Positions 1 to 64,000 of a stretch of DNA of 64,000 bases are shown in pieces. Source of the DNA: Cyclobacteriaceae bacterium (lineage in GTDB: Bacteria > Bacteroidota > Bacteroidia > Cytophagales > Cyclobacteriaceae); assembly GCA_020436125.1 (NCBI GenBank), contig JAGQYK010000007.1, positions 33,788 through 97,787 of the forward strand, read 5' to 3'. Below the pieces are notes generated by a model. The model was not told where the DNA came from and did not search any database. It was given only the letters and a program-made list of their open reading frames with translations. Position numbers and translations under genes: made by a program. Each line of letters starts with the position of its first letter. Within the stretch, counting starts at the first letter, position 1.

Positions 1-836
1 TCTTGTGGCCATTTCCATGGTTCAATCGCAGCATCTTCTGTACTTTTATAACCGATCTCAGTAAAGATCACTGGCTTGTCGAATTTTTTATAAACCTTCT
101 CAACGGATTGTGAATGAGTAGACCAGTTATTGGCCAATTCTTCTACAGTTGGGTTGTTTGTTTTTGATAGCGGAAAGTAAGCTTGTATGCCTATAAAGTC
201 CAGGGCATCCCAAAATTTTACCTGTTCATATTCTTCATTAAAGTTAGCAGCATAAGTGAGCTTACCTGAATACACTTTTCGAATTTCTTCTATTAGTTTT
301 CTCCACTCGGTTTCACGCGAGGATGCTATGGACAATTCAGTGCCGATGCAAAATATCTCTATTCTATTCTTCTCAGCAAGCCGTGCGTAGTGAAGAATAA
401 ATTCCTGATAGTTAGAGAACCATTCACTCCAACTTTTTTCATTACTCATTTTTATTTCACCTGGCCAACTACCTCTTACCCAAAGATGGGGCTTAAGTAA
501 AGTTTTAATATTTGACTTTCTTGCCAATTGTGTTGTTTCTGCAATGCCTTCATCTGACTCCCCCCACCAGGAATGTTCCCTGTTTGTGTTCATTCTAATG
601 GACGGATCATCAGGGCTACTTTGCCATGCAAAGGGAGTTTGTGATATCCAGTTAACGTTGTTACGTCCAAGCGGCTCGAACTCTTTCTCCGTGACAACCT
701 GTCGCCCGCCTACCCAACAGACACCACGTTGCTTTGGACTATAAGAATGACCCTCATCTTGTAAAGGAATTACAAATCTGGCGAGTAATCCAAAAAGCAG
801 GATGGAGCCAATGAATAGGACCAATTTTATTTTCAC
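1..836 (-). CDS. Clan GH-A (GH113-like) glycosidase, partial
   Basis: The C-terminus runs off the left edge; about 278 codons are visible. I chose the GTG at 836 because an in-frame TAA sits at 848-846 and no other start lies between. Residues 1-22 form one hydrophobic segment (signal or anchor). The remainder reads as a TIM-barrel glycosidase: IFCIGTELS carries a likely acid/base Glu, DFIGIQAYFPL follows, and VIFTEIGYKS carries a likely nucleophile Glu, the order expected in clan GH-A. The resemblance to GH113 mannanase-like proteins is from memory, so substrate is unknown. It starts 4 bp after lipB ends, so the two are probably co-transcribed. Confidence 0.65.
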   Translation of the reverse strand, partial: MKIKLVLFIGSILLFGLLARFVIPLQDEGHSYSPKQRGVCWVGGRQVVTEKEFEPLGRNNVNWISQTPFAWQSSPDDPSIRMNTNREHSWWGESDEGIAETTQLARKSNIKTLLKPHLWVRGSWPGEIKMSNEKSWSEWFSNYQEFILHYARLAEKNRIEIFCIGTELSIASSRETEWRKLIEEIRKVYSGKLTYAANFNEEYEQVKFWDALDFIGIQAYFPLSKTNNPTVEELANNWSTHSQSVEKVYKKFDKPVIFTEIGYKSTEDAAIEPWKWPQ

Positions 837-840
837 TGAT

Positions 841-1560
841 TCAATTTACGATCTCCATTTCAAAAAGTGACACAATATGCTTGAGAAGCGTATTTTTTAC
901 CTCATTTAAATTCTGAGGTGTTCCTAATTCTGCCGCCATGGAAGTAACAGATTTGTCATCAATTCCGCAGGGTACAATATGGTTGAAGTAATTCAAATCT
1001 GTGTTGACGTTGAATGCCAAACCGTGCAAAGTCACCCATCGGCTGGTTTTCACACCTAATGCGCATATTTTTCTGCTTTTTTCAGCATCTTCAGGATCAA
1101 GCCATGCTCCAGTGAGGCCTTTGATTCTACCCGCTGCAATTCCATATTCTTTTAGTGTACGGATAACGGCTTCTTCTAGCAATCGCATGTATTTGTGAAT
1201 ATCAGTAAAGAAATTTTCCATATCGATAACCGGATATACTACGATTTGTCCCGGCCCGTGGTAAGTGATATCTCCGCCTCTATTGATATGAAAGTAAGTC
1301 GCGTTGATGTCACCGAGTTTTTCTTTGGGGATTAAAAGATTTTTTTCGTCACCACTTTTACCAAGTGTGTAGACGTGGGGATGTTCACAGAAAATCAGAT
1401 AATTGGAAGTGACGGATTGTTCTGTAACAGGAAGATCCCTGTTCTTCTTTTTAACTTCCAGAATTTGATCGAAGAATTTAGTCTGATAATCCCAGGCTTC
1501 AGCATATTCCTTTAAGCCTAAATCGATAAACTGTGTCTTTCGATTGATTTTGGGATTCAC
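841..1560 (-). CDS. lipB: Octanoyltransferase LipB
   Basis: This enzyme transfers octanoyl groups from acyl carrier protein to lipoyl domains, the first step of lipoate synthesis in the cytoplasm. The 239-residue length fits the family. The signature RGGDITYHGPGQ is at residues 94-105, the catalytic Lys is in GVKTSRW (about K171) and the nucleophilic Cys in VPCGI (about C198). The start is GTG at 1560, which overlaps the TGA stop of the upstream isomerase gene (GTGA), indicating translational coupling. lipA is not in the window. Confidence 0.96.
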   Translation of the reverse strand: MNPKINRKTQFIDLGLKEYAEAWDYQTKFFDQILEVKKKNRDLPVTEQSVTSNYLIFCEHPHVYTLGKSGDEKNLLIPKEKLGDINATYFHINRGGDITYHGPGQIVVYPVIDMENFFTDIHKYMRLLEEAVIRTLKEYGIAAGRIKGLTGAWLDPEDAEKSRKICALGVKTSRWVTLHGLAFNVNTDLNYFNHIVPCGIDDKSVTSMAAELGTPQNLNEVKNTLLKHIVSLFEMEIVN

Positions 1561-2555
1561 TTTATTTTTTCTAGCTCACCTTTCAGGTACATAATCACTT
1601 CTACCGGATTGGGATCTACTTTGTTCTCAATGGCAAGGTAATATGAAATCCAGTCGGTAAGGTGAATGAGGTGGTAGTATTGCTCTAGTAAAGAAGCTCC
1701 TTCTCCAACAATGTCGATGATGGGATTGGATTTTTTCTCAAAGATATCTCTGCAAAGCTCCATTCTCTTTTCTACTCTTACATGATCGTGATCAGTATAG
1801 AGATAAATCACCTGACTTTGCGCTAACACGCTGGCAGGATGTTCCCAACCTACAATTTCATTGTGGTTCATTTCAGGGAATGTATTCACATGCGCCATGT
1901 GCTTTGAGTTTTCATTCAATTGATTTTGAAACCTCACCGCCATGGCTTCAATTCTTCCATCGCAATAGATGATAGGTAATTTACCATTGATCTTTTTAGC
2001 GATCAGTTCTGCTTGTGCCTGAATGGCTTTTTCACCGCGATCAAGATATTCTACAGCATTTTGAGTCTCTTTAATAAAAGCCGCACCAATTAAGTTGGTG
2101 TGATAAAGTGCATAAAGCAACGATATCATTGAATAACCTAGCATGGCACGAGGGCTACTAGAGCCGGCTGGCATCTGGATATAATGCAGGTTGTATTCTT
2201 TGGCAATCTCCAGCATTTTACCACCAGAAGTAATACATATAATATGTGCCCTTTTTAAGAGCGCTTTTTCAATGGCTGAAAGCGTTTCTTCTGTGTTGCC
2301 GCTATAGGAGCAGGCGATGAAGAGGGTGTGAGGCCCTACGTACTGAGGGATATTATACCCCTTGTTAACGGACATGGGAATAGGTACTCGCCCAAAAGTC
2401 AGGGATTCAACGAGATTGGCGCCAATGCCTGATCCGCCCATACCTGTAATAAGAATATTCCGAATATCGCTCCCTGGTCTAACTAAATCTACTGCTTCTC
2501 CAATTCTAAGGGCATCGGTAAGCTGACGGGTAAAGCCTTCAATCAATTTTTTCAT
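1557..2555 (-). CDS. Bifunctional phosphoglucose/phosphomannose isomerase, SIS family
   Basis: A cytoplasmic sugar isomerase of the two-SIS-domain PGI/PMI type, interconverting glucose-6-P or mannose-6-P with fructose-6-P. Visible motifs are GMGGSGIGANLVESL near the N-terminus (first SIS loop), ACSYSGNTEETL, PAGSSSPRAMLGYS and NTFPEMNHNEIVGWEH, all typical of the family. I use the ATG at 2555 (MKKLIEGF), preceded by GGAAGAGA; the frame extends 17 codons further upstream but that stretch would run into the divergent yraN promoter. It gives 332 residues, the usual length. The stop overlaps the lipB start. Confidence 0.88.
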   Translation of the reverse strand: MKKLIEGFTRQLTDALRIGEAVDLVRPGSDIRNILITGMGGSGIGANLVESLTFGRVPIPMSVNKGYNIPQYVGPHTLFIACSYSGNTEETLSAIEKALLKRAHIICITSGGKMLEIAKEYNLHYIQMPAGSSSPRAMLGYSMISLLYALYHTNLIGAAFIKETQNAVEYLDRGEKAIQAQAELIAKKINGKLPIIYCDGRIEAMAVRFQNQLNENSKHMAHVNTFPEMNHNEIVGWEHPASVLAQSQVIYLYTDHDHVRVEKRMELCRDIFEKKSNPIIDIVGEGASLLEQYYHLIHLTDWISYYLAIENKVDPNPVEVIMYLKGELEKIK

Positions 2556-2589
2556 TTCTCTTCCTAACTTGGAGTGTAAATGTAGGAGC

Positions 2590-2943
2590 ATGACAGATAA
2601 AATCAAAAGAGGATTTGAGGGTGAAGACCTGGCAATTACCTTTTTGAAAGAGAAAGGGTATCGTTTGCTTGAAAGAAACTACAGGTATAAGCGTTCTGAA
2701 ATTGATCTTATTGTGGAAAAGGATAACTGGCTAGTTTTTGTTGAGGTGAAAACCAGGAGTTCAACCTCGTTTGGATATCCGGAGGAGTTTGTAGATGAAA
2801 AAAAGGCCGCAAAGATTATGGAAGGGGCTGATCAATACATTCATGAAAATAATTGGAAGGCTAACGTGCGTTATGATATTGTTTCCATTGTTTTAAAAAA
2901 AGGTGACCCCGAAATTGTTCATTTCGAAGATGCCTTTTACTGA
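2590..2943 (+). CDS. yraN: YraN family protein (UPF0102, endonuclease-like)
   Basis: A 117-residue protein of the YraN/UPF0102 family, which has a restriction-endonuclease-like fold but no agreed function. The motifs are GFEGEDLAITFLKEKGY, ERNYRYKRSEIDLIVEK and FVEVKTRSSTSFG, giving the E...D...ExK pattern of that fold. I start at the ATG at 2590; an in-frame TTG at 2569 would add seven residues with no family match. It is divergent from the isomerase (34 bp between starts), and its 3' end overlaps the convergent MORN-repeat gene by 7 bp. Confidence 0.88.
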   Translation: MTDKIKRGFEGEDLAITFLKEKGYRLLERNYRYKRSEIDLIVEKDNWLVFVEVKTRSSTSFGYPEEFVDEKKAAKIMEGADQYIHENNWKANVRYDIVSIVLKKGDPEIVHFEDAFY

Positions 2944-3764
2944 CCTTTTCGATTCGAGTATACTTCTTTACCCTTGTCATTCCATTCACTACGCACAAAG
3001 GGGGTCAGTTCGCGATCGAAAGGGTCTTGAGGGAAGATGATTATTTTTTTTCTTCTTCCTGAAGGATAATTTTCAATCCACTCACCTACTTTATTGTCCC
3101 AATGATATTCTCCTGTTACTGCAATGGTACCATTTTCATGAAACTGATAATAGTATCCTTCTCTTTCACCAAATTCTACGGGAATGATTTCTTTTATTTT
3201 TGTCCGCTCTACAGGGTCATAGTAAACAATTAAAGATTCTTTTGGCCAGCCTTTATAATACTTCTCTTTGTCTACTAATAAACTTTGCCGATCGTATTGC
3301 ATCCAGCGGCCATGTTTGGTGCCTTTGTAATAAATACCTTCTTCCAAGAGAATGTCGCCTTGCATTTTTCTATAAGGTCCATGCAAAAGTACTCCTTTGC
3401 TGGGGTCAAAATTGTTAGACTTTCTAATCTCTCTTCGTGTAAAATCATACCAGTAGATATCACGCACAAAGCGATTGGGTTTATCAGGTTTCTTGAGATA
3501 GTAGAATAATTCGATAGTGACTCGGTCACCATATCCTTTGCGTGTAAAACCCTTTTTGGTTTTTATGCCATAGAAAACTTTTTTCTTGGGTTTTTTCTTT
3601 TTGGTAACGATGGGTTCATCAATTTCCTCATCCAATTCCAGCAGTTTAAAAGGTTTGTCGGTATCAAAAGTGAACTGGCCTTCTACAATACGTGCCTCCT
3701 GCCCAGGCTGTGCGAACAGCAGGACTGGAAGAAAGACAGCAGATGTAAAAAACCATGATTTCAT
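2937..3764 (-). CDS. Secreted MORN-repeat (YwqK-like) protein
   Basis: A 275-residue exported protein. Residues 1-19 are a signal peptide ending in LLFAQ. A very basic KKKKPKKK stretch follows near residue 55. The second half holds several degenerate MORN-like repeats of the pattern G.Y..G..HG.W..Y, for example KGTKHGRWMQYDR, EGYYYQFHENG and WDNKVGEWIENYPSG. Such repeats are often annotated as YwqK-like antitoxin, but no toxin partner is present and the signal peptide makes a toxin-antitoxin role unlikely. The function is unknown. Its 3' end overlaps yraN by 7 bp. Confidence 0.8.
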   Translation of the reverse strand: MKSWFFTSAVFLPVLLFAQPGQEARIVEGQFTFDTDKPFKLLELDEEIDEPIVTKKKKPKKKVFYGIKTKKGFTRKGYGDRVTIELFYYLKKPDKPNRFVRDIYWYDFTRREIRKSNNFDPSKGVLLHGPYRKMQGDILLEEGIYYKGTKHGRWMQYDRQSLLVDKEKYYKGWPKESLIVYYDPVERTKIKEIIPVEFGEREGYYYQFHENGTIAVTGEYHWDNKVGEWIENYPSGRRKKIIIFPQDPFDRELTPFVRSEWNDKGKEVYSNRKGQ

Positions 3765-3824
3765 TACGAAATGGACGATTTAGGATGATATAACGAAGTT
3801 AGTGAAAAAATATTTCTTTAAAGT

Positions 3825-3855
3825 TTTGTGATTGCATAACCTACAACTACATTTG
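3825..3855 (+). promoter_or_regulatory. Bacteroidota-type promoter of the MarR gene
   Basis: TTTG at 3825-3828, a 19-bp spacer, then TACATTTG at 3848-3855. This matches the known Bacteroidota primary-sigma consensus (TTTG, about 19 bp, TAnnTTTG) exactly. The transcription start should fall near 3861, leaving a leader of only about 15 nt before the ATG at 3876. Confidence 0.75.
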
Positions 3856-3858
3856 ATC

Positions 3859-3872
3859 ATTGATATATCAAT
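3859..3872. promoter_or_regulatory. Palindromic operator 1, probable MarR autoregulatory site
   Basis: ATTGATATATCAAT is a perfect 14-bp palindrome. It begins 3 bp after the -7 box and covers the expected transcription start of the MarR gene. MarR dimers bind palindromes of this size, and a site here would block transcription. The same core occurs again at 4326-4343. Confidence 0.75.
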
Positions 3873-3875
3873 TAT

Positions 3876-4310
3876 ATGAAAGACGAGAAACTGGAGGGAA
3901 TACTTTATTACCTACTTGAAAAGGTTAACAAGGTGAGTAGACGGTATTCCCAGAAAGTTTTTGATGAGCAAGGTTGGGACATTACTAAAGACCAATGGTT
4001 GGTTTTGAAGAAGATTGCTGATAATCATCGCATCAGTCAGGTGGAACTGGCCAGGGCCTTGTTTAAGGACACTGCTGCGATTACCCGAATAATCAATTTG
4101 ATGGTGGATAAAAAACTTGTTAAAAGAGAATTTAGGCCGGATGATAAGCGCCAGGTAGAATTGCTGCTGACCAATAAAGGGCAAAAAATGTTTGACGTCA
4201 TGCTACCCACGGTAGTGGAGATTAGAAAGAAGGGTGTGGAAGGATTGAGCACCATAGAGACGGAGCAGTTGAAGTCATTGCTAAGTAGAATGATACAGAA
4301 TCTCGAATAA
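3876..4310 (+). CDS. MarR family transcriptional regulator
   Basis: A 144-residue winged-helix regulator of the MarR type, a homodimeric cytoplasmic repressor that usually responds to small phenolics, oxidants or other ligands. The helix-turn-helix region is ISQVELARALFKDTAAITRI at about residues 54-73, followed by the wing VDKKLVKREFRPDDKRQVEL. Terminal helices resemble the dimer interface. No redox Cys is present. Palindromes with the same core lie at its own promoter and upstream of the following gene, suggesting that it represses both. The ligand is unknown. Confidence 0.92.
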   Translation: MKDEKLEGILYYLLEKVNKVSRRYSQKVFDEQGWDITKDQWLVLKKIADNHRISQVELARALFKDTAAITRIINLMVDKKLVKREFRPDDKRQVELLLTNKGQKMFDVMLPTVVEIRKKGVEGLSTIETEQLKSLLSRMIQNLE

Positions 4311-4325
4311 AAAAATTTATTATAA

Positions 4326-4343
4326 TAATTGATATATCAATTA
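4326..4343. promoter_or_regulatory. Palindromic operator 2, same core as operator 1
   Basis: TAATTGATATATCAATTA is a perfect 18-bp palindrome containing the 14-bp operator found at 3859-3872. It lies 16 bp after the MarR stop codon and about 70 bp before the ATG of the next gene. No clear TTTG/TAnnTTTG promoter can be assigned to it. Confidence 0.7.
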
Positions 4344-4414
4344 AATAGAAGGCAGCTACTAATATTTTGCTCCGTTTCTATGATGAGAATTTCAACTCAA
4401 ATAAAACTATAACC

Positions 4415-4843
4415 ATGAAAAATTTATTTATTCTACTAACACTATCAATTATGACATTAAATGTAGCACAAGCACAATCAGAGGAGGAAGTGGTAAAAAA
4501 TGTAATCATCGAATTTGTTGATGCTGCCGATCGGCAAGACGCAGATGAGGTGGCTTCAATTCTTCATGACGATTTTCGAGTTGTGATGAATCAATTATTT
4601 GGCAGCACTGAGGTAAATTTTATGAACAAAGCAGTATATGTTCAATTAATCCGCGACAAAAAGATGGGCGGTGACAAACGGACTATTGATTTTATGTCTG
4701 TTGATGTGGTCAACAAAAATGCCTCGGTTAAGGTATTGCTAAAAGGGAAAACAATGATTTTTGAATCTCTTCTTCATTTGATCAAGATAGCTGACGGTAG
4801 ATGGCGATTGATCAACGATTTGCCTTTTGCTACCAAAATATAA
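4415..4843 (+). CDS. Exported NTF2/SnoaL-like protein
   Basis: A 142-residue protein starting at ATG 4415 (MKNLFILLTLS), with a signal peptide ending near AQAQ at residue 20. The frame is open 16 codons further upstream, but that part lacks a signal. The mature part has the NTF2-like cone-fold pattern: an N-terminal helix with FVDAADRQDADEVASILHDDF, then strands ending in DGRWRLINDLPFATKI. NTF2-like proteins range from small-molecule binders to enzymes, so no reaction is assigned. A MarR-type operator upstream suggests control by the neighbouring regulator. It ends in a terminator shared with htpG. Confidence 0.75.
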   Translation: MKNLFILLTLSIMTLNVAQAQSEEEVVKNVIIEFVDAADRQDADEVASILHDDFRVVMNQLFGSTEVNFMNKAVYVQLIRDKKMGGDKRTIDFMSVDVVNKNASVKVLLKGKTMIFESLLHLIKIADGRWRLINDLPFATKI

Positions 4844-4850
4844 ATTATAA

Positions 4851-4882
4851 AAAAGGTCTGTCGTTATCAGACAGACCTTTTT
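4851..4882. terminator. Bidirectional rho-independent terminator
   Basis: GGTCTGTC (4855-4862) pairs perfectly with GACAGACC (4870-4877) around a 7-nt loop, flanked by A4 and T5. It sits between the convergent NTF2-like gene and htpG and can serve both. Confidence 0.88.
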
Positions 4883-4899
4883 ACTGTATTTAATTTTAT

Positions 4900-6801
4900 T
4901 TACGAAACGAGTTCAACACTTCTTTTGATGAAGCTTGTGAGATCAGCGCCAGTCAGCATATTCTGCGATAATAGTGCAAGGTCATAAGCCTGCTTGGCCA
5001 ATTTTATTTTTTGCTCTTCTGTTTCTGCTTTCAATACTTTCTGAATCACATTGTGATTGGCATTGACTGCTACATTGTAGCTATCAGGCATGCCGCCCAT
5101 AAATGGCATTCCACCACCCCCTGTCTTGGCCATGTCTTTCATTCTTCTCATCCACTCACTCATGGTAACCGTTACAGGCAGATCGGCAGGAGACATCGAT
5201 TCAACGGCAAGCGTCATGCTTTCATTTTTAATAGCCTTTTCGAAGATGCTCTTGATTTGCTCCTCTTCTTCCTTGCTCAAAACACTTTCAATTTTTTCGT
5301 CTTTTGCAATTAGCTTATCGATGGTATCACTATCCACTCTTTTAAGTTGCGTATTTTCTAGCTTCTGCTCCAGATTGCTAATGTAGTGGCTGTCTAAAAC
5401 GCCATCCATAAGCAATACATCGTATGATTTATCCTTCGCCATTTGAATGTAGGTGTCTTGCTTACCCGCATCAGAAGTATAGAGATAAACCGTTTGCTTG
5501 TCCTTATCAGTTTGGTTGGCCTTTACTTTTTCCTTGTATTCATCAAAAGTAAAGTAGGCCCCGTCTACATTTTTCAACAATGAAAAGTCTTTTGCTTTTT
5601 CGTAAAACTTCTCATCGCTGATCATTCCGTATTTCACGAATATGTTGATGTCATCCCATTTCTTTTCAAATGCTGTGCGATCCTTCTTAAACATGTCGCT
5701 CAATTTGTCAGCTACCTTCTTGGTAATGTGCTGGCTGATTTTTTTAACACTGGAGTCAGACTGCAGGTAACTTCTGGAAACGTTTAATGGAATATCCGGA
5801 GAATCCAACACACCATGCAGTAACATCAGAAAATCAGGAACCACATCTTTCACTTCATCAGTGATAAAGACCTGGCGTGAGTAGAGTTGAATTTTGTTTT
5901 TCTGAAGTTCGAAATCGTTTTTCACCTTAGGGAAGTAGAGCACACCTGTAAGGTTAAATGGATAGTCAACATTCAGGTGAATCCAGAAAAGCGGATCCTC
6001 GGAAAAAGGATATAACTCCTTATAGAAGCTAAGATAATCCTCATCCTTTAAATCTTTGGGCGCCTTAGCCCACAAGGGCTCAGGATTATTGATGATACGA
6101 TCAACCTTTACTGATTTTGTTTTTGGTTTACCATCTTTGTCTTCTCCGTCCGGAACGCTTTCTTCTTTGGTTCCGAATTTTATTTCAACAGGTAAAAACT
6201 TACAGTACTTTTCAAGGATACCTTTCAATCTGAACTCATCCAAAAACTCTTCTGAGTCTTTATTAACGTGCAGGATTATATCGGTTCCTCTTTCTTTTTT
6301 CTTTGCGGGTTCCAAGGAGAATTCTGTCGATCCATCACAGGTCCACTTGGCGGCCTCATCCTCTCCCACTGCATGAGATCTCGAAATGATTTCCACATTG
6401 TCCGCTACCATAAAGGAAGAGTAGAATCCAAGACCAAATTTTCCGATGATGTCTTTAGCGTCTCCTTTGTCTTTGAATTTTTCTACAAATTCGGTGGCAC
6501 CTGAAAAGGCGATTTGATTGATGTATTTTTTTATTTCTTCTCCCGTCATTCCAATACCGTGGTCACTTACGGTAATGGTCTTTTTCTTTTTATCGAAGCT
6601 AACTTCAATGCGCGTTTCGCCAAGTTCATCCTTGAACTCACCCATGGCGGCCAGCTTTTTGATTTTTTGCGTGGCATCTACCGCATTACTTACCAGTTCC
6701 CTCAGAAATATTTCATGGTCTGAATAGAGAAACTTCTTAATGATGGGAAAGATATTTTCGGTATGGATGGAGATAGAACCTTTTTCAGCAACAGTTGCCA
6801 T
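4900..6801 (-). CDS. htpG: Molecular chaperone HtpG (Hsp90)
   Basis: An ATP-dependent cytosolic chaperone of the Hsp90 family, 633 residues, normal full length. The GHKL ATPase motifs are FLRELVSNAVDATQ (catalytic Glu and Mg-binding Asn) near residues 33-46, DHGIGMTGEEI near residue 79, and GKFGLGFYSSFMVAD near residue 120. The middle domain carries the conserved NVSRSYLQSD. The C-terminal dimer region includes SYNVAVNANHNV. The charged linker after residue 215 (EESVPDGEDKDGKPKTKS) is typical of Bacteroidota homologues. It is monocistronic between two terminator hairpins. Confidence 0.98.
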   Translation of the reverse strand: MATVAEKGSISIHTENIFPIIKKFLYSDHEIFLRELVSNAVDATQKIKKLAAMGEFKDELGETRIEVSFDKKKKTITVSDHGIGMTGEEIKKYINQIAFSGATEFVEKFKDKGDAKDIIGKFGLGFYSSFMVADNVEIISRSHAVGEDEAAKWTCDGSTEFSLEPAKKKERGTDIILHVNKDSEEFLDEFRLKGILEKYCKFLPVEIKFGTKEESVPDGEDKDGKPKTKSVKVDRIINNPEPLWAKAPKDLKDEDYLSFYKELYPFSEDPLFWIHLNVDYPFNLTGVLYFPKVKNDFELQKNKIQLYSRQVFITDEVKDVVPDFLMLLHGVLDSPDIPLNVSRSYLQSDSSVKKISQHITKKVADKLSDMFKKDRTAFEKKWDDINIFVKYGMISDEKFYEKAKDFSLLKNVDGAYFTFDEYKEKVKANQTDKDKQTVYLYTSDAGKQDTYIQMAKDKSYDVLLMDGVLDSHYISNLEQKLENTQLKRVDSDTIDKLIAKDEKIESVLSKEEEEQIKSIFEKAIKNESMTLAVESMSPADLPVTVTMSEWMRRMKDMAKTGGGGMPFMGGMPDSYNVAVNANHNVIQKVLKAETEEQKIKLAKQAYDLALLSQNMLTGADLTSFIKRSVELVS

Positions 6802-6976
6802 ATTCGTTGATTTGGTTTGATTAATATTTTACAAAAGCAAGCCTTTCAAAAGCCGTTCCATCACGGAAAAGGTGACAGGATGGCAGGCAAAAGCATTTTT
6901 GCAAATAATTCGGGCCGTTTTCACATGGCTAAGGAATGAATGCAGCAGGGACACCTCACATTCGAGGCACAAAAAA

Positions 6977-7005
6977 ACCGCAGCACTTTAGTACTGCGGT
7001 TTAAA
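6977..7005 (-). terminator. Terminator of the RNase G gene
   Basis: ACCGCAG (6977-6983) and CTGCGGT (6994-7000) form a stem with a small inner ACT/AGT pairing, and on the minus strand it is followed by a run of T (complement of 6971-6976). It lies just past the stop of the Rne/Rng gene. Confidence 0.8.
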
Positions 7006-7020
7006 TTTTATATTAATGTT

Positions 7021-8619
7021 TTAGGCTTCTTCTGTAGCCGCTGGAGTAGCCGGTTGCCCATGTACTCCAGTATCAATCTCTTCACCTTCTTTGGTGAGAA
7101 ATTTGAATTCGGTGATGGCCATTGAAGAGTCTCTCACTAATGTTAGCCACTTATTATATTTAAAAAACAGCTTAACTCGCTTGGAGATAATTCCAGTGGT
7201 ATAGTAAGCGTATAAAAATGGATGAAGTGCTAATGCAATACCACTTTCGTTTTGCTTTACGAATAAATGATCAAGGTGTTGTTCAATCTGGTCGGTGATC
7301 AATATACTGGCAGTGATGCTACCGGTGCCATTACAAGTGGGGCAAACTTCTTTGGTGGCAATATCCATCTGAGGGCGGACACGCTCACGGGTAATTTGCA
7401 TTAATCCAAACTTGGATAGCGGAAGAACCGTATGTTTGGCGCGATCAGCTCCAGCCATTTCGTCCTTCATGGTTTTATGAATGAGGCGCTTGTTCTCAGC
7501 ACTTCTCATATCAATAAAGTCAACCACGATGATTCCTCCCATATCGCGCAGGCGCAACTGACGGGCCACTTCCTTGGCGGCTTCAAGATTGACAGACAAA
7601 GCTGTTGTTTCCTGATTTTCCTCGCGGTTGGATTTGTTACCACTGTTAACATCTACCACATGGAGCGCTTCTGTGTGCTCTATGATCAGATAACCTCCAC
7701 CTCTCAGGCTTACGGTTTGTCCGAAAGCAGATTTGATCTGCTTCTCAACGTTATAGTGTTCAAATATTTTCGCCTTGCCATTATAGAACTTGACAATTTT
7801 TTCTTTGTCGGGGGCAATGGTTCTGATGTAGTCCCTTGTCTCCTCAAAAATTTTCTTGTCGTCAACGTGGATATTATCAAACGATTCGTTGAGCACATCA
7901 CGTAGAATGGACGATGTTTTACTTATCTCCCCAATGATTTTATCACGAGGATTGGCAGTAACCATTCGCTTTATTCCTTCATCCCAGGTTTTGGTGAGGT
8001 TGCGTAAGTCTTTGTCCAACTCAGCCACTTCCTTGCCTTCGGCAACGGTGCGGATGATGACCCCGAAATTTTCAGGTTTGATCGATTGTATGAGGCGCAG
8101 TAGGCGCTTGCGCTCATCGCTGCTGGTGATCTTTTTAGAAACACTTACGGTGTTGCTAAAAGGAACCAGAACCAGGTAGCGGCCTGGAATTGATAACTCG
8201 CACGAAAGTCGCGGCCCTTTGGTGGATATGGGTTCTTTTACCACCTGCACTGGAATAACCTGACCTTTGGAAAGCTGCTGGGATACTTTCCCATGCTTGT
8301 CAATGTCTTTTTCTAGTTGGAGCTTATCCAACCGGCCTCCAGTAATCTTCTTTGTACGGACTAGTTTGGTGAATTTTTGTAGTGAACCATATTGTGCACC
8401 AAGATCCAAGTAATGAAGGAATGCGTCCTTTTCATACCCAATATCAATAAATGCAGCGTTAAGTCCCTGAACCACCTTTTTCACGGTGCCCAGATAAATA
8501 TCACCTACTAAAAACTTGCTTCCTGCTTCTTCGTGATGAAACTCTGCAAGATTCTTATCCTTGAGAAGTGCTATGCGACATCCGTTCTGAGTTGCGCTAA
8601 TAATTAGTTCGTTACTCAA
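7021..8619 (-). CDS. rng: Ribonuclease G/E family protein
   Basis: A 532-residue endoribonuclease of the RNase E/G family, processing rRNA and mRNA in the cytoplasm. The N-terminus has an S1 domain with the RNase H-like insertion (VGDIYLGTVKKVVQGLNAAFIDIG split in two conserved blocks). The Mg-binding catalytic Asp is in HVVDVNSGNKSN and a second in VDFIDMRS. CPTCNGTGS is the zinc-link that joins subunits. The C-terminal scaffold of RNase E is absent, so RNase G is the better name. The start is a TTG at 8619; no ATG lies near the conserved N-terminus. Upstream lies a tiny basic ORF, then TPR and HU genes. Confidence 0.94.
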   Translation of the reverse strand: MSNELIISATQNGCRIALLKDKNLAEFHHEEAGSKFLVGDIYLGTVKKVVQGLNAAFIDIGYEKDAFLHYLDLGAQYGSLQKFTKLVRTKKITGGRLDKLQLEKDIDKHGKVSQQLSKGQVIPVQVVKEPISTKGPRLSCELSIPGRYLVLVPFSNTVSVSKKITSSDERKRLLRLIQSIKPENFGVIIRTVAEGKEVAELDKDLRNLTKTWDEGIKRMVTANPRDKIIGEISKTSSILRDVLNESFDNIHVDDKKIFEETRDYIRTIAPDKEKIVKFYNGKAKIFEHYNVEKQIKSAFGQTVSLRGGGYLIIEHTEALHVVDVNSGNKSNREENQETTALSVNLEAAKEVARQLRLRDMGGIIVVDFIDMRSAENKRLIHKTMKDEMAGADRAKHTVLPLSKFGLMQITRERVRPQMDIATKEVCPTCNGTGSITASILITDQIEQHLDHLFVKQNESGIALALHPFLYAYYTTGIISKRVKLFFKYNKWLTLVRDSSMAITEFKFLTKEGEEIDTGVHGQPATPAATEEA

Positions 8620-8673
8620 AACTTTAAATTGGATGTGTTAAAAAATTACATCGAATAGGAGATGTATTTACTA

Positions 8674-8766
8674 CTACTTCTTGTTCTTATGTCTGTTCTT
8701 TCTCAAACGCTTTTTGCGTTTATGAGTAGCCATTTTATGTTTTTTTCTTTTTTTACCGCTTGGCAT
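8674..8766 (-). CDS. 30-residue Lys/Arg-rich protein, possible small ribosomal protein
   Basis: An ATG at 8766 opens a 30-codon frame ending in TAG at 8674: MPSGKKRKKHKMATHKRKKR, then LRKNRHKNKK. Nineteen of 30 residues are Lys, Arg or His. The A10 tract just upstream of the ATG on this strand is the kind of A-rich leader that promotes initiation in Bacteroidota. From memory, very similar short basic ORFs sit beside the RNase G gene in other Bacteroidota, and such peptides are typical of THX-like or other tiny ribosomal proteins. The exact identity is not certain. Confidence 0.6.
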   Translation of the reverse strand: MPSGKKRKKHKMATHKRKKRLRKNRHKNKK

Positions 8767-8780
8767 ACAATTTTTTTTTT

Positions 8781-8798
8781 GCCCCGACATGTCGGGGC
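8781..8798. repeat. Perfect 18-bp GC palindrome
   Basis: GCCCCGACATGTCGGGGC is a perfect palindrome in otherwise AT-rich DNA. It lies between the TPR gene and the 30-residue basic gene, directly followed on the minus strand by ten A residues. It is not a normal terminator because no T-run follows it on the transcribed strand. Confidence 0.6.
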
Positions 8799-8807
8799 GG
8801 TTTAACA

Positions 8808-9611
8808 TTATTTTAAATCCTTCAGATAAGAATCGGCCGCAGCTTGTACTGCAGGATCATTATCTAATTTTTTTACAAGTTCAAACTGTTCTTTGGCCTT
8901 GTCCTTTTTGTTGGTATTTAAGTAAGCTACTCCCAACAATAACTGACCTTGAACGTGATTTGGGTAAACAGAGACCAAATCGGTTAATCGCTCTACTGCG
9001 CGATCATATTGGCCAGACTGAATGGCCAGCATTCCCATATTAAACATCGCCTGCTCGTTGGTCGGGTCTTTTTCTAAAACCTCCCTTAGCATCATAATAC
9101 CCTGCATAGGATTTTGTGAACTAAGGTAAGTCATCGCGATTTTGGTCTTAACCTCCAGATTCTCCGGATCTGCTTCCAGAACCTGTCCAAGCAAACTTCT
9201 GGTCTTTTCAGCCATTTCGTTTTGTTTTTTAGGATCCAGAGCAAATGTATAGGCGTCATAATAGCTATTTCCAGCTTTTATGCGGCTTTCCTTGCTTTTA
9301 AAGAACGATGCGGCTTTCTCAGCAAACCACGCTGCGCTGTCAAATTGGCCAGCTTCCGAGTACATGCTCGCCAAAGAGTCGGCAAAGATAGCACTTTTTT
9401 CATTTCCTGATGCTTCTAAGTATTGGGCATTCAAGGAATTAATGGATTCTCTTAAAGCAGCAGGTGTAGTGGTATGTGGGTCATCACCAACCTCCTGGCC
9501 CTCTTCTGCCTCCATTTGCCCCTCATTTTCTACTACTGCTTTGGGCAATAAAAACAACAACCATACAATGGCTGCACTGACTACTATTAGAATGATCCGA
9601 GTTTTTAGCAT
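8808..9611 (-). CDS. Membrane-anchored tetratricopeptide repeat protein
   Basis: A 267-residue protein with one N-terminal membrane segment (IILIVVSAAIVWLLFLLP, about residues 6-23), then an acidic linker and TPR units over roughly residues 60-265. Clear units include NLEVKTKIAMTYLSSQNPMQ, NEQAMFNMGMLAIQSGQYDR and HVQGQLLLGVAYLNTNKKDK, with the spacing and G/A/Y positions of TPRs. It probably faces the periplasm and acts as a protein-binding scaffold; the partner is unknown. It lies between HU and the small basic gene on the same strand. Confidence 0.82.
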   Translation of the reverse strand: MLKTRIILIVVSAAIVWLLFLLPKAVVENEGQMEAEEGQEVGDDPHTTTPAALRESINSLNAQYLEASGNEKSAIFADSLASMYSEAGQFDSAAWFAEKAASFFKSKESRIKAGNSYYDAYTFALDPKKQNEMAEKTRSLLGQVLEADPENLEVKTKIAMTYLSSQNPMQGIMMLREVLEKDPTNEQAMFNMGMLAIQSGQYDRAVERLTDLVSVYPNHVQGQLLLGVAYLNTNKKDKAKEQFELVKKLDNDPAVQAAADSYLKDLK

Positions 9612-9614
9612 TTC

Positions 9615-9662
9615 GTCATTAGTAATTGATCATTGTCATTGGCTGTATTAGCGACTAATGAC
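9615..9662. repeat. GTCATTAGT inverted repeat
   Basis: GTCATTAGT (9615-9623) and ACTAATGAC (9654-9662) are perfect 9-bp inverted copies, with related CATTGTCATT text between them. It lies between the HU and TPR genes and resembles low-complexity intergenic spacer repeats. No T-run follows on the transcribed strand. Confidence 0.4.
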
Positions 9663-9673
9663 TAACAACAGAT

Positions 9674-9979
9674 TTATTTTTCGGCAAGTTGCTTCACCTT
9701 TTCGCTGTTCTTGATTTTGTTCACAAAAATCTTTGCAGGTTTAAAGCTAGGGATGTAGTGCTCATCTATGATAATTGCTGTGTTGCGGGAGATGTTACGC
9801 GCAATCTTCTTTTTTCTCTTTTTGTTCACAAAACTTCCAAAGCCACGGATATAAATGTTCTCACCGGAAGCCATTGAAGATTTAACAATGTTAAAAAAGG
9901 CCTCTACGGAATGAGATACATCGGCTTTGTCTATTCCGGTTTTTTCAGCGATTTGTGCGATAACGTCTGCTTTGGTCAC
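9674..9979 (-). CDS. HU/IHF family DNA-binding protein
   Basis: A 101-residue nucleoid protein that binds and bends DNA as a dimer. Family features are MTKADVIAQIAEKTGI at the N-terminus, FFNIVKSSMASGENIYIRGF (dimer core and the GF of the beta-saddle), then a basic beta-arm. The tip of the arm, where Pro usually intercalates in IHF/HU, reads ARNISRNTAIIIDEHYIPSF, so the usual RNP motif is replaced by RNI. The start is GTG at 9979. It is divergent from mutY. Confidence 0.9.
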   Translation of the reverse strand: MTKADVIAQIAEKTGIDKADVSHSVEAFFNIVKSSMASGENIYIRGFGSFVNKKRKKKIARNISRNTAIIIDEHYIPSFKPAKIFVNKIKNSEKVKQLAEK

Positions 9980-10155
9980 GTGGGTAACGTTTAAGATTCT
10001 GTAAATTCAAGGACGGCAAATTTAATCCAGAAACATCAATCCCAAAATGAAATCTTTGATAATCACGAAGATGTGAATTAAAACCCCGGTATTTTTAGAA
10101 ACATTCTGGTATTAAAAGTGGTTTTAAGACCTTCGCGGGGCGAATAGTTTAATGG

Positions 10156-11232
10156 ATGGGCAAAGGAGATTTTTCTAAAAAAATAGTTGACTGGTATCTG
10201 GTCAATCCTCGGGACTTGCCCTGGCGCAAAACAAAAGACCCCTATCGCATCTGGTTGTCTGAAGTTATTCTGCAGCAAACACGTGTAGCTCAAGGACTAC
10301 CTTATTACATGGAGTTTGTTAGGAACTTTCCTAACGTGAAGGCGTTGGCGGCTGCTAGTGAAGACAACGTAATGCGCACGTGGCAAGGGCTTGGCTACTA
10401 TAGCAGGGCACGCAATTTACATGCTTGTGCCAAAGTGATCACCAGTAAGTACAATGGTAAGTTCCCCAAAACTCAAACAGAACTATTGGCCCTTCCGGGA
10501 ATTGGTGAATACACTGCCGCAGCTATTGCCTCCATCGCATTTGGTCAACCTGAAGCAGTGGTAGATGGTAATGTTTTTAGAGTATTATCTCGGGTATTTG
10601 GAATCGAGGATGATATTTCAACCTCAGCGGGGAAGAAAGCTTTCACGATAAAAGCAAAAGAGCTTTTGGATATTGATCAACCGGGCATCTTTAATCAGGC
10701 AGTGATGGAATTTGGAGCACTTCACTGCACTCCCAAATCTCCAAATTGTACGGACTGTATATTTTCAGCTGGTTGCTTTGCTAAAAAAAGGCAAATGCAA
10801 AATTTACTACCCGTAAAAAGCAAAAAGGTAAAAGTTCGTACCCGATATTTTACCTATTTCATCATCACCAAAGGAAATAAGCTTGCCATGAAAAAAAGAA
10901 ATGGTAAAGACATATGGGCGGGCTTGTATGATTTTTATTTGATAGAAGGTAAAAGGACACAACGCGTGGAAAAAATGATGAAGGAGGATAAGGCACTTAT
11001 CCAGATGGAGCCTTTTATAAATATTGAGTTTAAAAGTGAAAGCTTTAAACACATATTAACCCATCAGCATATAATAGCACGTTTTGTGATGTTGTCAATG
11101 TCTCCTGGTTTTCCGGCCAAAAAACTCCATGATGCTTTAGGTGTTAAATTATTTACCGCACAGGAGATAGCTATTTTACCAAAACCGGTATTGGTTTCGC
11201 ATTTTTTGACAAAAAAGGGGATATTAGAGTAG
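10156..11232 (+). CDS. mutY: A/G-specific adenine glycosylase MutY
   Basis: This base-excision repair enzyme removes adenine mispaired with 8-oxoguanine. The catalytic Glu36 is in SEVILQQTRV, the helix-hairpin-helix LALPGIGEYT is at residues 111-120, and catalytic Asp137 is in VVDGNVFRVLSR. The iron-sulfur ligands C191, C198, C201 and C207 have the exact C-x6-C-x2-C-x5-C spacing. A C-terminal NUDIX-like domain follows from about residue 230, as expected for 8-oxoG recognition. At 358 residues it is full length. It is followed by ssb and gldE on the same strand, a gene order known from other gliding Bacteroidota. Confidence 0.96.
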   Translation: MGKGDFSKKIVDWYLVNPRDLPWRKTKDPYRIWLSEVILQQTRVAQGLPYYMEFVRNFPNVKALAAASEDNVMRTWQGLGYYSRARNLHACAKVITSKYNGKFPKTQTELLALPGIGEYTAAAIASIAFGQPEAVVDGNVFRVLSRVFGIEDDISTSAGKKAFTIKAKELLDIDQPGIFNQAVMEFGALHCTPKSPNCTDCIFSAGCFAKKRQMQNLLPVKSKKVKVRTRYFTYFIITKGNKLAMKKRNGKDIWAGLYDFYLIEGKRTQRVEKMMKEDKALIQMEPFINIEFKSESFKHILTHQHIIARFVMLSMSPGFPAKKLHDALGVKLFTAQEIAILPKPVLVSHFLTKKGILE

Positions 11233-11329
11233 CCGAAGAAATTTGGTACTTTTGCAATCCGGCAATGCTCAGCAAAATGAGTTTTGAAGCGCTGCGCGGG
11301 CTATTGAAGAGAATAATTCATCAAAAAAT

Positions 11330-11767
11330 ATGTCAGGAGTAAATAAAGTGATTTTGGTAGGGCGCCTCGGAAAAGATCCGGAAGTGCGTCATCTTGAAAA
11401 TGGAGCTTCCGTTGCCAATTTTAGTATGGCTACGTCAGAAACCTACAAAGACAAAACAACAGGAGAGCGAAAGGAGATTACGGAGTGGCATAACATTGTA
11501 TTGTGGAGAGGGCTGGCTGATGTTGCCTCCAAGTACCTTCACAAAGGAGATATGGTGTATATTGAAGGGAAGCTGCGCACACGATCATGGGAAAAAGATA
11601 ATGTTACCCGATATACTACAGAGATAGTTGGTGATAATATGACTATGCTGAGCGCTAAGTCATCAGGAGGCGGCTCTTCTGATTATTCACCCTCTTCTGC
11701 TACTAGTGCTCCGGGTGGAAATACTGATTACAAGCCATCTGATTCTTCAGATGATTTGCCGTTTTGA
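11330..11767 (+). CDS. ssb: Single-stranded DNA-binding protein
   Basis: A 145-residue SSB with one N-terminal OB fold ([20 protein letters not shown], then [20 protein letters not shown] and [16 protein letters not shown]), a Ser/Gly-rich linker, and the acidic tip SSDDLPF that recruits repair and replication proteins. It coats single-stranded DNA in replication, repair and recombination. Its TGA stop at 11765-11767 is in the same frame as gldE, which begins 21 bp later. Confidence 0.96.
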
Positions 11768-11788
11768 TGTTGCACCTATTTCCTGATT

Positions 11789-13144
11789 TTGGAAACACCC
11801 ACTTCTTTAGACGAACCTCCTAGTAGCACGCTACTGGCAGATTTATTGTCGGGAACACCCGATCCTTTTTTGCTATCGGGTTTTATAGCTATTATCATTT
11901 TGCTTTTTCTTTCGGCAATGGTGTCCGCCTCTGAGGTAGCATTCTTTTCATTAAAGGCAGATGATTTAGATCGTTGCAAAGAATCAGAAGATCAGCGCGA
12001 TAAAAATATTGTTTATCTACTGAAGAACCCTCGGCTTCTGCTGGCTACGATTTTGATCATGAACAACTTCGTGAATGTAGCTATTGTTACATTATCTACT
12101 TTCTTGATGTGGGAGCTGGCAGCCACGCGCAACCCTACGGAAATAATCGTGGGAGTAGTAACATTCAGTGTAACATTTGCCATTACCTTTTTTGGGGAAA
12201 TTATTCCCAAAGTATACGCGGCTCAGCGCAATTTGCTCTATTCACGATTGATGAGTCCGATTTGGAAGGTACTCGAGCGCGTTTGTATTCCTGTGTCCTG
12301 GCTGTTGTTAAAAATGGGAAATGTGGTAGAGCGAAGATTTGAAAAGAAAGGATACAGCACTACGGTGGAAGAGTTGAATCAAGCTCTGGAGATTACCACC
12401 GAAAACGATGAGACGACAGCGGAGGAAAAAGACATCTTAAAGGGGATTGTGAACTTCGGTACACTTACCGTTAAGCAAGTCATGCAATCGCGAGTGGATG
12501 TTTCCGCTGTGGAGTATGAGCTCAATTTTGCGGAGCTAATGGAACTGATTAATTCTTCGGGATTTTCGAGGGTGCCGGTTTACAAGGAAACCATAGACAA
12601 AATCGAAGGGGTACTTTACATCAAAGACCTTCTTCCCTTTTTGGATGAGGACGAAAAATTCAAATGGCAGAAACTGATCCGACCGGGGCTTTTTGTGCCA
12701 GAGACAAAAAAGCTAGATTCTTTGTTGAAGGATTTTCAAAATAAGCGCGTACACATGGCCGTTGTAGTGGATGAGTATGGAGGTACATCCGGACTCATCA
12801 CACTGGAGGATTTGATTGAAGAAATCATTGGTGATATTAATGATGAGTTTGATGAGGAGGATGCATCATTTGTGAAAATTGATGAAAACACTTTTGTGTT
12901 TGAAGGAAAAACCTCTCTTCATGATTTTTGCAAAACCATTGAGGTGGAGTCAAATATATTTGATCCGGTGAAAGGGGAAAGTGAATCATTAGGAGGATTG
13001 ATTTTAGAAATCAACTCTGCTATGCCCAAGGTGGCAGATCAAATTACATTCGATCGGTTTGTATTTACTATCGTATCGGTGGATAAAAGGCGTATTAAAA
13101 GAGTAAGAGTATTGATCAACCAACAACCATCACCCAAGCCATGA
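11789..13144 (+). CDS. gldE: Gliding motility-associated protein GldE (CNNM/CBS/CorC type)
   Basis: A 451-residue inner-membrane protein. Residues 35-190 hold the CNNM/DUF21 membrane domain with segments such as SGFIAIIILLFLSAMVSASE. CBS repeats span about 215-345 (VMQSRVDVSAVE; HMAVVVDEYGGTSGLITLED), and a CorC_HlyC domain follows (FVFEGKTSLHDFC to the end). In Flavobacterium, GldE supports GldD, and both are needed for gliding and T9SS. The name rests on this architecture plus position between ssb and gldD. The start must be the TTG at 11789 or a near neighbour, since the ssb stop is in the same frame. It overlaps gldD by 4 bp (ATGA). Confidence 0.88.
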   Translation: METPTSLDEPPSSTLLADLLSGTPDPFLLSGFIAIIILLFLSAMVSASEVAFFSLKADDLDRCKESEDQRDKNIVYLLKNPRLLLATILIMNNFVNVAIVTLSTFLMWELAATRNPTEIIVGVVTFSVTFAITFFGEIIPKVYAAQRNLLYSRLMSPIWKVLERVCIPVSWLLLKMGNVVERRFEKKGYSTTVEELNQALEITTENDETTAEEKDILKGIVNFGTLTVKQVMQSRVDVSAVEYELNFAELMELINSSGFSRVPVYKETIDKIEGVLYIKDLLPFLDEDEKFKWQKLIRPGLFVPETKKLDSLLKDFQNKRVHMAVVVDEYGGTSGLITLEDLIEEIIGDINDEFDEEDASFVKIDENTFVFEGKTSLHDFCKTIEVESNIFDPVKGESESLGGLILEINSAMPKVADQITFDRFVFTIVSVDKRRIKRVRVLINQQPSPKP

Positions 13145-13722
13145 TCCGATTATTGTTGTTGCTAATAGTTTTTGGGTTGACTTTAAGTGCTTGTCAAACA
13201 GAATATTCACCTAAACCAAAAGGCTACAACCGTTTGATTCTGCCGCCTGCTGCCTATCAGGCCACGGCCGATAGTCTGCCTTATTACTTTAAGTATTCTA
13301 CACATGCTGAACTCAAAAAGGATACTTCATGGGTAAGAGAAAAGCATTGGGTGGAAATATCTTATCCGGAATTAAAAGCAACTATTCATGTTACCTATAA
13401 ACAATTGCAAAACAGCGAGGAGTTGTTGAAAGAGTATTTGAATGATGCCTATGTACTCACTGCAAAGCACCAGATAAAAGCCTATGCAATTGATGAAAGT
13501 ATTACCAAAACGGAAAGTGGAAAAGTGGCTGTTATCGCTGAAATAGATGGGGAGGTGCCTAGTCAGTTTCAGTTTACAATGACGGATTCATCACGGAATT
13601 TTTTGCGAGCCGCTTTGTATTTCAATGTTAAAGTTCAAAATGATTCCCTTCGCCCGGCCATCGAATATGTGAAGAAAGATATGATGGAGATGATCAATAC
13701 GCTCAACTGGAAGGATAATTAA
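13141..13722 (+). CDS. gldD: Gliding motility lipoprotein GldD
   Basis: A 193-residue lipoprotein with a short signal and lipobox LSAC (Cys about residue 18). The early mature sequence YSPKPKGYNRLILPP is characteristic of GldD. It is predicted to sit in the cell envelope and, by analogy to Flavobacterium johnsoniae, is required for gliding and T9SS function. Its ATG overlaps the gldE stop, so the two are coupled. The T9SS substrate encoded 3 kb downstream is consistent with an active secretion system. Confidence 0.88.
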   Translation: MIRLLLLLIVFGLTLSACQTEYSPKPKGYNRLILPPAAYQATADSLPYYFKYSTHAELKKDTSWVREKHWVEISYPELKATIHVTYKQLQNSEELLKEYLNDAYVLTAKHQIKAYAIDESITKTESGKVAVIAEIDGEVPSQFQFTMTDSSRNFLRAALYFNVKVQNDSLRPAIEYVKKDMMEMINTLNWKDN

Positions 13723-13734
13723 GGATTATACTTT

Positions 13735-13900
13735 AAGGCACTCGCTCTTTTTACTACTCCTACTTTGCGAACCCCTTAGGGCTCTTTGCGTGGAATCATT
13801 TCACGGAGAGGCTGCGAAAGAAGACGCTAAGTTTGCAAAGCTCCATGGTAAAATTCAATAGTTCAAACTTTCTTTGTGTCACCGCGCCTTTGCGGTAAAT
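13735..13900. repeat. Degenerate dispersed CTTTGCG-type repeat
   Basis: The gldD-recG spacer contains CTTTGCGAACCCCTTAGGGC, CTCTTTGCGTGGAA, an opposite arm with CTGCGAAAGAAGACGCTAAG and TTTGCAAAG, and then CTTTGTGTCACCGCGCCTTT followed by GCGG. These imperfect inverted pieces are the common CTTTGCG/CTTTGTG intergenic repeat text of Bacteroidota and other phyla. A related copy lies at the right edge of the window. Confidence 0.6.
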
Positions 13901-13907
13901 TTGACTC

Positions 13908-16001
13908 TTGGCTGCATTTTTTGACACTTCCATTGAATTCTTAAAAGGCGTTGGTCCCCAACGTGCAGTGCTCTTACAAAAGGAGTTGAAAATTTTCACC
14001 TATGGCGATTTAATACAACAGTATCCGTTTCGGTACGAAGACAGAACTCAATTTTACACTATTAAGGAGGTAAACGAGACCATGCCACATGTCCAGATCA
14101 AGGGAAAGATCCTTCGGTTTGAGATGATAGGTGGTGGAAGAAAGAAAAGATTGGTTGCCTATTTTGAAGACCCCACAGGAGAGTTGGAGTTGGTGTGGTT
14201 TCAAGGAATTAATTGGGTGCTGAGCAAGATTAAACCAGGAATCGAGTATATCATATTTGGAAAACCCAATCGGTATGGAAGAACGATATCCATTGCACAT
14301 CCGGAAGTAGAACCCGTTACCATCAACAAAGAGAAAAAGGGATTTTTGCAGCCTGTGTATCCACTCACCGAAAGGCTTAGATCGAAATACGTTGACAATA
14401 AGTTTTTGGTGAAGTTGCAAAAGGAGTTGTTGACTATGGCTATTAACCATATCAGAGAGACCCTACCAGAGGATTTGCTCAAAAAACAGCGACTCATTTC
14501 AAAAAAGGAAGCACTGGTCAACATTCATTTTCCTCAGTCGCATCAGTTATTGTCTGCCGCACAGCAACGTTTAAAATTTGAGGAATTGTTCTATATCCAG
14601 TTGAGGCTCATCAAAATGAAACTGGTGAGGCAGGAGAAGTTTAAGGGTATCGTTTTTAATGATGCTACCATCCTCACCCAATTTTATGAAGAGCATTTGC
14701 CATTCCCACTTACGGGTGCGCAAAAGAGGGTGATAAAGGAGATTTACGCAGACATGCGATCGGGTAAACAGATGAACCGACTGTTGCAAGGGGATGTGGG
14801 CAGTGGCAAAACCATTGTGGCTTTTATTTGTATGCTGCTGGTGATTGGTAGTGATGCACAGGTAGCATTGATGGCACCCACTGAGATACTGGCACAGCAG
14901 CATTATGCCAACTTGAAAAAATACGCAGACCTCATGGGTTTGTCTATCTCTTTGCTGACAGGATCCACAAAAAAGAAAGCAAGAACAGAGCTTCATTATC
15001 GATTAGAAACGGGAGAGTTAAAAATATTGATTGGCACCCATGCGCTTATTGAAGATGGTGTAAAGTTTAATCGGTTGGGGTTAGCGGTGATCGATGAGCA
15101 GCACCGCTTTGGTGTGGCGCAGCGATCCAAATTGTGGCAGAAAAATAAAAATGTATATCCGCATGTGCTGGTGATGACGGCCACCCCCATTCCCCGCACG
15201 TTGGCTATGACTTTGTATGGTGATTTGGAAATTTCCTCTATTGATGAATTACCAAAAGGAAGAAAGCCGATCAAAACGACTCATCAATACGATTCGCACC
15301 GGTTACAAATCAATGAATTCATGCGGCAGCAGATTGCTGCTGGTCGACAAATTTATATTGTGTATCCATTGATTGAGGAATCAGAAAAGCTGGATTTAAA
15401 ACATTTGATGGATGGCTACGAAAGTGTATCGCGTGCGTTTCCGGAAGTTCCTATCAGTATTCTGCATGGCAAGATGAAGCCCGATGCCAAGGAATTTGAA
15501 ATGGGTCGTTTTGCCAAAGGCGAAACGAAGATAATGGTGGCCACCACCGTGATAGAAGTAGGAGTAGACGTGCCCAATGCCTCTGTGATGATCATTGAAA
15601 GCGCGGAACGATTCGGCCTGTCCCAACTACACCAGTTGAGGGGAAGGGTAGGACGCGGTGCCGAACAGTCGTATTGTATTTTGGTTACTGATTATAAACT
15701 CAGCGCTGATTCTAAAATACGATTGAATACGATGGTGAAAACCAACAATGGGTTTGAAATTGCAGAGACCGACCTTAAACTTCGTGGTCCTGGAGACCTT
15801 ATGGGGACACAGCAGAGTGGAGCGCTGGATTTATTGATAGCCGACTTGGGCAAAGACGGGCTTTTACTTCAGCAGGCCAGAGATGCAGCTATCCAATTGC
15901 TGGAATCAGACCCTAGTCTCGAAAAACCTGAAAACAAGCTCATCAGGACGCAAATAGCGTCTTTGCGGAAAACGGCTGTGAATTGGAGCAGGATTAGTTG
16001 A
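13908..16001 (+). CDS. recG: ATP-dependent DNA helicase RecG
   Basis: A 697-residue superfamily 2 helicase that remodels stalled forks and Holliday junctions. The N-terminal wedge/OB domain spans about residues 1-240. Helicase motifs are LLQGDVGSGKTIVAF (Walker A), APTEILAQQHY, IDEQHRFGVAQR (DEQH box), MTATPIPRTLAMT, VATTVIEVGVDVPNA and HQLRGRVGRGAEQSYC, with the RecG-specific C-terminus LKLRGPGDLMGTQQSG. The start is TTG at 13908 because an in-frame TGA lies at 13902-13904. Length is normal. Confidence 0.96.
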   Translation: MAAFFDTSIEFLKGVGPQRAVLLQKELKIFTYGDLIQQYPFRYEDRTQFYTIKEVNETMPHVQIKGKILRFEMIGGGRKKRLVAYFEDPTGELELVWFQGINWVLSKIKPGIEYIIFGKPNRYGRTISIAHPEVEPVTINKEKKGFLQPVYPLTERLRSKYVDNKFLVKLQKELLTMAINHIRETLPEDLLKKQRLISKKEALVNIHFPQSHQLLSAAQQRLKFEELFYIQLRLIKMKLVRQEKFKGIVFNDATILTQFYEEHLPFPLTGAQKRVIKEIYADMRSGKQMNRLLQGDVGSGKTIVAFICMLLVIGSDAQVALMAPTEILAQQHYANLKKYADLMGLSISLLTGSTKKKARTELHYRLETGELKILIGTHALIEDGVKFNRLGLAVIDEQHRFGVAQRSKLWQKNKNVYPHVLVMTATPIPRTLAMTLYGDLEISSIDELPKGRKPIKTTHQYDSHRLQINEFMRQQIAAGRQIYIVYPLIEESEKLDLKHLMDGYESVSRAFPEVPISILHGKMKPDAKEFEMGRFAKGETKIMVATTVIEVGVDVPNASVMIIESAERFGLSQLHQLRGRVGRGAEQSYCILVTDYKLSADSKIRLNTMVKTNNGFEIAETDLKLRGPGDLMGTQQSGALDLLIADLGKDGLLLQQARDAAIQLLESDPSLEKPENKLIRTQIASLRKTAVNWSRIS

Positions 16002-16112
16002 TTTTCGATTAAATGACTTACCCAGTCTCGTTTTCAGGTATTTAGCATAGAGGTATTTCGATATAAATTTTGTAAGTTTATTAGCCCTAAACCTACTGTA
16101 ACCCCATTGTCT

Positions 16113-16859
16113 ATGAGGCGATTATTGATCTTGTGCGGTCTTGTACCATTTATTATTACCCCCGTTTTTTGCCAAAAGGTTCAAATTAATAAAGTAGAAC
16201 TGGCAGGTGAGAAAATTGTAGTTCATTATGACCTTGATGATACAACCCCTGGTCATGAATATCTCCTCAACCTCTATTCCTCGGTGGATAACTATAATTC
16301 CCCTCTTGCCAAAGTTACAGGAGATATTGGTCCAGAAGTTAAGCCAGGAACCGGAAGAAAAGCGGAATGGGCAATTAGAGATGAGTATGGAGGTTATAAG
16401 GGCAAAATAGCCCTTGAAATAAGGGGAAAAGTGTATGTGCCCTTTGTCAAATTGACAAATTTCAATGTTCCTCAATCTTATAAAAGAGGTAAGAGCTACC
16501 CCCTACACTGGAAGCCAGGAGCGAATAATCCTATAAATGTAGAGCTTTATAGAGGTGATTTAAGGATAAATGGTGTTACCAATTTGCCCAACTCCGGAAG
16601 TTATACGCTTGATATCCCCTCTAAAGCAAAGACAGGGGGTGATTATAAACTGAAGATTTCTGACACGCGAAATAATGATGAGGTGATATGGTCTTCACCA
16701 TTTAAAGTCAAAACTAAAGTGCCACTATTTCTTAAAATCTTACCTGTGGCAGCTATCGGTGGTGCAGCCGCTTTTGTTGGTGGCGGTGGCGGTGGAGAAG
16801 GACCGGGTACTAGTGCTGGTATTCTTGATCCCCCTTTACCCTCAACTACAAAAAACTAA
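16113..16859 (+). CDS. Exported beta-sandwich protein with C-terminal glycine-zipper segment
   Basis: A 248-residue protein, first gene of a three-gene operon. Signal peptide residues 1-20. Residues 21-110 form an Ig-like domain with the GDIGPEVKPGTGRKAEW motif, seen in many exported Bacteroidota and Fibrobacter proteins. Residues 118-200 resemble the Kre9/KNH-type domain (QSYKRGKSYPLHWKPG ... TNLPNSGSYTLDIPSKAK). A hydrophobic stretch near residue 205-228 (LFLKILPVAAIGGAAAFVGG) is followed by a Gly/Pro/Thr tail. No T9SS signal is seen. The ATG at 16113 is preferred to the TTG at 16107. It probably stays in the envelope by its C-terminal segment. Confidence 0.72.
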   Translation: MRRLLILCGLVPFIITPVFCQKVQINKVELAGEKIVVHYDLDDTTPGHEYLLNLYSSVDNYNSPLAKVTGDIGPEVKPGTGRKAEWAIRDEYGGYKGKIALEIRGKVYVPFVKLTNFNVPQSYKRGKSYPLHWKPGANNPINVELYRGDLRINGVTNLPNSGSYTLDIPSKAKTGGDYKLKISDTRNNDEVIWSSPFKVKTKVPLFLKILPVAAIGGAAAFVGGGGGGEGPGTSAGILDPPLPSTTKN

Positions 16860-16884
16860 TTAACAATGTCTAATTGCTTCACAT

Positions 16885-19800
16885 ATGGTTAAGAAATACC
16901 TGATTCTACTTTTGCTTTGTATACCATCGATGCTTTTGGCACAGAATTATACAGCTCTAAATGGCCCTTACATTGGGACACCTTCGAAAATAGTAAATGC
17001 AGGCGGTAATTTGTTGGGCCTTGTTAATGGGCAGGGTATAATGAAAAGTACGGATGGTGGGTTAAACTGGACTGCATCAAGCAGTGGTATAACCAACCTT
17101 AATTTAGAGGATATCACAATAGACGCATTATCAGGTAAGTTGTATGCTTTAGGCTACCAACAACTATTCACCTCAATTGATAATGGAGCAACCTGGACAC
17201 TAACTGCAAATTCTGGTTTTACACAAAGTAGATTTATTCGCAAAACAACCAGTTTTGTTTTTATTGTAGGTTCAAATGGTTTTATATATCGCTCATCAAA
17301 TGATGGTGTGAGTTGGACCCAGGTAAATAGTTTTTCCGGTAGTCCTCGGGATTTTGAAGTTAATGCATCTGGCTATTTATACATCGCAACTTCAGGTAAT
17401 GGGGTTTTTCGATCAACAAACAATGGATTAAATGTTGATCAGTTGGATGGAGGAGAGGGGCTTACTGATACTAGTATCTATTCACTTGTTATAAGTGGAG
17501 CAAATATTTATGCTACATCAGGATCTGGTCCGTTTAAGTCAACCAATAATGGAGACACATGGGTATCTGTAAAAAATAATGTCACGGATTGCTGCTTTGG
17601 CTATGAATCCTATATTGAAAGAGATCCATCTGGAAATATCTTTTTGTTTAATGGAGAATTAATTTGGAAGACAAATAATGGTGGCGGCAGTTGGACTTCA
17701 TTTGCAAGTCCAACAAATGGTAATGGAGGAAACCTAAGAGGTCCATATTTTGAATCTTCATCAACTTTTTACGTAGGGATTGATAATAAACTTCAATATA
17801 AGACTTTGGATGGTGGAGCAAGTTGGATTCCATTATCCAACAATGGAATCATTACATCATATGGAACTGATATGATGATCACAGACAACGGAAGGCTGCT
17901 TTACACGGTTGGTTATCCAAACGGCTTTTATATTTCAATTGATGATGGCGCCACTTGGGATTTTTTGGTGAACGGATCGACAAATAGACAAATAGCCGGC
18001 TTTTACAAGTTTGGATCCACCATTTATGGACATGGTTCTGGTATTATCAAAACGGTTAACAACGGCTCCAATTGGACTGAACAAGAAGCAGGAAGCTATT
18101 ACTTCAATAATCTCGCCTCGAATGACGGAGTAAACATGTTTTCAGTAGATTCTTATTATAATGGGACTGCTCAAGTGTGGCGAGTATTAAAATCAAATGA
18201 CAGCGGAGTAAATTGGGTAGCGGTTGATGTTAGTGGTATGCCTTCTGCAAATTGTAGTTATCTGCCTGAGCAGGATGATATCATAGTTAGTAATGGGGGG
18301 AATATCTTTATAAGAATATACGACTATTGTACAACAGGCAAGCACTCCATTTATAAGATTGCACCAGGTACAGGTGTAGCTACTCAAGTGGGGTCATTAC
18401 CCACATCGAATAATATTGAGGACATAGAATTTTTCAATGGAAAAATCTTTGTTTTTACCAACAACTCAAAATTAAATATTTCCAACGATGGAGGAGAGAC
18501 ATGGACAACTAAAACCACTACCTCATCATATGGAAGGCTTAAAGTAATTAACGATAATACTTTTTTTGTTCTGAACTCTAGTGTATTTGTAACGACTGAC
18601 GGGGGGGATAACTGGGTGAATACCAATTCACCTGGAGCCACTAATAAATGGAACCGATTCGCAATGGTGTCATCAGCCAACTTTGCCTATATATCTCAGG
18701 ATCAAAACGTGATGTTTAGGAGCAATACACCCATCATACCTCCTGCGGCTCCGTCAGATTTAAGTGCATTTTATTATGATCGAAATAGTGTCGGATTGAT
18801 TTTTACAGATAACTCATCCAACGAGGACAATTTTGTGATTGAAATGGCTGTAGGGGCAAGTACTGAATTTGATTCTATTGCTACAACTACTCGCCCGGCA
18901 TACTATTCGAGAAATCAGGCAGTGGCTCTTGCTTTTCGAGATAAGACGGGGGCGGCACTTGTCGCGAATACAACTTATAAGTTCAGGGTGAGGGCTTCAG
19001 GGTCTGGTGGAAAATCTGCACCCAGTAACGAAATATCGGTTACAACTGTTCAAGACTGTAGTGCTACATCTGATGTTCCTCTTAATAGAAGTTGGACTGC
19101 GGCTACTCTGAATCAAAGTGGCGTTGGAGTAATGACCAAATTAAACCAAACCGTAAATGGTTCAAATGGATATTATACTATTGCAGACCTTCCCATTGGT
19201 GCATCAGTGGGATTATCGCCACAGCCATCTGAACCGTGGGGTGTTGGAATTGAAGAAAATTGTGGAATTGCATCCATGAGCTCCATAGATGAATACCTTG
19301 CCAATGGAAACGGAACATGGAATTCGGTTACAAAGGAATTTACCATTCCTTGGTTTACTCATCCAGCTTATCCTTACCGAGAAGAAACAACTGTGTATAC
19401 TCTGAATGCCACTGACCCGGTACCTGAAGATCCAACAAGTATGGCTGCTACAGTTTTTCTGCCAGGGACAGTTTTGTTAAACTGGCAGAGCGGTAATTTT
19501 TCTATAGAATTTGAGGTGGAGCGATCTTTAACTTCTGGTTCTGGGTTTGTAAAAATAGCGGATGTTACTTTCCCTAAAGTTGCTTATAAGGATACTGATC
19601 CTGCGCTGATTATTGGTACTGAATACTTCTATAGGGTAAGGGCCAAAAATACCACCGGCAATTCTGGCTATTCTGCAGAGACTAGTGCTACCCCCCGATC
19701 AAATTATTTATTTCTACCTATGGATAACCTTCCAGGTTTAACTTACTTCCAAACAGGAGGAGGTGGTGCATGGGGTGATGTGGATGGAGACGGCATCAAT

Positions 19801-22746
19801 GATTTATTCCTTCCGGTTGTACAGGATAGTTTAGGAAATGAAATGCCTCCTGTCATCTTTAAAGGGGATGGCACCGGTCAGTTTACTAAACTGGTAATTC
19901 CGGAATTGGCAAATGAAACGGTTGTAACCAGATCAGTAAAAATAATTGATATAAATAATGATGGGTTGAATGACTTGTTCCTGACTCGTTCAAGTTCTAA
20001 TGATTTGTTATTAACGAAAAATTTAGATGGAACCTATACGAAGACATTATTTTCAGAATATACGCAAGGGGGGCTTCCGGGGGGAAACTGGATCGATTAT
20101 GACAATGACGGATACCTTGATTTGTTTGCCAATACCTCACTAGGCGCAGGCACTGCAAGTGACAAGTATCTGCTTCACAGCAATGGTGATGGAACATTTA
20201 CAAGGATTACGGAAGGAGAATTAGTAACTGATTTTGGTTCCACATTTGATACACAATGGGCTGATTATGATAATGATGGTGATCAGGATGTTATTGTGCT
20301 TAATAGAGGTGTAAATGCAAGCCTTCAATCTAATACCCGACTTTATCAAAATAATGGTGATGGCACTTTTACCAGAGTTCTGGGTTCTGTTTTCGAAACT
20401 ATTTTGAGTTATGATAGAACAGCATCATGGGGTGACTACGACAATGATGGAGATTTGGATATTTTTATTGGTTCACAAGTGCTTAGTTCTAATCCTCAAT
20501 TTATCAATCGGTTATTCACAAATAATGGGGACGGAACTTTTTCTGAAGCTATTGGCTCTGTAGTTGAAGAGGGTGAATTAGGTACCTTTGGAAGTGCCTG
20601 GGCAGATATTGACAATGATGGAGATATTGATTTGTTTGCGATGGGGTACAACAATGTACTTTATTACAATGACGGTGATGGTACCTTTACAAAGTATACT
20701 ACTCCCGAATTATTCAATGCCCCCTACCCCAGTCTTCAAAAGTTATATGGCCCGGCACTTGAAGACGTGGATGGAGATGGATTTTTGGATTTCCACAATG
20801 GAGGATTTAGCAATCCTGAAATTCCTAATATTATTTATCGCAATACTACACCAGTAACAGCTGCAAGAAAATGGATTAAGATCAATCTAACAGGAGTGGC
20901 CAGTAATAGATCCGCATTTGGCACTAGGGTTTATGTCACTACGGGGTCAAAAACTCAAATTCGCGAACTGCAATCTCATTCGGGGCATGCTACCCAAAAT
21001 AGCACAACTCTACATTTTGGTTTGGGAAGTGCTGCTGTTATCAATGAGATACGCGTGGTTTGGCCATCAGGAGCAGAAGATATCTGGAATAATGTTGCTC
21101 CAAATCAAACGCTCAATTACGAAGAGGGTGGAAGTTTAGATAAAGATCCTCCGGTAATAACCTTTACTGAGATCAAGTCCTTTGAAAGGGGAAGTCAGCA
21201 GGCCACCTACACCATTGGTGTTACAGATGTAGAGTCAAGTGTTGTATCAGGAAAGATGTTTTACAGAAAAATAGAATCTTCGGGAGCCTTTTTGAATACC
21301 GGAGACATCCCAATAGCATCAGGTCAAGTAGGTTTTACTGTTCTTGAGGATTGGTTTGATGACATGGGAATGGAATATTATTTCACTGCTTTGGATGGCC
21401 TTGGTAACGAAGGAAGGCTGCCAGCAACTGGAAGTTTTCATGCCTATATGAAATTAACTGGATCTAATATTCCATCATTACCCAACTTAAGCTTTGGTGG
21501 AGAAATAGGAAATTACAGAACATTTTCAATCCCTTACAGCTTACAGAATAATTCAATAAGTACATTGTTTAATAGTGTTGGAGGGCAGGATAAAACTAAA
21601 TGGCGTCTCTTGTCTTATCGATCCAGTCCAGAAGCATGGATTGATTTCCCTAGTTCAATTGAAAAGGGCAAGGGTTATCTTGTCAATATTGTTGATCCTG
21701 TGGAGATTACTCTTGGGGAAGCCACGGCTCCATCTCACAACCAAAGTAATCCCTATATGATGTCATTAACGGCAGGGTTCAACCTTATTGGTAACCCGTA
21801 TACTTTTTCGGTTAAGTGGGCAGATGTAATGGCAGCTAATCCAGCTGCTCTGATTGAAGATCCACTGTACTTTAATGGAACATACTCTGTGTTAACTCAA
21901 CTTGATATTTTTCAAGGAGCGTTTGTGTTTGCGGATGAAGCCATAACGATAACTATTCCTATAATTAATTCCTCGGGAGGGCGTCAGGGGAAAACATCAT
22001 GGAGCTCAAGGCTTGGAGAGCAAGATTGGGAACTCCCTTTTACCCTGACTCAGGGGTCTATTGAGAATGAACTTAGCGCAATTGGTATGCATAAAGATGC
22101 CAGCATTGGTAAAGATAAATATGACAGGGTAACAGCTCCACGCATGTTTGACTATTTGGAGATGAATTTTCATCATTCTGAATACATGGGGGGAAAAAAC
22201 TTCTCAAAGGAAATAGTTGCAACTTCGGATGAACATGTTTGGGATTTTAAGATTGAATCAAACCTAGAAGGCGCTGCTAATTTGAATTGGGATAATTTAA
22301 ATTTTGGGGAAAATGGCAAGGAACTATTCCTTCTTGATGTAGATCGCCAGCAAATAGTAGATATGAAGGAGGTGGGCTCCTATACATTCGATCCGAAAAT
22401 ATCGAATCAGTTCAAGGTCTATTTTGGAGAAAATGTAAGATCCAAAATTAAGCCTACGTCAGTCGTGTTGGGATCTGCCTATCCTAACCCATCATCTGGT
22501 ATTGTAACCATTCCATTTACATTGCCCGAAAATGGATCAAATTATAATGTGAAACTTGAAGTATTTGACAATTTGGGGAAAAGAGTGTCAACACTAGTTA
22601 ACAAAAGCCTTCCCCCGGATTTTTATAGTGTGGAATGGAATGCTATTGATGGAGGATTAAATGCCGGGTTGTATGTATATAAGTTGGTTGTTTCGCATGA
22701 CAGGGGATACGAAAGTCAAACGAAACGAATTGTTCTAAAGAATTAA
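16885..22746 (+). CDS. Giant T9SS-secreted BNR / Fn3 / FG-GAP / ASPIC protein
   Basis: A 1953-residue exported protein. Residues 1-20 are a signal peptide. About 30-620 hold ten or more BNR/sortilin-type repeats (STDGGLNWT, SIDNGATWT, STNNGDTWV, TTDGGDNWV), predicted propellers. Fn3-like domains lie near 620-712 and 850-935. Seven calcium-binding FG-GAP/VCBS repeats follow at about 960-1300 (DVDGDGINDLF, DYDNDGDLDIF and similar). An ASPIC/UnbV domain is at 1333-1412 (SNRSAFGTRVYV ... HFGLGSAAVINEIRVVWPSG). The C-terminal 90 residues are a T9SS sorting domain (SAYPNPSSG ... GLYVYKLVV). It is thus exported through T9SS and attached or released at the surface. It lies 25 bp after the previous gene and 13 bp before the caspase gene. 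Confidence 0.9.
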   Translation: MVKKYLILLLLCIPSMLLAQNYTALNGPYIGTPSKIVNAGGNLLGLVNGQGIMKSTDGGLNWTASSSGITNLNLEDITIDALSGKLYALGYQQLFTSIDNGATWTLTANSGFTQSRFIRKTTSFVFIVGSNGFIYRSSNDGVSWTQVNSFSGSPRDFEVNASGYLYIATSGNGVFRSTNNGLNVDQLDGGEGLTDTSIYSLVISGANIYATSGSGPFKSTNNGDTWVSVKNNVTDCCFGYESYIERDPSGNIFLFNGELIWKTNNGGGSWTSFASPTNGNGGNLRGPYFESSSTFYVGIDNKLQYKTLDGGASWIPLSNNGIITSYGTDMMITDNGRLLYTVGYPNGFYISIDDGATWDFLVNGSTNRQIAGFYKFGSTIYGHGSGIIKTVNNGSNWTEQEAGSYYFNNLASNDGVNMFSVDSYYNGTAQVWRVLKSNDSGVNWVAVDVSGMPSANCSYLPEQDDIIVSNGGNIFIRIYDYCTTGKHSIYKIAPGTGVATQVGSLPTSNNIEDIEFFNGKIFVFTNNSKLNISNDGGETWTTKTTTSSYGRLKVINDNTFFVLNSSVFVTTDGGDNWVNTNSPGATNKWNRFAMVSSANFAYISQDQNVMFRSNTPIIPPAAPSDLSAFYYDRNSVGLIFTDNSSNEDNFVIEMAVGASTEFDSIATTTRPAYYSRNQAVALAFRDKTGAALVANTTYKFRVRASGSGGKSAPSNEISVTTVQDCSATSDVPLNRSWTAATLNQSGVGVMTKLNQTVNGSNGYYTIADLPIGASVGLSPQPSEPWGVGIEENCGIASMSSIDEYLANGNGTWNSVTKEFTIPWFTHPAYPYREETTVYTLNATDPVPEDPTSMAATVFLPGTVLLNWQSGNFSIEFEVERSLTSGSGFVKIADVTFPKVAYKDTDPALIIGTEYFYRVRAKNTTGNSGYSAETSATPRSNYLFLPMDNLPGLTYFQTGGGGAWGDVDGDGINDLFLPVVQDSLGNEMPPVIFKGDGTGQFTKLVIPELANETVVTRSVKIIDINNDGLNDLFLTRSSSNDLLLTKNLDGTYTKTLFSEYTQGGLPGGNWIDYDNDGYLDLFANTSLGAGTASDKYLLHSNGDGTFTRITEGELVTDFGSTFDTQWADYDNDGDQDVIVLNRGVNASLQSNTRLYQNNGDGTFTRVLGSVFETILSYDRTASWGDYDNDGDLDIFIGSQVLSSNPQFINRLFTNNGDGTFSEAIGSVVEEGELGTFGSAWADIDNDGDIDLFAMGYNNVLYYNDGDGTFTKYTTPELFNAPYPSLQKLYGPALEDVDGDGFLDFHNGGFSNPEIPNIIYRNTTPVTAARKWIKINLTGVASNRSAFGTRVYVTTGSKTQIRELQSHSGHATQNSTTLHFGLGSAAVINEIRVVWPSGAEDIWNNVAPNQTLNYEEGGSLDKDPPVITFTEIKSFERGSQQATYTIGVTDVESSVVSGKMFYRKIESSGAFLNTGDIPIASGQVGFTVLEDWFDDMGMEYYFTALDGLGNEGRLPATGSFHAYMKLTGSNIPSLPNLSFGGEIGNYRTFSIPYSLQNNSISTLFNSVGGQDKTKWRLLSYRSSPEAWIDFPSSIEKGKGYLVNIVDPVEITLGEATAPSHNQSNPYMMSLTAGFNLIGNPYTFSVKWADVMAANPAALIEDPLYFNGTYSVLTQLDIFQGAFVFADEAITITIPIINSSGGRQGKTSWSSRLGEQDWELPFTLTQGSIENELSAIGMHKDASIGKDKYDRVTAPRMFDYLEMNFHHSEYMGGKNFSKEIVATSDEHVWDFKIESNLEGAANLNWDNLNFGENGKELFLLDVDRQQIVDMKEVGSYTFDPKISNQFKVYFGENVRSKIKPTSVVLGSAYPNPSSGIVTIPFTLPENGSNYNVKLEVFDNLGKRVSTLVNKSLPPDFYSVEWNAIDGGLNAGLYVYKLVVSHDRGYESQTKRIVLKN

Positions 22747-22759
22747 TAAAGATAAACAG

Positions 22760-23953
22760 ATGAAAAATTTAATTGGCCTTACGATTTTACTCATGCTATT
22801 TGCAGCTAAGGGGCTGATTGCACAAAATGTGAGTAGCCGCACCAATAGTTTTGAGGTTGACTTTAGTGATCCTAATAAACTTGTGTCCTCGATTATTCCA
22901 GTTATTAACTGGATAACCCCGGTTGCCGAAAGCAATTACTCTAGCGAGAACAAGTATAAAATTAAGTTTGAAATAGAATCAGATAAACCGATCAAGAGTA
23001 TTCAGATCATTGTTAAGGAAAATGAACAGTCAGCATCGCGAGGAATGATGTCCGTGCAGCCGGAGGAAGATCAGCGTCACAATGCGGTTATTGAAAAAAA
23101 TGTGACTTTGATGGATGGCAATAATGTAATTGAAATTGTTGCTGAAAATGAGGATGGTACTAAAACGGTAAGTCATCGGACTATAAGAATAGGAACTACT
23201 GCTTTGGCCGATGCTGCAAAATTGGATAGAACGGATTACGCCATCTTATTCGCTACTAACGATTATGATAACTGGCCAGATTTAATCAATCCAGTTAATG
23301 ATACTCGTATGATTGCAAAGGAGCTTAAAGAAAACTTTGGTTATGAAGTTGAAGTAGTTGAAGGAGGGTCTCAATCTCAAATTTTGACTAAACTTAGGGA
23401 GTATGCCGAGAAGAAATACAAGCCAATGGATCAGCTCTTTATTTTCTTCGCTGGTCATGGCCAATATGATGAAACATTTGGAGAAGGATTTGTGGTAACC
23501 AAGGAATCGCTAACCAATGATGTTGCTAAAACCACCTACCTCTCACATAACCGACTCCGGTCCATTATTAATAATATACCTAGCGAGCATATTTTCCTTG
23601 CCATGGATGTATGCTTTGGAGGAACATTCGATCAGGCGATTGCTCATAGAGGTATGGAGGACGATATATACAAAGAAGCAAGTCAGGCAGAGATGGTGAC
23701 CAGAAAACTTTCCTATAAAACACGTAAATATTTAACCTCTGGAGGTAAGGAATATGTACCCGATGGTAGGCCTGGAATGAATTCACCCTTCGCTAGAAAA
23801 TTATTAGAAGCTTTAAGAGGCAGGGGAGGTAAAGACATGATTTTATCTCTGGGCGAACTCAATACTTATGTTGAGGTACTTAAACCTCAGCCCAGAATGG
23901 GAGAATTTGGCGATAATGCCCCTGGAAGTGATTTCGTTTTTATTGCGAGATAA
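22760..23953 (+). CDS. Exported caspase-family (C14) peptidase
   Basis: A 397-residue protein. Signal peptide 1-21. Residues 45-145 form an Ig-like domain. The caspase domain spans about 155-395: RTDYAILFATNDYDNWPDL (first strand), catalytic His233 in FFAGHGQYDE and catalytic Cys285 in AMDVCFGGTFDQ. Both dyad residues are present. Prokaryotic caspase homologues usually cleave after basic residues or Asp; specificity cannot be read here. It has no T9SS domain, so it is expected in the periplasm or outer membrane. It is the last gene of the operon with the giant T9SS protein, which might be its substrate or partner. Confidence 0.9.
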   Translation: MKNLIGLTILLMLFAAKGLIAQNVSSRTNSFEVDFSDPNKLVSSIIPVINWITPVAESNYSSENKYKIKFEIESDKPIKSIQIIVKENEQSASRGMMSVQPEEDQRHNAVIEKNVTLMDGNNVIEIVAENEDGTKTVSHRTIRIGTTALADAAKLDRTDYAILFATNDYDNWPDLINPVNDTRMIAKELKENFGYEVEVVEGGSQSQILTKLREYAEKKYKPMDQLFIFFAGHGQYDETFGEGFVVTKESLTNDVAKTTYLSHNRLRSIINNIPSEHIFLAMDVCFGGTFDQAIAHRGMEDDIYKEASQAEMVTRKLSYKTRKYLTSGGKEYVPDGRPGMNSPFARKLLEALRGRGGKDMILSLGELNTYVEVLKPQPRMGEFGDNAPGSDFVFIAR

Positions 23954-23972
23954 TTTTTAAGATGGATATGTG

Positions 23973-24004
23973 AAAAGGTGAGTGTAATAACTCACCTTTT
24001 TTTG
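23973..24004 (+). terminator. Strong terminator of the caspase operon
   Basis: AAAAGGTGAGT (23973-23983) pairs perfectly with ACTCACCTTTT (23990-24000) around a 6-nt loop, followed by more T. It ends the 16.1-24.0 kb operon and separates it from the propeller/Y_Y_Y gene. Confidence 0.9.
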
Positions 24005-24045
24005 TGCTTTAAATGTTAAATTGAATCCCATTTTTTGACGGTTAT

Positions 24046-26709
24046 ATGCGTTGCAAATTTTTAGTCCTATTTATTATTCAAGTCATTACCCAAGTTTCGT
24101 TTGGGCAGTCTGGGAATTATTTTTTGTCGCACTATGCTCCAACCGATGAAAATATAGACTATCTCAGTTTTGATATCGTACAAAGTGAACGGGGAGTAAT
24201 TTATTTCGCCAATAAAAGTGGAGTGGTAGAATTTGATGGAAGAAACTGGGATGTGATTGAATCACCCGGAGCCATTTATTCTTTAACTATCGCTAATGGA
24301 AATGACCTTTACTATGGCGGATTAACAGGCTTTGGAAGGCTTAAGTCAACGGATAGTGGAATAACCACCTTTCAATCTCTTTCTTCCACCGTCAACGCTG
24401 GGAATATTTTTAAGAGTAAAACCATTGGCAGTAAAGTTTATTTTTTAAATGAAAGTCACCTCTATGTCTTCAATATTGACACACAATCAATAGAAATTGC
24501 TATTGATGCAAAAGCCGGTGCCAGTTTTACAGGAATGTATGAATTGGATGGTGTGCTTTATCTGACAGATGCTAATTCCTCATTACATAAGTTAGATAAT
24601 GATAAACTAACACCCGCTTCACTTTCTTTCTTAAATGGTGAGGAGTTGTTGTTTGTAGATAAGCTGGCTGGCTCATCTCAATACTTAATTGGAACTGCAT
24701 CCAATCAATTATTTACTTATTCTACAACAAAGGCCGTAGAAATTAATGCTGAAGACTCGGGTTACTTGCAGGACAATGTAGTGGTAGGCGGCAGATGGGT
24801 GAATGAAAGATTAATTGCTATTGGTACGTTAAGTGGAGGAGTTGTATTTATTAATCCTGTCACTGGTAAAACAGAGGAAATCATAAATTATTATACAGGG
24901 TTGCCTGACAATGAAGTGTTTGCTTTGATGACGGATTTCAATCAAGGTGTCTGGGTTGGTCATGATTACGGGTTTACCAGGATTGCTCCGTATTTACCTT
25001 TCAGAACATTTAATCATTACCCAGGCTTGTCTGGAAATTTGCTCACTGCTTATTCGGATGAGAACCAAGTGTATGTTGGCACTTCAGTAGGATTATACAA
25101 GCTTAACAAAGAGGAGGTGTATAGTGAAGAAACTTACTATGTCACCCGCTTAAGAAAAACGACTGCAGAGGAAGATAAAACGGAACGTAAAAAGAGCCGT
25201 AGGGGACTCTTCGGGTTTTTAAAGAGAAATAAAAATCAAGAGTCAGAAAAGGCAGATGAATCTCAAGAAAAGCAGGGTGTGAAAAAAGTGGTTGAAAAGC
25301 GAACAAGAAAGGTATTGGAAGCACTTGACTATGGATATAAAAAAGTTGCAGGAATAGAAGGTAAGGTAACACATCTTATGAATGTAGAGGGTAAGCTTAT
25401 GGCTGCAGGAGTTGGTGGTGTGTTTGAAATTAAAGAATTGGAAGCATCCCCCGTGCTTACCATGCCCGTGCGCACAATATTTTACTCTCCTACTTTGAAG
25501 CAATTATTGGTGAGTACGTATAACGATAGAATAAGAACCCTACGCAATAATGGAGACCAATGGGAGGAAACATTTTTGTTGGATACACTTCGGGCTTATG
25601 TAGGAAATATTTTTGAAGACCATGTTCAGAATATTTGGCTTTGCGGCAGAGCGGATGTGGTTAAAGTGGAATTGATAGATGCAAAAATAAGCACCATCTC
25701 CTCCGTCCCATTTGCTTCGACTGTGTTGGATGAAACGATGGGCTTCTCTCAGGGAGTGGAAGTTTTTGTGGCAGCCTCTGGAGCTTTTCATAGGTATGAT
25801 GTTGTCAACCATAAGTTTGTAAAGTATGATTCACTACCCAGTCCAAGAAAATATTTCACCTCAATGAGTACCTTCTGGTACAATGACGGTCATAAATGGG
25901 GAACTGTAGACGCCCAACTTCAAAACAGACTCAATCTTCAATGGCTAGGGCTTTTTCCAGATATCCGAACACTTACAATGGCAGACAATGGGAATGGACT
26001 TTGGCTAATTACGGCTGATAATGAACTTTATAAATTTACCAAATCAGAGTTCAAAGAGATAGCGAAAAACTATCCCTTATTTTTGAAAGAAGTGAGAGGC
26101 TCTGAAAATAGACTTTTGTTGGGCAATCTGTTTAGTATTGACCAAAGAGAAAGCGCATTGTCTTTTGAGTTTATTCAACCTGAGTATACTAATGCTTTGG
26201 CCATTGAGTATCAGTATATGTTTGAGGGAATTAACAAGTCCTGGTCGGAGTGGTCAACTACCAACAACATTGTCAATTTTCCATTTCTGACACCCGGAAG
26301 CTATAAGCTAAGAATAAAATCCCGAGATTTGTTTGGGGTGGAATCGGAATTAGAGCCGGTTGATTTTAGGGTGATCCCTCCTTACTGGAAGCAAACGTGG
26401 TTTTATGGACTGGAGTTTGTGTTTTTTGCCACCTTGGTGTTTTTGTCGCTTAAGCTAAGCGCAGCCAACAGAAAGTACAGACATGTTAGTCAACTGCTCT
26501 CCATTCTAACTGTAATTATGCTCATTCAACTTATTCAGAATACGGCTGAATCATTTATAGAGGTGCAAACCACACCTGTATTTGATTTTTTTATCCAGGT
26601 TTTCATAGCCCTCTTGATATTACCTCTTGAATATAAGATGCGAGAGTTGATGACAAAAGCATCAGAAGGACAATACGATCTAAAAAACTTAAAGAGAATA
26701 AAGCCTTAG
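24046..26709 (+). CDS. Propeller/Y_Y_Y membrane protein without kinase
   Basis: An 887-residue protein. Signal peptide 1-21. Residues 22-690 look like reg_prop-type beta-propeller blades, as in the periplasmic half of hybrid two-component sensors (GVVEFDGRNWDVIES, LPDNEVFALMTDFNQGVWVG). A Y_Y_Y-like domain spans about 695-785 (YQYMFEGINKSWSEWST ... LTPGSYKLRIKSRDLFG). One membrane helix follows where a histidine kinase normally begins, but here two more hydrophobic helices and a 25-residue tail end the protein. No HisKA, HATPase, receiver or AraC domain is present. A Lys/Glu-rich insert of about 75 residues interrupts the propeller near residues 365-435. Possibly a signalling receptor working with another subunit. 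Confidence 0.78.
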   Translation: MRCKFLVLFIIQVITQVSFGQSGNYFLSHYAPTDENIDYLSFDIVQSERGVIYFANKSGVVEFDGRNWDVIESPGAIYSLTIANGNDLYYGGLTGFGRLKSTDSGITTFQSLSSTVNAGNIFKSKTIGSKVYFLNESHLYVFNIDTQSIEIAIDAKAGASFTGMYELDGVLYLTDANSSLHKLDNDKLTPASLSFLNGEELLFVDKLAGSSQYLIGTASNQLFTYSTTKAVEINAEDSGYLQDNVVVGGRWVNERLIAIGTLSGGVVFINPVTGKTEEIINYYTGLPDNEVFALMTDFNQGVWVGHDYGFTRIAPYLPFRTFNHYPGLSGNLLTAYSDENQVYVGTSVGLYKLNKEEVYSEETYYVTRLRKTTAEEDKTERKKSRRGLFGFLKRNKNQESEKADESQEKQGVKKVVEKRTRKVLEALDYGYKKVAGIEGKVTHLMNVEGKLMAAGVGGVFEIKELEASPVLTMPVRTIFYSPTLKQLLVSTYNDRIRTLRNNGDQWEETFLLDTLRAYVGNIFEDHVQNIWLCGRADVVKVELIDAKISTISSVPFASTVLDETMGFSQGVEVFVAASGAFHRYDVVNHKFVKYDSLPSPRKYFTSMSTFWYNDGHKWGTVDAQLQNRLNLQWLGLFPDIRTLTMADNGNGLWLITADNELYKFTKSEFKEIAKNYPLFLKEVRGSENRLLLGNLFSIDQRESALSFEFIQPEYTNALAIEYQYMFEGINKSWSEWSTTNNIVNFPFLTPGSYKLRIKSRDLFGVESELEPVDFRVIPPYWKQTWFYGLEFVFFATLVFLSLKLSAANRKYRHVSQLLSILTVIMLIQLIQNTAESFIEVQTTPVFDFFIQVFIALLILPLEYKMRELMTKASEGQYDLKNLKRIKP

Positions 26710-26758
26710 TTTCAGTTATATCTTTTAATTAACTTCACTTTAATTAAAACCTATACTT

Positions 26759-27523
26759 ATGAAAAACCTTTACCTACCGTTTATAGTTGCTTTGATAGGG
26801 TGGTCTTGTCAGACGACTACAGAACAGCAGGATGATGCCTACTACAACCCTCCTGCTGAAGGGTTTAATGCAGCAGAATCTGATCCTGCAGCCATCGAAT
26901 TGGCGGATAGTATAATGGTTGCTATAGGTGGAAGAAAAAACTGGGATGCGACACGCTTTATTTCATGGAATTTTTTCGGAGCCCGAGATTTAGTTTGGGA
27001 TAAGAAAGATGGACGAGTGCGCATTGAAAGTAGTCGTGACAGCACGATTTATCTTCTTAACCTGAATACCATGGAAGGCAAAGTGCAGATAAAAGGACAA
27101 GAATTGACCGAGGCGGATTCATTGACAAAGATGCTGGACCGTGCCAAGAGAATATGGATTAATGACTCTTATTGGTTAGTGATGCCGTTTAAACTCAAGG
27201 ACTCTGGTGTCACACTAAAGTACATGGGGGAAGACACGCTCGTGAATAATAAGTATTACAATGTATTGCAATTAACATTTGAAAATGTAGGAGTGACTCC
27301 CCAGAACAAATATGACCTTTATGTTGACGTTCATGAAAAACTGATAAAGTCTTGGTCATACTATAGTGATGCATCCAGCGACACCGCCAACTGGACACGC
27401 CCCTGGGACAATTATCAAAAGTATGGTAATATTTTGCTATCGGCCGATCGTTCTGATGATGGAGGCCCCAAAAATGTGGCGATTGATGAAGAAATGTCAG
27501 ATGATGTGTTTACTAAATTTTAA
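26759..27523 (+). CDS. Lipoprotein, function unknown (possible DUF6503-like)
   Basis: A 254-residue lipoprotein with lipobox GWSC (Cys about residue 17) and a Thr/Gln/Asp-rich start to the mature chain. The motif SIMVAIGGRKNWDATRFISW, then repeated beta strands (LVWDKKDGRVRIES; YYNVLQLTFENVG; YDLYVDVHEKLIKSW), resembles outer-membrane-lipoprotein sorting folds (LolA/LppX-like) and, from memory, the DUF6503 group. It opens a same-strand run through HutF, with 9 bp to the next gene. No enzymatic motif is visible. Confidence 0.65.
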   Translation: MKNLYLPFIVALIGWSCQTTTEQQDDAYYNPPAEGFNAAESDPAAIELADSIMVAIGGRKNWDATRFISWNFFGARDLVWDKKDGRVRIESSRDSTIYLLNLNTMEGKVQIKGQELTEADSLTKMLDRAKRIWINDSYWLVMPFKLKDSGVTLKYMGEDTLVNNKYYNVLQLTFENVGVTPQNKYDLYVDVHEKLIKSWSYYSDASSDTANWTRPWDNYQKYGNILLSADRSDDGGPKNVAIDEEMSDDVFTKF

Positions 27524-27532
27524 TAAAGCCAT

Positions 27533-28051
27533 ATGCTATTAAATCTGGAATCTATACCTCATTTCTACAAGGGATATGTTAAGCTTATTGAAGAAACGGA
27601 TCCTATTCAGGCATTGCGAATTTCTGGCCACCGAGCGCAAGAGCTGATGCATAGCATTCCGGCCGCGAAACAGGATTTTAAGTATGCTGATGATAAATGG
27701 ACGATTAGAGAATTACTGTGTCATATGATTGATACGGAAAGGGTCTTTGTATACAGGGCGTTGCGATTCGCAAGAAATGACAGAACACCATTGTCAGGAT
27801 TTGATGAAAAATTGTACGCACCAGAGTCAAATGCACATGGAAGGGAGCTGAAGAGTATTATTACCGAGATGGCTCATTTGAGAACATCAACCATTGACCT
27901 CTTTGCAAGCTTTACTCCAGAAATGCTTTCGAGGAAGGGCATCGCCAACGAAAATGAATTTTCAGTAGCATCACAAGGCTTTATCATTGCCGGGCACGAG
28001 ACACATCATCTCAATGTTTTAAAAGAAAGATATTTCAGTGCCTGGAATTGA
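27533..28051 (+). CDS. DinB-family protein
   Basis: A 172-residue four-helix protein of the DinB/YfiT superfamily. The three metal-binding His positions appear as LLCHMIDTERVF in the second helix and GHETHHLNVLKERY near the C-terminus. Family members include thiol S-transferases and metal-dependent hydrolases; the substrate is not evident. It is cytoplasmic (no signal). The stop TGA shares one base with the ATG of the next gene (TGATG), so translation is likely coupled to the PBP4-type gene. Confidence 0.85.
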   Translation: MLLNLESIPHFYKGYVKLIEETDPIQALRISGHRAQELMHSIPAAKQDFKYADDKWTIRELLCHMIDTERVFVYRALRFARNDRTPLSGFDEKLYAPESNAHGRELKSIITEMAHLRTSTIDLFASFTPEMLSRKGIANENEFSVASQGFIIAGHETHHLNVLKERYFSAWN

Positions 28052-29337
28052 TGGGGAGAATTAGCGTCTATTTTTCATTTCTTTTACTGGTATCGTGCGC
28101 TCCGCACTTTAAACTCCAAAAGGAGCTAGCCAAAAGCGAATCCAAATTTCAAGAGCACTTAGGACTGTTAATCTATGACCCCGAAACCAGAAAAACGATA
28201 ATAGATTACAATTCAGACAAGTACTTTACTCCTGCTTCTAATACTAAAATCTTTACATTATTAAGTAGTCTTCATTTGATCGGAGATTCGATACCTGCAT
28301 TTCGTTATGTAGAAAGAAACGATTCTTTGATTTTTTGGGGAACAGGGGATCCATCATTCTTGTATTCAAAAGTTTTTCAAAATGATAGGGCCTATCAATT
28401 TCTGAAAGATCAAACTTCATCTCTTTATTTTTCTTCCTCCAATTTTTATCAGGATCATTTCGGGCCTGGCTGGGCCTGGGATGATTACAATTACAGTTTT
28501 TCACCGGAGCGATCATCATTTCCGATCTATGGTAATAACTTAACGATTACCGATAGCACTGATCAAAATATTAGAGTTTATCCCTTACTGTTTGAGGACT
28601 CCATTAAGGTAATTCAGATGGAGGGTAAAGGAAGGAGAATACATCGGGGTATTAATGACAATTCAATCAATTATTATGCTAGTAACGACACCTCCTCATT
28701 TACTAGGGAGATTCCTTTTCATGTAACACCTAAAGTAATTACTTCACTTTTGAGAGATACGTTACAACGTGACATAACATGGGTTGAAGAAAAATTACCA
28801 TCTGAGACACTAACTTTATTTAGCATTCCTTCCGACAGCCTTTATAAGGTGATGATGCAGGAGAGTGATAATTTTATTGCGGAACAATTGTTGCAGATGT
28901 GTGCGGGAATAATAAGTGATTCGCTCAAAACGGATATTGCTATCAAGTACGTAAAAGACAATTTCTTATTTGATCTACCAGATGAACCTCAATGGGTAGA
29001 TGGTTCTGGTTTATCGAGGTATAATTTATTTACTCCGCGCTCGATTGTGAAGTTGTGGGAGAAAATTTTAGCATTGGTACCACAAGAAAGATTGTTTCCG
29101 CTATTGGCCATTGGGGGTGAAGCCGGAACGATTAAAAACTACTATAAGTCCTCTCCGGCTTATATTTATGGTAAAACAGGTACCCTTAGTAATAATCACT
29201 GCCTGAGTGGCTACCTTATTACTAAAAGGGGGAGATTGTTGATATTTAGTTTTATGAATAATAATTACACGGCTTCATCTGTTGACATTAAGAAAAATAT
29301 GGAGTCCGTTTTACTGGAAATACATGAACGCTACTAA
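28051..29337 (+). CDS. D-alanyl-D-alanine carboxypeptidase, PBP4 family (S13)
   Basis: A 428-residue lipoprotein (lipobox LVSC, Cys about residue 15) that should trim or open peptidoglycan peptides in the periplasm. The S13 triad of motifs is present: SNTK within TPASNTKIFTLLS, SDN within MMQESDNFIAEQLL, and KTG within YGKTGTLSNNH. It is somewhat shorter than E. coli DacB, fitting a reduced domain II/III insertion. The ATG at 28051 is chosen over the TTG one codon earlier. Its last 14 bases overlap the start of the GH3 gene, linking two cell-wall enzymes. Confidence 0.88.
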   Translation: MGRISVYFSFLLLVSCAPHFKLQKELAKSESKFQEHLGLLIYDPETRKTIIDYNSDKYFTPASNTKIFTLLSSLHLIGDSIPAFRYVERNDSLIFWGTGDPSFLYSKVFQNDRAYQFLKDQTSSLYFSSSNFYQDHFGPGWAWDDYNYSFSPERSSFPIYGNNLTITDSTDQNIRVYPLLFEDSIKVIQMEGKGRRIHRGINDNSINYYASNDTSSFTREIPFHVTPKVITSLLRDTLQRDITWVEEKLPSETLTLFSIPSDSLYKVMMQESDNFIAEQLLQMCAGIISDSLKTDIAIKYVKDNFLFDLPDEPQWVDGSGLSRYNLFTPRSIVKLWEKILALVPQERLFPLLAIGGEAGTIKNYYKSSPAYIYGKTGTLSNNHCLSGYLITKRGRLLIFSFMNNNYTASSVDIKKNMESVLLEIHERY

Positions 29338-30577
29338 TAAGGTTGGATTATTTTTATTATCGATCTGTGCATTGGTGAATCCCATAAATGCCCAGGAAAG
29401 GGATAGCTTGGATATTAAAATTGGTCAGATGATCCTAATTGGCGTTCCTGGAACTGAAGTAGATCCTTTAGTGCTAAAGGAAATACAGGATGGAAAAGCC
29501 GGATCTATTATTTTCTTTGAAAAGAATATCGCCTCCAAAAATTCATTCAAACGATTGAGGGACATGGCGTGGACTTATCAACATACAGCACCTATCCCTC
29601 TGTTTATTTCAATTGATGAGGAAGGCGGAAGGGTAAATCGTTTAAAAGAAAAATATGGATTTCCGAGATCGATCTCTGCGGCCGATATGAGTGTTTCAAT
29701 TGATTCAGCGCACTATTATGGGGAAACAACAGCGGCTACACTTATCGGCTTGGGAATCAATGTTAATTTTGCCCCTGTTGTAGATGTGGCCATCAATCCA
29801 AATAATCCTGTAATCACAAAAATCGGACGATCATTTTCATCGAATGAAGATTCTGTAACACTATATGCCAAAGAATTTATTAAGACGCACCGAAAGCTAG
29901 GAGTAATTACAACTTTGAAGCACTTCCCTGGACATGGTAGCTCAGAGAGTGACACGCATTATGGAATAGCAGATGTCACCAAAACATGGCAATCGAAAGA
30001 ACTTAAACCCTACCAATCATTAATTGATTCCGGATATGTGGATGCAATCATGACAGCCCACATCGTAAATAAAAATCTTGATGCCCAATCATTGCCTGGC
30101 ACATTGTCCACGCAAATTTTGGATTCATTATTGAGAAAAACTTTGAAGTTTGATGGCGTTGTTTTTTCTGATGATATGCAGATGCATGCCATCACTAAGC
30201 ATTATGGGTTTGAGGAAGCCATTAAACTGGCTGTAAATGCAGGAGTGGATATACTGACATTTTCAAATAATATTCAAGGGAGTGAAGACCGTACTGTGGA
30301 TAGGGTACATTCTATCATTAAAAAATTTGTTATGGATGGCACAATACCGGCCAACAGAATTGATGAATCCTTTCAAAGGATCATGAAACTTAAGAAAAGG
30401 ATGAGTACATCTCAGGCTGACTACTTTCGAGCAGAATGGTTAAAGACACAACGAGAATTGGATGTGTTTAAGACTAAGCTCAAGAAAAGTGAAAGTGAAT
30501 TGGAAATGCTAAAGAACAAGCAGGTGATAATTGAAAAGGATGAGTTAAAGTCAAAGAAGAATAAAAGGAAAAATTAA
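29324..30577 (+). CDS. Exported glycoside hydrolase family 3, beta-N-acetylhexosaminidase-like
   Basis: A 417-residue NagZ-type enzyme cleaving beta-linked N-acetylglucosamine, probably from muropeptides. The start is ATG 29324 (MNATNKVGLF), giving a signal peptide ending near NAQ at residue 23. Motifs are SIDEEGGRVNRLKEKYGFPR, the catalytic loop KHFPGHGSSESDTHYG (NagZ Asp-His acid/base dyad) and nucleophile Asp in GVVFSDDMQMHAI. Unlike cytosolic NagZ, it has an export signal. The last 50 residues are a charged coiled coil (KTKLKKSESELEMLKNKQ). It overlaps the PBP4 gene and abuts hutG directly. Confidence 0.9.
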   Translation: MNATNKVGLFLLSICALVNPINAQERDSLDIKIGQMILIGVPGTEVDPLVLKEIQDGKAGSIIFFEKNIASKNSFKRLRDMAWTYQHTAPIPLFISIDEEGGRVNRLKEKYGFPRSISAADMSVSIDSAHYYGETTAATLIGLGINVNFAPVVDVAINPNNPVITKIGRSFSSNEDSVTLYAKEFIKTHRKLGVITTLKHFPGHGSSESDTHYGIADVTKTWQSKELKPYQSLIDSGYVDAIMTAHIVNKNLDAQSLPGTLSTQILDSLLRKTLKFDGVVFSDDMQMHAITKHYGFEEAIKLAVNAGVDILTFSNNIQGSEDRTVDRVHSIIKKFVMDGTIPANRIDESFQRIMKLKKRMSTSQADYFRAEWLKTQRELDVFKTKLKKSESELEMLKNKQVIIEKDELKSKKNKRKN

Positions 30578-31378
30578 TTGGAACCCTTTGTAGTAAATAT
30601 TCCCAAGGAATCCAGAGTTCCTATTTTGCTCAGCTCACCACATAGTGGTATTGCATTTCCTAATGAATTGACGGAGGAATATAAGAAGGAACTTATTTCG
30701 CAACCAAATGACACCGACTGGTTTGTGGATAAGTTGTATGATTTTGCCCCTGCTATGGGCATCACTACTATAAGTGCAGTTTATAGCAGGTGGGTTATTG
30801 ATTTGAATAGGGACCCTGAAAGTAAACCGCTCTATACGGATGGTAGAATAATTACGGCACTTTGTCCAACAACCAATTTTTTTGGCAATTTGATTTATAG
30901 TGACGGCCGAACTGAGGTGGCTCAGGAGGAAGTTGAGAGAAGAGTAAAAGCATATTATAATCCCTATCACGATAAGGTGGGAGAATTGTTACTCGATTTA
31001 AAAAATCAGTTTGGTAAAGTGCTTCTGTGGGATTGTCATTCCATACGACAATTTGTTCCAACTATTCACAAAGAAAAATTCCCTGATCTTATTCTTGGAG
31101 ATGCCGATGGCACTTCCGCTTCACCCGGATTGATTGAGGCAGCGATAGGTGGATTGGAAGATTCTAATTATCAGGTCAACCATAACCATCCATTTAAGGG
31201 AGGATACATCACGCGTTATTTTGGTAGGCCTTCGGAAAACCAGCACGCTTTGCAACTCGAAATGAGTAAGGTGAAATACATGAATGATGAAGAGCTTCAG
31301 TATGATCCGAAGAGAGCTGAAGAAGTACGCAGGGTTTTGAAAAATACTTTTGAAAGATTAATTGATGTACTCGAATAA
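30578..31378 (+). CDS. hutG: N-formylglutamate amidohydrolase
   Basis: A 266-residue cytoplasmic hydrolase turning N-formylglutamate into formate and glutamate, last step of the histidine degradation branch that uses HutF. Family motifs are LLSSPHSGIAFP (metal-binding His), NDTDWFVDKLYDF, SRWVIDLNRDPES and LLWDCHSIR. The start is a TTG at 30578, immediately after the TAA of the GH3 gene; no ATG lies close. HutF follows after 1 bp. hutH, hutU and hutI are not in the window. Confidence 0.9.
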   Translation: MEPFVVNIPKESRVPILLSSPHSGIAFPNELTEEYKKELISQPNDTDWFVDKLYDFAPAMGITTISAVYSRWVIDLNRDPESKPLYTDGRIITALCPTTNFFGNLIYSDGRTEVAQEEVERRVKAYYNPYHDKVGELLLDLKNQFGKVLLWDCHSIRQFVPTIHKEKFPDLILGDADGTSASPGLIEAAIGGLEDSNYQVNHNHPFKGGYITRYFGRPSENQHALQLEMSKVKYMNDEELQYDPKRAEEVRRVLKNTFERLIDVLE

Positions 31379-31379
31379 A

Positions 31380-33203
31380 ATGGACTCGAATCAGGGAAGT
31401 TGGTCAACGGATAAATCTCCGGGTGCAATACTTGGCTTTGCCAGAGAGATGAGAAAAAATCCGACTGAGGCTGAAAATTTGTTATGGGAGAATCTTCGTA
31501 ACAAAAAGTTAGGAGGGTTAAAGTTTCGAAGACAGCAACCTATGGAGGGGTTTATTCTTGATTTTTATTGTCATGAGGTAAAATTGGGTGTTGAAGTACA
31601 TGGGCCTGACCACCATAAAACCGAACAAAAGAAATATGATGAACTTCGGACATCTTATTTGGAAGAATTCGGAATTGAGATAATTCGATTTTCGAATGAA
31701 GAAGTAACACAAACAATGAGAAATGTTTTAGGGAAGATACGGGAAGTGACAAAGAGAAAGTTAGAAGAAAGCCCCTCTCCCCGACCTCGTTCCTCGGTCA
31801 CCCCTCTCCCTGGGGAGAGGGGAGGGGGTGAGGGACTTACCTACTTCAAATTAAAAGGGCTTCTTCAAAGAGATCAGTGGATAAGCCCTGCTTTTGTAGG
31901 CGTTGATAATTCGGGGATAATAAAATATTTATCAAGTACTTCTCCTTCAGATGGTTTTGCCATGGATACCGTGGATGGATATGCTATACCGGGGTTTCAA
32001 AATGCTCATTCTCATGCTTTTCAGTATGGGATGGCGGGGCTTGCTGAAAATCACCCCATGGGAACCAGAGATGATTTCTGGTCATGGCGAGAGGCGATGT
32101 ATCAATGTGCACTTTCTGTTGATCCGGATCAGGCAGAGGCTATTGCAACTATGCTTTACTCAGAAATGGTGCGTCATGGTTATACACAGGTGGCAGAGTT
32201 TCATTACCTTCATCATGATAAGGAGGGTCACCATTATAACAATCTGGCTGAGTTAGGCGAACGTATGGTGGCAGCTGCCCAAAGAGCAGGAATAAAGATC
32301 ACACTGGTTCCTGTTTTTTATCAGAAGGGAACATTTGGTAAGGAACCACAACCTCGTCAGAGGAGATTCATTTCAAAATCAGTGGATGAGTACCTTCAAC
32401 TTTTCGAAGCTTCAAAAAAAGTAATTAAACATTATAATGATGCTTCTTTAGCTTTCAGCATCCATTCATTGCGGGCTGTGGATTTAAATGATATCATTAA
32501 AACAATTGAACACATGCCCTCTGATTTGCCGTTTCATATTCATGTGGCAGAACAGAAAAAGGAAGTAGCAGATTGTATTGATCATTGTGGTAAGCGTCCT
32601 ATGCAGTGGGTGTTGGATCACCTTTCTGTAGATGAAAGATTCCACTTAGTTCATTCTACTCATTTGGATGATGATGAATTATCGAGGTTAGCAAAGTCAG
32701 GAGCAAGTGTCGTATTGTGTCCTTCAACAGAAGGTAATTTGGGAGATGGTATTTTTAGGATGAAAGAGTTTGTGAAACTGGGAGGCAGATGGTCGATTGG
32801 AACGGATAGTCATATCGGTATTAATCCATTGGAAGAATTCAGAATGATAGATTACCGGCAAAGATTGGTGAGTAATGAAAGAAATACGTTTGACGGAGAT
32901 GCAGCACATTATATGATCAATGAGGAAGTTGTTTCCGGGCGAAAGGCAATGGGAATTAATTCTATTGACAATTTTGAAATAGGGAAACCGTTTGATGCAC
33001 TCATATTTAATGCTAAGTCTCCGCTGGTGTCAGCAACCTCACTTAAAAACCTCGTATCTACAATCGTTTATTCTGCCGATTCAAATTACAATTTGGGGAC
33101 CATAATCAATGGAAGGTGGGTTGTGAAAAACAACAAGCATAGGAATGAAGAAGCAATTAGAAATAGTTTCACACTCGCGCTTCAGCAGATGAAGAACCGT
33201 TAA
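31380..33203 (+). CDS. hutF: Fusion: DUF559 nuclease-like domain + formimidoylglutamate deiminase HutF
   Basis: A 607-residue protein in three parts. Residues 15-125 are a DUF559 (Vsr/PD-(D/E)XK-like) domain: MRKNPTEAENLLWENLR, GLKFRRQQPMEGFILDFYC, KLGVEVHG, FGIEIIRFSNEEV. The usual ELDG is VEVHG here. Residues 130-153 are a linker read from a GC-rich repeat. From residue 155 (YFKLKGLLQ) the HutF amidohydrolase runs full length: NAHSHAFQ, HIHVAEQ, LVHSTHLDD and GTDSHIGINPLEE supply metal and substrate ligands. HutF converts N-formiminoglutamate to N-formylglutamate, the HutG substrate. No in-frame ATG, GTG or TTG sits at the HutF junction, so HutF should be made only as a fusion. Confidence 0.88.
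   Translation: MDSNQGSWSTDKSPGAILGFAREMRKNPTEAENLLWENLRNKKLGGLKFRRQQPMEGFILDFYCHEVKLGVEVHGPDHHKTEQKKYDELRTSYLEEFGIEIIRFSNEEVTQTMRNVLGKIREVTKRKLEESPSPRPRSSVTPLPGERGGGEGLTYFKLKGLLQRDQWISPAFVGVDNSGIIKYLSSTSPSDGFAMDTVDGYAIPGFQNAHSHAFQYGMAGLAENHPMGTRDDFWSWREAMYQCALSVDPDQAEAIATMLYSEMVRHGYTQVAEFHYLHHDKEGHHYNNLAELGERMVAAAQRAGIKITLVPVFYQKGTFGKEPQPRQRRFISKSVDEYLQLFEASKKVIKHYNDASLAFSIHSLRAVDLNDIIKTIEHMPSDLPFHIHVAEQKKEVADCIDHCGKRPMQWVLDHLSVDERFHLVHSTHLDDDELSRLAKSGASVVLCPSTEGNLGDGIFRMKEFVKLGGRWSIGTDSHIGINPLEEFRMIDYRQRLVSNERNTFDGDAAHYMINEEVVSGRKAMGINSIDNFEIGKPFDALIFNAKSPLVSATSLKNLVSTIVYSADSNYNLGTIINGRWVVKNNKHRNEEAIRNSFTLALQQMKNR
31770..31835. repeat. GC-rich palindromic repeat inside the DUF559-HutF gene
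   Basis: CCCCTCTCCC (31801-31810), TG, then GGGAGAGGGG (31813-31822) is a perfect inverted repeat, with further C-rich (CCCCTCTCCCCGACCTCG) and G-rich (AGGGGGTGAGGG) flanks. Similar CCCTCTCC/GGAGAGGG repeats are, from memory, found beside DUF559 genes in unrelated genomes. Translated in frame it gives SPSPRPRSSVTPLPGERGG. Confidence 0.75.
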
Positions 33204-33282
33204 TATTTCTTTGCCAAAATCGGATTATCTCTCAAAATTAGTCCCCATTTGGCCTCAGTAGACGATTTTTCGGTACCTGTGA

Positions 33283-33294
33283 CGGTCTAGACCG
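33283..33294. promoter_or_regulatory. 12-bp palindrome upstream of the first BNR gene
   Basis: CGGTCTAGACCG is a perfect palindrome 80 bp before the ATG at 33374. It could be an operator, but it has no second copy nearby and no regulator gene beside it. Confidence 0.25.
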
Positions 33295-33373
33295 ATGTAG
33301 CCGATCAAATAATACTTTTAGGATTCTTGCATAGGTTTTTAGTACTTAGCTAGTTCGAAAACCTAAAATTACT

Positions 33374-36300
33374 ATGAGAAAATTCTATCTACTTGCAGGT
33401 ATCCTCATGCTATCTGTAAGTCTTGTCTATGCGCAAAGAAAGCAAAAAAAGGCTCCTGCACAGCCTGCGCAAAGCACCCTTGATGCAGATTTGTATAAAG
33501 GGCTAAAGTGGCGAAACATTGGCCCTTACCGAGGTGGTAGGTCCAATGCTATTTCTGGAGTGGTTAATAACAACATGGTCTATTATACTGGCTATACAGG
33601 AGGAGGAGTTTGGAAAACAGAAAATGCAGGCGCTTCGTGGAAGAATATTTCTGATGGTTTTTTTAAGTCAGGTTCAGTAGGCGAAATCGCTATTTCTGAG
33701 TCTGATCCCAATGTTATTTATGTGGGAATGGGCGAGCATGCTGTTCGGGGCGTGATGACTACCTATGGAGACGGTGTTTATAAGTCTACCGATGCCGGGG
33801 CCACATGGAAGAACATGGGACTGGAGAAAACAAGACATATTTCTGAGATCGCAGTTCACCCAACAAACCCTGATGTTGTGCTAGTAGGCGCACAGGGGGC
33901 TGTTCATGGACCAAGTTCAGACAGAGGTGTTTATAAGTCGGTTGACGGAGGCGCTACCTGGAAGCGTACTTTGTATGTAGATGAGAACACGGGGGTATCA
34001 AGTCTTAATATGGACATGAATAACCCAAGAATATTGTATGCGGCTACTTGGGACCATAGACGTCTTCCCTGGAAAGTAGTGAGTGGAGGCCCTGGATCAG
34101 CCTTATGGAAATCTACGGACGGAGGAGATACTTGGAAAAAAATTGTTGAAGGTCTTCCAAAAGAATTGGGAAAGATGGGAGTTGCTGTGTCACGCGCCAA
34201 TTCCAACAGAGTGTATGCTATTGTAGAAACCGAAAAATCAAAATCTGGTCTTTACCGTTCTGATGACGGAGGCAATAAGTGGACCTTGTTGAGCAACAAT
34301 CAGGATATTAGTTCACGTTCATGGTACTACATGGAAGTATTCCCTGATCCAATTAACGAAGACATCGTGTATGTGTTAAATGCACCAGTGATGCGTTCTA
34401 TTGATGGAGGTAAAAACTTCTCAAGGGTATCAGTAGGTCATGGCGACACCCATGATTTATGGATTAACCCTAAGGATAACAACAATATGATATTGGGAGA
34501 CGATGGTGGAGGAGAAATTACTTTTAATCGCGGAGATACTTGGAGTACTCAGGGTAACCAGCCCACTGCTCAGTTTTATAGAGTTGCTGTTGACAATGTG
34601 TTCCCTTACAATGTATATGGAGGACAGCAGGATAATTCTTCAGTTGTAATTGCGAGCAGAACTAATTCAGCAGGTATTACAGAAAGAGATTGGTTCAATG
34701 GACCAGGCTGTGAAAGTGCATTTATCGTATTTGATCCAGAGAATCCTGAAAAACTAATGGGTGGATGTTACCAGGGAAATATTGATGTGTTGGATATTAA
34801 CACGGGAGAATCAAAAGACGTAAGAGAAGATCCCGCTACCTACCTGGCCTATGAGGCAAAGGATATGAAATACAGATTCAATTGGAATGCTCCGATTGTT
34901 TCATCCATTCAGGACAAGAACACGATTTATCATGCTGGTAATGTGGTTTTCAAGTCTACAGATTGGGGACAAAGCTGGGTTGAGATAAGCCCTGATTTGA
35001 CGAGAAATGAAGAAGCGAAACAAGGTGTAGGTGGTGGACCATTTACCAATGAAGGAGCAGGTGGAGAAAATTATAACACCATCAGTTACCTTGCAGTATC
35101 ACCTCATGAGAAGGATGTAATTTATACTGGTAGTGATTGTGGATTGGTTCACGTGACCAGAGATGGTGGTAAGAACTGGGAAAATATAACTCCTCCGGGA
35201 GTTCCTGAGTCTTTGGTTAGTTCAATTGAGGTTTCGCCATTTGACAAAGGCACTGCATATGTTGCGATTACTCGTTATAAGTTCAATGACTTCAGCAACA
35301 TGGCTTACAAGACTACCGATTATGGTAAAACGTGGACTAAGTTAGGTGGTGGTGTTGATCAGGATGATTTTATTAAAGTGGTCAGAGAGGATAAAAAAGT
35401 AAAAGACTTGTTATATGCAGGGTCAGAAAGAGGATTTTATATTTCTTATAACGGTGGGAGCTCATGGAGTAAATTCCAACTCAATCTGCCAGTGGTTCCT
35501 ATCACTGATTTAGTAATTCATGATAATGACTTGGTGGCTGCTACACAAGGCCGGGCATTTTGGATACTGGATGATTTAGGAGCAATACAACAATCAAAAG
35601 GAAAGTTTGGAGAAGAGAAGGTGAAATTATATACACCTAAACCTACTTATCGTTTGACGAGCTTTTCTCCATCATGGATGTCATTGCCTCCCAACGTAGG
35701 ACAAAATCCTATGAATGGTGTTATCCTTGATTATTATTTGAAGGAAAAAGCAGACTCTAATGTAGTGTCACTTCAAATTCAAGATTTGAGTGGTAATACC
35801 ATCAGGTCATATAGCAATATCAAAGACAAAAACTTCAAACCCTATCCTGGTGGCCCCCCTGCACCGCAGATTATACCAGCTGAAGCTGGCATTAATCGAT
35901 TTGCCTGGGATTTTCGTTATGAAACCATCAAAGATGTTCCTAATGCTTTTGTTTACGGAAGTTATAATGGTCATCGTGTAGGACCAGGTCGTTACAAGGC
36001 GGTGATTTCTTATGGAGGAGAAACTTCTTCTGTAGAATTTGAAGTTATTCCTGATCCAAGAGTGAAAGCAACAGCAGCGCAATGGGCAGAACAGCAGCAA
36101 TTTCTAACAGAGGTAGAATCTACCATTGAGGATATTCACGGCTCCATTAATTCGATAAGAGAAGTGAAAAAGCAAGTAGCATTGCATAATGAAGTATTGA
36201 AATCTAAAGACGATGCCAAAGAAGTGGTGGAGGCTGGAGAGCAATTACTAAAAAAGATCGAATCGTGGGAGTCAAACGTGATTGAGACAAGGCAAAAGAA

Positions 36301-36556
36301 TGGACAAGATGTGATCAATTGGCCAAGTAAACTGAATGCTGAATTTTTCCAACTATTGGGCGTAGCCGATTCACACGATCCAGTGTTGACAAAAGGAGTA
36401 AAAGACCGAAGACAGGAGATTGAAAGTCAATGGTCTAATCGTAAGCAGGAGATTCAGCAGTTGATTGATAAGGATATAGCTGCTTATAATGAGATGTTTA
36501 AATCTGAAAACATTCCTGCTGTTGTGGTGAAGAAGAAGGATCCTGAAAAAATGTGA
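33374..36556 (+). CDS. Exported sortilin/BNR-propeller protein, copy 1
   Basis: A 1060-residue exported protein with signal peptide 1-20 (ending VYAQ). Most of residues 45-760 is BNR/VPS10-type propeller: TENAGASWKNISDG, STDAGATWKNMG, SVDGGATWKRT, STDGGDTWKK, SDDGGNKWT, TRDGGKNWENITPPG, TTDYGKTWTKL, SYNGGSSWSKFQLNLP. The conserved opening WRNIGPYRGGRSNAISGV and the block YGGQQDNSSV recur in copy 2. A beta-sandwich (about 790-900) and a helical C-terminus end it. No T9SS sorting domain is seen. Often labelled glycosyl hydrolase, but no catalytic residues can be assigned. Confidence 0.85.
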   Translation: MRKFYLLAGILMLSVSLVYAQRKQKKAPAQPAQSTLDADLYKGLKWRNIGPYRGGRSNAISGVVNNNMVYYTGYTGGGVWKTENAGASWKNISDGFFKSGSVGEIAISESDPNVIYVGMGEHAVRGVMTTYGDGVYKSTDAGATWKNMGLEKTRHISEIAVHPTNPDVVLVGAQGAVHGPSSDRGVYKSVDGGATWKRTLYVDENTGVSSLNMDMNNPRILYAATWDHRRLPWKVVSGGPGSALWKSTDGGDTWKKIVEGLPKELGKMGVAVSRANSNRVYAIVETEKSKSGLYRSDDGGNKWTLLSNNQDISSRSWYYMEVFPDPINEDIVYVLNAPVMRSIDGGKNFSRVSVGHGDTHDLWINPKDNNNMILGDDGGGEITFNRGDTWSTQGNQPTAQFYRVAVDNVFPYNVYGGQQDNSSVVIASRTNSAGITERDWFNGPGCESAFIVFDPENPEKLMGGCYQGNIDVLDINTGESKDVREDPATYLAYEAKDMKYRFNWNAPIVSSIQDKNTIYHAGNVVFKSTDWGQSWVEISPDLTRNEEAKQGVGGGPFTNEGAGGENYNTISYLAVSPHEKDVIYTGSDCGLVHVTRDGGKNWENITPPGVPESLVSSIEVSPFDKGTAYVAITRYKFNDFSNMAYKTTDYGKTWTKLGGGVDQDDFIKVVREDKKVKDLLYAGSERGFYISYNGGSSWSKFQLNLPVVPITDLVIHDNDLVAATQGRAFWILDDLGAIQQSKGKFGEEKVKLYTPKPTYRLTSFSPSWMSLPPNVGQNPMNGVILDYYLKEKADSNVVSLQIQDLSGNTIRSYSNIKDKNFKPYPGGPPAPQIIPAEAGINRFAWDFRYETIKDVPNAFVYGSYNGHRVGPGRYKAVISYGGETSSVEFEVIPDPRVKATAAQWAEQQQFLTEVESTIEDIHGSINSIREVKKQVALHNEVLKSKDDAKEVVEAGEQLLKKIESWESNVIETRQKNGQDVINWPSKLNAEFFQLLGVADSHDPVLTKGVKDRRQEIESQWSNRKQEIQQLIDKDIAAYNEMFKSENIPAVVVKKKDPEKM

Positions 36557-36594
36557 TGTTTTAAGTATGATCAATTTGTTTAATAAATAATTTT

Positions 36595-36626
36595 AAAGAG
36601 GCTGCCTGAGTAAGGCGGCCTCTTTT
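36595..36626 (+). terminator. Terminator between the two BNR genes
   Basis: AAAGAGGCTGCCT (36595-36607) pairs with AGGCGGCCTCTTT (36613-36625) with one G-U pair, followed by T. It separates the paralogues, so each is probably its own transcription unit. Confidence 0.85.
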
Positions 36627-36656
36627 ATATAACCCTAACCCAAAATTCTTTATACC

Positions 36657-39600
36657 ATGCGAGTTAAATTTTTGATTCTATTTGTGTTAGCGATACTCGT
36701 AACGGAGAGCGCTTCGGCACAGCGAAAAAAGGGAAATGCCGTTTCAAGTAATTCCAGTGCAACCCTTACATTTAATCAAGAGTATTATGAAGGTGTGCAG
36801 TGGCGAGAGCTCGGACCCTTTAGAGGTGGAAGGTCGGTGACTGTAACGGGCGTGGTAGGTGATCCGAATACGTATTACTTTGGAGGTGTTGGAGGAGGTG
36901 TTTGGAAAAGTGTGGATGCTGGGCAAACGTGGTTTAACATCACTGACAAGTATTTTGGAGGGACCATTGGAGCAGTGGCCGTTGCTGAGAGTGACCCCAA
37001 TATTATTTATGTGGGTGAGGGAGAGCAAGGGGTGAGAAGCAACGTGTCTTCTGGGTGGGGTGTTTGGAAAAGCATGGATGCTGGAACAACGTGGAAACAC
37101 ATTGGACTAAAAGACTCAAAGCATATTGGAAGGATAAGAATTCATCCTAAGAATCCAGACTTGGTGTATGTGGCAGCAATGGGAAATTTATGGAAACCCA
37201 ATGACATGCGCGGAGTATATAGAAGTAAAGATGGAGGAGCTACCTGGGAACGAGTTTTGTTCATCAATGACAAGGCGGGCGCAGTCGACCTAACATTCGA
37301 CCCTAACAATGCACGCATTCTTTATGCAAGTACCTGGAACATTAAGCGCAACGGATACAGAATGGACAGCGGTGGACCCGATTCTAAATTGTGGAAAAGT
37401 ACGGACGGTGGCGATACCTGGGATGAGTTAACAGATAATCCGGGAATGCCTGAGGGGCCTAATGGAATTATTGGCGTAGCAGTCTCACCGGTCAACTCTA
37501 ATCGAGTTTGGACTATCATTGAAAATACTAAGGGAGGCGTCTATAGGTCAGATGATGCAGGCGCTACCTGGAAAAAAGTTAACGAAGACAGAGCGCTACG
37601 TCAGCGTGCCTGGTACTATACTCGAATCACCGCGGACACTCAAAATGAAGATAAAGTGTGGGTGATGAATGTGAGTTATGGGGTTTCAAAAGATGGAGGT
37701 GTTTCGTTCGAATTGAAGAATGCGCCCCACGGTGATCATCATGATTTATGGATTGATCCGAACAATAACCAGCGAATGATTATTGCCGATGACGGAGGTG
37801 CGCAAGTATCTAACGATGGCGGAGAAAACTGGACTACCTATCACAACCAACCCACTGCTCAGTTCTACAGAGTTTCAACTGACAATCATTTTCCTTATAG
37901 GATTTATGGCGCGCAGCAGGATAATTCAAGTGTTCGAATCAACCATCGTGGTAATGGTGTAGCCATTACTGAAAGCGATTGGATTGCACTGGCATTGGGT
38001 GAAAGTGCGCATGTAGCCCCTGACCCATTGAACAACAACATTATTTATGGTGGCGGTTACAAAGGATACATGAATATGGAGAACCTGGAAACTGGCCAGG
38101 AGAGATCCACCAACGTATGGCCTGATCTACCAGCAGGTTCTGGAGCTGAAGTAATGAAGTATCGTTTTAATTGGAATTATCCAGTGGTGTTCAGCACACA
38201 TAATCCAAAGAAATTATATGCAGGGTCAAATCACCTTCATGCAACTACAAACGGAGGCCAAAGCTGGGAAGTAATTAGCCCTGACCTTACTCGTAACGAT
38301 CCAGAAACCATTAAGTCTTCTGGTGGACCGATCACGCAAGACAATACCGGGGCTGAATATTACGCCAATATTTTTGTGATCACCGAATCACCTTATACAG
38401 AAAATGAAATATGGACTGGTTCTGATGATGGCTTGATTTATTTGACCCAGGATGGTGGAAAGACATGGAACAATGTGACGCCCCCAATGGCGCCTAAGAA
38501 TAACATGATGAACAGTATTGATGTAAATCCTTTTGTAAAAGGAGGCGCTTATGTGGTGGGTACTTCATATAAATTTGGAGACAATAAGCCTTACATCTAT
38601 AAAACAGATGACTATGGTAAAACCTGGTCGTTGATTACGAAAGGTATTCCAGATGAGGAATATGTAAGAGTAGTAAGGGCCGATCAAAAGAGGAAAGGTT
38701 TATTATACGCTGGAACAGAAAAAGGAATGTGGGTGTCGTTTGACGATGGAGCTAGTTGGTCAAAGTTTCAGTTAAACCTTCCGCCAGTTCCTATTCATGA
38801 TCTGGCAGTAAAGAATGATAACCTGATAGCAGCTACTCATGGAAGAAGCTTTTGGATGATCGATGATCTTACTCCACTACAGCAATTGTCTAAAGAGATT
38901 GAAACTAAAAAGTCACACCTTTTTCAACCTATGCCCACTTATAGAATGGCTGGTGGATCTGGATGGGGAAGACCCGATAGAAGATTGGAGGGAGAGAACC
39001 ACCCTAATGGAGTAATGATGCATTATTATGTATCCTCCATTGATGAAAATAGTGATGTGTCTATTGATGTGATGGAAATGGACGGAAATATTATTCAAAC
39101 ATTTTCTAACAAATCGAAGGATCGCGGCACACAATTGAAAGTAAACAAAGGAGGAAATAGATTTGTATGGAATATGCGCTACCCTGGTTACAAAACGTTC
39201 CCGGGTCTTGTGTTTTACTCATCTCCTAATATTGGACCGAAAGCAGTACCGGGGAAATACAAGGCGAGGTTAACCGTGAACGGACAGGTAACTGAACAAG
39301 AATTTGAAATAATTAAAGATCCGCGAGTGACAACAACACAACAGGAGTTTCAAGATCAATTTGATTTTCTTTCTAAAGTAAGAGATAAAGTGAGTGATGC
39401 TCATCAGGGTATTCTGGACATCAGAAGGATAAAGACGGATTTGAATTATGTAAAAACAAAAGTAGAGGACAAGCCGGAGAATAAGAATTTGTTGGATGTG
39501 ATGAAAGATTTTCAAAATGAACTGACAGTCATAGAAAACAATATTCATCAGACTAAAAATGAAGCAAGTCAAGACCCCTTGAACTTTGGTGTTAAGCTCA

Positions 39601-39818
39601 ACAACAGATTGGCATTTCTAATGTACGAGCAAGGTACAGGAGATTTTCCTCCAACTCAACAAGCAGAACAAGTTCGTGTAGAACTTTCAAATCAAATTGA
39701 TGGTGAATTGAAAAAACTAGATGCTTTGATCGATAGCAATGTATCTACTATTAATGAAATGATAAAGGAGAAAGGCATTGAGATGGTAATGATTAAGAAG
39801 GAACCGGCTAAAATGTAA
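36657..39818 (+). CDS. Exported sortilin/BNR-propeller protein, copy 2
   Basis: A 1053-residue paralogue of the preceding gene with the same order of parts: signal peptide 1-21, opening WRELGPFRGGRSVTVTGV, repeated BNR motifs (SVDAGQTWF, SMDAGTTWKHIGLK, SKDGGATWERV, STDGGDTWDE, SDDAGATWKKV, TQDGGKTWNNVTPP), block YGAQQDNSSVRI, and a helical C-terminal segment rich in Lys and Asp. The two copies align along their whole length but are clearly diverged, so the duplication is not recent. Possible roles include binding peptides or other proteins at the cell surface; a secreted S10 peptidase gene follows after 18 bp. Confidence 0.85.
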   Translation: MRVKFLILFVLAILVTESASAQRKKGNAVSSNSSATLTFNQEYYEGVQWRELGPFRGGRSVTVTGVVGDPNTYYFGGVGGGVWKSVDAGQTWFNITDKYFGGTIGAVAVAESDPNIIYVGEGEQGVRSNVSSGWGVWKSMDAGTTWKHIGLKDSKHIGRIRIHPKNPDLVYVAAMGNLWKPNDMRGVYRSKDGGATWERVLFINDKAGAVDLTFDPNNARILYASTWNIKRNGYRMDSGGPDSKLWKSTDGGDTWDELTDNPGMPEGPNGIIGVAVSPVNSNRVWTIIENTKGGVYRSDDAGATWKKVNEDRALRQRAWYYTRITADTQNEDKVWVMNVSYGVSKDGGVSFELKNAPHGDHHDLWIDPNNNQRMIIADDGGAQVSNDGGENWTTYHNQPTAQFYRVSTDNHFPYRIYGAQQDNSSVRINHRGNGVAITESDWIALALGESAHVAPDPLNNNIIYGGGYKGYMNMENLETGQERSTNVWPDLPAGSGAEVMKYRFNWNYPVVFSTHNPKKLYAGSNHLHATTNGGQSWEVISPDLTRNDPETIKSSGGPITQDNTGAEYYANIFVITESPYTENEIWTGSDDGLIYLTQDGGKTWNNVTPPMAPKNNMMNSIDVNPFVKGGAYVVGTSYKFGDNKPYIYKTDDYGKTWSLITKGIPDEEYVRVVRADQKRKGLLYAGTEKGMWVSFDDGASWSKFQLNLPPVPIHDLAVKNDNLIAATHGRSFWMIDDLTPLQQLSKEIETKKSHLFQPMPTYRMAGGSGWGRPDRRLEGENHPNGVMMHYYVSSIDENSDVSIDVMEMDGNIIQTFSNKSKDRGTQLKVNKGGNRFVWNMRYPGYKTFPGLVFYSSPNIGPKAVPGKYKARLTVNGQVTEQEFEIIKDPRVTTTQQEFQDQFDFLSKVRDKVSDAHQGILDIRRIKTDLNYVKTKVEDKPENKNLLDVMKDFQNELTVIENNIHQTKNEASQDPLNFGVKLNNRLAFLMYEQGTGDFPPTQQAEQVRVELSNQIDGELKKLDALIDSNVSTINEMIKEKGIEMVMIKKEPAKM

Positions 39819-39836
39819 ATTATATTTTTATAAAAA

Positions 39837-41309
39837 ATGAAGAAGTTTATTATCCCCTTATTTGTATTTATTTATTCACTTGCCTTGTCACAAGGTAAAA
39901 ATGAACAGCCAGTTCTTTCTAAGACCCAGCACAAGGTTACAATAAATGGACAGGCAATTAACTATACAGCAACAACCGGATATATGTTGATTCCGGATGA
40001 AAACGGAAACCCGAGAGGGAAAATGTTTTTTATTTATTATCAAAAAGATGGCGTAACGGATCCGACTAAACGCCCTATAACTTACTCTTTTAATGGTGGA
40101 CCTGGAGCGCCCTCTATGTGGCTGCACATGGGAGCTTTGGGGCCAAGAAGAATAGCCATGACTGATTTTGGAGCACCAACTCCTCCACCTTATAAAATTG
40201 TTGATAATGAATTTTCCTGGTTGGATGTCACCGACTTAATTTTTATTGACCCCATCATGACAGGCTATAGCCGTCCCTTGGAAGGCGTGGATAAGAAGGA
40301 GTTTTTGGGGTATCAAGAGGACATAGAATCAGTGGGTGCGTTTATTCACTTGGCGACCAGCCGATTTGAGCGATGGGGGTCACCTAAATTCATTGCAGGA
40401 GAAAGTTATGGTACCATTCGTGCGTCAGGCCTTTCCAGCTATTTGGAACGTGCTTATGGAATGTATCTTAATGGGATTGTGCTTGTATCGGCTGTGTTGA
40501 ATTGGCAAACAGAAGTACTGCATAAAGGGAATGATTTACCGGCAATTACTTATTTGCCAACGTTTTGTGCGATAGCTTGGTATCACAAAAAAGCAGATCC
40601 TCAGTATAAGGAGCTGAAACCATTTTTAGATGAGGTAGAGGAATTTGCTTTAGGGGAATATGCATCCGCTCTGATGAAGGGGGATCAAATCACCGCGGCA
40701 GAAAAGCAATCGATCACTACTAAGCTTCATCGTTATACGGGCTTAAGTGAAGAATATATTCGCCAGACAAACTACCGAATTAATATTGGCAGATTTGTAA
40801 AAGAATTATTGCGCACAGATGGAAAAACTGTAGGCCGTTTGGATGGTCGCTTTACAGGTTTTGATTATGATGACGCTGGTGAACGCTACGAGTTTGACCC
40901 GAGCAATGCCGCCATTCTTGGTCCCTACGCTATGGCCATTAATGATTATGTGAGGAGAGAACTAAAGTTTTCAGAAGACAACCCTTACTACACTGGGGGA
41001 AAAGCAAGGCCCTGGAATTATAATAATGTGCAGAATCAATATCTGAACGTAGCAGAAAGTCTACGATCGGCTATGCATCAAAATCCACACCTTAAGGTAC
41101 ACTTTTGTAATGCCTACTATGATTTGGCCACGCCTTATTTTGGTACGGAGTACACCGTGAATCATATGTTTTTGGACGAGAGTCTTAGAGGTAACATTAC
41201 CATGTCCTATTACGAAGCTGGACACATGATGTATATTCTTAAACCTGCGCTTATCCAAATGAAGAAGGATATTGCTGATTTTTACAATAAGGCAATAATC
41301 AAAAATTAG
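39837..41309 (+). CDS. Exported serine carboxypeptidase-like protein (S10)
   Basis: A 490-residue alpha/beta hydrolase of family S10 that should remove C-terminal residues from peptides outside the cytoplasm. Signal peptide 1-19. The oxyanion block TYSFNGGPGAPSMWLHMG precedes nucleophile Ser in IAGESYGTIRASGL; the Asp is in CNAYYDLATPYFGTE and His in YEAGHMMYILK, in the canonical order. It lies 18 bp after the second BNR gene, probably in one transcript, and ends at a strong shared terminator. Confidence 0.92.
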   Translation: MKKFIIPLFVFIYSLALSQGKNEQPVLSKTQHKVTINGQAINYTATTGYMLIPDENGNPRGKMFFIYYQKDGVTDPTKRPITYSFNGGPGAPSMWLHMGALGPRRIAMTDFGAPTPPPYKIVDNEFSWLDVTDLIFIDPIMTGYSRPLEGVDKKEFLGYQEDIESVGAFIHLATSRFERWGSPKFIAGESYGTIRASGLSSYLERAYGMYLNGIVLVSAVLNWQTEVLHKGNDLPAITYLPTFCAIAWYHKKADPQYKELKPFLDEVEEFALGEYASALMKGDQITAAEKQSITTKLHRYTGLSEEYIRQTNYRINIGRFVKELLRTDGKTVGRLDGRFTGFDYDDAGERYEFDPSNAAILGPYAMAINDYVRRELKFSEDNPYYTGGKARPWNYNNVQNQYLNVAESLRSAMHQNPHLKVHFCNAYYDLATPYFGTEYTVNHMFLDESLRGNITMSYYEAGHMMYILKPALIQMKKDIADFYNKAIIKN

Positions 41310-41325
41310 AAGATGGTTAACAAAT

Positions 41326-41360
41326 AAAAAGCCTGCCTCAGAATTTGAGGCAGGCTTTTT
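41326..41360. terminator. Strong bidirectional terminator
   Basis: AAAAAGCCTGCCTCA (41326-41340) and TGAGGCAGGCTTTTT (41346-41360) form a perfect 15-bp stem with a 5-nt loop. It lies between the convergent S10 and M28 peptidase genes and serves both. Confidence 0.93.
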
Positions 41361-41382
41361 TTGTGATTAGGGTTCCTTAAAA

Positions 41383-42843
41383 CTATTCATCACCCCATTT
41401 CCAATCACCTGCGATTGTTAGTGGCTCTCTTAAGTTATTTTCAATCATGAATTGCTTAGTAGTTTCACTGTCCATTTTCTTGGCAGGAAGTGTTTCGGCA
41501 TTGGCAAGGCCATATAATAACATTGTTCCAAAACGGGCCGTATTTACCATATGTGCTTCGTTAACCAAATCGAAATCATCGCAATCAGAGTGGTAGCATC
41601 CATAGATCGAGCGATCAAGGTTACTGATCACCCCTACGATCGGCACACCTTCCAACATGAATGGTTGGTGATCACTATGTAAGCCAGAACGATTCGTAAA
41701 TTTATTTTGGAAGATGGTATCTATCTTGTTGATTTCAGCTCCAAGAGTCGTGAAGAAATCAGGGTCATCTAATTTTCCTCCGGCATTAATACCAATAGGG
41801 TTTCCACTCATATCCAAATTCATCATGTACTTAATGCTTTCGATTGTTCCGTTTTTGATTTCTTGCTCAACCATATAACGAGATCCAAGTAATCCTTGCT
41901 CCTCACCCATAAACATTACAAACTGTATGGTGCGTTTTGGGGTTAGATTATTTGCTTTAAATGCCCTTGCAATATCCAGAACTGAAAATGAACCGATTCC
42001 ATTGTCGATGGCGCCAGTAGCCAAATCCCATGAGTCAAGGTGACCACCAATTACAATACGCTCTTCAGGTATTTCAGAGCCTTTAATAGTGGCAACAACA
42101 TCACGTGCTTTTATCATATTACTGTTGTTGGTCATTTTGATATGAGCAGAAACAGATTTGGCTTTCAATTTTTCTTTAAGGGCCATGCCATTTTCTTTGC
42201 CAATGCATACGGCAGGAATGGGAATCAATTCTCCGGTAACAGAGGCTGTTCCAGTTAGCAATACACCATTATCAACCTGATTGATAATAACGATTCCCTT
42301 GGCGCCATACTTAATGGCCAATGCCGTTTTTTCACTTCTGTGTAGGTTGTTTAAACCATCAGGGCTTCCATCCAGAAGGCCAATATATACGACAGCAATT
42401 TTATCTTTTACTGCACCAGGATTAGATGTATAATCTACTTCTAAACCATTCCCCATATCTACTAGTTGGCCAGTAATTTCCGACTCAGTAGGTGAGTGTG
42501 CAAGAGTAACAGCAGGTACAGGAGCTCCATCAATTTCTACAGCGATGTCACCTCTGGACCAAGCCTCAACTTCAAACTCAAGGTATTTAACATCATCAAA
42601 TCCATATTCTTTGAATTTGTTATATGTATATTCTTCAGCTTTGGAACCATTTTCTGATCCGGTAAGGCGATGTCCTATTGTAGAACTAGCTTCTCCAAGA
42701 GTAGCGTAAGCTTTAGAATTTTGCAATACTTCATCATTGATACGTTTAAAAGTATCTGATAGCGTCTCTTCTTTCTCCTGACCGCAAGAGAATAGGAAAA
42801 GGCCAACTAGCAGCAGTAGATAATTATTAATTAATCTTTTCAT
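41383..42843 (-). CDS. M28-family metallopeptidase lipoprotein
   Basis: A 486-residue zinc aminopeptidase-type lipoprotein (lipobox LFSC, Cys about residue 20). A PA-type insertion domain spans roughly residues 115-250. The catalytic domain shows GGHLDSWDLATGAIDNG (His and Asp zinc ligands), FMGEEQGLLGSRYM (general-base Glu and ligand Glu), MNLDMSGNP (Asp ligand) and SGLHSDHQPF (His ligand). Expected to trim peptides in the periplasm or at the outer membrane, alongside the S10 and S9 peptidases encoded nearby. Confidence 0.92.
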   Translation of the reverse strand: MKRLINNYLLLLVGLFLFSCGQEKEETLSDTFKRINDEVLQNSKAYATLGEASSTIGHRLTGSENGSKAEEYTYNKFKEYGFDDVKYLEFEVEAWSRGDIAVEIDGAPVPAVTLAHSPTESEITGQLVDMGNGLEVDYTSNPGAVKDKIAVVYIGLLDGSPDGLNNLHRSEKTALAIKYGAKGIVIINQVDNGVLLTGTASVTGELIPIPAVCIGKENGMALKEKLKAKSVSAHIKMTNNSNMIKARDVVATIKGSEIPEERIVIGGHLDSWDLATGAIDNGIGSFSVLDIARAFKANNLTPKRTIQFVMFMGEEQGLLGSRYMVEQEIKNGTIESIKYMMNLDMSGNPIGINAGGKLDDPDFFTTLGAEINKIDTIFQNKFTNRSGLHSDHQPFMLEGVPIVGVISNLDRSIYGCYHSDCDDFDLVNEAHMVNTARFGTMLLYGLANAETLPAKKMDSETTKQFMIENNLREPLTIAGDWKWGDE

Positions 42844-42904
42844 ATTGTTATTAAAAATTTGATGCGCAAGTTATCAAAGAAAATAGGGGCTTCATAAAAA
42901 ATTA

Positions 42905-42932
42905 TGCAGAAGGCGGTTTATCGCCTTATAAT
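42905..42932 (-). terminator. Possible terminator after the BASS gene
   Basis: AAGGCG (42910-42915) and CGCCTT (42922-42927) pair around a 6-nt loop; on the minus strand a T6 run follows 6-10 nt further. It lies between the BASS stop and the M28 start on the same strand. The distance to the T-run weakens it. Confidence 0.4.
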
Positions 42933-42949
42933 TAGATGATAATGACCAG

Positions 42950-43855
42950 CTATGTGGCTTGTGTGGCTGTATTGCGTGACCAATAAGTCGATATTGCAAG
43001 CCCTGATACGATGTGCCAAATTCCCCACCAAGCAGCCACGATGGCCATTCCGCCTAACCCTTGAAAGAAGCCGAAGATAAGAATGAGGCCTAACCCAGAG
43101 TTTTGTATGCCTGTTTCTATGGCCAACGTTTTCCTGTTTTCTAGGCTTAATCTAAAGAGCCGTGCCACATTATATCCAAGGGTGAGCGCGATGAGGTTAT
43201 GAATGAACACAAAAATGATGACCAAATGAATAAATTCTAAAAATGTATCGAGGTTATTAGCAAAGGCTACAATAACAAACATGGCAAAAATGAAAATGGA
43301 GAACGGTTTCACTCTTTTAGAAATCGTTGCCGCGATAGTTGGGTACTTGCTACTGATAGCCATACCTAACACCAATGGTATACCGATTAACACAGCTATC
43401 GTTTCGAACATTTCCCAAGGATTTAAACTCACCTCATTTAAAATGGCAGCGGTAGGTGGGTACAGACTTGCCCATACTTGTAAATTCAAAGGAGTCATTA
43501 CAATAGCGAGCAATGTGCCAATAGAAGTTAAGCTGACAGAGAGCGCTGTATTTCCTTTTGAAAGATGTGTCATGAAATTGGAGATATTCCCACCGGGGCA
43601 TGCCGCCACCAGGATCATGCCTAGTGCTATGCTGGGTGCTGGTTGAAGCACCCAAACTAAAATGAAAGTAGTTGCAGGTAGAAGAAGGAACTGTAAAAGT
43701 AACCCTACCAATGTGGCTTTAGGTGATCTGAAAACTTTTTTGAAATCTTCCCATTTGATATCAAGTGCAATGCCAAACATAATAATGGCAAGACACAAGT
43801 TAAGCACCCAAAGTGAATCCTTACTAAAATTGAGATGAGCGGAATCTATCGACAA
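42950..43855 (-). CDS. Bile acid:sodium symporter (BASS) family transporter
   Basis: A 301-residue inner-membrane protein with about nine hydrophobic segments. Family features are the helix pair FGIALDIKWEDFKKVFRSPK, AACPGGNISNFMTHLSKGN (first crossover motif) and ETGIQNSGLGLILIFGF (second crossover motif, with Glu and Gln as sodium ligands). BASS proteins take up bile acids, pantoate, 2-keto acids or similar organic anions with sodium; the substrate is not deducible. The start is a TTG at 43855, because the upstream gene's stop is in the same frame 12 bp before it. Confidence 0.9.
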   Translation of the reverse strand: MSIDSAHLNFSKDSLWVLNLCLAIIMFGIALDIKWEDFKKVFRSPKATLVGLLLQFLLLPATTFILVWVLQPAPSIALGMILVAACPGGNISNFMTHLSKGNTALSVSLTSIGTLLAIVMTPLNLQVWASLYPPTAAILNEVSLNPWEMFETIAVLIGIPLVLGMAISSKYPTIAATISKRVKPFSIFIFAMFVIVAFANNLDTFLEFIHLVIIFVFIHNLIALTLGYNVARLFRLSLENRKTLAIETGIQNSGLGLILIFGFFQGLGGMAIVAAWWGIWHIVSGLAISTYWSRNTATQAT

Positions 43856-43867
43856 ACTGTTAAGGGA

Positions 43868-45505
43868 TTATAAAATTTGTGATGTTGCTACATTGCCATC
43901 AGCTTTTTGAAGGGCTTCGTCTAATAGATTTTGAACTTCTGTTTGTAAGGTAGTATTATCCAAAGCTTTTGCTGCTTCTAACTTACCTCTTAAGGATAAG
44001 ATGCGTTTTGGGGCCCGCTTAAGACTATAATCAAATTGCGCCAGAGCATCTTCAAAACGCTCATTCTCAACTAGCCAATCTCCATATAATTCAAAAGAGG
44101 GTTTTACTACAGTTGGAGGTCCGTAGGAGTAACTGATACTTTGTTCCAACTGGGCTGCTTTACTCAACCAGTCATTGGCTTCATCCTTATTTCCTTTTAA
44201 ATCAGCGGCTAACCCTCGTAGTTCCATTTCCATGACTTGTGCCTGATCTACATCCAGTTGATTGGCTTTTTGAGATTCCCAACCCACACCACTGCAAAGT
44301 GCTATCCCTTTATTTTCAATTTGAATAGTAACTTTCAGTCTTTCTTTTTCAAGCGAGCTGATTTGTTCATCCAACAACTCGACATTTTTTTGTTGGTACA
44401 ATTTCATGCCGTCAAGAAACTTGTTAGTAGCTATAATGCTGATATTAAGCCCTTTCTGATCTACTTCAATATTTGATTCTTCCCCAGTCCAATCTCCTGA
44501 CTCCACTAGGTATGCACCTTTGATAATACTCATATGTACTCTAGCCCTGGCAGAAGGGAGTTCGGTTGTATACTGCGCCATGTCATGTACAATTTGTCGA
44601 GCTTCTTCCATTCTACCTTGTTGCAAGTAGCCATATACAAGCCATTGCAATGCATGATAACCTCTGGCATCGTTGTTAAGATTTTTTTCTTTCATTCTCT
44701 CTACGCTCGCTGCGTAGGATTGTTCATTAGATCGGACTACATCATCCCACATCCCCATGGCAACATAGATATGGGAAGGCATATGTAAAGCATGGCCAGC
44801 AGCTGAGGCAACTTGCATGTATCGGTTGGCAGCTTCCACGGCTGCACTTGCATGCTGCGGATCGTCATACGAATGGATAAGGTAATGTAAAGCGCCAGGA
44901 TGGTTTGGATTTTCTTCTAAAATGCCTTTGGCTATTACCGCACCTTTTTCATAGATCTCCTCATTGCGACCTACAGGCACTGAGCCAAGCAGTGAAAGCG
45001 CATAAAAGGCGGCAGCTTCCTGGCTCTTAGGATATTTTTCGTAGACTTTAGCCATAAACTCTGAATAGGCTACATCACGATCATATTTACTTCCTTCTCC
45101 ATATAGAATGTTGACGGCCTTCATAAAATCCTTTTCAATTTCCGTTGAAGATTTCTCCACTCGTGCTTCAGGAGAATCACTTAGTTTATTCAACGCAGTC
45201 TTGGCTTCTTCATAGGATTGTTCTGCCCACAGCGGATGGTTATACGTCATTGCTTCTCCCCAATAGGCCATCGCCATGGTTGAATCAATTTTTTGTGCTT
45301 CAATAAAAGCAGTGGCCGCATCGTCAAATTCGAAACTATGAAGCAAAAGTAAACCCTCTTCAAAATGTTTGACAGCCTCTTCTGAACCCGTTACATCAAA
45401 GTAGATGCTGCCTAGTTTGTCATTTTTCTCTGGCGCAGAACATGCAGCTAAAATTAACAGGCACAATAAATAACGGACAGTTTGGGTCGCTTTCTTGAAT
45501 TGCAT
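43868..45505 (-). CDS. TPR lipoprotein
   Basis: A 545-residue lipoprotein (lipobox LAAC, Cys about residue 22). TPR-like helical pairs run through the protein, starting with AVKHFEEGLLLLHSFEFDDA and ending with RFEDALAQFDYSLKRAPKRI. A central block with HYLIHSYDDPQHA, GHALHMPSHIYVAMGMWDD and RGYHALQWLVYG, rich in His and Trp, recurs in a family of exported TPR proteins known to me only as hypothetical. Function unknown. It is followed by the BASS gene on the same strand with 12 bp between, suggesting co-transcription. Confidence 0.8.
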   Translation of the reverse strand: MQFKKATQTVRYLLCLLILAACSAPEKNDKLGSIYFDVTGSEEAVKHFEEGLLLLHSFEFDDAATAFIEAQKIDSTMAMAYWGEAMTYNHPLWAEQSYEEAKTALNKLSDSPEARVEKSSTEIEKDFMKAVNILYGEGSKYDRDVAYSEFMAKVYEKYPKSQEAAAFYALSLLGSVPVGRNEEIYEKGAVIAKGILEENPNHPGALHYLIHSYDDPQHASAAVEAANRYMQVASAAGHALHMPSHIYVAMGMWDDVVRSNEQSYAASVERMKEKNLNNDARGYHALQWLVYGYLQQGRMEEARQIVHDMAQYTTELPSARARVHMSIIKGAYLVESGDWTGEESNIEVDQKGLNISIIATNKFLDGMKLYQQKNVELLDEQISSLEKERLKVTIQIENKGIALCSGVGWESQKANQLDVDQAQVMEMELRGLAADLKGNKDEANDWLSKAAQLEQSISYSYGPPTVVKPSFELYGDWLVENERFEDALAQFDYSLKRAPKRILSLRGKLEAAKALDNTTLQTEVQNLLDEALQKADGNVATSQIL

Positions 45506-45563
45506 AATTGGGAGGAGTTTAGGGTAGCCTAAAGATACAAAATTATTAAGGCCTTAAAAAAAC

Positions 45564-45600
45564 AAAAAAAGGCCCATACATTAAGCATGGGCCTTTTCAA
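45564..45600 (-). terminator. Terminator of the FtsX-type permease gene
   Basis: GGCCCAT (45571-45577) and ATGGGCC (45587-45593), with A/T extension on both sides, form a hairpin followed on the minus strand by a long T-rich run (complement of 45555-45570). Confidence 0.85.
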
Positions 45601-45615
45601 AAAGTATGAAGTTTG

Positions 45616-48018
45616 CTATTCGCTGCGTAAAGTCTGTGTGGGGTTGGACCGCGCAGCATTTAGTGATTGATACCCAACCGTGATAAATGCAATAATGGTA
45701 AGCAATGCCAAAGCCATTAAGAATACAATTGGATTGATCTGTATTCTATAAGCAAAGCTATCAAGCCAACCATCGAACAAATAGTAGGACAATGGACTTG
45801 CTAATACGGCAGCCACCACTACCAGAATCAGAAACTCTTTGTACATTAATAAAACGAGACTTGGCTCGGTTGCACCTAACACTTTACGTACTCCAATTTC
45901 TTTTAGCCTTCTTTGTGCACTAAATGAAGCAAGCGCAAAAAGACCGAGACATGCAACAAAGATGGCCAGTCCGGAAAATGTTTTAAATATTTTGGCCAAC
46001 CTTTCTTCTGAGGCGTAGGTTTGATTGAGTGCTTCGTCAAGGAAATAGAATGAGAACGGGTTGTCTTGAATAATATCATTCCAGGTATTTTCTATATGAG
46101 CCACGGTAGTCCGATAATCACCTGACTTAATCTTTATGGCGATGTTGCTAAAGGCTGGAGCAAAACTTATAATGACAGGACTTACCTTATTGCGAAGAGG
46201 ATCAAAATTAAAGTCTTCAATGACACCAATAACGGTGATGTTGGGGTTGCCCCCTTCCCCGAAAGTAATTTTTCTGCCGATAGGGTCTTCCCAGTTAAAT
46301 GCCCTGGCAGTAGCTTCATTGATCACAACTGCCAATGTACTGTCAGATGGGTGTTCAATATCAAAATAGCGCCCCTCTTCCATTTCCAATCCAAATGTTT
46401 CCAAAAAATCATATCCCGCTGACATGATAGGTAACATTTGTTCGTCTTCAACCCCTTCCACAATCATTGGGAAGTAGGGAAGATTCTTTTGCCCCATATC
46501 ATGGGAAAGATTAGTAACTGAGATAACGCCTGATTCTCTTAACAATCTTTCTTTAAAAGTAGCATAGTTGGGTGGCATACCTGTTCCTATTGCCCTTACA
46601 ACAATTACCTCTTCCTTGTTAAAACCCATGTCCTTGTTGCGCATGAAATCAAGCTGATCGGAAATAATAAGTGTACCAATAAGTAGAATGAGGGAAACAG
46701 TAAACTGCCCCACTACCAATCCTTTCCTTAAATCTATTTTCCTATTGACAGCCTTATGCAGTCCCTTCAAAACTTTAACAGGTTGGAAAGAAGCCATCAC
46801 GAATGAGGGGTAAAGACCAGCAATCAATCCGGCAAACAAAGTGACCAATGCTGCAGCAACTATGTTGGAGGGGTTCAATAACTCCTTGGAATCAATTTGT
46901 GTGGAAGCCAAGTCGTTAAATATTGGGAGAGCAATCCAGATAATAAAAAATGAAATTATACCTGAAATAAGTGCGATGAGGAGTGACTCGCCTAAGAATT
47001 GAAAGACCAGATTTTTCTTTTGTGCCCCCATTACCTTGCGTATTCCCACTTCTTTTCCTCTGTTAGAGTAGCGCGCGATAGACAGATTCATGAAATTGAT
47101 ACAGGCAATAATTAAGACAAGAATTGCGATGGAAGACAGTATGTACACGTACTGAATGTTGCCATTGACAGACATATCTGCATTACTAAAATCGGATTTG
47201 AGGTGAATGTCCTGAATGGATTGCAATTTGAGGGCCGCATTATTTTCAGTGTAACGTGGAAGGTAGTGACTGGCTACGAATGCAGGTAGTTTGGCGTTTG
47301 TTTGGTTGGGATCAGACCCTGGCTTTAAAACTACATAGCTGTAATACCACATGCCTCTGTAGTCATGATCAATTCTAAAACCTACCAATTGATTGATGAG
47401 CAGTTTGGAATGGGCAAGAAAATCGAAATCAAGGTGCGTTTTACCGCGGAATGGTTCCAGAACACCTGTCACTTTAAAGGAAACGGTATCCTGAAAGGTG
47501 ATGAGCTTACCTAATGGGTTGGTTTCCCCAAAATATTTTTTAGCAGCTTCGTGGCTAAGAACCACAGAGTTACTGTTTTCAAAGGCCTTTTCTCGATTGC
47601 CATATTTGAAATCGAAATCAAAAATTGAAAACAGACTCGAGTCAGCCAGATAAAATTTTCTTTCCTGGTATTCATTGTCTTCATATTTAATGGTAGGCAA
47701 TAGGTTGGAAAAGAAAAAAGGTTTGAAGATAGTAGCAGCTGCCTCTACTTCTGGAAATTCCTCTACCATGTCAAAAGATGCAGGGTAGTGTGCCATGCTG
47801 TATCGGTTTTGAACCCCGTTAACATCTACATGTGTGTTAAGTCTATAGATGTTTTCTGCATTGGTATAAAAGCGATCGTAGCCTGTCTCGTTCTTTACAT
47901 AAATGGCTATGAGCACAAAACATGCAAGGCCGATGGCAAGACCAATAATGTTAATCAGACTGTATAAGGAATTTCTGGTCAAATTCCTGATGGCGATTTT
48001 TATGTAATTTTTCAGCAT
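45616..48018 (-). CDS. FtsX/MacB-type ABC transporter permease
   Basis: An 800-residue membrane protein. The N-terminal helix (LINIIGLAIGLACFVLIAIY) is followed by a periplasmic MacB_PCD domain, a first FtsX membrane unit (about residues 285-430, with YSNRGKEVGIRKVMGAQK), a second periplasmic domain and a second FtsX unit (FSAQRRLKEIGVRKVLGATE to the end). This duplicated form is common in Bacteroidota. No ATPase gene is adjacent, so it must use one encoded elsewhere. Such permeases move lipids, lipoproteins, peptides or signals by mechanotransmission; no substrate is assigned. It starts 3 bp after the S9 peptidase gene ends. Confidence 0.92.
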   Translation of the reverse strand: MLKNYIKIAIRNLTRNSLYSLINIIGLAIGLACFVLIAIYVKNETGYDRFYTNAENIYRLNTHVDVNGVQNRYSMAHYPASFDMVEEFPEVEAAATIFKPFFFSNLLPTIKYEDNEYQERKFYLADSSLFSIFDFDFKYGNREKAFENSNSVVLSHEAAKKYFGETNPLGKLITFQDTVSFKVTGVLEPFRGKTHLDFDFLAHSKLLINQLVGFRIDHDYRGMWYYSYVVLKPGSDPNQTNAKLPAFVASHYLPRYTENNAALKLQSIQDIHLKSDFSNADMSVNGNIQYVYILSSIAILVLIIACINFMNLSIARYSNRGKEVGIRKVMGAQKKNLVFQFLGESLLIALISGIISFFIIWIALPIFNDLASTQIDSKELLNPSNIVAAALVTLFAGLIAGLYPSFVMASFQPVKVLKGLHKAVNRKIDLRKGLVVGQFTVSLILLIGTLIISDQLDFMRNKDMGFNKEEVIVVRAIGTGMPPNYATFKERLLRESGVISVTNLSHDMGQKNLPYFPMIVEGVEDEQMLPIMSAGYDFLETFGLEMEEGRYFDIEHPSDSTLAVVINEATARAFNWEDPIGRKITFGEGGNPNITVIGVIEDFNFDPLRNKVSPVIISFAPAFSNIAIKIKSGDYRTTVAHIENTWNDIIQDNPFSFYFLDEALNQTYASEERLAKIFKTFSGLAIFVACLGLFALASFSAQRRLKEIGVRKVLGATEPSLVLLMYKEFLILVVVAAVLASPLSYYLFDGWLDSFAYRIQINPIVFLMALALLTIIAFITVGYQSLNAARSNPTQTLRSE

Positions 48019-48021
48019 GTG

Positions 48022-50373
48022 TTAGGGGTTGAGATTATCTTCAAAGAGTTTTAAAATTCGTTTGTACTCATCGGTCCAACTACTGGGTTCCACAAAGCCA
48101 TGATTTTCTACGGGATACACGGCTAGCTCCCAGTTGTCTTTACCCAATTCAATGAGCCGTTGTGATAGTCTAACTACATCTTGAAAGTGTACGTTAGTAT
48201 CCACCATTCCATGGCACATCAACAAGGCTCCTTTCAATCCTTCTGCATGATAGATCGGAGAGCTTTTTACATACGCAATACTATCTGCATAAGGTACATT
48301 GAGTATGTTTGAAGTGTAGCGATGGTTATAGTGTGCCCAATCGGTAACAGGTCTTAAGGCTGCTCCAGCAGCAAAAACGTCTGGCGTGGTGAACATGCCC
48401 ATCAATGTGATAAAGCCACCATACGATCCGCCATAAACACCGATGCGTTTGGGGTCAACGTTGTATTTGTCCACTAACAGCTTAGCGGCATCCACGTTGT
48501 CTGTCAAATCTTTTCCTCCCATGAACCTGTAGATACCTGTACGCCAGTCGCGGCCGTAGCCTGCGCTACCTCGGTAGTCTATATCGATAACTGTGTAGCC
48601 TTTGTCAACTAATAAGTTATGAAACATATATTCACGGAAATAACTGCTCCACCATTTGTGTGCGTTTTGTAAATAGCCAGCACCATGAACAAAAATCACT
48701 GCAGGGCCTTTGGTGCTTTGTTGCTTAGTCTGATAGAGCCTTGCATAAACATCTGCTCCATCTCTGGCTTTAAAGGTGATTACTTCCGGATCTCTCCAAG
48801 GGTAAGAATTAAATTCTGCTGATGTTGATTTTGTAATTTGTTCTGATTGGGCCTTTGTTTTGTTCTCAGCGAGAAACAACTCCCATGGTTTGTTGCTGTA
48901 GGAGTACAAATCAGCCATCCATTTTTCGTCTGGAGATAAAATGACTTGGTGCGATCCAGTAGTTGTCGTTAACCTTTCAGATTTACGACCATCAATTGAA
49001 ATTTTATAAAAATGTTTTTCGCCTGGATGTACTTCGTTGGTAGTGATATAAAAAAACTTTTTATCTCTGGAGAGTTGTGCGTTTTGTACTTCGTATTGGC
49101 CAGAGGTAATGGCTTGTTTTTTACCTGTGGTTATGTCTACAGTGTATAAGTGAGAGTAGCCACTTTCTTCAGAATGAAACCAGATCCTTTTATTGTCACC
49201 CATCCAACCTGCATTACCTGCACTAAAGAAATAACCAATCCCGGGACCACCTATCCAAGCTTCATCTCTTTGTCTGTCCAACAGTTTAAGTTGACGTGTG
49301 GCCAAGTCTACTGACATAATCCATCGGTCTTTATTATCAACAGAACGGATTACAACAAAATTATTTCTTCCGTCACCCGACCAATAAGGCCCGTTGATCA
49401 CAACGGATCGTGTCGCTTTTTCTTTAGGTTGCTGATCAGGATAATCTTTTGAAAAATCTGCCTCATCCATAATGCCCGTTATGGTTTTGGTATCTACCTG
49501 ATAAGTAGTGTCTCCTTTGATGTCATACACCCAAAATTCATAGGTGTCAAGATCTACACCTACTTTGGAACGCGCTGGGATATCCTCTGTAAAGCCAGAT
49601 GCTGTAACGTAGTTGGGAACGATTGTGGATTTTGCGCTGGCTGCCTCCTTGGTTATCCGGTAAGTAATAAAGTTTTCATCCGGACTCATCATCAGGTTAT
49701 CAATATTGTGACCATTTAGATAAACAGTATAAGGGCGATCGGGACGGTTAGCTTTATTATTTTTGTCTGTTGCTTTTTTGTTGTCACTCCTTTCTTTGAG
49801 TATTTGCAGGTAGGCGAGTTGGTCTTGCTTTAGCCATTCTTCGTGCGCACTTGCTTTAGCTTCTGATGGCTTCTTTCCCATTCTAAAATCAGAGAGCTGA
49901 GTGAATGAGCCCGTGTTGATACTCCAGGTGAATAGATTACTTCCTGAGGTGAATATTATTTTAGACTCGTCTTGAGAAAAGGAAGGGGCATATTCCCTTT
50001 CAAGGGTGTTGGTGATTTTTACGGTTTTGTTGGTTGGTATATCCAGAAGGAAAAGATCACCATACTTTTCATAAACTTTTTTCGTGTACGTTTTATTGTA
50101 AGTCCCGTTTTCTGTTGGCAATGATTTTCTGATGGATGGGCTTACCTTGGTAGGGGCTTTATTAGATAGTGTAACGGCATATAAGGAGTCATCTGCTGCA
50201 TTGTCAGGATTCCAATTGAAATAGATGGTTTTACTGTCTTCTGACCAAAAAACGTCTGAAGGTGATGTTCCCACCCATTTTGGGTTACGCATTATCTTTT
50301 CAACAGTTAGTTCATTCAATTGTTGACCCCATGCAGCCGAGGTCACAAATAAGAGCAAGAGTAGTTTATTCAT
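48022..50373 (-). CDS. Exported S9 (DPP-IV-type) peptidase
   Basis: A 783-residue serine peptidase with signal peptide 1-16. Residues 20-510 form the eight-bladed propeller typical of dipeptidyl peptidase IV relatives (WSEDSKTIYFNW, FSQDESKIIFTSG, LSPDEKWMADLYS). The hydrolase domain has nucleophile Ser in GVYGGSYGGFITLMG, Asp in CHGMVDTNVHFQD and His in YPVENHGFVEP. It should release dipeptides from proline-containing peptides in the periplasm. The permease gene follows immediately. Confidence 0.94.
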   Translation of the reverse strand: MNKLLLLLFVTSAAWGQQLNELTVEKIMRNPKWVGTSPSDVFWSEDSKTIYFNWNPDNAADDSLYAVTLSNKAPTKVSPSIRKSLPTENGTYNKTYTKKVYEKYGDLFLLDIPTNKTVKITNTLEREYAPSFSQDESKIIFTSGSNLFTWSINTGSFTQLSDFRMGKKPSEAKASAHEEWLKQDQLAYLQILKERSDNKKATDKNNKANRPDRPYTVYLNGHNIDNLMMSPDENFITYRITKEAASAKSTIVPNYVTASGFTEDIPARSKVGVDLDTYEFWVYDIKGDTTYQVDTKTITGIMDEADFSKDYPDQQPKEKATRSVVINGPYWSGDGRNNFVVIRSVDNKDRWIMSVDLATRQLKLLDRQRDEAWIGGPGIGYFFSAGNAGWMGDNKRIWFHSEESGYSHLYTVDITTGKKQAITSGQYEVQNAQLSRDKKFFYITTNEVHPGEKHFYKISIDGRKSERLTTTTGSHQVILSPDEKWMADLYSYSNKPWELFLAENKTKAQSEQITKSTSAEFNSYPWRDPEVITFKARDGADVYARLYQTKQQSTKGPAVIFVHGAGYLQNAHKWWSSYFREYMFHNLLVDKGYTVIDIDYRGSAGYGRDWRTGIYRFMGGKDLTDNVDAAKLLVDKYNVDPKRIGVYGGSYGGFITLMGMFTTPDVFAAGAALRPVTDWAHYNHRYTSNILNVPYADSIAYVKSSPIYHAEGLKGALLMCHGMVDTNVHFQDVVRLSQRLIELGKDNWELAVYPVENHGFVEPSSWTDEYKRILKLFEDNLNP

Positions 50374-50463
50374 AGGATTTTTCTGGGTATAGGGTAAACG
50401 GAATCACATGGCTAAAGGCCTGCGAATTTTTATGAATGGGAAATACCGAGGCTTCGCGGAAAA

Positions 50464-50811
50464 TTAGCGGTTTCTAGGCTTCGACATTTCCGAAAACATA
50501 CTGTTGAATATGGACAAAATGAGACTGAAAGCCAAGGCCCACCAGAATCCATCCACATCAAATTTGGGGACGAAATAATCCACCATGAGTATGATTAGGG
50601 CATTGATGACCAATAAGAACAAGCCAAGGGTGAATACGGTGATGGGGATAGTGAGTACAACCAGAATAGGCCTCACAATGGCGTTAGCAAAGGACAAAAC
50701 TGCAGCTACGAGCAAGGCATAGCCGTAATGCTCCACATGCACACCGGGCAACAGGTAGGCAGTAAGCAATACTGCGAGGCCTGAGAGAAGAAAACGTACA
50801 ATTCCATTCAT
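50464..50811 (-). CDS. Small membrane protein, phage holin 4 family (Phage_holin_4_2)
   Basis: A 115-residue protein with four hydrophobic helices: IVRFLLSGLAVLLTAYLLPG, ALLVAAVLSFANAIVRPILV, TVFTLGLFLLVINALIILMV and FWWALAFSLILSIFNSMFS. The NAIVRPIL...P.T..TLGLF pattern is diagnostic of this family. Despite the name, it is a chromosomal family in most bacteria and there is no phage gene nearby. Function unknown. Confidence 0.85.
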   Translation of the reverse strand: MNGIVRFLLSGLAVLLTAYLLPGVHVEHYGYALLVAAVLSFANAIVRPILVVLTIPITVFTLGLFLLVINALIILMVDYFVPKFDVDGFWWALAFSLILSIFNSMFSEMSKPRNR

Positions 50812-50837
50812 GCTATAAAATTTGATTCAAGTTCCGC

Positions 50838-50868
50838 TTTTAACTGCAATTGTCAAACTCTAATTTTG
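50838..50868 (+). promoter_or_regulatory. Putative promoter of the exonuclease/GIY-YIG gene
   Basis: TAATTTTG at 50861-50868 fits the TAnnTTTG -7 box. TTTT at 50838-50841 is 19 bp upstream, one base off the TTTG -33 element. The ATG is 10 bp downstream, so the leader would be very short or absent. Confidence 0.55.
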
Positions 50869-50878
50869 AGCAATAAGT

Positions 50879-52249
50879 ATGTATGCCATAGTTGATATTG
50901 AAACCACAGGAGGGTATGCGAATAATCATCGCATCACGGAGATTGCTATTTATCATCACGATGGTATGCAGATTACCAATCATTACCATACATTGATTAA
51001 TCCAGGGAGAAGTATTCCTCAATTTATAACTGGTCTTACAGGGATTAATTACGAAATGGTGAAGGAGGCACCTTCTTTCTCTGAAGTGGCCAACGAAATT
51101 CATGAGCAATTGAAGGATAGGGTTTTTGTAGCGCACAATGCTCACTTTGATTACAGTTTTTTAAAGAAAGAATTTGAAGAAGCTGGAATCAATTGGAATT
51201 CAAAAAAATTGTGTACGGTAAGATTAAGCCGAAAGATCATTCCCGGATTAAGTTCTTATAGTCTGGGCAGATTAGCAGAAAGTCTTGGTATAAAAATTAA
51301 TGGCAGGCACAGGGCAGGTGGTGATGCAGAGGCTACATCAAAAGTTTTTGATTTGTTGTTGAAGCGAGATACTGATGGCGCCATTGTAAAGGCGCTTAAA
51401 AGAAATTCCGGAGAAGCAACACTTCCTCCTAATCTTCCAAAAGAAGACTTTGACAAATTACCTGCCAAAGCAGGGGTGTACTATTTTATGGACGCTCGAG
51501 GCAATGTGATCTATGTGGGAAAAGCAGTTAACATCAAAAAAAGAATAGCCGGTCATTTTAGTGGTGCAGCCCGAGAATGGAACCGATCCAATATCAGAAA
51601 TGAGATCCATCATATTACCTTCGAACTCACAGGAAGCGAATTGATTGCTTTGATTTTAGAATCTCAGGAAATCAGGAGACTGTGGCCAAAGTATAACCTT
51701 GCGCAGAAGCAGAAAGCAGATGAGTGGGGAGTTTATGATTATGAGGACAGAGGTGGTTTTTTGAGGTTTTGCGTCAATGTGGTCAAACGTGGTACAAGGC
51801 CCTTAATAAGCTTTAGTTCAAAAGGAGATGCCTGGAACTTTATGTGGGAAAAAGTCAGAGCGTTTAACTTGTGTCCTAAGTTATCCGGGCTCCAGTTGGC
51901 CAAAGGGCTGTGTTTTAGTTATCAAACAGGTGAATGCAAAGGTGGATGCATGGGTGTAGAGACGGCTACGAAATACAACAAAAGAATTACCGCTGCCATT
52001 GAATCGTTTTTTGAGGAGGGGAACTCTTTGGCCATCATAGGAGCAGGAAGGAAGAGCAGTGAGCGCTCTCTGGTGCTAGTGGAAAATGGTGCCTATCTGG
52101 GCTTTGGCTTTATTGATAAACAGGAAACGTTGGCAGATTTTGAAACCGCTAAAGACTTTATAAAGATAGGTAAGGAAAACAGGATCGTTCAAAATCTGGT
52201 GAACTCCTATTTGGTGAACCCAAGAGGTGCTGAGGTCATTGCGTTTTAA
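50879..52249 (+). CDS. DEDDh exonuclease + GIY-YIG endonuclease fusion
   Basis: A 456-residue DNA-repair-type nuclease. Residues 1-165 are a DnaQ-like DEDDh 3'-5' exonuclease (AIVDIETTGG, VFVAHNAHFDYSFLKKEF, HRAGGDAEAT). Residues about 195-275 are a UvrC/Cho-type GIY-YIG domain (KAGVYYFMDARGNVIYVGKA, NIKKRIAGHF). The C-terminus contains a four-Cys stretch (LCPKLSGLQ ... CFSYQTGECKGGCMG), also seen in Cho-like proteins. This combination is known in several phyla as a Pol III epsilon-like/Cho protein, probably incising around bulky lesions. Its stop overlaps the convergent phosphatase gene by 4 bp. Confidence 0.9.
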   Translation: MYAIVDIETTGGYANNHRITEIAIYHHDGMQITNHYHTLINPGRSIPQFITGLTGINYEMVKEAPSFSEVANEIHEQLKDRVFVAHNAHFDYSFLKKEFEEAGINWNSKKLCTVRLSRKIIPGLSSYSLGRLAESLGIKINGRHRAGGDAEATSKVFDLLLKRDTDGAIVKALKRNSGEATLPPNLPKEDFDKLPAKAGVYYFMDARGNVIYVGKAVNIKKRIAGHFSGAAREWNRSNIRNEIHHITFELTGSELIALILESQEIRRLWPKYNLAQKQKADEWGVYDYEDRGGFLRFCVNVVKRGTRPLISFSSKGDAWNFMWEKVRAFNLCPKLSGLQLAKGLCFSYQTGECKGGCMGVETATKYNKRITAAIESFFEEGNSLAIIGAGRKSSERSLVLVENGAYLGFGFIDKQETLADFETAKDFIKIGKENRIVQNLVNSYLVNPRGAEVIAF

Positions 52250-52920
52250 ATTTTTTTTCTTCCTTCAATACCAGGGTACAGTTCAGGTACTGGATCGCTC
52301 ACAAAACATTCTTGCGTTTCAATATTCATCATGGACAGCCGACCAGACCACCCCGCTCCAGTGTCCATCATCCATACTTCACCATATTGGATAGGGGTGT
52401 TTTTATTTATTGGAGTATGACCAATATATATTGAGTTATAGGAAGTGAGCTTTTGTGGATGTTTCTTTTTGGCTAGTTGAGCGAAGCTTCTATCCCATAA
52501 AAAGGTTTGGATGCCCTGTCTCTCAATAGGACTTTCAATGCTAATGCCGGCATGAACAAATAATTCGTTGCGGTGGATATAATAGGGCAATGCGCTTTTT
52601 AATAGCTGAAAGTGATCCGCAGGGACCTTATCCTCATAAGAATCGATAGTAGCCTGCCCACCCTGAATAAGCCAGGTGTCGTTGGCATATCCCGTGTCCA
52701 TCCAGTCGAGGGCCCAGAAGTCGTGGTTGCCCAATACGTAAATCAGACTTTCAATTTTCAACAGTTCGTCTATAGCCTGCCTTGTTTCAGGCCAACCATC
52801 CGCCACATCTCCAAGGCAGATAAGCGTATCTTTTTGGTAATTGAACCTTGATTTTTCTAAACATTGCAACAATGCGCGATAAGAACCGTGAATATCACCG
52901 ACAACAAAAGTTTTGGGCAT
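52246..52920 (-). CDS. Metallophosphatase (PPP-type Ser/Thr or ApaH-like)
   Basis: A 224-residue cytoplasmic calcineurin-like phosphatase. Metal-binding motifs appear in order: VVGDIHGSY (GDxHG), ICLGDVADGWPE (GDxxD-like, with DVAD), LGNHDFW (GNHE/D), then a His in FVHAGIS and in IYIGHTPI. The pattern is that of the bacterial PPP family, which includes protein phosphatases and diadenosine tetraphosphatases; the substrate is uncertain. It is convergent with the exonuclease gene. Confidence 0.88.
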   Translation of the reverse strand: MPKTFVVGDIHGSYRALLQCLEKSRFNYQKDTLICLGDVADGWPETRQAIDELLKIESLIYVLGNHDFWALDWMDTGYANDTWLIQGGQATIDSYEDKVPADHFQLLKSALPYYIHRNELFVHAGISIESPIERQGIQTFLWDRSFAQLAKKKHPQKLTSYNSIYIGHTPINKNTPIQYGEVWMMDTGAGWSGRLSMMNIETQECFVSDPVPELYPGIEGRKKI

Positions 52921-52998
52921 AGAATGGTTTTTCTAATGGATTGGAGCCTGGATAACAGCGAGAGACGACCTTTAAATCCGATTCCATCCATTTATAAC

Positions 52999-53006
52999 TA
53001 ATTTTG
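52999..53006 (+). promoter_or_regulatory. Putative -7 element upstream of moxR
   Basis: TAATTTTG fits the TAnnTTTG -7 consensus and lies 51 bp before the MoxR ATG. No TTTG is found at the right distance upstream, so this is weak. Confidence 0.35.
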
Positions 53007-53056
53007 AACCTAATTCTTTATTATTGCGCTAAAATTAAGGGTAAAAGCATAGAAAT

Positions 53057-54046
53057 ATGGCGTTTGAGATGGCAACCGAAGTACAGCAAGAGCATACAGA
53101 AAAGGTAAAACAGGTTTATACTGAAGTAGCAAAAGTGGTAGTAGGCCAGCAATACATGGTCAACCGCCTGATGATAGGGTTGTTTACCAATGGCCATATC
53201 TTACTGGAAGGAGTTCCGGGTCTTGCTAAAACACTTACGATAAGTACGCTGGCCAAGGTGTTACACCTGGATTTTGCACGTATACAATTTACACCTGATT
53301 TATTGCCTGCTGATTTGGTAGGTACTATGATTTATAATCAGAAGGACGGAAAATTTGAGGTGAAGAAGGGGCCAATTTTCGCCAATATTATTTTGGCGGA
53401 TGAGATCAACAGATCTCCAGCTAAAGTTCAGTCGGCATTGTTGGAGGCCATGCAAGAGAAACAAGTAACGATTGGAGAGACATCCTTTAACCTCGATCGA
53501 CCATTCTTGGTAATGGCTACACAGAACCCTGTTGAGAACGAGGGAACGTATCCTTTGCCTGAAGCCCAGATTGACCGATTTATGATGAAGGTGTTTGTTA
53601 ACTATCCTTCCAAAGAGGATGAGTTAGAAATCATGAGGCGTATCTCCAACATGCAGTTTGACTACACTGTGAATCAAGTACTGACCAAGGAAGATATTTT
53701 TGCCATTCGTCAGGAAGTGAACAAGGTGAAGATATCTGAATCTTTAGAAAAATATATTATCGAGTTGGTGTCTGCCTCGCGCAATCCAAAGGCATATAAA
53801 TTGGATCACGAAGCGCAATACATACAATTTGGCGCGTCACCTCGTGCAAGCATCAATCTTAATCTGGCTTCTAGGGCAATGGCTTATCTTGAAGGCCGTG
53901 ATTATGTATTGCCAGAGGACATTAAGGAAGTAGCCCTTGATGTGCTTAATCACCGTATCATATTAAACTACGAAGCGGAAGCAGATAATGTGCGCACAGC
54001 GGACATTATCAAGGTGTTGCTATCCAAAGTACCTATCAACAAGTAG
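53057..54046 (+). CDS. MoxR-family AAA+ ATPase
   Basis: A 329-residue cytoplasmic AAA+ ATPase. Walker A is LLEGVPGLAKTLTIS (about residues 52-66), Walker B is ILADEINRSPAKVQ, sensor 1 is VMATQNPVENEGTYPLPEAQ and the arginine-finger region is IDRFMMKVF. MoxR proteins act as chaperones that load metal or mature complexes, normally together with DUF58 and von Willebrand A proteins. Here no such partner follows; the next gene is a lipoprotein after 288 bp. Start ATG 53057. Confidence 0.93.
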   Translation: MAFEMATEVQQEHTEKVKQVYTEVAKVVVGQQYMVNRLMIGLFTNGHILLEGVPGLAKTLTISTLAKVLHLDFARIQFTPDLLPADLVGTMIYNQKDGKFEVKKGPIFANIILADEINRSPAKVQSALLEAMQEKQVTIGETSFNLDRPFLVMATQNPVENEGTYPLPEAQIDRFMMKVFVNYPSKEDELEIMRRISNMQFDYTVNQVLTKEDIFAIRQEVNKVKISESLEKYIIELVSASRNPKAYKLDHEAQYIQFGASPRASINLNLASRAMAYLEGRDYVLPEDIKEVALDVLNHRIILNYEAEADNVRTADIIKVLLSKVPINK

Positions 54047-54092
54047 TAGTTAATCATATGCTGCTCGTCTAAATTTTTCTCGACTTAAGAGG

Positions 54093-54129
54093 TTGTGGAC
54101 TTTAAATGCCAGTGGCTTCACAATTTTTT
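54093..54129 (+). terminator. Possible terminator after moxR
   Basis: TTGTGGA (54093-54099) can pair with TTCACAA (54117-54123) with one G-U pair, enclosing a smaller GCCAGTGGC hairpin, followed by T6. It is imperfect. Confidence 0.4.
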
Positions 54130-54239
54130 AATATTGAAAATGCTGTTTCTAATTTTTTTAGGATCAGGCATTTAGCAAAACCAATTCAAGTTTTCATTTT
54201 GAAGTGGGTAACAATCCAATAAAGATTCCTTCATCTTCT

Positions 54240-54256
54240 TTAACAATTTGGTAAAC
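54240..54256. promoter_or_regulatory. Degenerate TTAACA-type direct repeat upstream of the beta-helix lipoprotein
   Basis: TTAACA at 54240-54245 and GTAAAC at 54251-54256 are 11 bp apart, about 80 bp before the ATG. This is a weak version of the repeats found upstream of the TonB receptor and is listed only for comparison. Confidence 0.25.
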
Positions 54257-54334
54257 CACCATTGTACTTCATGTAACATTGGATGCTCACCTTTGCGCAG
54301 AATCGAAAATGAAAAATCTTTAAAAAATTCACTC

Positions 54335-55891
54335 ATGAAAAAATTACTTTCATTATTTATCATTTCTGCGCTGGTGACTACCTTCTATGCGTGTAGCGAT
54401 GATGAGACCCCAAACTTGGCCGCACCTAGCTTAACAGCGCCAACTGCGGCTGACGTACAGGTGGGCACTACTGCCACACTTGATTTTGCTTATACTGCAG
54501 CTGCAGGCTTTGCTTCTTCTACAGCTACAGCTACTGGAGGAACAGTAACTGTTGATACGGATGGAACTGATGGAGCAACTTCAGGTACAATCAGCGTTAC
54601 ATTCACTGCGGGTGCAAGTGCAGCTGCAGGATCTGTTACAGTAACAGTAACAGACAAAGAAGGTGATTCAAATAATATTACTGCTGTTTTTGCAGTTACA
54701 ACTCAACCCGTTATTCCTAATGAAGTATTAAGTGGAGTTCTTGATAATAAGTCGCTTACTAATGATCGCATTTATGAATTGGCTGGTCGTGTAATTGTAC
54801 CAGATGGAAAAGTGCTTACCATCCAGGAAGGAACGATTATCAAGGGGAGAGAAGGAAATGGTGCCTTGGCATCAGCATTGATTATCTCCAGAGGTGCTAA
54901 GATTGAAGCTGTAGGTACAGCAGATGAGCCTATAATTTTCACATCTATTCTTGATAATATTAAAGTTGGTGAGATAGCAGGAACAAACTTAGATAAACTT
55001 GACAACGAGAAATGGGGTGGGTTGATCATATTAGGAAAAGCTCCTATATCAGCTAAGGATGGTGACACGGAAACTGCAGTAGAAGGTTTGCCAGCCGATG
55101 AGGCATATGGTCTTTACGGTGGCAATGTTCCTGCTGATGACTCTGGAACTTTAAAGTATGTTTCTATACGTCATGGAGGAACTTTAATTGGTGAAGGAAA
55201 TGAAATCAACGGATTGACACTAGGTGGTGTAGGTTCTGGAACGGAGATTGATCATGTTGAAATATTCGCAACTTTAGATGATGGTGTCGAGTTTTTTGGA
55301 GGTACTGTTAACGTAACTAATTTGTTGGTATACTGGCAAGGTGATGATGGAGTAGATATTGATATGAACTACTCAGGTACTGTGACTAATTTTATGGTGT
55401 ATCATGGAGATGGAGTAGGTACAGATGAAGGTCTTGAAATTGATGGACCTGAAAATTCAACCTACAAGGATGGTAAGTTTACCCTAAAAGATGGAACAAT
55501 TGTTTCCGATGGGGTTGCTGGTTCTGCTGCTGATATCAAGGCTGATGCACAGGGAACATTGCAAAATCTAGTGTTTTCTGGCTACTCTTCTGCTAAATTG
55601 AAATTTGAAGGAGAATACACTACAGGGGACTGTACGGATCATGCGAATAAGGTATATAGTGATGCAGTTCAACAGCTATTAGATGGAGTATTTGTGATCA
55701 CTGGTACGAAATACGATGCCATAGAAGTTTATTCTAAAAAGGATAGTAACGATGTGCCATTCTGTGCGAGTGTTCCTCAAACCGACAAGGATGCGGCCGC
55801 TGCTAAAGCAACTTCTGATGCTGCTGCAACTGGAGCTACAACAAGTGAATTTGCTTGGACAATGGCAGCTAAAGCTGGTTTATTGAACTAA
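54335..55891 (+). CDS. Surface lipoprotein with Ig-like and right-handed beta-helix regions
   Basis: A 518-residue lipoprotein starting at ATG 54335 (MKKLLSLF). The lipobox FYAC gives mature CSDDETPN; SDDE directly after the Cys matches the lipoprotein export signal that sends Bacteroidota lipoproteins to the cell surface. Residues 30-125 form a Thr/Ala-rich Ig-like domain. From about 130, repeated strands (LTIQEGTIIKGREGNG, RGAKIEAVGTADEPIIF, WGGLIILGKAPIS, LKYVSIRHGG, IDHVEIFATLDDGVEFFGG) indicate a right-handed parallel beta-helix. A TonB receptor gene follows after a terminator. It may capture the ligand for that receptor. Confidence 0.82.
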   Translation: MKKLLSLFIISALVTTFYACSDDETPNLAAPSLTAPTAADVQVGTTATLDFAYTAAAGFASSTATATGGTVTVDTDGTDGATSGTISVTFTAGASAAAGSVTVTVTDKEGDSNNITAVFAVTTQPVIPNEVLSGVLDNKSLTNDRIYELAGRVIVPDGKVLTIQEGTIIKGREGNGALASALIISRGAKIEAVGTADEPIIFTSILDNIKVGEIAGTNLDKLDNEKWGGLIILGKAPISAKDGDTETAVEGLPADEAYGLYGGNVPADDSGTLKYVSIRHGGTLIGEGNEINGLTLGGVGSGTEIDHVEIFATLDDGVEFFGGTVNVTNLLVYWQGDDGVDIDMNYSGTVTNFMVYHGDGVGTDEGLEIDGPENSTYKDGKFTLKDGTIVSDGVAGSAADIKADAQGTLQNLVFSGYSSAKLKFEGEYTTGDCTDHANKVYSDAVQQLLDGVFVITGTKYDAIEVYSKKDSNDVPFCASVPQTDKDAAAAKATSDAAATGATTSEFAWTMAAKAGLLN

Positions 55892-55917
55892 GAGATTGAC
55901 TAATAGTAATATGAAAG

Positions 55918-55942
55918 AAGCCACCCTTGGGTGGCTTTTTTT
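55918..55942 (+). terminator. Terminator of the beta-helix lipoprotein gene
   Basis: AAGCCACCC (55918-55926) and GGGTGGCTT (55929-55937) form a perfect 9-bp stem with a tight TT loop (opening to more if the inner pairs melt), followed by T7. Confidence 0.9.
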
Positions 55943-56011
55943 ATACAAATATTTTGTTGAGCGGATTTGGTGGACAGCATCCAGTTAGAGCTCAGTTGGC
56001 ATATTAAGAAT

Positions 56012-56029
56012 ATGTTAATTTAATGTTCC
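56012..56029. promoter_or_regulatory. TGTTAA/TGTT direct repeat, 11-bp period (site 1)
   Basis: ATGTTAA (56012-56018) is repeated as ATGTTCC (56023-56029), 11 bp apart. It resembles site 2 at 56098-56114 and the PhoB/PhoP-type box (TTAACA direct repeats) on the opposite strand. Confidence 0.4.
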
Positions 56030-56083
56030 CTCGCTTTAACAATTTCGTAATTTTTGAAATAGAGACATAGACTTAAACCCTCC

Positions 56084-56114
56084 ATTGGATTAGCCAGTGT
56101 TAATCCAATGTTAA
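56084..56114. promoter_or_regulatory. TGTTAA direct repeat, 11-bp period (site 2), with overlapping inverted repeat
   Basis: TGTTAA at 56098-56103 and again at 56109-56114, exactly 11 bp apart, about 100 bp before the TonB-receptor ATG. The reverse complement, TTAACA-n5-TTAACA, is the form bound by PhoP of Bacillus; OmpR/PhoB-family regulators bind 11-bp direct repeats in general. An ATTGGATTA (56084-56092) / TAATCCAAT (56101-56109) inverted repeat overlaps it. Confidence 0.5.
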
Positions 56115-56184
56115 GAAAGATAACTTCCTCACTGCGATGCACTTTGCTTAGCTTCCCGCCTTATTTCAGGTAAGAGTCTTTGTC

Positions 56185-56192
56185 TAATTTTG
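56185..56192 (+). promoter_or_regulatory. Putative -7 element of the TonB receptor gene
   Basis: TAATTTTG fits TAnnTTTG and lies 23 bp before the ATG at 56215. No TTTG -33 element is found 19 bp upstream, which fits an activator-dependent promoter. Confidence 0.5.
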
Positions 56193-56214
56193 CAGCAGCT
56201 TTAAGCAGCAAACC

Positions 56215-59004
56215 ATGAAGAAAAGACTATTAGTACTGTTAATCACTTGTTTTAGTATTGTATCATATGGCCAGGGTTTCCTCAGGGGGAAAATAATTGA
56301 TGGAGAAACGGGAGAAGGTCTCATTGGAGCTACCGTTTCAAAAGAGGGAACTAACATTGGAACTGCAGCTGATTTTGATGGCAATTTTTCCCTAAAACTA
56401 GATCCAGGTTTACACACCGTAGTTTTTCAGTTTGTATCGTATCAGACTCAAAAAATAAGCGACATAGAGATAAAGGACGGTGAAGTATCATCACTTGACG
56501 TTACTCTTAATGTGGCAGCTACAGAGCTTGAAGAAATTGTAGTAACTGCAGAACAGGCAAGAGATACTGAAGTAGCCTTATTAACTGTTCAAAGAAAATC
56601 TCCGAATGTCGTAGATGGTATTTCTTCTCAGACTTTTCGCAAGTTAGGGGATAATGATTTGGGAGTAGCAATGAAACGTGTGACTGGGGTAGCAGTTCAG
56701 GATGGCAAATACGTTTATGTAAGAGGTCTCGGTGACAGATATACGAAAACTACTTTCAGCGAAATGAGTATCCCTGGTCTTGACCCGGATAATAACTCAG
56801 TTCAAATCGATATTTTTCCGACCAATACGATTGAAAATGTAATTGTCTATAAAACCTTTTCACCAAATCTCTCTGCTGATTTTGCCGGAGGGACCGTTGA
56901 TATTGAAACAAAAAGCTTTCCTGAAGAAAAAGTAACTAGTGTTTCTGTGGGAATGGGTTTCAATCCGGCCATGAATTTAAATAAAGACTTCCTTTCATAT
57001 GATGGAGGGAAAAAAGATTTTCTTGGTTTTGATGATGGCACCAGGAAGCTTCCCTTTGACAAGAAATCAGTGATTCCAGATATAAGTTCTGCAAATGGTG
57101 CTGAGGCTGAAACATACACTGGAAGTTTTAATCCGCAATTGGCTGCTCAAAAAAAGCCTAGTTTTCTTAATTATAATTTTGGATTCAACCACGGGAATCA
57201 GATTAACAAAGGAGGAGCAACTATTGGTTACAATGCTGTAGCGTCTTATCGTACCAATTATGAATACTATGATGATGTTCAATTTGGGGAATACATCAAG
57301 GATGCTGATAAAAGCGTTAGTGAGCTAACTACAGTAGAAACAAGAGCGGGACAATTGGGGAAAACTGATATTATCTGGAGCGGATTGCTAGCTGGAGCAT
57401 TAAAATTTAGCAACCATAGTTTTGCTCTTAGCGTATTGAGAAGTCAAAATGGCACTTCATCTGCCTCAAGCAGATTAACGTCCAATCAATTTGATAACCC
57501 TTCTATTTTAAGTGGAAATATATTGACCTATGCACAACGCTCTGTTACCAATACCATTCTGGTCGGTAAGCATAGCTTTCCTAAAATTGATGTAGAATGG
57601 AGAGGCGCTCTAAACTTATCCAGAATATATGAACCTGACTATAGATCATCAAGAATTCAGGTTTTGCCTGACGATAATTACGATTTACAGGTAGGTGTAG
57701 GAGCTGGGATCGATAGATTTTATCGAGACTTAACGGAGGACAATCAAAGTTTTAAAGTAGACTTTACAGTTCCTTATGGAGTGAAAAACAAGTTCAAATT
57801 TGGTGGAATAGGGACATTCAAGAATCGTGACTTTGAAGTATTGGAATATTATTACAGAATAAGAGGGAGTTCAAAAGTGTCAGGCAATCCTGATGATTTG
57901 TTAAGCCCAGAAAATATTTGGACACCTGATACGAATTTAGGAACGTATGTAAAAGGAAATTTTGACCCTTCTAAAAACTTTAATTCAACGCAGGAAGTGT
58001 TTGGCGCATACCTAATGACTGAAATGCAACTAACTTCAAAACTGAAGGCGGTTTATGGAGTAAGAGCGGAGCAGGTGAAGATGAACTATACAGGAGCGAA
58101 CCAAAGTCAAATTATGTTGAATGACACGTTGACTTTGGATAATTTAGATTTTCTACCTTCAGCTAATTTGGTTTATAGTCTGAATGACGCAATGAACCTG
58201 CGTGGTTCCTACAATAAAACTTTAGCAAGACCCTCCTTTAAAGAAAAATCTAATGCGCAGATATTCGACCCCATTAGTAAGCGTACCTTTATTGGTAATT
58301 TAGATTTGGAAGAAACACATGTAGACAATTTTGATTTACGCTGGGAGTATTTCTATGGTGCAGGAGAAATGATTTCATTATCAACTTTTTACAAGTCGTT
58401 TGAGGGTCATATCGAATTGGTTTCTTTTGAAACTGCACCAGACAACTTGAAGCCTCGTAATTCTGGTAAGAGTAATGTTTATGGTATTGAAGTAGAGTTT
58501 AGAAAAAACCTAAATGAATTATTTTCAATAGGATCGAATGCATCTTTCGTAAAATCAGCCGTTGATTTAAAATCTGTAATAGTAAACGAAACAGGGGGAA
58601 CTGAATTGGAATTGCGCGAAGCCAATGCAAGAGACGGTGAGGGCATTGATTCTACAAGGCCAATGGCGGGACAGGCTCCATTTTTAATCAACGGATTTGT
58701 AAACTACCAAAATATTGAAGGTACACTAATTGCAAGCCTTGCTTACAATGTGCAAGGAGAGACATTAAATATTGTTGGTTCTGGCCGCGTTCCCGATATC
58801 TACACTAAACCCTTTAATAGTTTGAATCTCAATGTAACGAAGAGTGTTGGTGCTGCAGGGAGATCAAAACTTACTTTTGGAGTCACCAATATTTTAGGAG
58901 CGGAGCGCACCAATTTTTATAAATCATTTCAGGCAAAGGATCAAACTTTCTCGGTGTTCCGTCCTGGCAGAACCTTTTCTTTGAAGTACGCTTTTACTTT
59001 CTAA
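56215..59004 (+). CDS. TonB-dependent receptor with CarboxypepD_reg-like domain
   Basis: A 929-residue outer-membrane transporter. Signal peptide 1-20. Residues 22-105 are the CarboxypepD_reg-like domain common in Bacteroidota receptors (GKIIDGETGEGLIGATVSKE). The region at 108-115 (ELEEIVVT) leads into the plug (TFRKLGDNDLGVAMKRVTGV, YVRGLGDRYTKTTF, SADFAGGTVDIETKSFP). A 22-strand barrel follows, ending in Phe (FSLKYAFTF). No SusD partner is present; the preceding beta-helix lipoprotein could play a comparable role. Ligand unknown. Direct repeats in the promoter suggest control by an OmpR/PhoB-type regulator. Confidence 0.93.
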   Translation: MKKRLLVLLITCFSIVSYGQGFLRGKIIDGETGEGLIGATVSKEGTNIGTAADFDGNFSLKLDPGLHTVVFQFVSYQTQKISDIEIKDGEVSSLDVTLNVAATELEEIVVTAEQARDTEVALLTVQRKSPNVVDGISSQTFRKLGDNDLGVAMKRVTGVAVQDGKYVYVRGLGDRYTKTTFSEMSIPGLDPDNNSVQIDIFPTNTIENVIVYKTFSPNLSADFAGGTVDIETKSFPEEKVTSVSVGMGFNPAMNLNKDFLSYDGGKKDFLGFDDGTRKLPFDKKSVIPDISSANGAEAETYTGSFNPQLAAQKKPSFLNYNFGFNHGNQINKGGATIGYNAVASYRTNYEYYDDVQFGEYIKDADKSVSELTTVETRAGQLGKTDIIWSGLLAGALKFSNHSFALSVLRSQNGTSSASSRLTSNQFDNPSILSGNILTYAQRSVTNTILVGKHSFPKIDVEWRGALNLSRIYEPDYRSSRIQVLPDDNYDLQVGVGAGIDRFYRDLTEDNQSFKVDFTVPYGVKNKFKFGGIGTFKNRDFEVLEYYYRIRGSSKVSGNPDDLLSPENIWTPDTNLGTYVKGNFDPSKNFNSTQEVFGAYLMTEMQLTSKLKAVYGVRAEQVKMNYTGANQSQIMLNDTLTLDNLDFLPSANLVYSLNDAMNLRGSYNKTLARPSFKEKSNAQIFDPISKRTFIGNLDLEETHVDNFDLRWEYFYGAGEMISLSTFYKSFEGHIELVSFETAPDNLKPRNSGKSNVYGIEVEFRKNLNELFSIGSNASFVKSAVDLKSVIVNETGGTELELREANARDGEGIDSTRPMAGQAPFLINGFVNYQNIEGTLIASLAYNVQGETLNIVGSGRVPDIYTKPFNSLNLNVTKSVGAAGRSKLTFGVTNILGAERTNFYKSFQAKDQTFSVFRPGRTFSLKYAFTF

Positions 59005-59018
59005 TAGACTATGCAAAC

Positions 59019-59048
59019 AAAAAAAGCCACCCTCAGGGTGGCTTTTTT
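59019..59048. terminator. Bidirectional terminator after the TonB receptor
   Basis: GCCACCCT (59026-59033) and AGGGTGGC (59035-59042), flanked by A and T runs, form a strong hairpin between the receptor gene and the convergent coiled-coil gene. Its core GCCACCC is the same as in the terminator at 55918-55942. Confidence 0.9.
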
Positions 59049-59062
59049 GTTTTTCGAATTTA

Positions 59063-59761
59063 TCAATTCACTTTCCCCTGTCTCTCTTTGTGCAGAAGAA
59101 TTACTTTTTTAATCTGCTCTCCTGCTTGCATCACTGAATCTTGAGCTAGTTTATTGTTCTCCAGTTTTTGCAACAATACTGCATGTTCCAAGGTGTTCGC
59201 CTGAAGACGTTCTTCTAGCTTTACTTTTTCTTGTTCATTGTTGCCCAATTGAATGGTGAGGTCTTTGTTTTGATTGACCAGTCGTTGTGACTGTTTGTTG
59301 GTAGCGTCAAAGGCCCGCTGAGCTTCATCAATCTGAGCTTGTATCTTATCTTTGTAGTATTTGATGCCAAAGCGATACACTTCTTTTTCCAATTCCTTTT
59401 TCACCATCTCTATGTCGTTCACTACCCATTCATCAGCATTGATCCCTAGCCATATTTGAGTGGTTTCTCCTTTCTCTTTAATATCAGCGTAAATAATTCC
59501 CTTGCTGTAAACGGTGCCGCCCAACGCAGGTTCGTTAATGCTGGTGAACACTCCGACTTGTTTGGGTTTGCCAAACTCTTTTAAGAACTTATTCCAGGAA
59601 ATGGCAACTTGTTCTTTCTTACCTTCCAACGTGGTGGCAAAACCTTCACTTTCCTCACCATTTATTTTCTGCCCTTGCTTTTCTGTAGTTACCTTTTGCC
59701 CAAAGGCAGCCAGGCTAAAAAGCAGGTAAAGGATGATAAACCCAAACTTATTTTGATTCAT
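59063..59761 (-). CDS. Exported coiled-coil protein, function unknown
   Basis: A 232-residue protein starting at ATG 59761 (MNQNKFGF); an in-frame start seven codons upstream is less likely. A signal peptide ends near residue 22 (LAAFGQ). Residues 25-130 are a globular part with FLKEFGKPKQVGVFTSINEPA and IIYADIKEKGETTQIWLGIN. Residues 135-220 are a coiled coil (ARAFDATNKQ-like heptads through KVKLEERLQANTLEHAVLLQ). No family is recognised. It probably acts in the periplasm. Confidence 0.72.
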   Translation of the reverse strand: MNQNKFGFIILYLLFSLAAFGQKVTTEKQGQKINGEESEGFATTLEGKKEQVAISWNKFLKEFGKPKQVGVFTSINEPALGGTVYSKGIIYADIKEKGETTQIWLGINADEWVVNDIEMVKKELEKEVYRFGIKYYKDKIQAQIDEAQRAFDATNKQSQRLVNQNKDLTIQLGNNEQEKVKLEERLQANTLEHAVLLQKLENNKLAQDSVMQAGEQIKKVILLHKERQGKVN

Positions 59762-59799
59762 ACTGTTTATATTATTGATCAAAGCTAGTAATTATCCAA

Positions 59800-60708
59800 A
59801 TGCATAAAAATGTTCTCATAACTGGAGCCTCCGGCCTAGTAGGCACAAGACTTACTACATTGCTTATGCAAAAAGGTTACCAGATTTCTCATTTGTCCCG
59901 AAGTAGCAGCGCGGGGCCTATTCGCACCTTCCTTTGGGATGTCAACGCGGGAACGATTGAAAATGGAGCCTTAGATGAGGTGGATACTATTATTCACCTG
60001 GCAGGTGCAGGTATTGCGGATAAACGTTGGTCTGCTTCCAGGAAAAAGGAGATTTTGGAAAGCCGGACGAAGTCAACTGAACTACTCTTCCAGAAACTAA
60101 AGCAAAGTAAGCATAACGTAAAGACTTTTGTTTCAGCTTCTGCCATAGGTATTTATGGTGAAGGCGGTTCTGAAAGAACATTCACTGAAGAAGATCTCCC
60201 TGCACATGATTTTCTTGCTGAGGTGGTAAGGCAATGGGAGGATAGCGTATCTCAAATAGATTCGTTGGGTATTCGTGTTGTTAAAATCCGAATTGGCATT
60301 TTGTTAAGTGAAAATGGAGGTGCGCTGGCTGAAATGGTAAAACCTATCAAGTGGGGAGTCGGATCACCGCTGGGTTCAGGAGAACAACTAATGAGTTGGA
60401 TTCATATTGATGATGCTTGTCGTATTTTTATAAAAGGAATAGAAGATGAGTCCATGAAAGGAGTTTATAATGCTGTTACTCCAAACCCTGTCTCCAATAA
60501 GCAGTTAACTAAGGAAATCGCCAGAGTACTCAATAAACCACTTTGGTTACCCAATGTCCCTGGCTTTGTTTTGAAGTTAGTTTTGGGAGAAATGGCTGAT
60601 TTGGTCTTAAAAGGAAGTAAAGTATCGGCAAGAAAAATTCAAGATTCAAATTTTGATTTCCAATTCTTAGACTTGAAAGAAGCCCTGGAAGACCTGTTGA
60701 AGAAATAA
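59800..60708 (+). CDS. TIGR01777-type NAD(P)-dependent epimerase (SulA/YfcH-like)
   Basis: A 302-residue short-chain-dehydrogenase-type protein of the extended/atypical YfcH group. The Rossmann motif is VLITGASGLVGTRLT at residues 5-19. Other group features are HLAGAGIADKRWSASRKKEI, FVSASAIGIYG (active-site Ser and Tyr) and a C-terminal DUF1731 segment (WLPNVPGFVLKLVLGEMADL, VSARKIQDSNFDF). Reaction not established for the family. Cytoplasmic. Confidence 0.9.
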   Translation: MHKNVLITGASGLVGTRLTTLLMQKGYQISHLSRSSSAGPIRTFLWDVNAGTIENGALDEVDTIIHLAGAGIADKRWSASRKKEILESRTKSTELLFQKLKQSKHNVKTFVSASAIGIYGEGGSERTFTEEDLPAHDFLAEVVRQWEDSVSQIDSLGIRVVKIRIGILLSENGGALAEMVKPIKWGVGSPLGSGEQLMSWIHIDDACRIFIKGIEDESMKGVYNAVTPNPVSNKQLTKEIARVLNKPLWLPNVPGFVLKLVLGEMADLVLKGSKVSARKIQDSNFDFQFLDLKEALEDLLKK

Positions 60709-60712
60709 GCTT

Positions 60713-61057
60713 TTAATTAGGCGTTCCTTGTTCCTTGACAGGAGCCTTCACCTTTCTAACGGTCTTTACCTTTTTTACAGCCTTTACCTTCTTCACAGCT
60801 TTTTTGGGGTGCACTGTTTTCTTAGCCATTTTCTTTTCTTTATCCTTGGCTTTGGCTTTAGCGATTTTTTCTTCCTTCTTAATTTTTTTATAAAGCTTTT
60901 TTAAATCCTTCTGCAAAGCATCAGTTAGTTTTTTAGAAGTTTGTTTGATCAGCTTCTGTGTCTTTTTCGAAGGCTTCACAATACCAAGTTTTTCTAAAGT
61001 CTGCGAAGCAGACTCCTCAACTTTGAAACGAATTTCCTTTTTCGACAATTGATCCAT
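60713..61057 (-). CDS. Lysine-rich histone H1-like protein
   Basis: A 114-residue basic protein starting at ATG 61057 (MDQLSKKE). Residues 1-55 are helical and mixed charge; from residue 55 on Lys dominates, and the last part repeats KKVKAVKKVKTVRKVKAPV, like the C-terminal tail of eukaryotic H1 and bacterial H1-like DNA compaction proteins. It may bind DNA or polyphosphate through charge alone. A TACATTTG -7 element lies at 61083-61076 on this strand, 19 bp before the ATG, with a direct-repeat site further upstream. The stop lies 4 bp past the convergent epimerase gene's stop. Confidence 0.75.
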   Translation of the reverse strand: MDQLSKKEIRFKVEESASQTLEKLGIVKPSKKTQKLIKQTSKKLTDALQKDLKKLYKKIKKEEKIAKAKAKDKEKKMAKKTVHPKKAVKKVKAVKKVKTVRKVKAPVKEQGTPN

Positions 61058-61075
61058 AATTATTTCATGTTTACC

Positions 61076-61083
61076 CAAATGTA
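61076..61083 (-). promoter_or_regulatory. -7 element of the lysine-rich gene
   Basis: On the minus strand TACATTTG matches TAnnTTTG exactly, 18 bp before the ATG. No TTTG is present 19 bp upstream, consistent with a need for an activator. Confidence 0.55.
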
Positions 61084-61122
61084 AATTTTGTTGTGCGAAA
61101 CTCACGGGTCTTCAGTAAAACA

Positions 61123-61140
61123 TAACATTAACCTAACATT
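61123..61140 (-). promoter_or_regulatory. AATGTTA direct repeat, 11-bp period (site 3)
   Basis: TAACATT at 61123-61129 and at 61134-61140, exactly 11 bp apart. Read on the minus strand, toward the lysine-rich gene, this is AATGTTA-n4-AATGTTA, the same motif and orientation as the sites before the TonB receptor. It lies 40 bp upstream of the -7 element. Confidence 0.5.
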
Positions 61141-61314
61141 GAAGTTTGTGACGTTTTGATAATGAGACCATTACATGAAATATGAGGCAAAGAATCATTT
61201 TATTAAATGTTGAAATTGGACATGAAAAGTAATAGACCCTTAATGAATTCAATGCCCTTATTTATTCATCAACCCAATACATTTGAATCATCAAACTATC
61301 TTCTTCTTCTGGGT

Positions 61315-61343
61315 AAGGGCAGGCGTTCCAGTCTGCCTTTTTT
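61315..61343 (+). terminator. Terminator-like hairpin in an intergenic region
   Basis: GGCAGGC (61318-61324) pairs with GTCTGCC (61331-61337), one G-U, followed by T6. No protein gene ends just before it on this strand, so it may end a small RNA or cap upstream transcription. Confidence 0.55.
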
Positions 61344-61436
61344 CATATGCCTGAGTTTCAAAATGCCTTATTACTCCTTTAATCCTATTGCAAAGACTCC
61401 ATTCACGTTATATTAGCAGATCGAAAGAAACTGGAT

Positions 61437-62171
61437 ATGGCGATTGAAAACGAGAAGGTATCTTCCTCAGAAGAAGAACATAAGATTAGGAAAGCTTTTG
61501 TAGATAAGAATTGGGCTGAAATTAAGAGTTCAGATTCATGGGTGATTTTTAAAGTCATGTCTGAGTTTGTTGAGGGATTTGAGAAATTGGCCAAAATTGG
61601 TCCATGCGTTACCATTTTTGGTTCAGCGCGTACACAACCTGACCACCCCTACTATAAAATAGCTGAAGCAATTGCCTTTGAACTGGTACATCACGGGTAT
61701 GGAGTAATTACCGGGGGTGGGCCGGGTATTATGGAAGCTGGAAATAAAGGAGCACATAAAGCAGGAGGAAAAAGTGTTGGCTTAAACATCTTTTTACCGC
61801 ACGAGCAGAAGGGCAACATTTATATCGATCCTGAGAAATTAATTTCTTTTGATTATTTTTTTGTTCGTAAAGTGATGTTTGTAAAGTATTCACAAGGTTT
61901 TATTGTGATGCCGGGTGGGTTTGGTACAATGGATGAACTGATGGAAGCGTTAACACTGATACAAACACATAAAATTGGACGGTTCCCTATTGTTTTGGTT
62001 GGACAAGAGTTTTGGGGAGGATTAGTAGGGTGGTTCAAAGAGATGCTTGTAACTCAAGGAATGATAGACAAAGATGATTTAAAGCTGATCAATGTTGTCG
62101 ATAAACCTGAAGAAGCGGTAAAAGTGATTAATGACTTTTACGCTAAATATTTACTTTCACCCAATTTCTAA
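61437..62171 (+). CDS. LOG-family protein (TIGR00730, cytokinin riboside phosphoribohydrolase-like)
   Basis: A 244-residue cytoplasmic protein with the LOG nucleotide-binding fold: CVTIFGSARTQPDHPYY, GYGVITGGGPGIMEAGNKGA and the catalytic/binding PGGFGTMDELMEALTL. Enzymes of this family hydrolyse nucleoside 5'-monophosphates to base and ribose 5-phosphate. An N-terminal extension of about 45 residues precedes the fold. The transglycosylase gene follows by about 24 bp. Confidence 0.9.
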   Translation: MAIENEKVSSSEEEHKIRKAFVDKNWAEIKSSDSWVIFKVMSEFVEGFEKLAKIGPCVTIFGSARTQPDHPYYKIAEAIAFELVHHGYGVITGGGPGIMEAGNKGAHKAGGKSVGLNIFLPHEQKGNIYIDPEKLISFDYFFVRKVMFVKYSQGFIVMPGGFGTMDELMEALTLIQTHKIGRFPIVLVGQEFWGGLVGWFKEMLVTQGMIDKDDLKLINVVDKPEEAVKVINDFYAKYLLSPNF

Positions 62172-62195
62172 TTTTATACTGTGATGGGAGAGTTG

Positions 62196-63146
62196 ATGAA
62201 GAAATACCGCGTTGAAATTTTGGTGATCATTGGATTAGTGGTGCTTTTGTTCTTGGTCATTTTTATCAACACACGTATTGAACGATTGGAGCAAATCGTT
62301 GGACTGGAAAACAATCCCGATATTGTATATGAAAAATTGCCAGAAGAGGATGGTCCGTTGCCTGCCATTTCTTATGACCTCCCCAAAGAATTGAGTTTTG
62401 CTGGAGAACAAGTGCCATTAGACCGTTCAGATTTACGCGAACAGATTGATAAAGAACTTCAGATCAATATCTATTTTCATAGCAACACTATTTTTCTGAT
62501 GAAAAGAGCCAATGAATGGCTTCCTCAATTTGAGCCTATTTTGAAAAAGAATGGTATACCAGATGATTTTAAATACCTGCCCTTGATTGAGAGCGGATTA
62601 CTCAACGCAGTTTCGCCAGCCAATGCCGTAGGGTTTTGGCAAATTGTGAAAAGTGCCGGTAAAGAAAATGGACTAGAGATATCAAGAGAGGTGGACCAAC
62701 GCTATGATCCGATCAAAGCCGCAGAGGCAGCTTGCAAGTATTTTAAAAAAGCCTATGAAAGGTTTGGTAACTGGACGCTGGTAGCGGCTTCCTACAACAG
62801 GGGGATGAGTGGTTTGGATCGAGCGATCAAAAAACAAAAGGTAGACAATTACTATGACTTGTTCTTGAATGAAGAGACAGCGCGTTATGTTTTTAGAATA
62901 TTGGCTATAAAAGAAATAATTGAGAATCCGGAGCGCTATGGTTTTAAAATCAATCCACGACATCTCTACCAACAAGATTCTTTACGCTTTGTAGAGGTAA
63001 CAGAGACCATTCCTGATTTAGTAGAATTTGCCTTGGAGCAAGGATCCAATTATAAATTGCTTAAGCGACACAATCCATGGCTGCGGGATGATAGATTAAC
63101 TGTGAGAAGAAACGAAACCTATACCATCGCACTTCCTGCGCTATAA
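62196..63146 (+). CDS. Membrane-anchored lytic transglycosylase (SLT, MltD-like)
   Basis: A 316-residue enzyme that cleaves peptidoglycan glycan strands with anhydro product. The start is the ATG at 62196, preceded by GGGAGAG; starts at 62181 or 62184 are possible and add four or five residues. Residues 7-24 are one membrane anchor. The SLT domain spans about 120-245: catalytic Glu in FKYLPLIESGLLN, then AVGFWQIVKSAGK and VAASYNRGMSGLDRAI. The C-terminal 60 residues (LRFVEVTETIPDLVEFA ... NPWLRDDRLTVRRNETYTI) resemble a LysM-like or partial one. It is followed after 2 bp by the creatininase-family gene. Confidence 0.9.
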   Translation: MKKYRVEILVIIGLVVLLFLVIFINTRIERLEQIVGLENNPDIVYEKLPEEDGPLPAISYDLPKELSFAGEQVPLDRSDLREQIDKELQINIYFHSNTIFLMKRANEWLPQFEPILKKNGIPDDFKYLPLIESGLLNAVSPANAVGFWQIVKSAGKENGLEISREVDQRYDPIKAAEAACKYFKKAYERFGNWTLVAASYNRGMSGLDRAIKKQKVDNYYDLFLNEETARYVFRILAIKEIIENPERYGFKINPRHLYQQDSLRFVEVTETIPDLVEFALEQGSNYKLLKRHNPWLRDDRLTVRRNETYTIALPAL

Positions 63147-63148
63147 AT

Positions 63149-63910
63149 ATGAAACCTTACCTGCTAGCCGAGTGCAATTGGAAATACATAAAGGAAGCTT
63201 CTTTTCATGCAGCTATACTTCCTTGGGGAGCTACAGAAGCCCATAACTATCATTTGCCTTACGGGACTGACATTATCGAAGCTGAAGCGATTGCTGCTGA
63301 AGCGGCTCGTATCGCCTGGGAAAAAGGAAGTAAGATTATCGTATTGCCCGCAATTCCGTTTGGTGTGAATACCGGACAACATGATGTAACCCTCGATATG
63401 AATATGAATCCAAGCACACAGTTTGTGGTGCTAAAGGATGTTATTGAAGTGCTGAATCGTCAGGGAATTTTTAAGTTGATCATTTTAAATAGCCATGGAG
63501 GCAATGACTTTAAACCAATGATCAGAGAGTTAGGACTTGGTTTTCCTAAAATGTTTATCAGCAGTTGTGACTGGTTCAAATCATTAGATCAAGAATTATT
63601 TTTCGAAAATAAAGATGATCATGCAGGGGAAATGGAGACGAGCCTGATGCTTCATTTAAGGCCTGACCTGGTATTGCCATTAAGCGAAGCAGGAGATGGC
63701 AAGGCAAAGAAATTTAAATTCGATGCCATCAAGGAAGGATGGGCATGGGCCGAACGCCAATGGACAAAAGTAACAAAGGATACAGGTGTGGGTGATCCGC
63801 GAAAAGCAACGGCAGAAAAGGGTGAAAAGTATTTTAAAGCGGTAACGGAAAAAGTTGCCCAATACTTTATTGGGGTGGCCCAGACGGATAGTAATGATTA
63901 TTATGAATAA
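63149..63910 (+). CDS. Creatininase-family amidohydrolase
   Basis: A 253-residue cytoplasmic metalloenzyme of the creatininase/MftE-like family. Metal-binding motifs appear in order: LPWGATEAHNYHLPYGTD (Glu, His, Asp), PFGVNTGQHDVTLDM, LILNSHGGND and DDHAGEMETSLML. Family members hydrolyse cyclic amides or act in flavin-related and other biosynthesis, so the true substrate is open. It starts 2 bp after the transglycosylase stop, so the two are probably co-transcribed. Confidence 0.9.
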   Translation: MKPYLLAECNWKYIKEASFHAAILPWGATEAHNYHLPYGTDIIEAEAIAAEAARIAWEKGSKIIVLPAIPFGVNTGQHDVTLDMNMNPSTQFVVLKDVIEVLNRQGIFKLIILNSHGGNDFKPMIRELGLGFPKMFISSCDWFKSLDQELFFENKDDHAGEMETSLMLHLRPDLVLPLSEAGDGKAKKFKFDAIKEGWAWAERQWTKVTKDTGVGDPRKATAEKGEKYFKAVTEKVAQYFIGVAQTDSNDYYE

Positions 63911-63915
63911 TTTTT

Positions 63916-63996
63916 ATTTAACCACAGAGGTCACAAAGGGTCACAGAGATGCTTTGCGCTCTTTGTGAAGTCGCTGTGTGCTTTGTGGTTAAACTA
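63916..63996. repeat. TTAACCACA...TGTGGTTAA dispersed palindromic repeat
   Basis: TTAACCACAGAGGTCACAAA opens an imperfect palindrome that closes with TGTGTGCTTTGTGGTTAA. Inner pieces CACAAAGGGTCACAGAG and CTCTTTGTGAAGTCGCTGTG pair as well. This ACCACAGAG/CACAAAG text is a well-known dispersed intergenic repeat in many bacterial phyla. A relative lies at 13735-13900. Confidence 0.8.
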
Positions 63997-64000
63997 TAAC

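Follow-up and report, generated by a model that had tools for sequence, protein, structure and literature searches.

How did a nuclease domain come to share one reading frame with hutF, a gene of histidine degradation, and does the join between the two mark the end of a mobile element? The question is raised by a window of 64,000 nt (positions 33,788 to 97,787 of contig JAGQYK010000007.1 in the Cyclobacteriaceae bacterium assembly GCA_020436125.1), which is the whole stretch of DNA analysed here and to which the coordinates below refer. An earlier note, made from the letters of this window alone, had proposed that a DUF559 domain with a GC-rich palindromic repeat was inserted between hutG and hutF, that it had captured the expression of hutF, and that domain plus repeat may be a self-spreading unit which survives by becoming part of an essential reading frame. 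The locus was compared with the same site in relatives and with DUF559 genes in many genomes.

The fused frame

Immediately upstream lies hutG, which encodes N-formylglutamate deformylase (30578–31378, forward strand; recognised from the list of open reading frames, reading of the sequence and profile searches), and its TAA stop codon is one base ahead of the ATG at 31380 that opens the fused frame. This frame (31380–33203, forward strand) encodes 607 aa, or 613 aa if started at the TTG at 31362, and includes no internal stop. Residues 20–123 (31437–31748, forward strand) match the DUF559 (Vsr-like nuclease) profile PF04480 (E 5e-32; 110.5 bits against a curated cut-off of 20.6) and residues 159–605 match TIGR02022 (476.9 bits, cut-off 413), which places the two parts in DUF559 and HutF, respectively. 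The single frame described in the earlier note is thus borne out. HutF (formimidoylglutamate deiminase), which the note began at codon 155, shows homology to aligned relatives from about codon 153, at LTYFK (31836–33203, forward strand). The observation that HutF has no start of its own at the join also stands, as a scan of the fused frame found no in-frame ATG, GTG or TTG between a GTG at codon 123 (31746) and an ATG at codon 195. Codon 123 and an ATG at codon 113 (31716–31718) are candidate internal starts, both on the forward strand, from which a shorter, separate HutF could be made.

In an alignment of 114 DUF559 copies, residues D40, E51 and G54 of the conserved D..ExDG..H motif are found in all 114, and D53 and H57 in 113. 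The copy in the window has His (CAT, codon 74, 31599–31601, forward strand) at the Asp position of ExDG..H, where the other 113 copies have Asp, and its active site is probably dead. It lacks the complete motif, and its membership of DUF559 rests on the profile match.

Between the two domains, the frame reads through a right terminal repeat (31772–31835, forward strand; edges set by eye from the sequence and the ends of the family) that ends GGTGAGGGA and is translated as a linker, ..SPSPRPRSSVTPLPGERGGGEG. Its palindromic core, CCCCTCTCCCTGGGGAGAGGGG (31801–31822, forward strand), identified by pattern search and comparison with the published motif, is of the BoxC or triplex-motif type, and the stretch 31801–31835 follows the plan given in Table 1 of PMC4666352, namely a C/T-rich arm, a G/A-rich arm and a third, G-rich arm of the GGGGTGAGGG type. 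The core was not found elsewhere in the window at up to three mismatches (shuffles lead to an expectation of 0), and the genome as a whole holds six palindromes at that threshold (reversed control 0) and a single DUF559. Hairpin stability was dropped as support, its z of -1.2 being ordinary for the composition, and the case for a hairpin hence comes from sequence, position and recurrence rather than from folding energy.

Terminal-inverted-repeat scoring did not find a left terminal repeat for the copy in the window; the right end alone remains, and this copy is among those whose score does not exceed shuffles. To judge from its sequence, it is a decayed member, or fossil, of its element family, and with the left repeat missing and Asp replaced by His it is probably no longer self-spreading. 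Its upkeep in frame fits a remnant retained for carrying the start of hutF.

States of the hutG/hutF junction across relatives

The fused protein was searched against 96 genomes, its own included, of which 70 matched. Fifty hutF loci were taken and 49 junctions, including that of the window, were read (L048, in which the start of HutF is cut, was left out). A DUF559 lies between hutG and hutF in 10 of the 49. It is fused in frame to HutF in three (L002, which is the window, L003 and L006), HutG reads through into it in two (L008 and L044), and it is separate in five (L007, L011, L012, L037 and L054), with a hairpin repeat on either side of it in L007. In L007, L008, L011 and L012, the open frame of HutF takes in the repeat at its beginning, and a different frame encodes the DUF559.

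GAGGGA, the end of the repeat, stands immediately 5' of the conserved HutF start in 9 of the 49 junctions, three of which (L004, L010 and L026) have no DUF559 in the stretch read. L004 comes from G027, the nearest relative without DUF559. There, HutF (82 % identical) has the N-terminus MDNNSLHKAWSADKITESVEGLTYFK, the window protein beginning MDSNQGSWSTDK.., and the DUF559 start seems to have been joined to EGLTYFK at the GAGGGA end through an in-frame deletion. As G027 would thus keep the start of the element on HutF, the hutF of this lineage would already have been dependent on the element's start codon. In L017, a DUF559 tail precedes HutF in frame, with Met at the position corresponding to codon 113. 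In the remaining junctions, either hutG and hutF are a few bases apart and traceless or hutF has no hutG beside it.

The site is an old one, represented in relatives by empty, separate, HutF-fused, HutG-fused, deleted and scar states, and together these illustrate in nature the stages from insertion through fusion and decay to a scar. This is the comparison that the earlier note had called for, and the empty sites mean that the fusion is not universal; an insertion between hutG and hutF is what the 49 junctions look like, and hutF, whose start codons at present are those within the unit, has been captured in the sense proposed.

Host genes of DUF559

DUF559 is present in 148 of 291 genomes of the order, and among the 150 DUF559 matches listed, 59 are in frames of 350 aa or longer, 90 in frames of at most 230 aa and one in a frame of 265 aa. 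When 91 DUF559 open reading frames, picked for a length of at least 350 aa, were clustered after masking of DUF559, 17 groups were obtained. They correspond to LeuRS (33 members), MetH (10), a PurQ-like amidotransferase (10), IleRS (6), QueG (5), RecQ (4), RecB/UvrD-like proteins (4), HutF (3), Eco57I-type restriction-modification proteins (3), HsdR-type proteins (3), an AddB-like nuclease (2), HutG (2) and HsdM (2), with single members for MutS, an HsdS-like protein (L094) and a methylase-like protein (L077), the last two named by eye. One of the 17 groups is a tandem of DUF559 with no host protein. Representatives confirmed with HMMs include leuS, metH, ileS, queG, recQ and mutS, together with methylmalonyl-CoA mutase, RecG, OMP decarboxylase, TruB, guanylate kinase, GcpE and MetRS, and HsdM, HsdR, Eco57I, GATase_5, UvrD, PDDEXK_1 and FGase; host names beyond these were assigned by similarity. 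DUF559 is C-terminal in the PurQ-like amidotransferase and N-terminal in QueG and RecQ, and two MetH frames (L131 and L163) carry two DUF559 apiece.

In named genomes, 74 of the best 80 of at least 557 matches are in frames of at least 250 aa and 52 of them are LeuRS, figures that are skewed upward by a query consisting mostly of LeuRS copies. Some of these LeuRS loci come from Ca. Nomurabacteria and from Paceibacterota, and Dehalococcoidia contribute one PyrF to the best 80. DUF559 is found in frame within, or at the end of, LeuRS, IleRS, MetH, RecB-like proteins, RecQ, RecG, MutS, PyrF and others.

Anatomy of the element

An intact element is approximately 440–730 bp long and consists of a DUF559 gene between hairpin-forming terminal inverted repeats, the start being CCTCACCCC and the end GGGGTGAGG. 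In filled RecB genes, the left end is GCCTCACCCCCCGGCCCCCTCTCC...GGAGAGGGGGAGCC and the right end is approximately its reverse complement. Of 112 copies scored (two of the 114 have flanks too short), 76 score higher for terminal inverted repeats than any of 2,240 shuffles, made up of 67 of 91 in long frames and 9 of 21 in short ones, and the family can be described as one with terminal inverted repeats; scores of the other 36 are not above shuffles. Swapping flanks between loci gave lower scores (median 9.5, 95 % point 22.8, against a real median of 20.5), which nevertheless overlap the real ones because end sequences are common to different loci. The GC-rich palindrome at the join, attributed in the earlier note to the DUF559 unit, does belong to it, and the search of many DUF559 genes that the note had suggested recovered both the same repeat and common in-frame fusions elsewhere.

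Pairs of repeats with no nuclease gene were also found, 20 in number and 106–357 bp long, in 20 fetched loci (one locus gave none and one gave two). One of these loci, L359, also has a DUF559 beside the pair. No target-site duplication of more than 4 nt was found around the 20 pairs, as would be sought for a DDE-type transposon. Over 8 bp, their flanks exceed permuted ones in complementarity, with 88 of 160 positions against a mean of 52.7 and a maximum of 78 in 5,000 permutations. In several flanks, however, the element end or a motif common to them recurs, so that the complementarity may reflect a longer end and not a palindromic target.

In one genus represented by 120 genomes, 3,644 matches to the end sequence were counted over the two strands, against 0–4 per strand and genome in the reversed control. 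The number of repeats is correlated with the number of DUF559 copies (rho 0.54, phylogeny ignored), its median being 4 at zero DUF559 and 87 at six, and the 17 genomes of the genus without DUF559 still have 0 to 69 repeats. Across the order, 90 of the 148 genomes that have DUF559 and 21 of the 143 that lack it contain the generic palindrome (an odds ratio of 9.0, phylogeny ignored, or 6.3 once the family that holds the 120-genome genus, f13, is removed), which totals 1,900 in the former and 83 in the latter. Nuclease-free repeat copies are plentiful in one genus and their number follows the DUF559 count.

Near-identical DUF559 copies within a genome were not found among 63 copies from 21 genomes, a subset of the copies, the best pair sharing 74 % amino acid identity, so that nothing points to full elements having multiplied in a recent burst, a possibility that was rejected. 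A known RNA family was dropped, as no Rfam match was found in five loci. One query copy has relatives in 38 plasmid records among 72,556 searched, several of these being chromosome-sized, and in 3 of 50,697 phage records, making plasmid or phage carriage unlikely as the main route.

Filled and empty sites

LeuRS has one strong match each in 85 of the 96 genomes and DUF559 inside it in 24 of the 85, namely 23 from the LeuRS cluster and one divergent copy in G061 (L202). Between the motifs WIGKS.G and FTTRPDT, there are 15–24 residues in 21 insert-free genes versus 156–193 in 20 filled ones, and 35–46 in three genes with only a short repeat-coded insert; 10 of 33 filled loci and 9 of 30 comparison loci were dropped for absent end motifs, and one of the 30 comparison loci is L202, with its divergent DUF559. 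In one genus, a linker in a RecB-like gene measures 21–30 nt in 25 fetched genomes versus 513–732 nt in five. In the match tables, G383 and G409 have a DUF559 between two RecB frames, so that an unbroken frame is not maintained in every case in which the cell may do without the gene.

At the same recQ site in two species (L086 and L173), the element and the start of recQ are 84 % identical, and the two differ in that one has a stop ahead of recQ and the other is fused. A unit of 465 alignment columns, extending from repeat to repeat, is shared by two species in which it lies at different positions in LeuRS, at aa 354 in L071 and aa 594 in L183. The two units are 79 % identical, and the local alignment ends at the unit ends. 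No other single observation points as clearly to movement of the unit as a whole.

Selection, history and predicted structure

The dN/dS measure was saturated in 4 of 18 pairs of copies, including the pair with the window copy, and in the 14 measurable pairs, nine of which compare two inserted or fused copies, dN/dS was 0.01–0.19. With the motif kept and dN/dS low, inserted copies are not merely decaying. In a tree of the 114 copies, the host-site label changes 38 times compared to a shuffled mean of 80.7; copies thus cluster by host site, and inheritance at a site is in large part vertical. Those from the hutF site group together, with the exception of L037 and L054. For LeuRS (17 taxa), the trees of host and insert reject each other (dlnL 214–292) far more strongly than do those of the two halves of the host (dlnL 78–100). 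As the halves conflict too, part of the incongruence may be due to recombination or model error. At the hutF site (nine taxa), the conflict between host and insert is weaker (dlnL 59 and 28). We read these histories as long residence at a site plus some transfer there.

An AlphaFold2 model of one LeuRS with its insert (L247, 28 sequences) has a mean pLDDT of 80 and keeps the LeuRS fold (TM-score by target 0.71–0.85 to solved LeuRS structures among the 50 matches listed). The DUF559 blocks within residues 341–450 have pLDDT of 76–88, and values below 50 are found in the repeat-coded linkers (302–337 and 455–464) and also at 86–88 and 836–846. Linkers consist of P, S, G, E and R to 49 %, versus 29 % in host parts, and these Pro/Ser/Gly/Glu-rich, repeat-coded stretches are predicted to be disordered.

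Origin of the fused frame

The explanation that we consider likely is a mobile element with ends of the BoxC type that is driven by its nuclease, does not splice and is tolerated in frame, and of which the window holds a decayed copy. What points to it is comparative, namely the anatomy of the element, the in-frame insertions, the empty sites, the unit at two positions in LeuRS, the differing histories of insert and host and the tracking of DUF559 by the repeats. From these we infer that DUF559 is the mover, as well as how it moves and that it cleaves. Weighing against this explanation are the absence of longer target-site duplications around the nuclease-free pairs and of near-identical DUF559 copies within a genome, the 36 copies whose ends do not surpass shuffles, the overlap of scores with swapped flanks, the clustering of copies by host site, the conflict between the two LeuRS halves and the 21 genomes that have the palindrome but no DUF559. 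An element would have entered the hutG/hutF boundary in an ancestor, removing or displacing the start of hutF and giving it new start codons, so that hutF would come to be read as a DUF559-repeat-HutF fusion. Such elements would settle within reading frames, where their GC-rich repeats can be read through as linkers and, with linkers predicted to be disordered, host enzyme and nuclease could fold as separate domains; out-of-frame insertions in essential genes would be purged by selection. The nuclease, free or within a host protein, may cut or nick its own repeats or empty sites, the unit being copied by repair or recombination, and nuclease-free derivatives may spread in trans.

It seems distinctly unlikely that the fusions were instead driven by the hosts, with DUF559 as a useful nucleic-acid-binding or repair domain and the repeats as mere linkers or rearrangement hot spots. 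Purifying selection and the conserved active site speak for such a domain, a number of hosts act in DNA repair or restriction (RecB-like, RecQ, RecG, MutS and Hsd), and VsrA, a DUF559 protein, has been tied to DNA damage in Caulobacter (PMC12907096), but LeuRS, MetH, HutF, PyrF, TruB and IspG have no DNA role, the position varies within one host (in MetH, and in LeuRS near 340 and near 600), and there are insert-free siblings, scars and plentiful nuclease-free repeat copies. DUF559 could also be a passenger or beneficiary of repeats moved by another enzyme or by plain recombination at hairpins. The palindromes in genomes lacking DUF559 agree with this, as does the report that triplex-type repeats are tied to instability, the enzyme not being known (PMC4666352); we nonetheless hold it to be unlikely, given that repeat number grows with DUF559 number in two data sets, in the second also when the family of the first is removed, and that the catalytic residues are retained in 113 of 114 copies.

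At the locus itself, HutF may be made separately from the ATG at codon 113 or the GTG at codon 123, the fusion being an open frame only. The presence of these two starts within DUF559 and the Met at the corresponding place in L017 lend this some weight, and we rate it as rather unlikely, though not negligible, since in G027 a deletion seems to have linked the retained DUF559 start in frame to HutF, and three species have an open frame here; both products would in any case still begin inside the element. An assembly or sequencing artefact is conceivable in a draft genome of 216 contigs but hardly credible here, as full-length fused frames are also present at the hutG/hutF site of genomes G018 and G007.

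A nuclease-driven element tolerated in frame is the reading retained, and with it the earlier note's idea of a self-spreading unit applies to the family, in which repeat-to-repeat units point to movement, and probably not to the decayed copy in the window as it is now. The further idea of survival through an essential frame is better illustrated by LeuRS than by HutF, which is a catabolic enzyme and is not known to be essential. Relatives of the element in frame in many bacterial housekeeping genes suggest mobile DNA surviving as part of indispensable proteins, which would be a route for selfish DNA to last as a translated part of such a gene without splicing. This would account for the nuclease domain in LeuRS, MetH, RecB-like and other enzymes of Bacteroidota and in the LeuRS of some Paceibacterota and Nomurabacteria, and for protein engineers it would provide a list of loops that tolerate an insert of 150 residues. 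More tentatively, and with somewhat less than even confidence, we propose that DUF559 with BoxC/triplex ends represents a separate, non-splicing, in-frame homing class in loops and linkers of essential single-copy enzymes, moving between species at the same site as a folded domain on disordered tethers, and that it is the missing mobiliser of BoxC/TM repeats across bacteria, including E. coli.

Comparison with known systems

Titles and openings of abstracts (preprints and most subscription journals being outside the search) revealed no DUF559 with these repeats or in housekeeping genes, and no prior description of DUF559 combined with hairpin ends and in-frame hosting was found in the literature searched. 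A DUF559 gene has been placed in the EDxHD homing family (PMC9403480), and in the descriptions drawn on here, EDxHD/Vsr-like homing endonucleases and inteins likewise put a nuclease domain in a conserved host gene (PMC3943268, PMC9403480). The element differs from them in having terminal inverted repeats and in that the insert apparently stays in the protein. The match to 3r3p (E 0.07), a 'Mobile intron protein', is a weak one, and the Pfam matches of 16 open reading frames with E of 1e-10 or lower include no protein-splicing domain.

REPIN/RAYT systems, in their general descriptions, likewise combine abundant hairpin repeats with a rarer linked gene of nuclease type. RAYT is a tyrosine (HuH) transposase, unlike DUF559, which is PD-(D/E)XK-like, and REPs are by name extragenic.

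The element ends match the BoxC/PIT/TM repeats (Holder et al. 2015, PMC4666352), in which the order CCCTCTCCC-loop-GGGAGAGGG-GGGGTGAGGG is the same as in the element ends. There are 23 TM repeats in E. coli K-12 and the motif is reported from more than 260 genomes (PMC4666352). In E. coli, they are described as intergenic (PMC4666352), whereas here repeats flank DUF559 and lie in frame within genes; pairs here are outward-facing inverted repeats, whereas four of five K-12 pairs in the table of that paper face inward. The K-12 DUF559 gene ycjD ends at 1,351,407, and TM number 9 (1,351,204–1,351,239) is 167 bp away, on the same side and in the same orientation as the right end of the element here. 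This adjacency, at 1 of 23 sites, is suggestive only. A query with ycjD placed it in 3,364 of 5,426 E. coli genomes (at least 80 % covered), and a clean empty site was rejected, the four genomes read without ycjD having other genes beside fabI. According to the authors of PMC4666352, no mobility activity of the transposase or integrase kind was ever found around the E. coli sites, and the element would offer these repeats a testable origin.

Rickettsia palindromic elements, as described in PMC10969869, likewise place translatable palindromic DNA in frame in unrelated genes. They are approximately 150 bp long with no nuclease gene mentioned in that account, and the likeness drawn here is at the level of description. 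On that published description, they are the nearest known in-frame palindromes (PMC10969869).

DUF559 insertions and variable loci

The MetH frames at two of the loci read (L131 and L163) each carry two DUF559 insertions within a single open frame. In two genomes (G383 and G409), the halves of the RecB-like gene lie in different frames in the hit tables with DUF559 between them, and by these tables the insertions were not kept in frame. In Escherichia coli K-12, the DUF559 gene is ycjD (L373:2908-3261) and its locus is variable among E. coli genomes; 3,364 of 5,426 genomes contain a match that spans 80 % or more of the ycjD query, and in four E. coli genomes without ycjD the neighbours of fabI are other genes.

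In the window, two adjoining long ORFs of 1060 and 1053 aa (33374-39818) look, by eye, like paralogues with repeated beta-propeller-like motifs.

Palindromic repeats and their flanks

In the loci L347-L366, the bases immediately outside pairs of terminal repeats with no DUF559 gene between them are often mutually complementary, at 15 of 15 bases in the case of L357, and these flanks may be either extensions of the repeat ends or target sites that are themselves palindromic. The window's own genome has six palindromes, three of which lie within approximately 230 bases of a contig start (C156:156, C196:209 and C46:20), as if the assembly had been broken at these repeats. In another genome (G056:C128:7053-7697), the repeat unit is arrayed in tandem, with six consecutive palindromes of the same type as those of the element spaced approximately 124 bp apart. 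A nuclease-free copy of the repeat (L181:1075-1094) is positioned in frame within a 980 aa frame, near residue 226, and in this it resembles a Rickettsia palindromic element.
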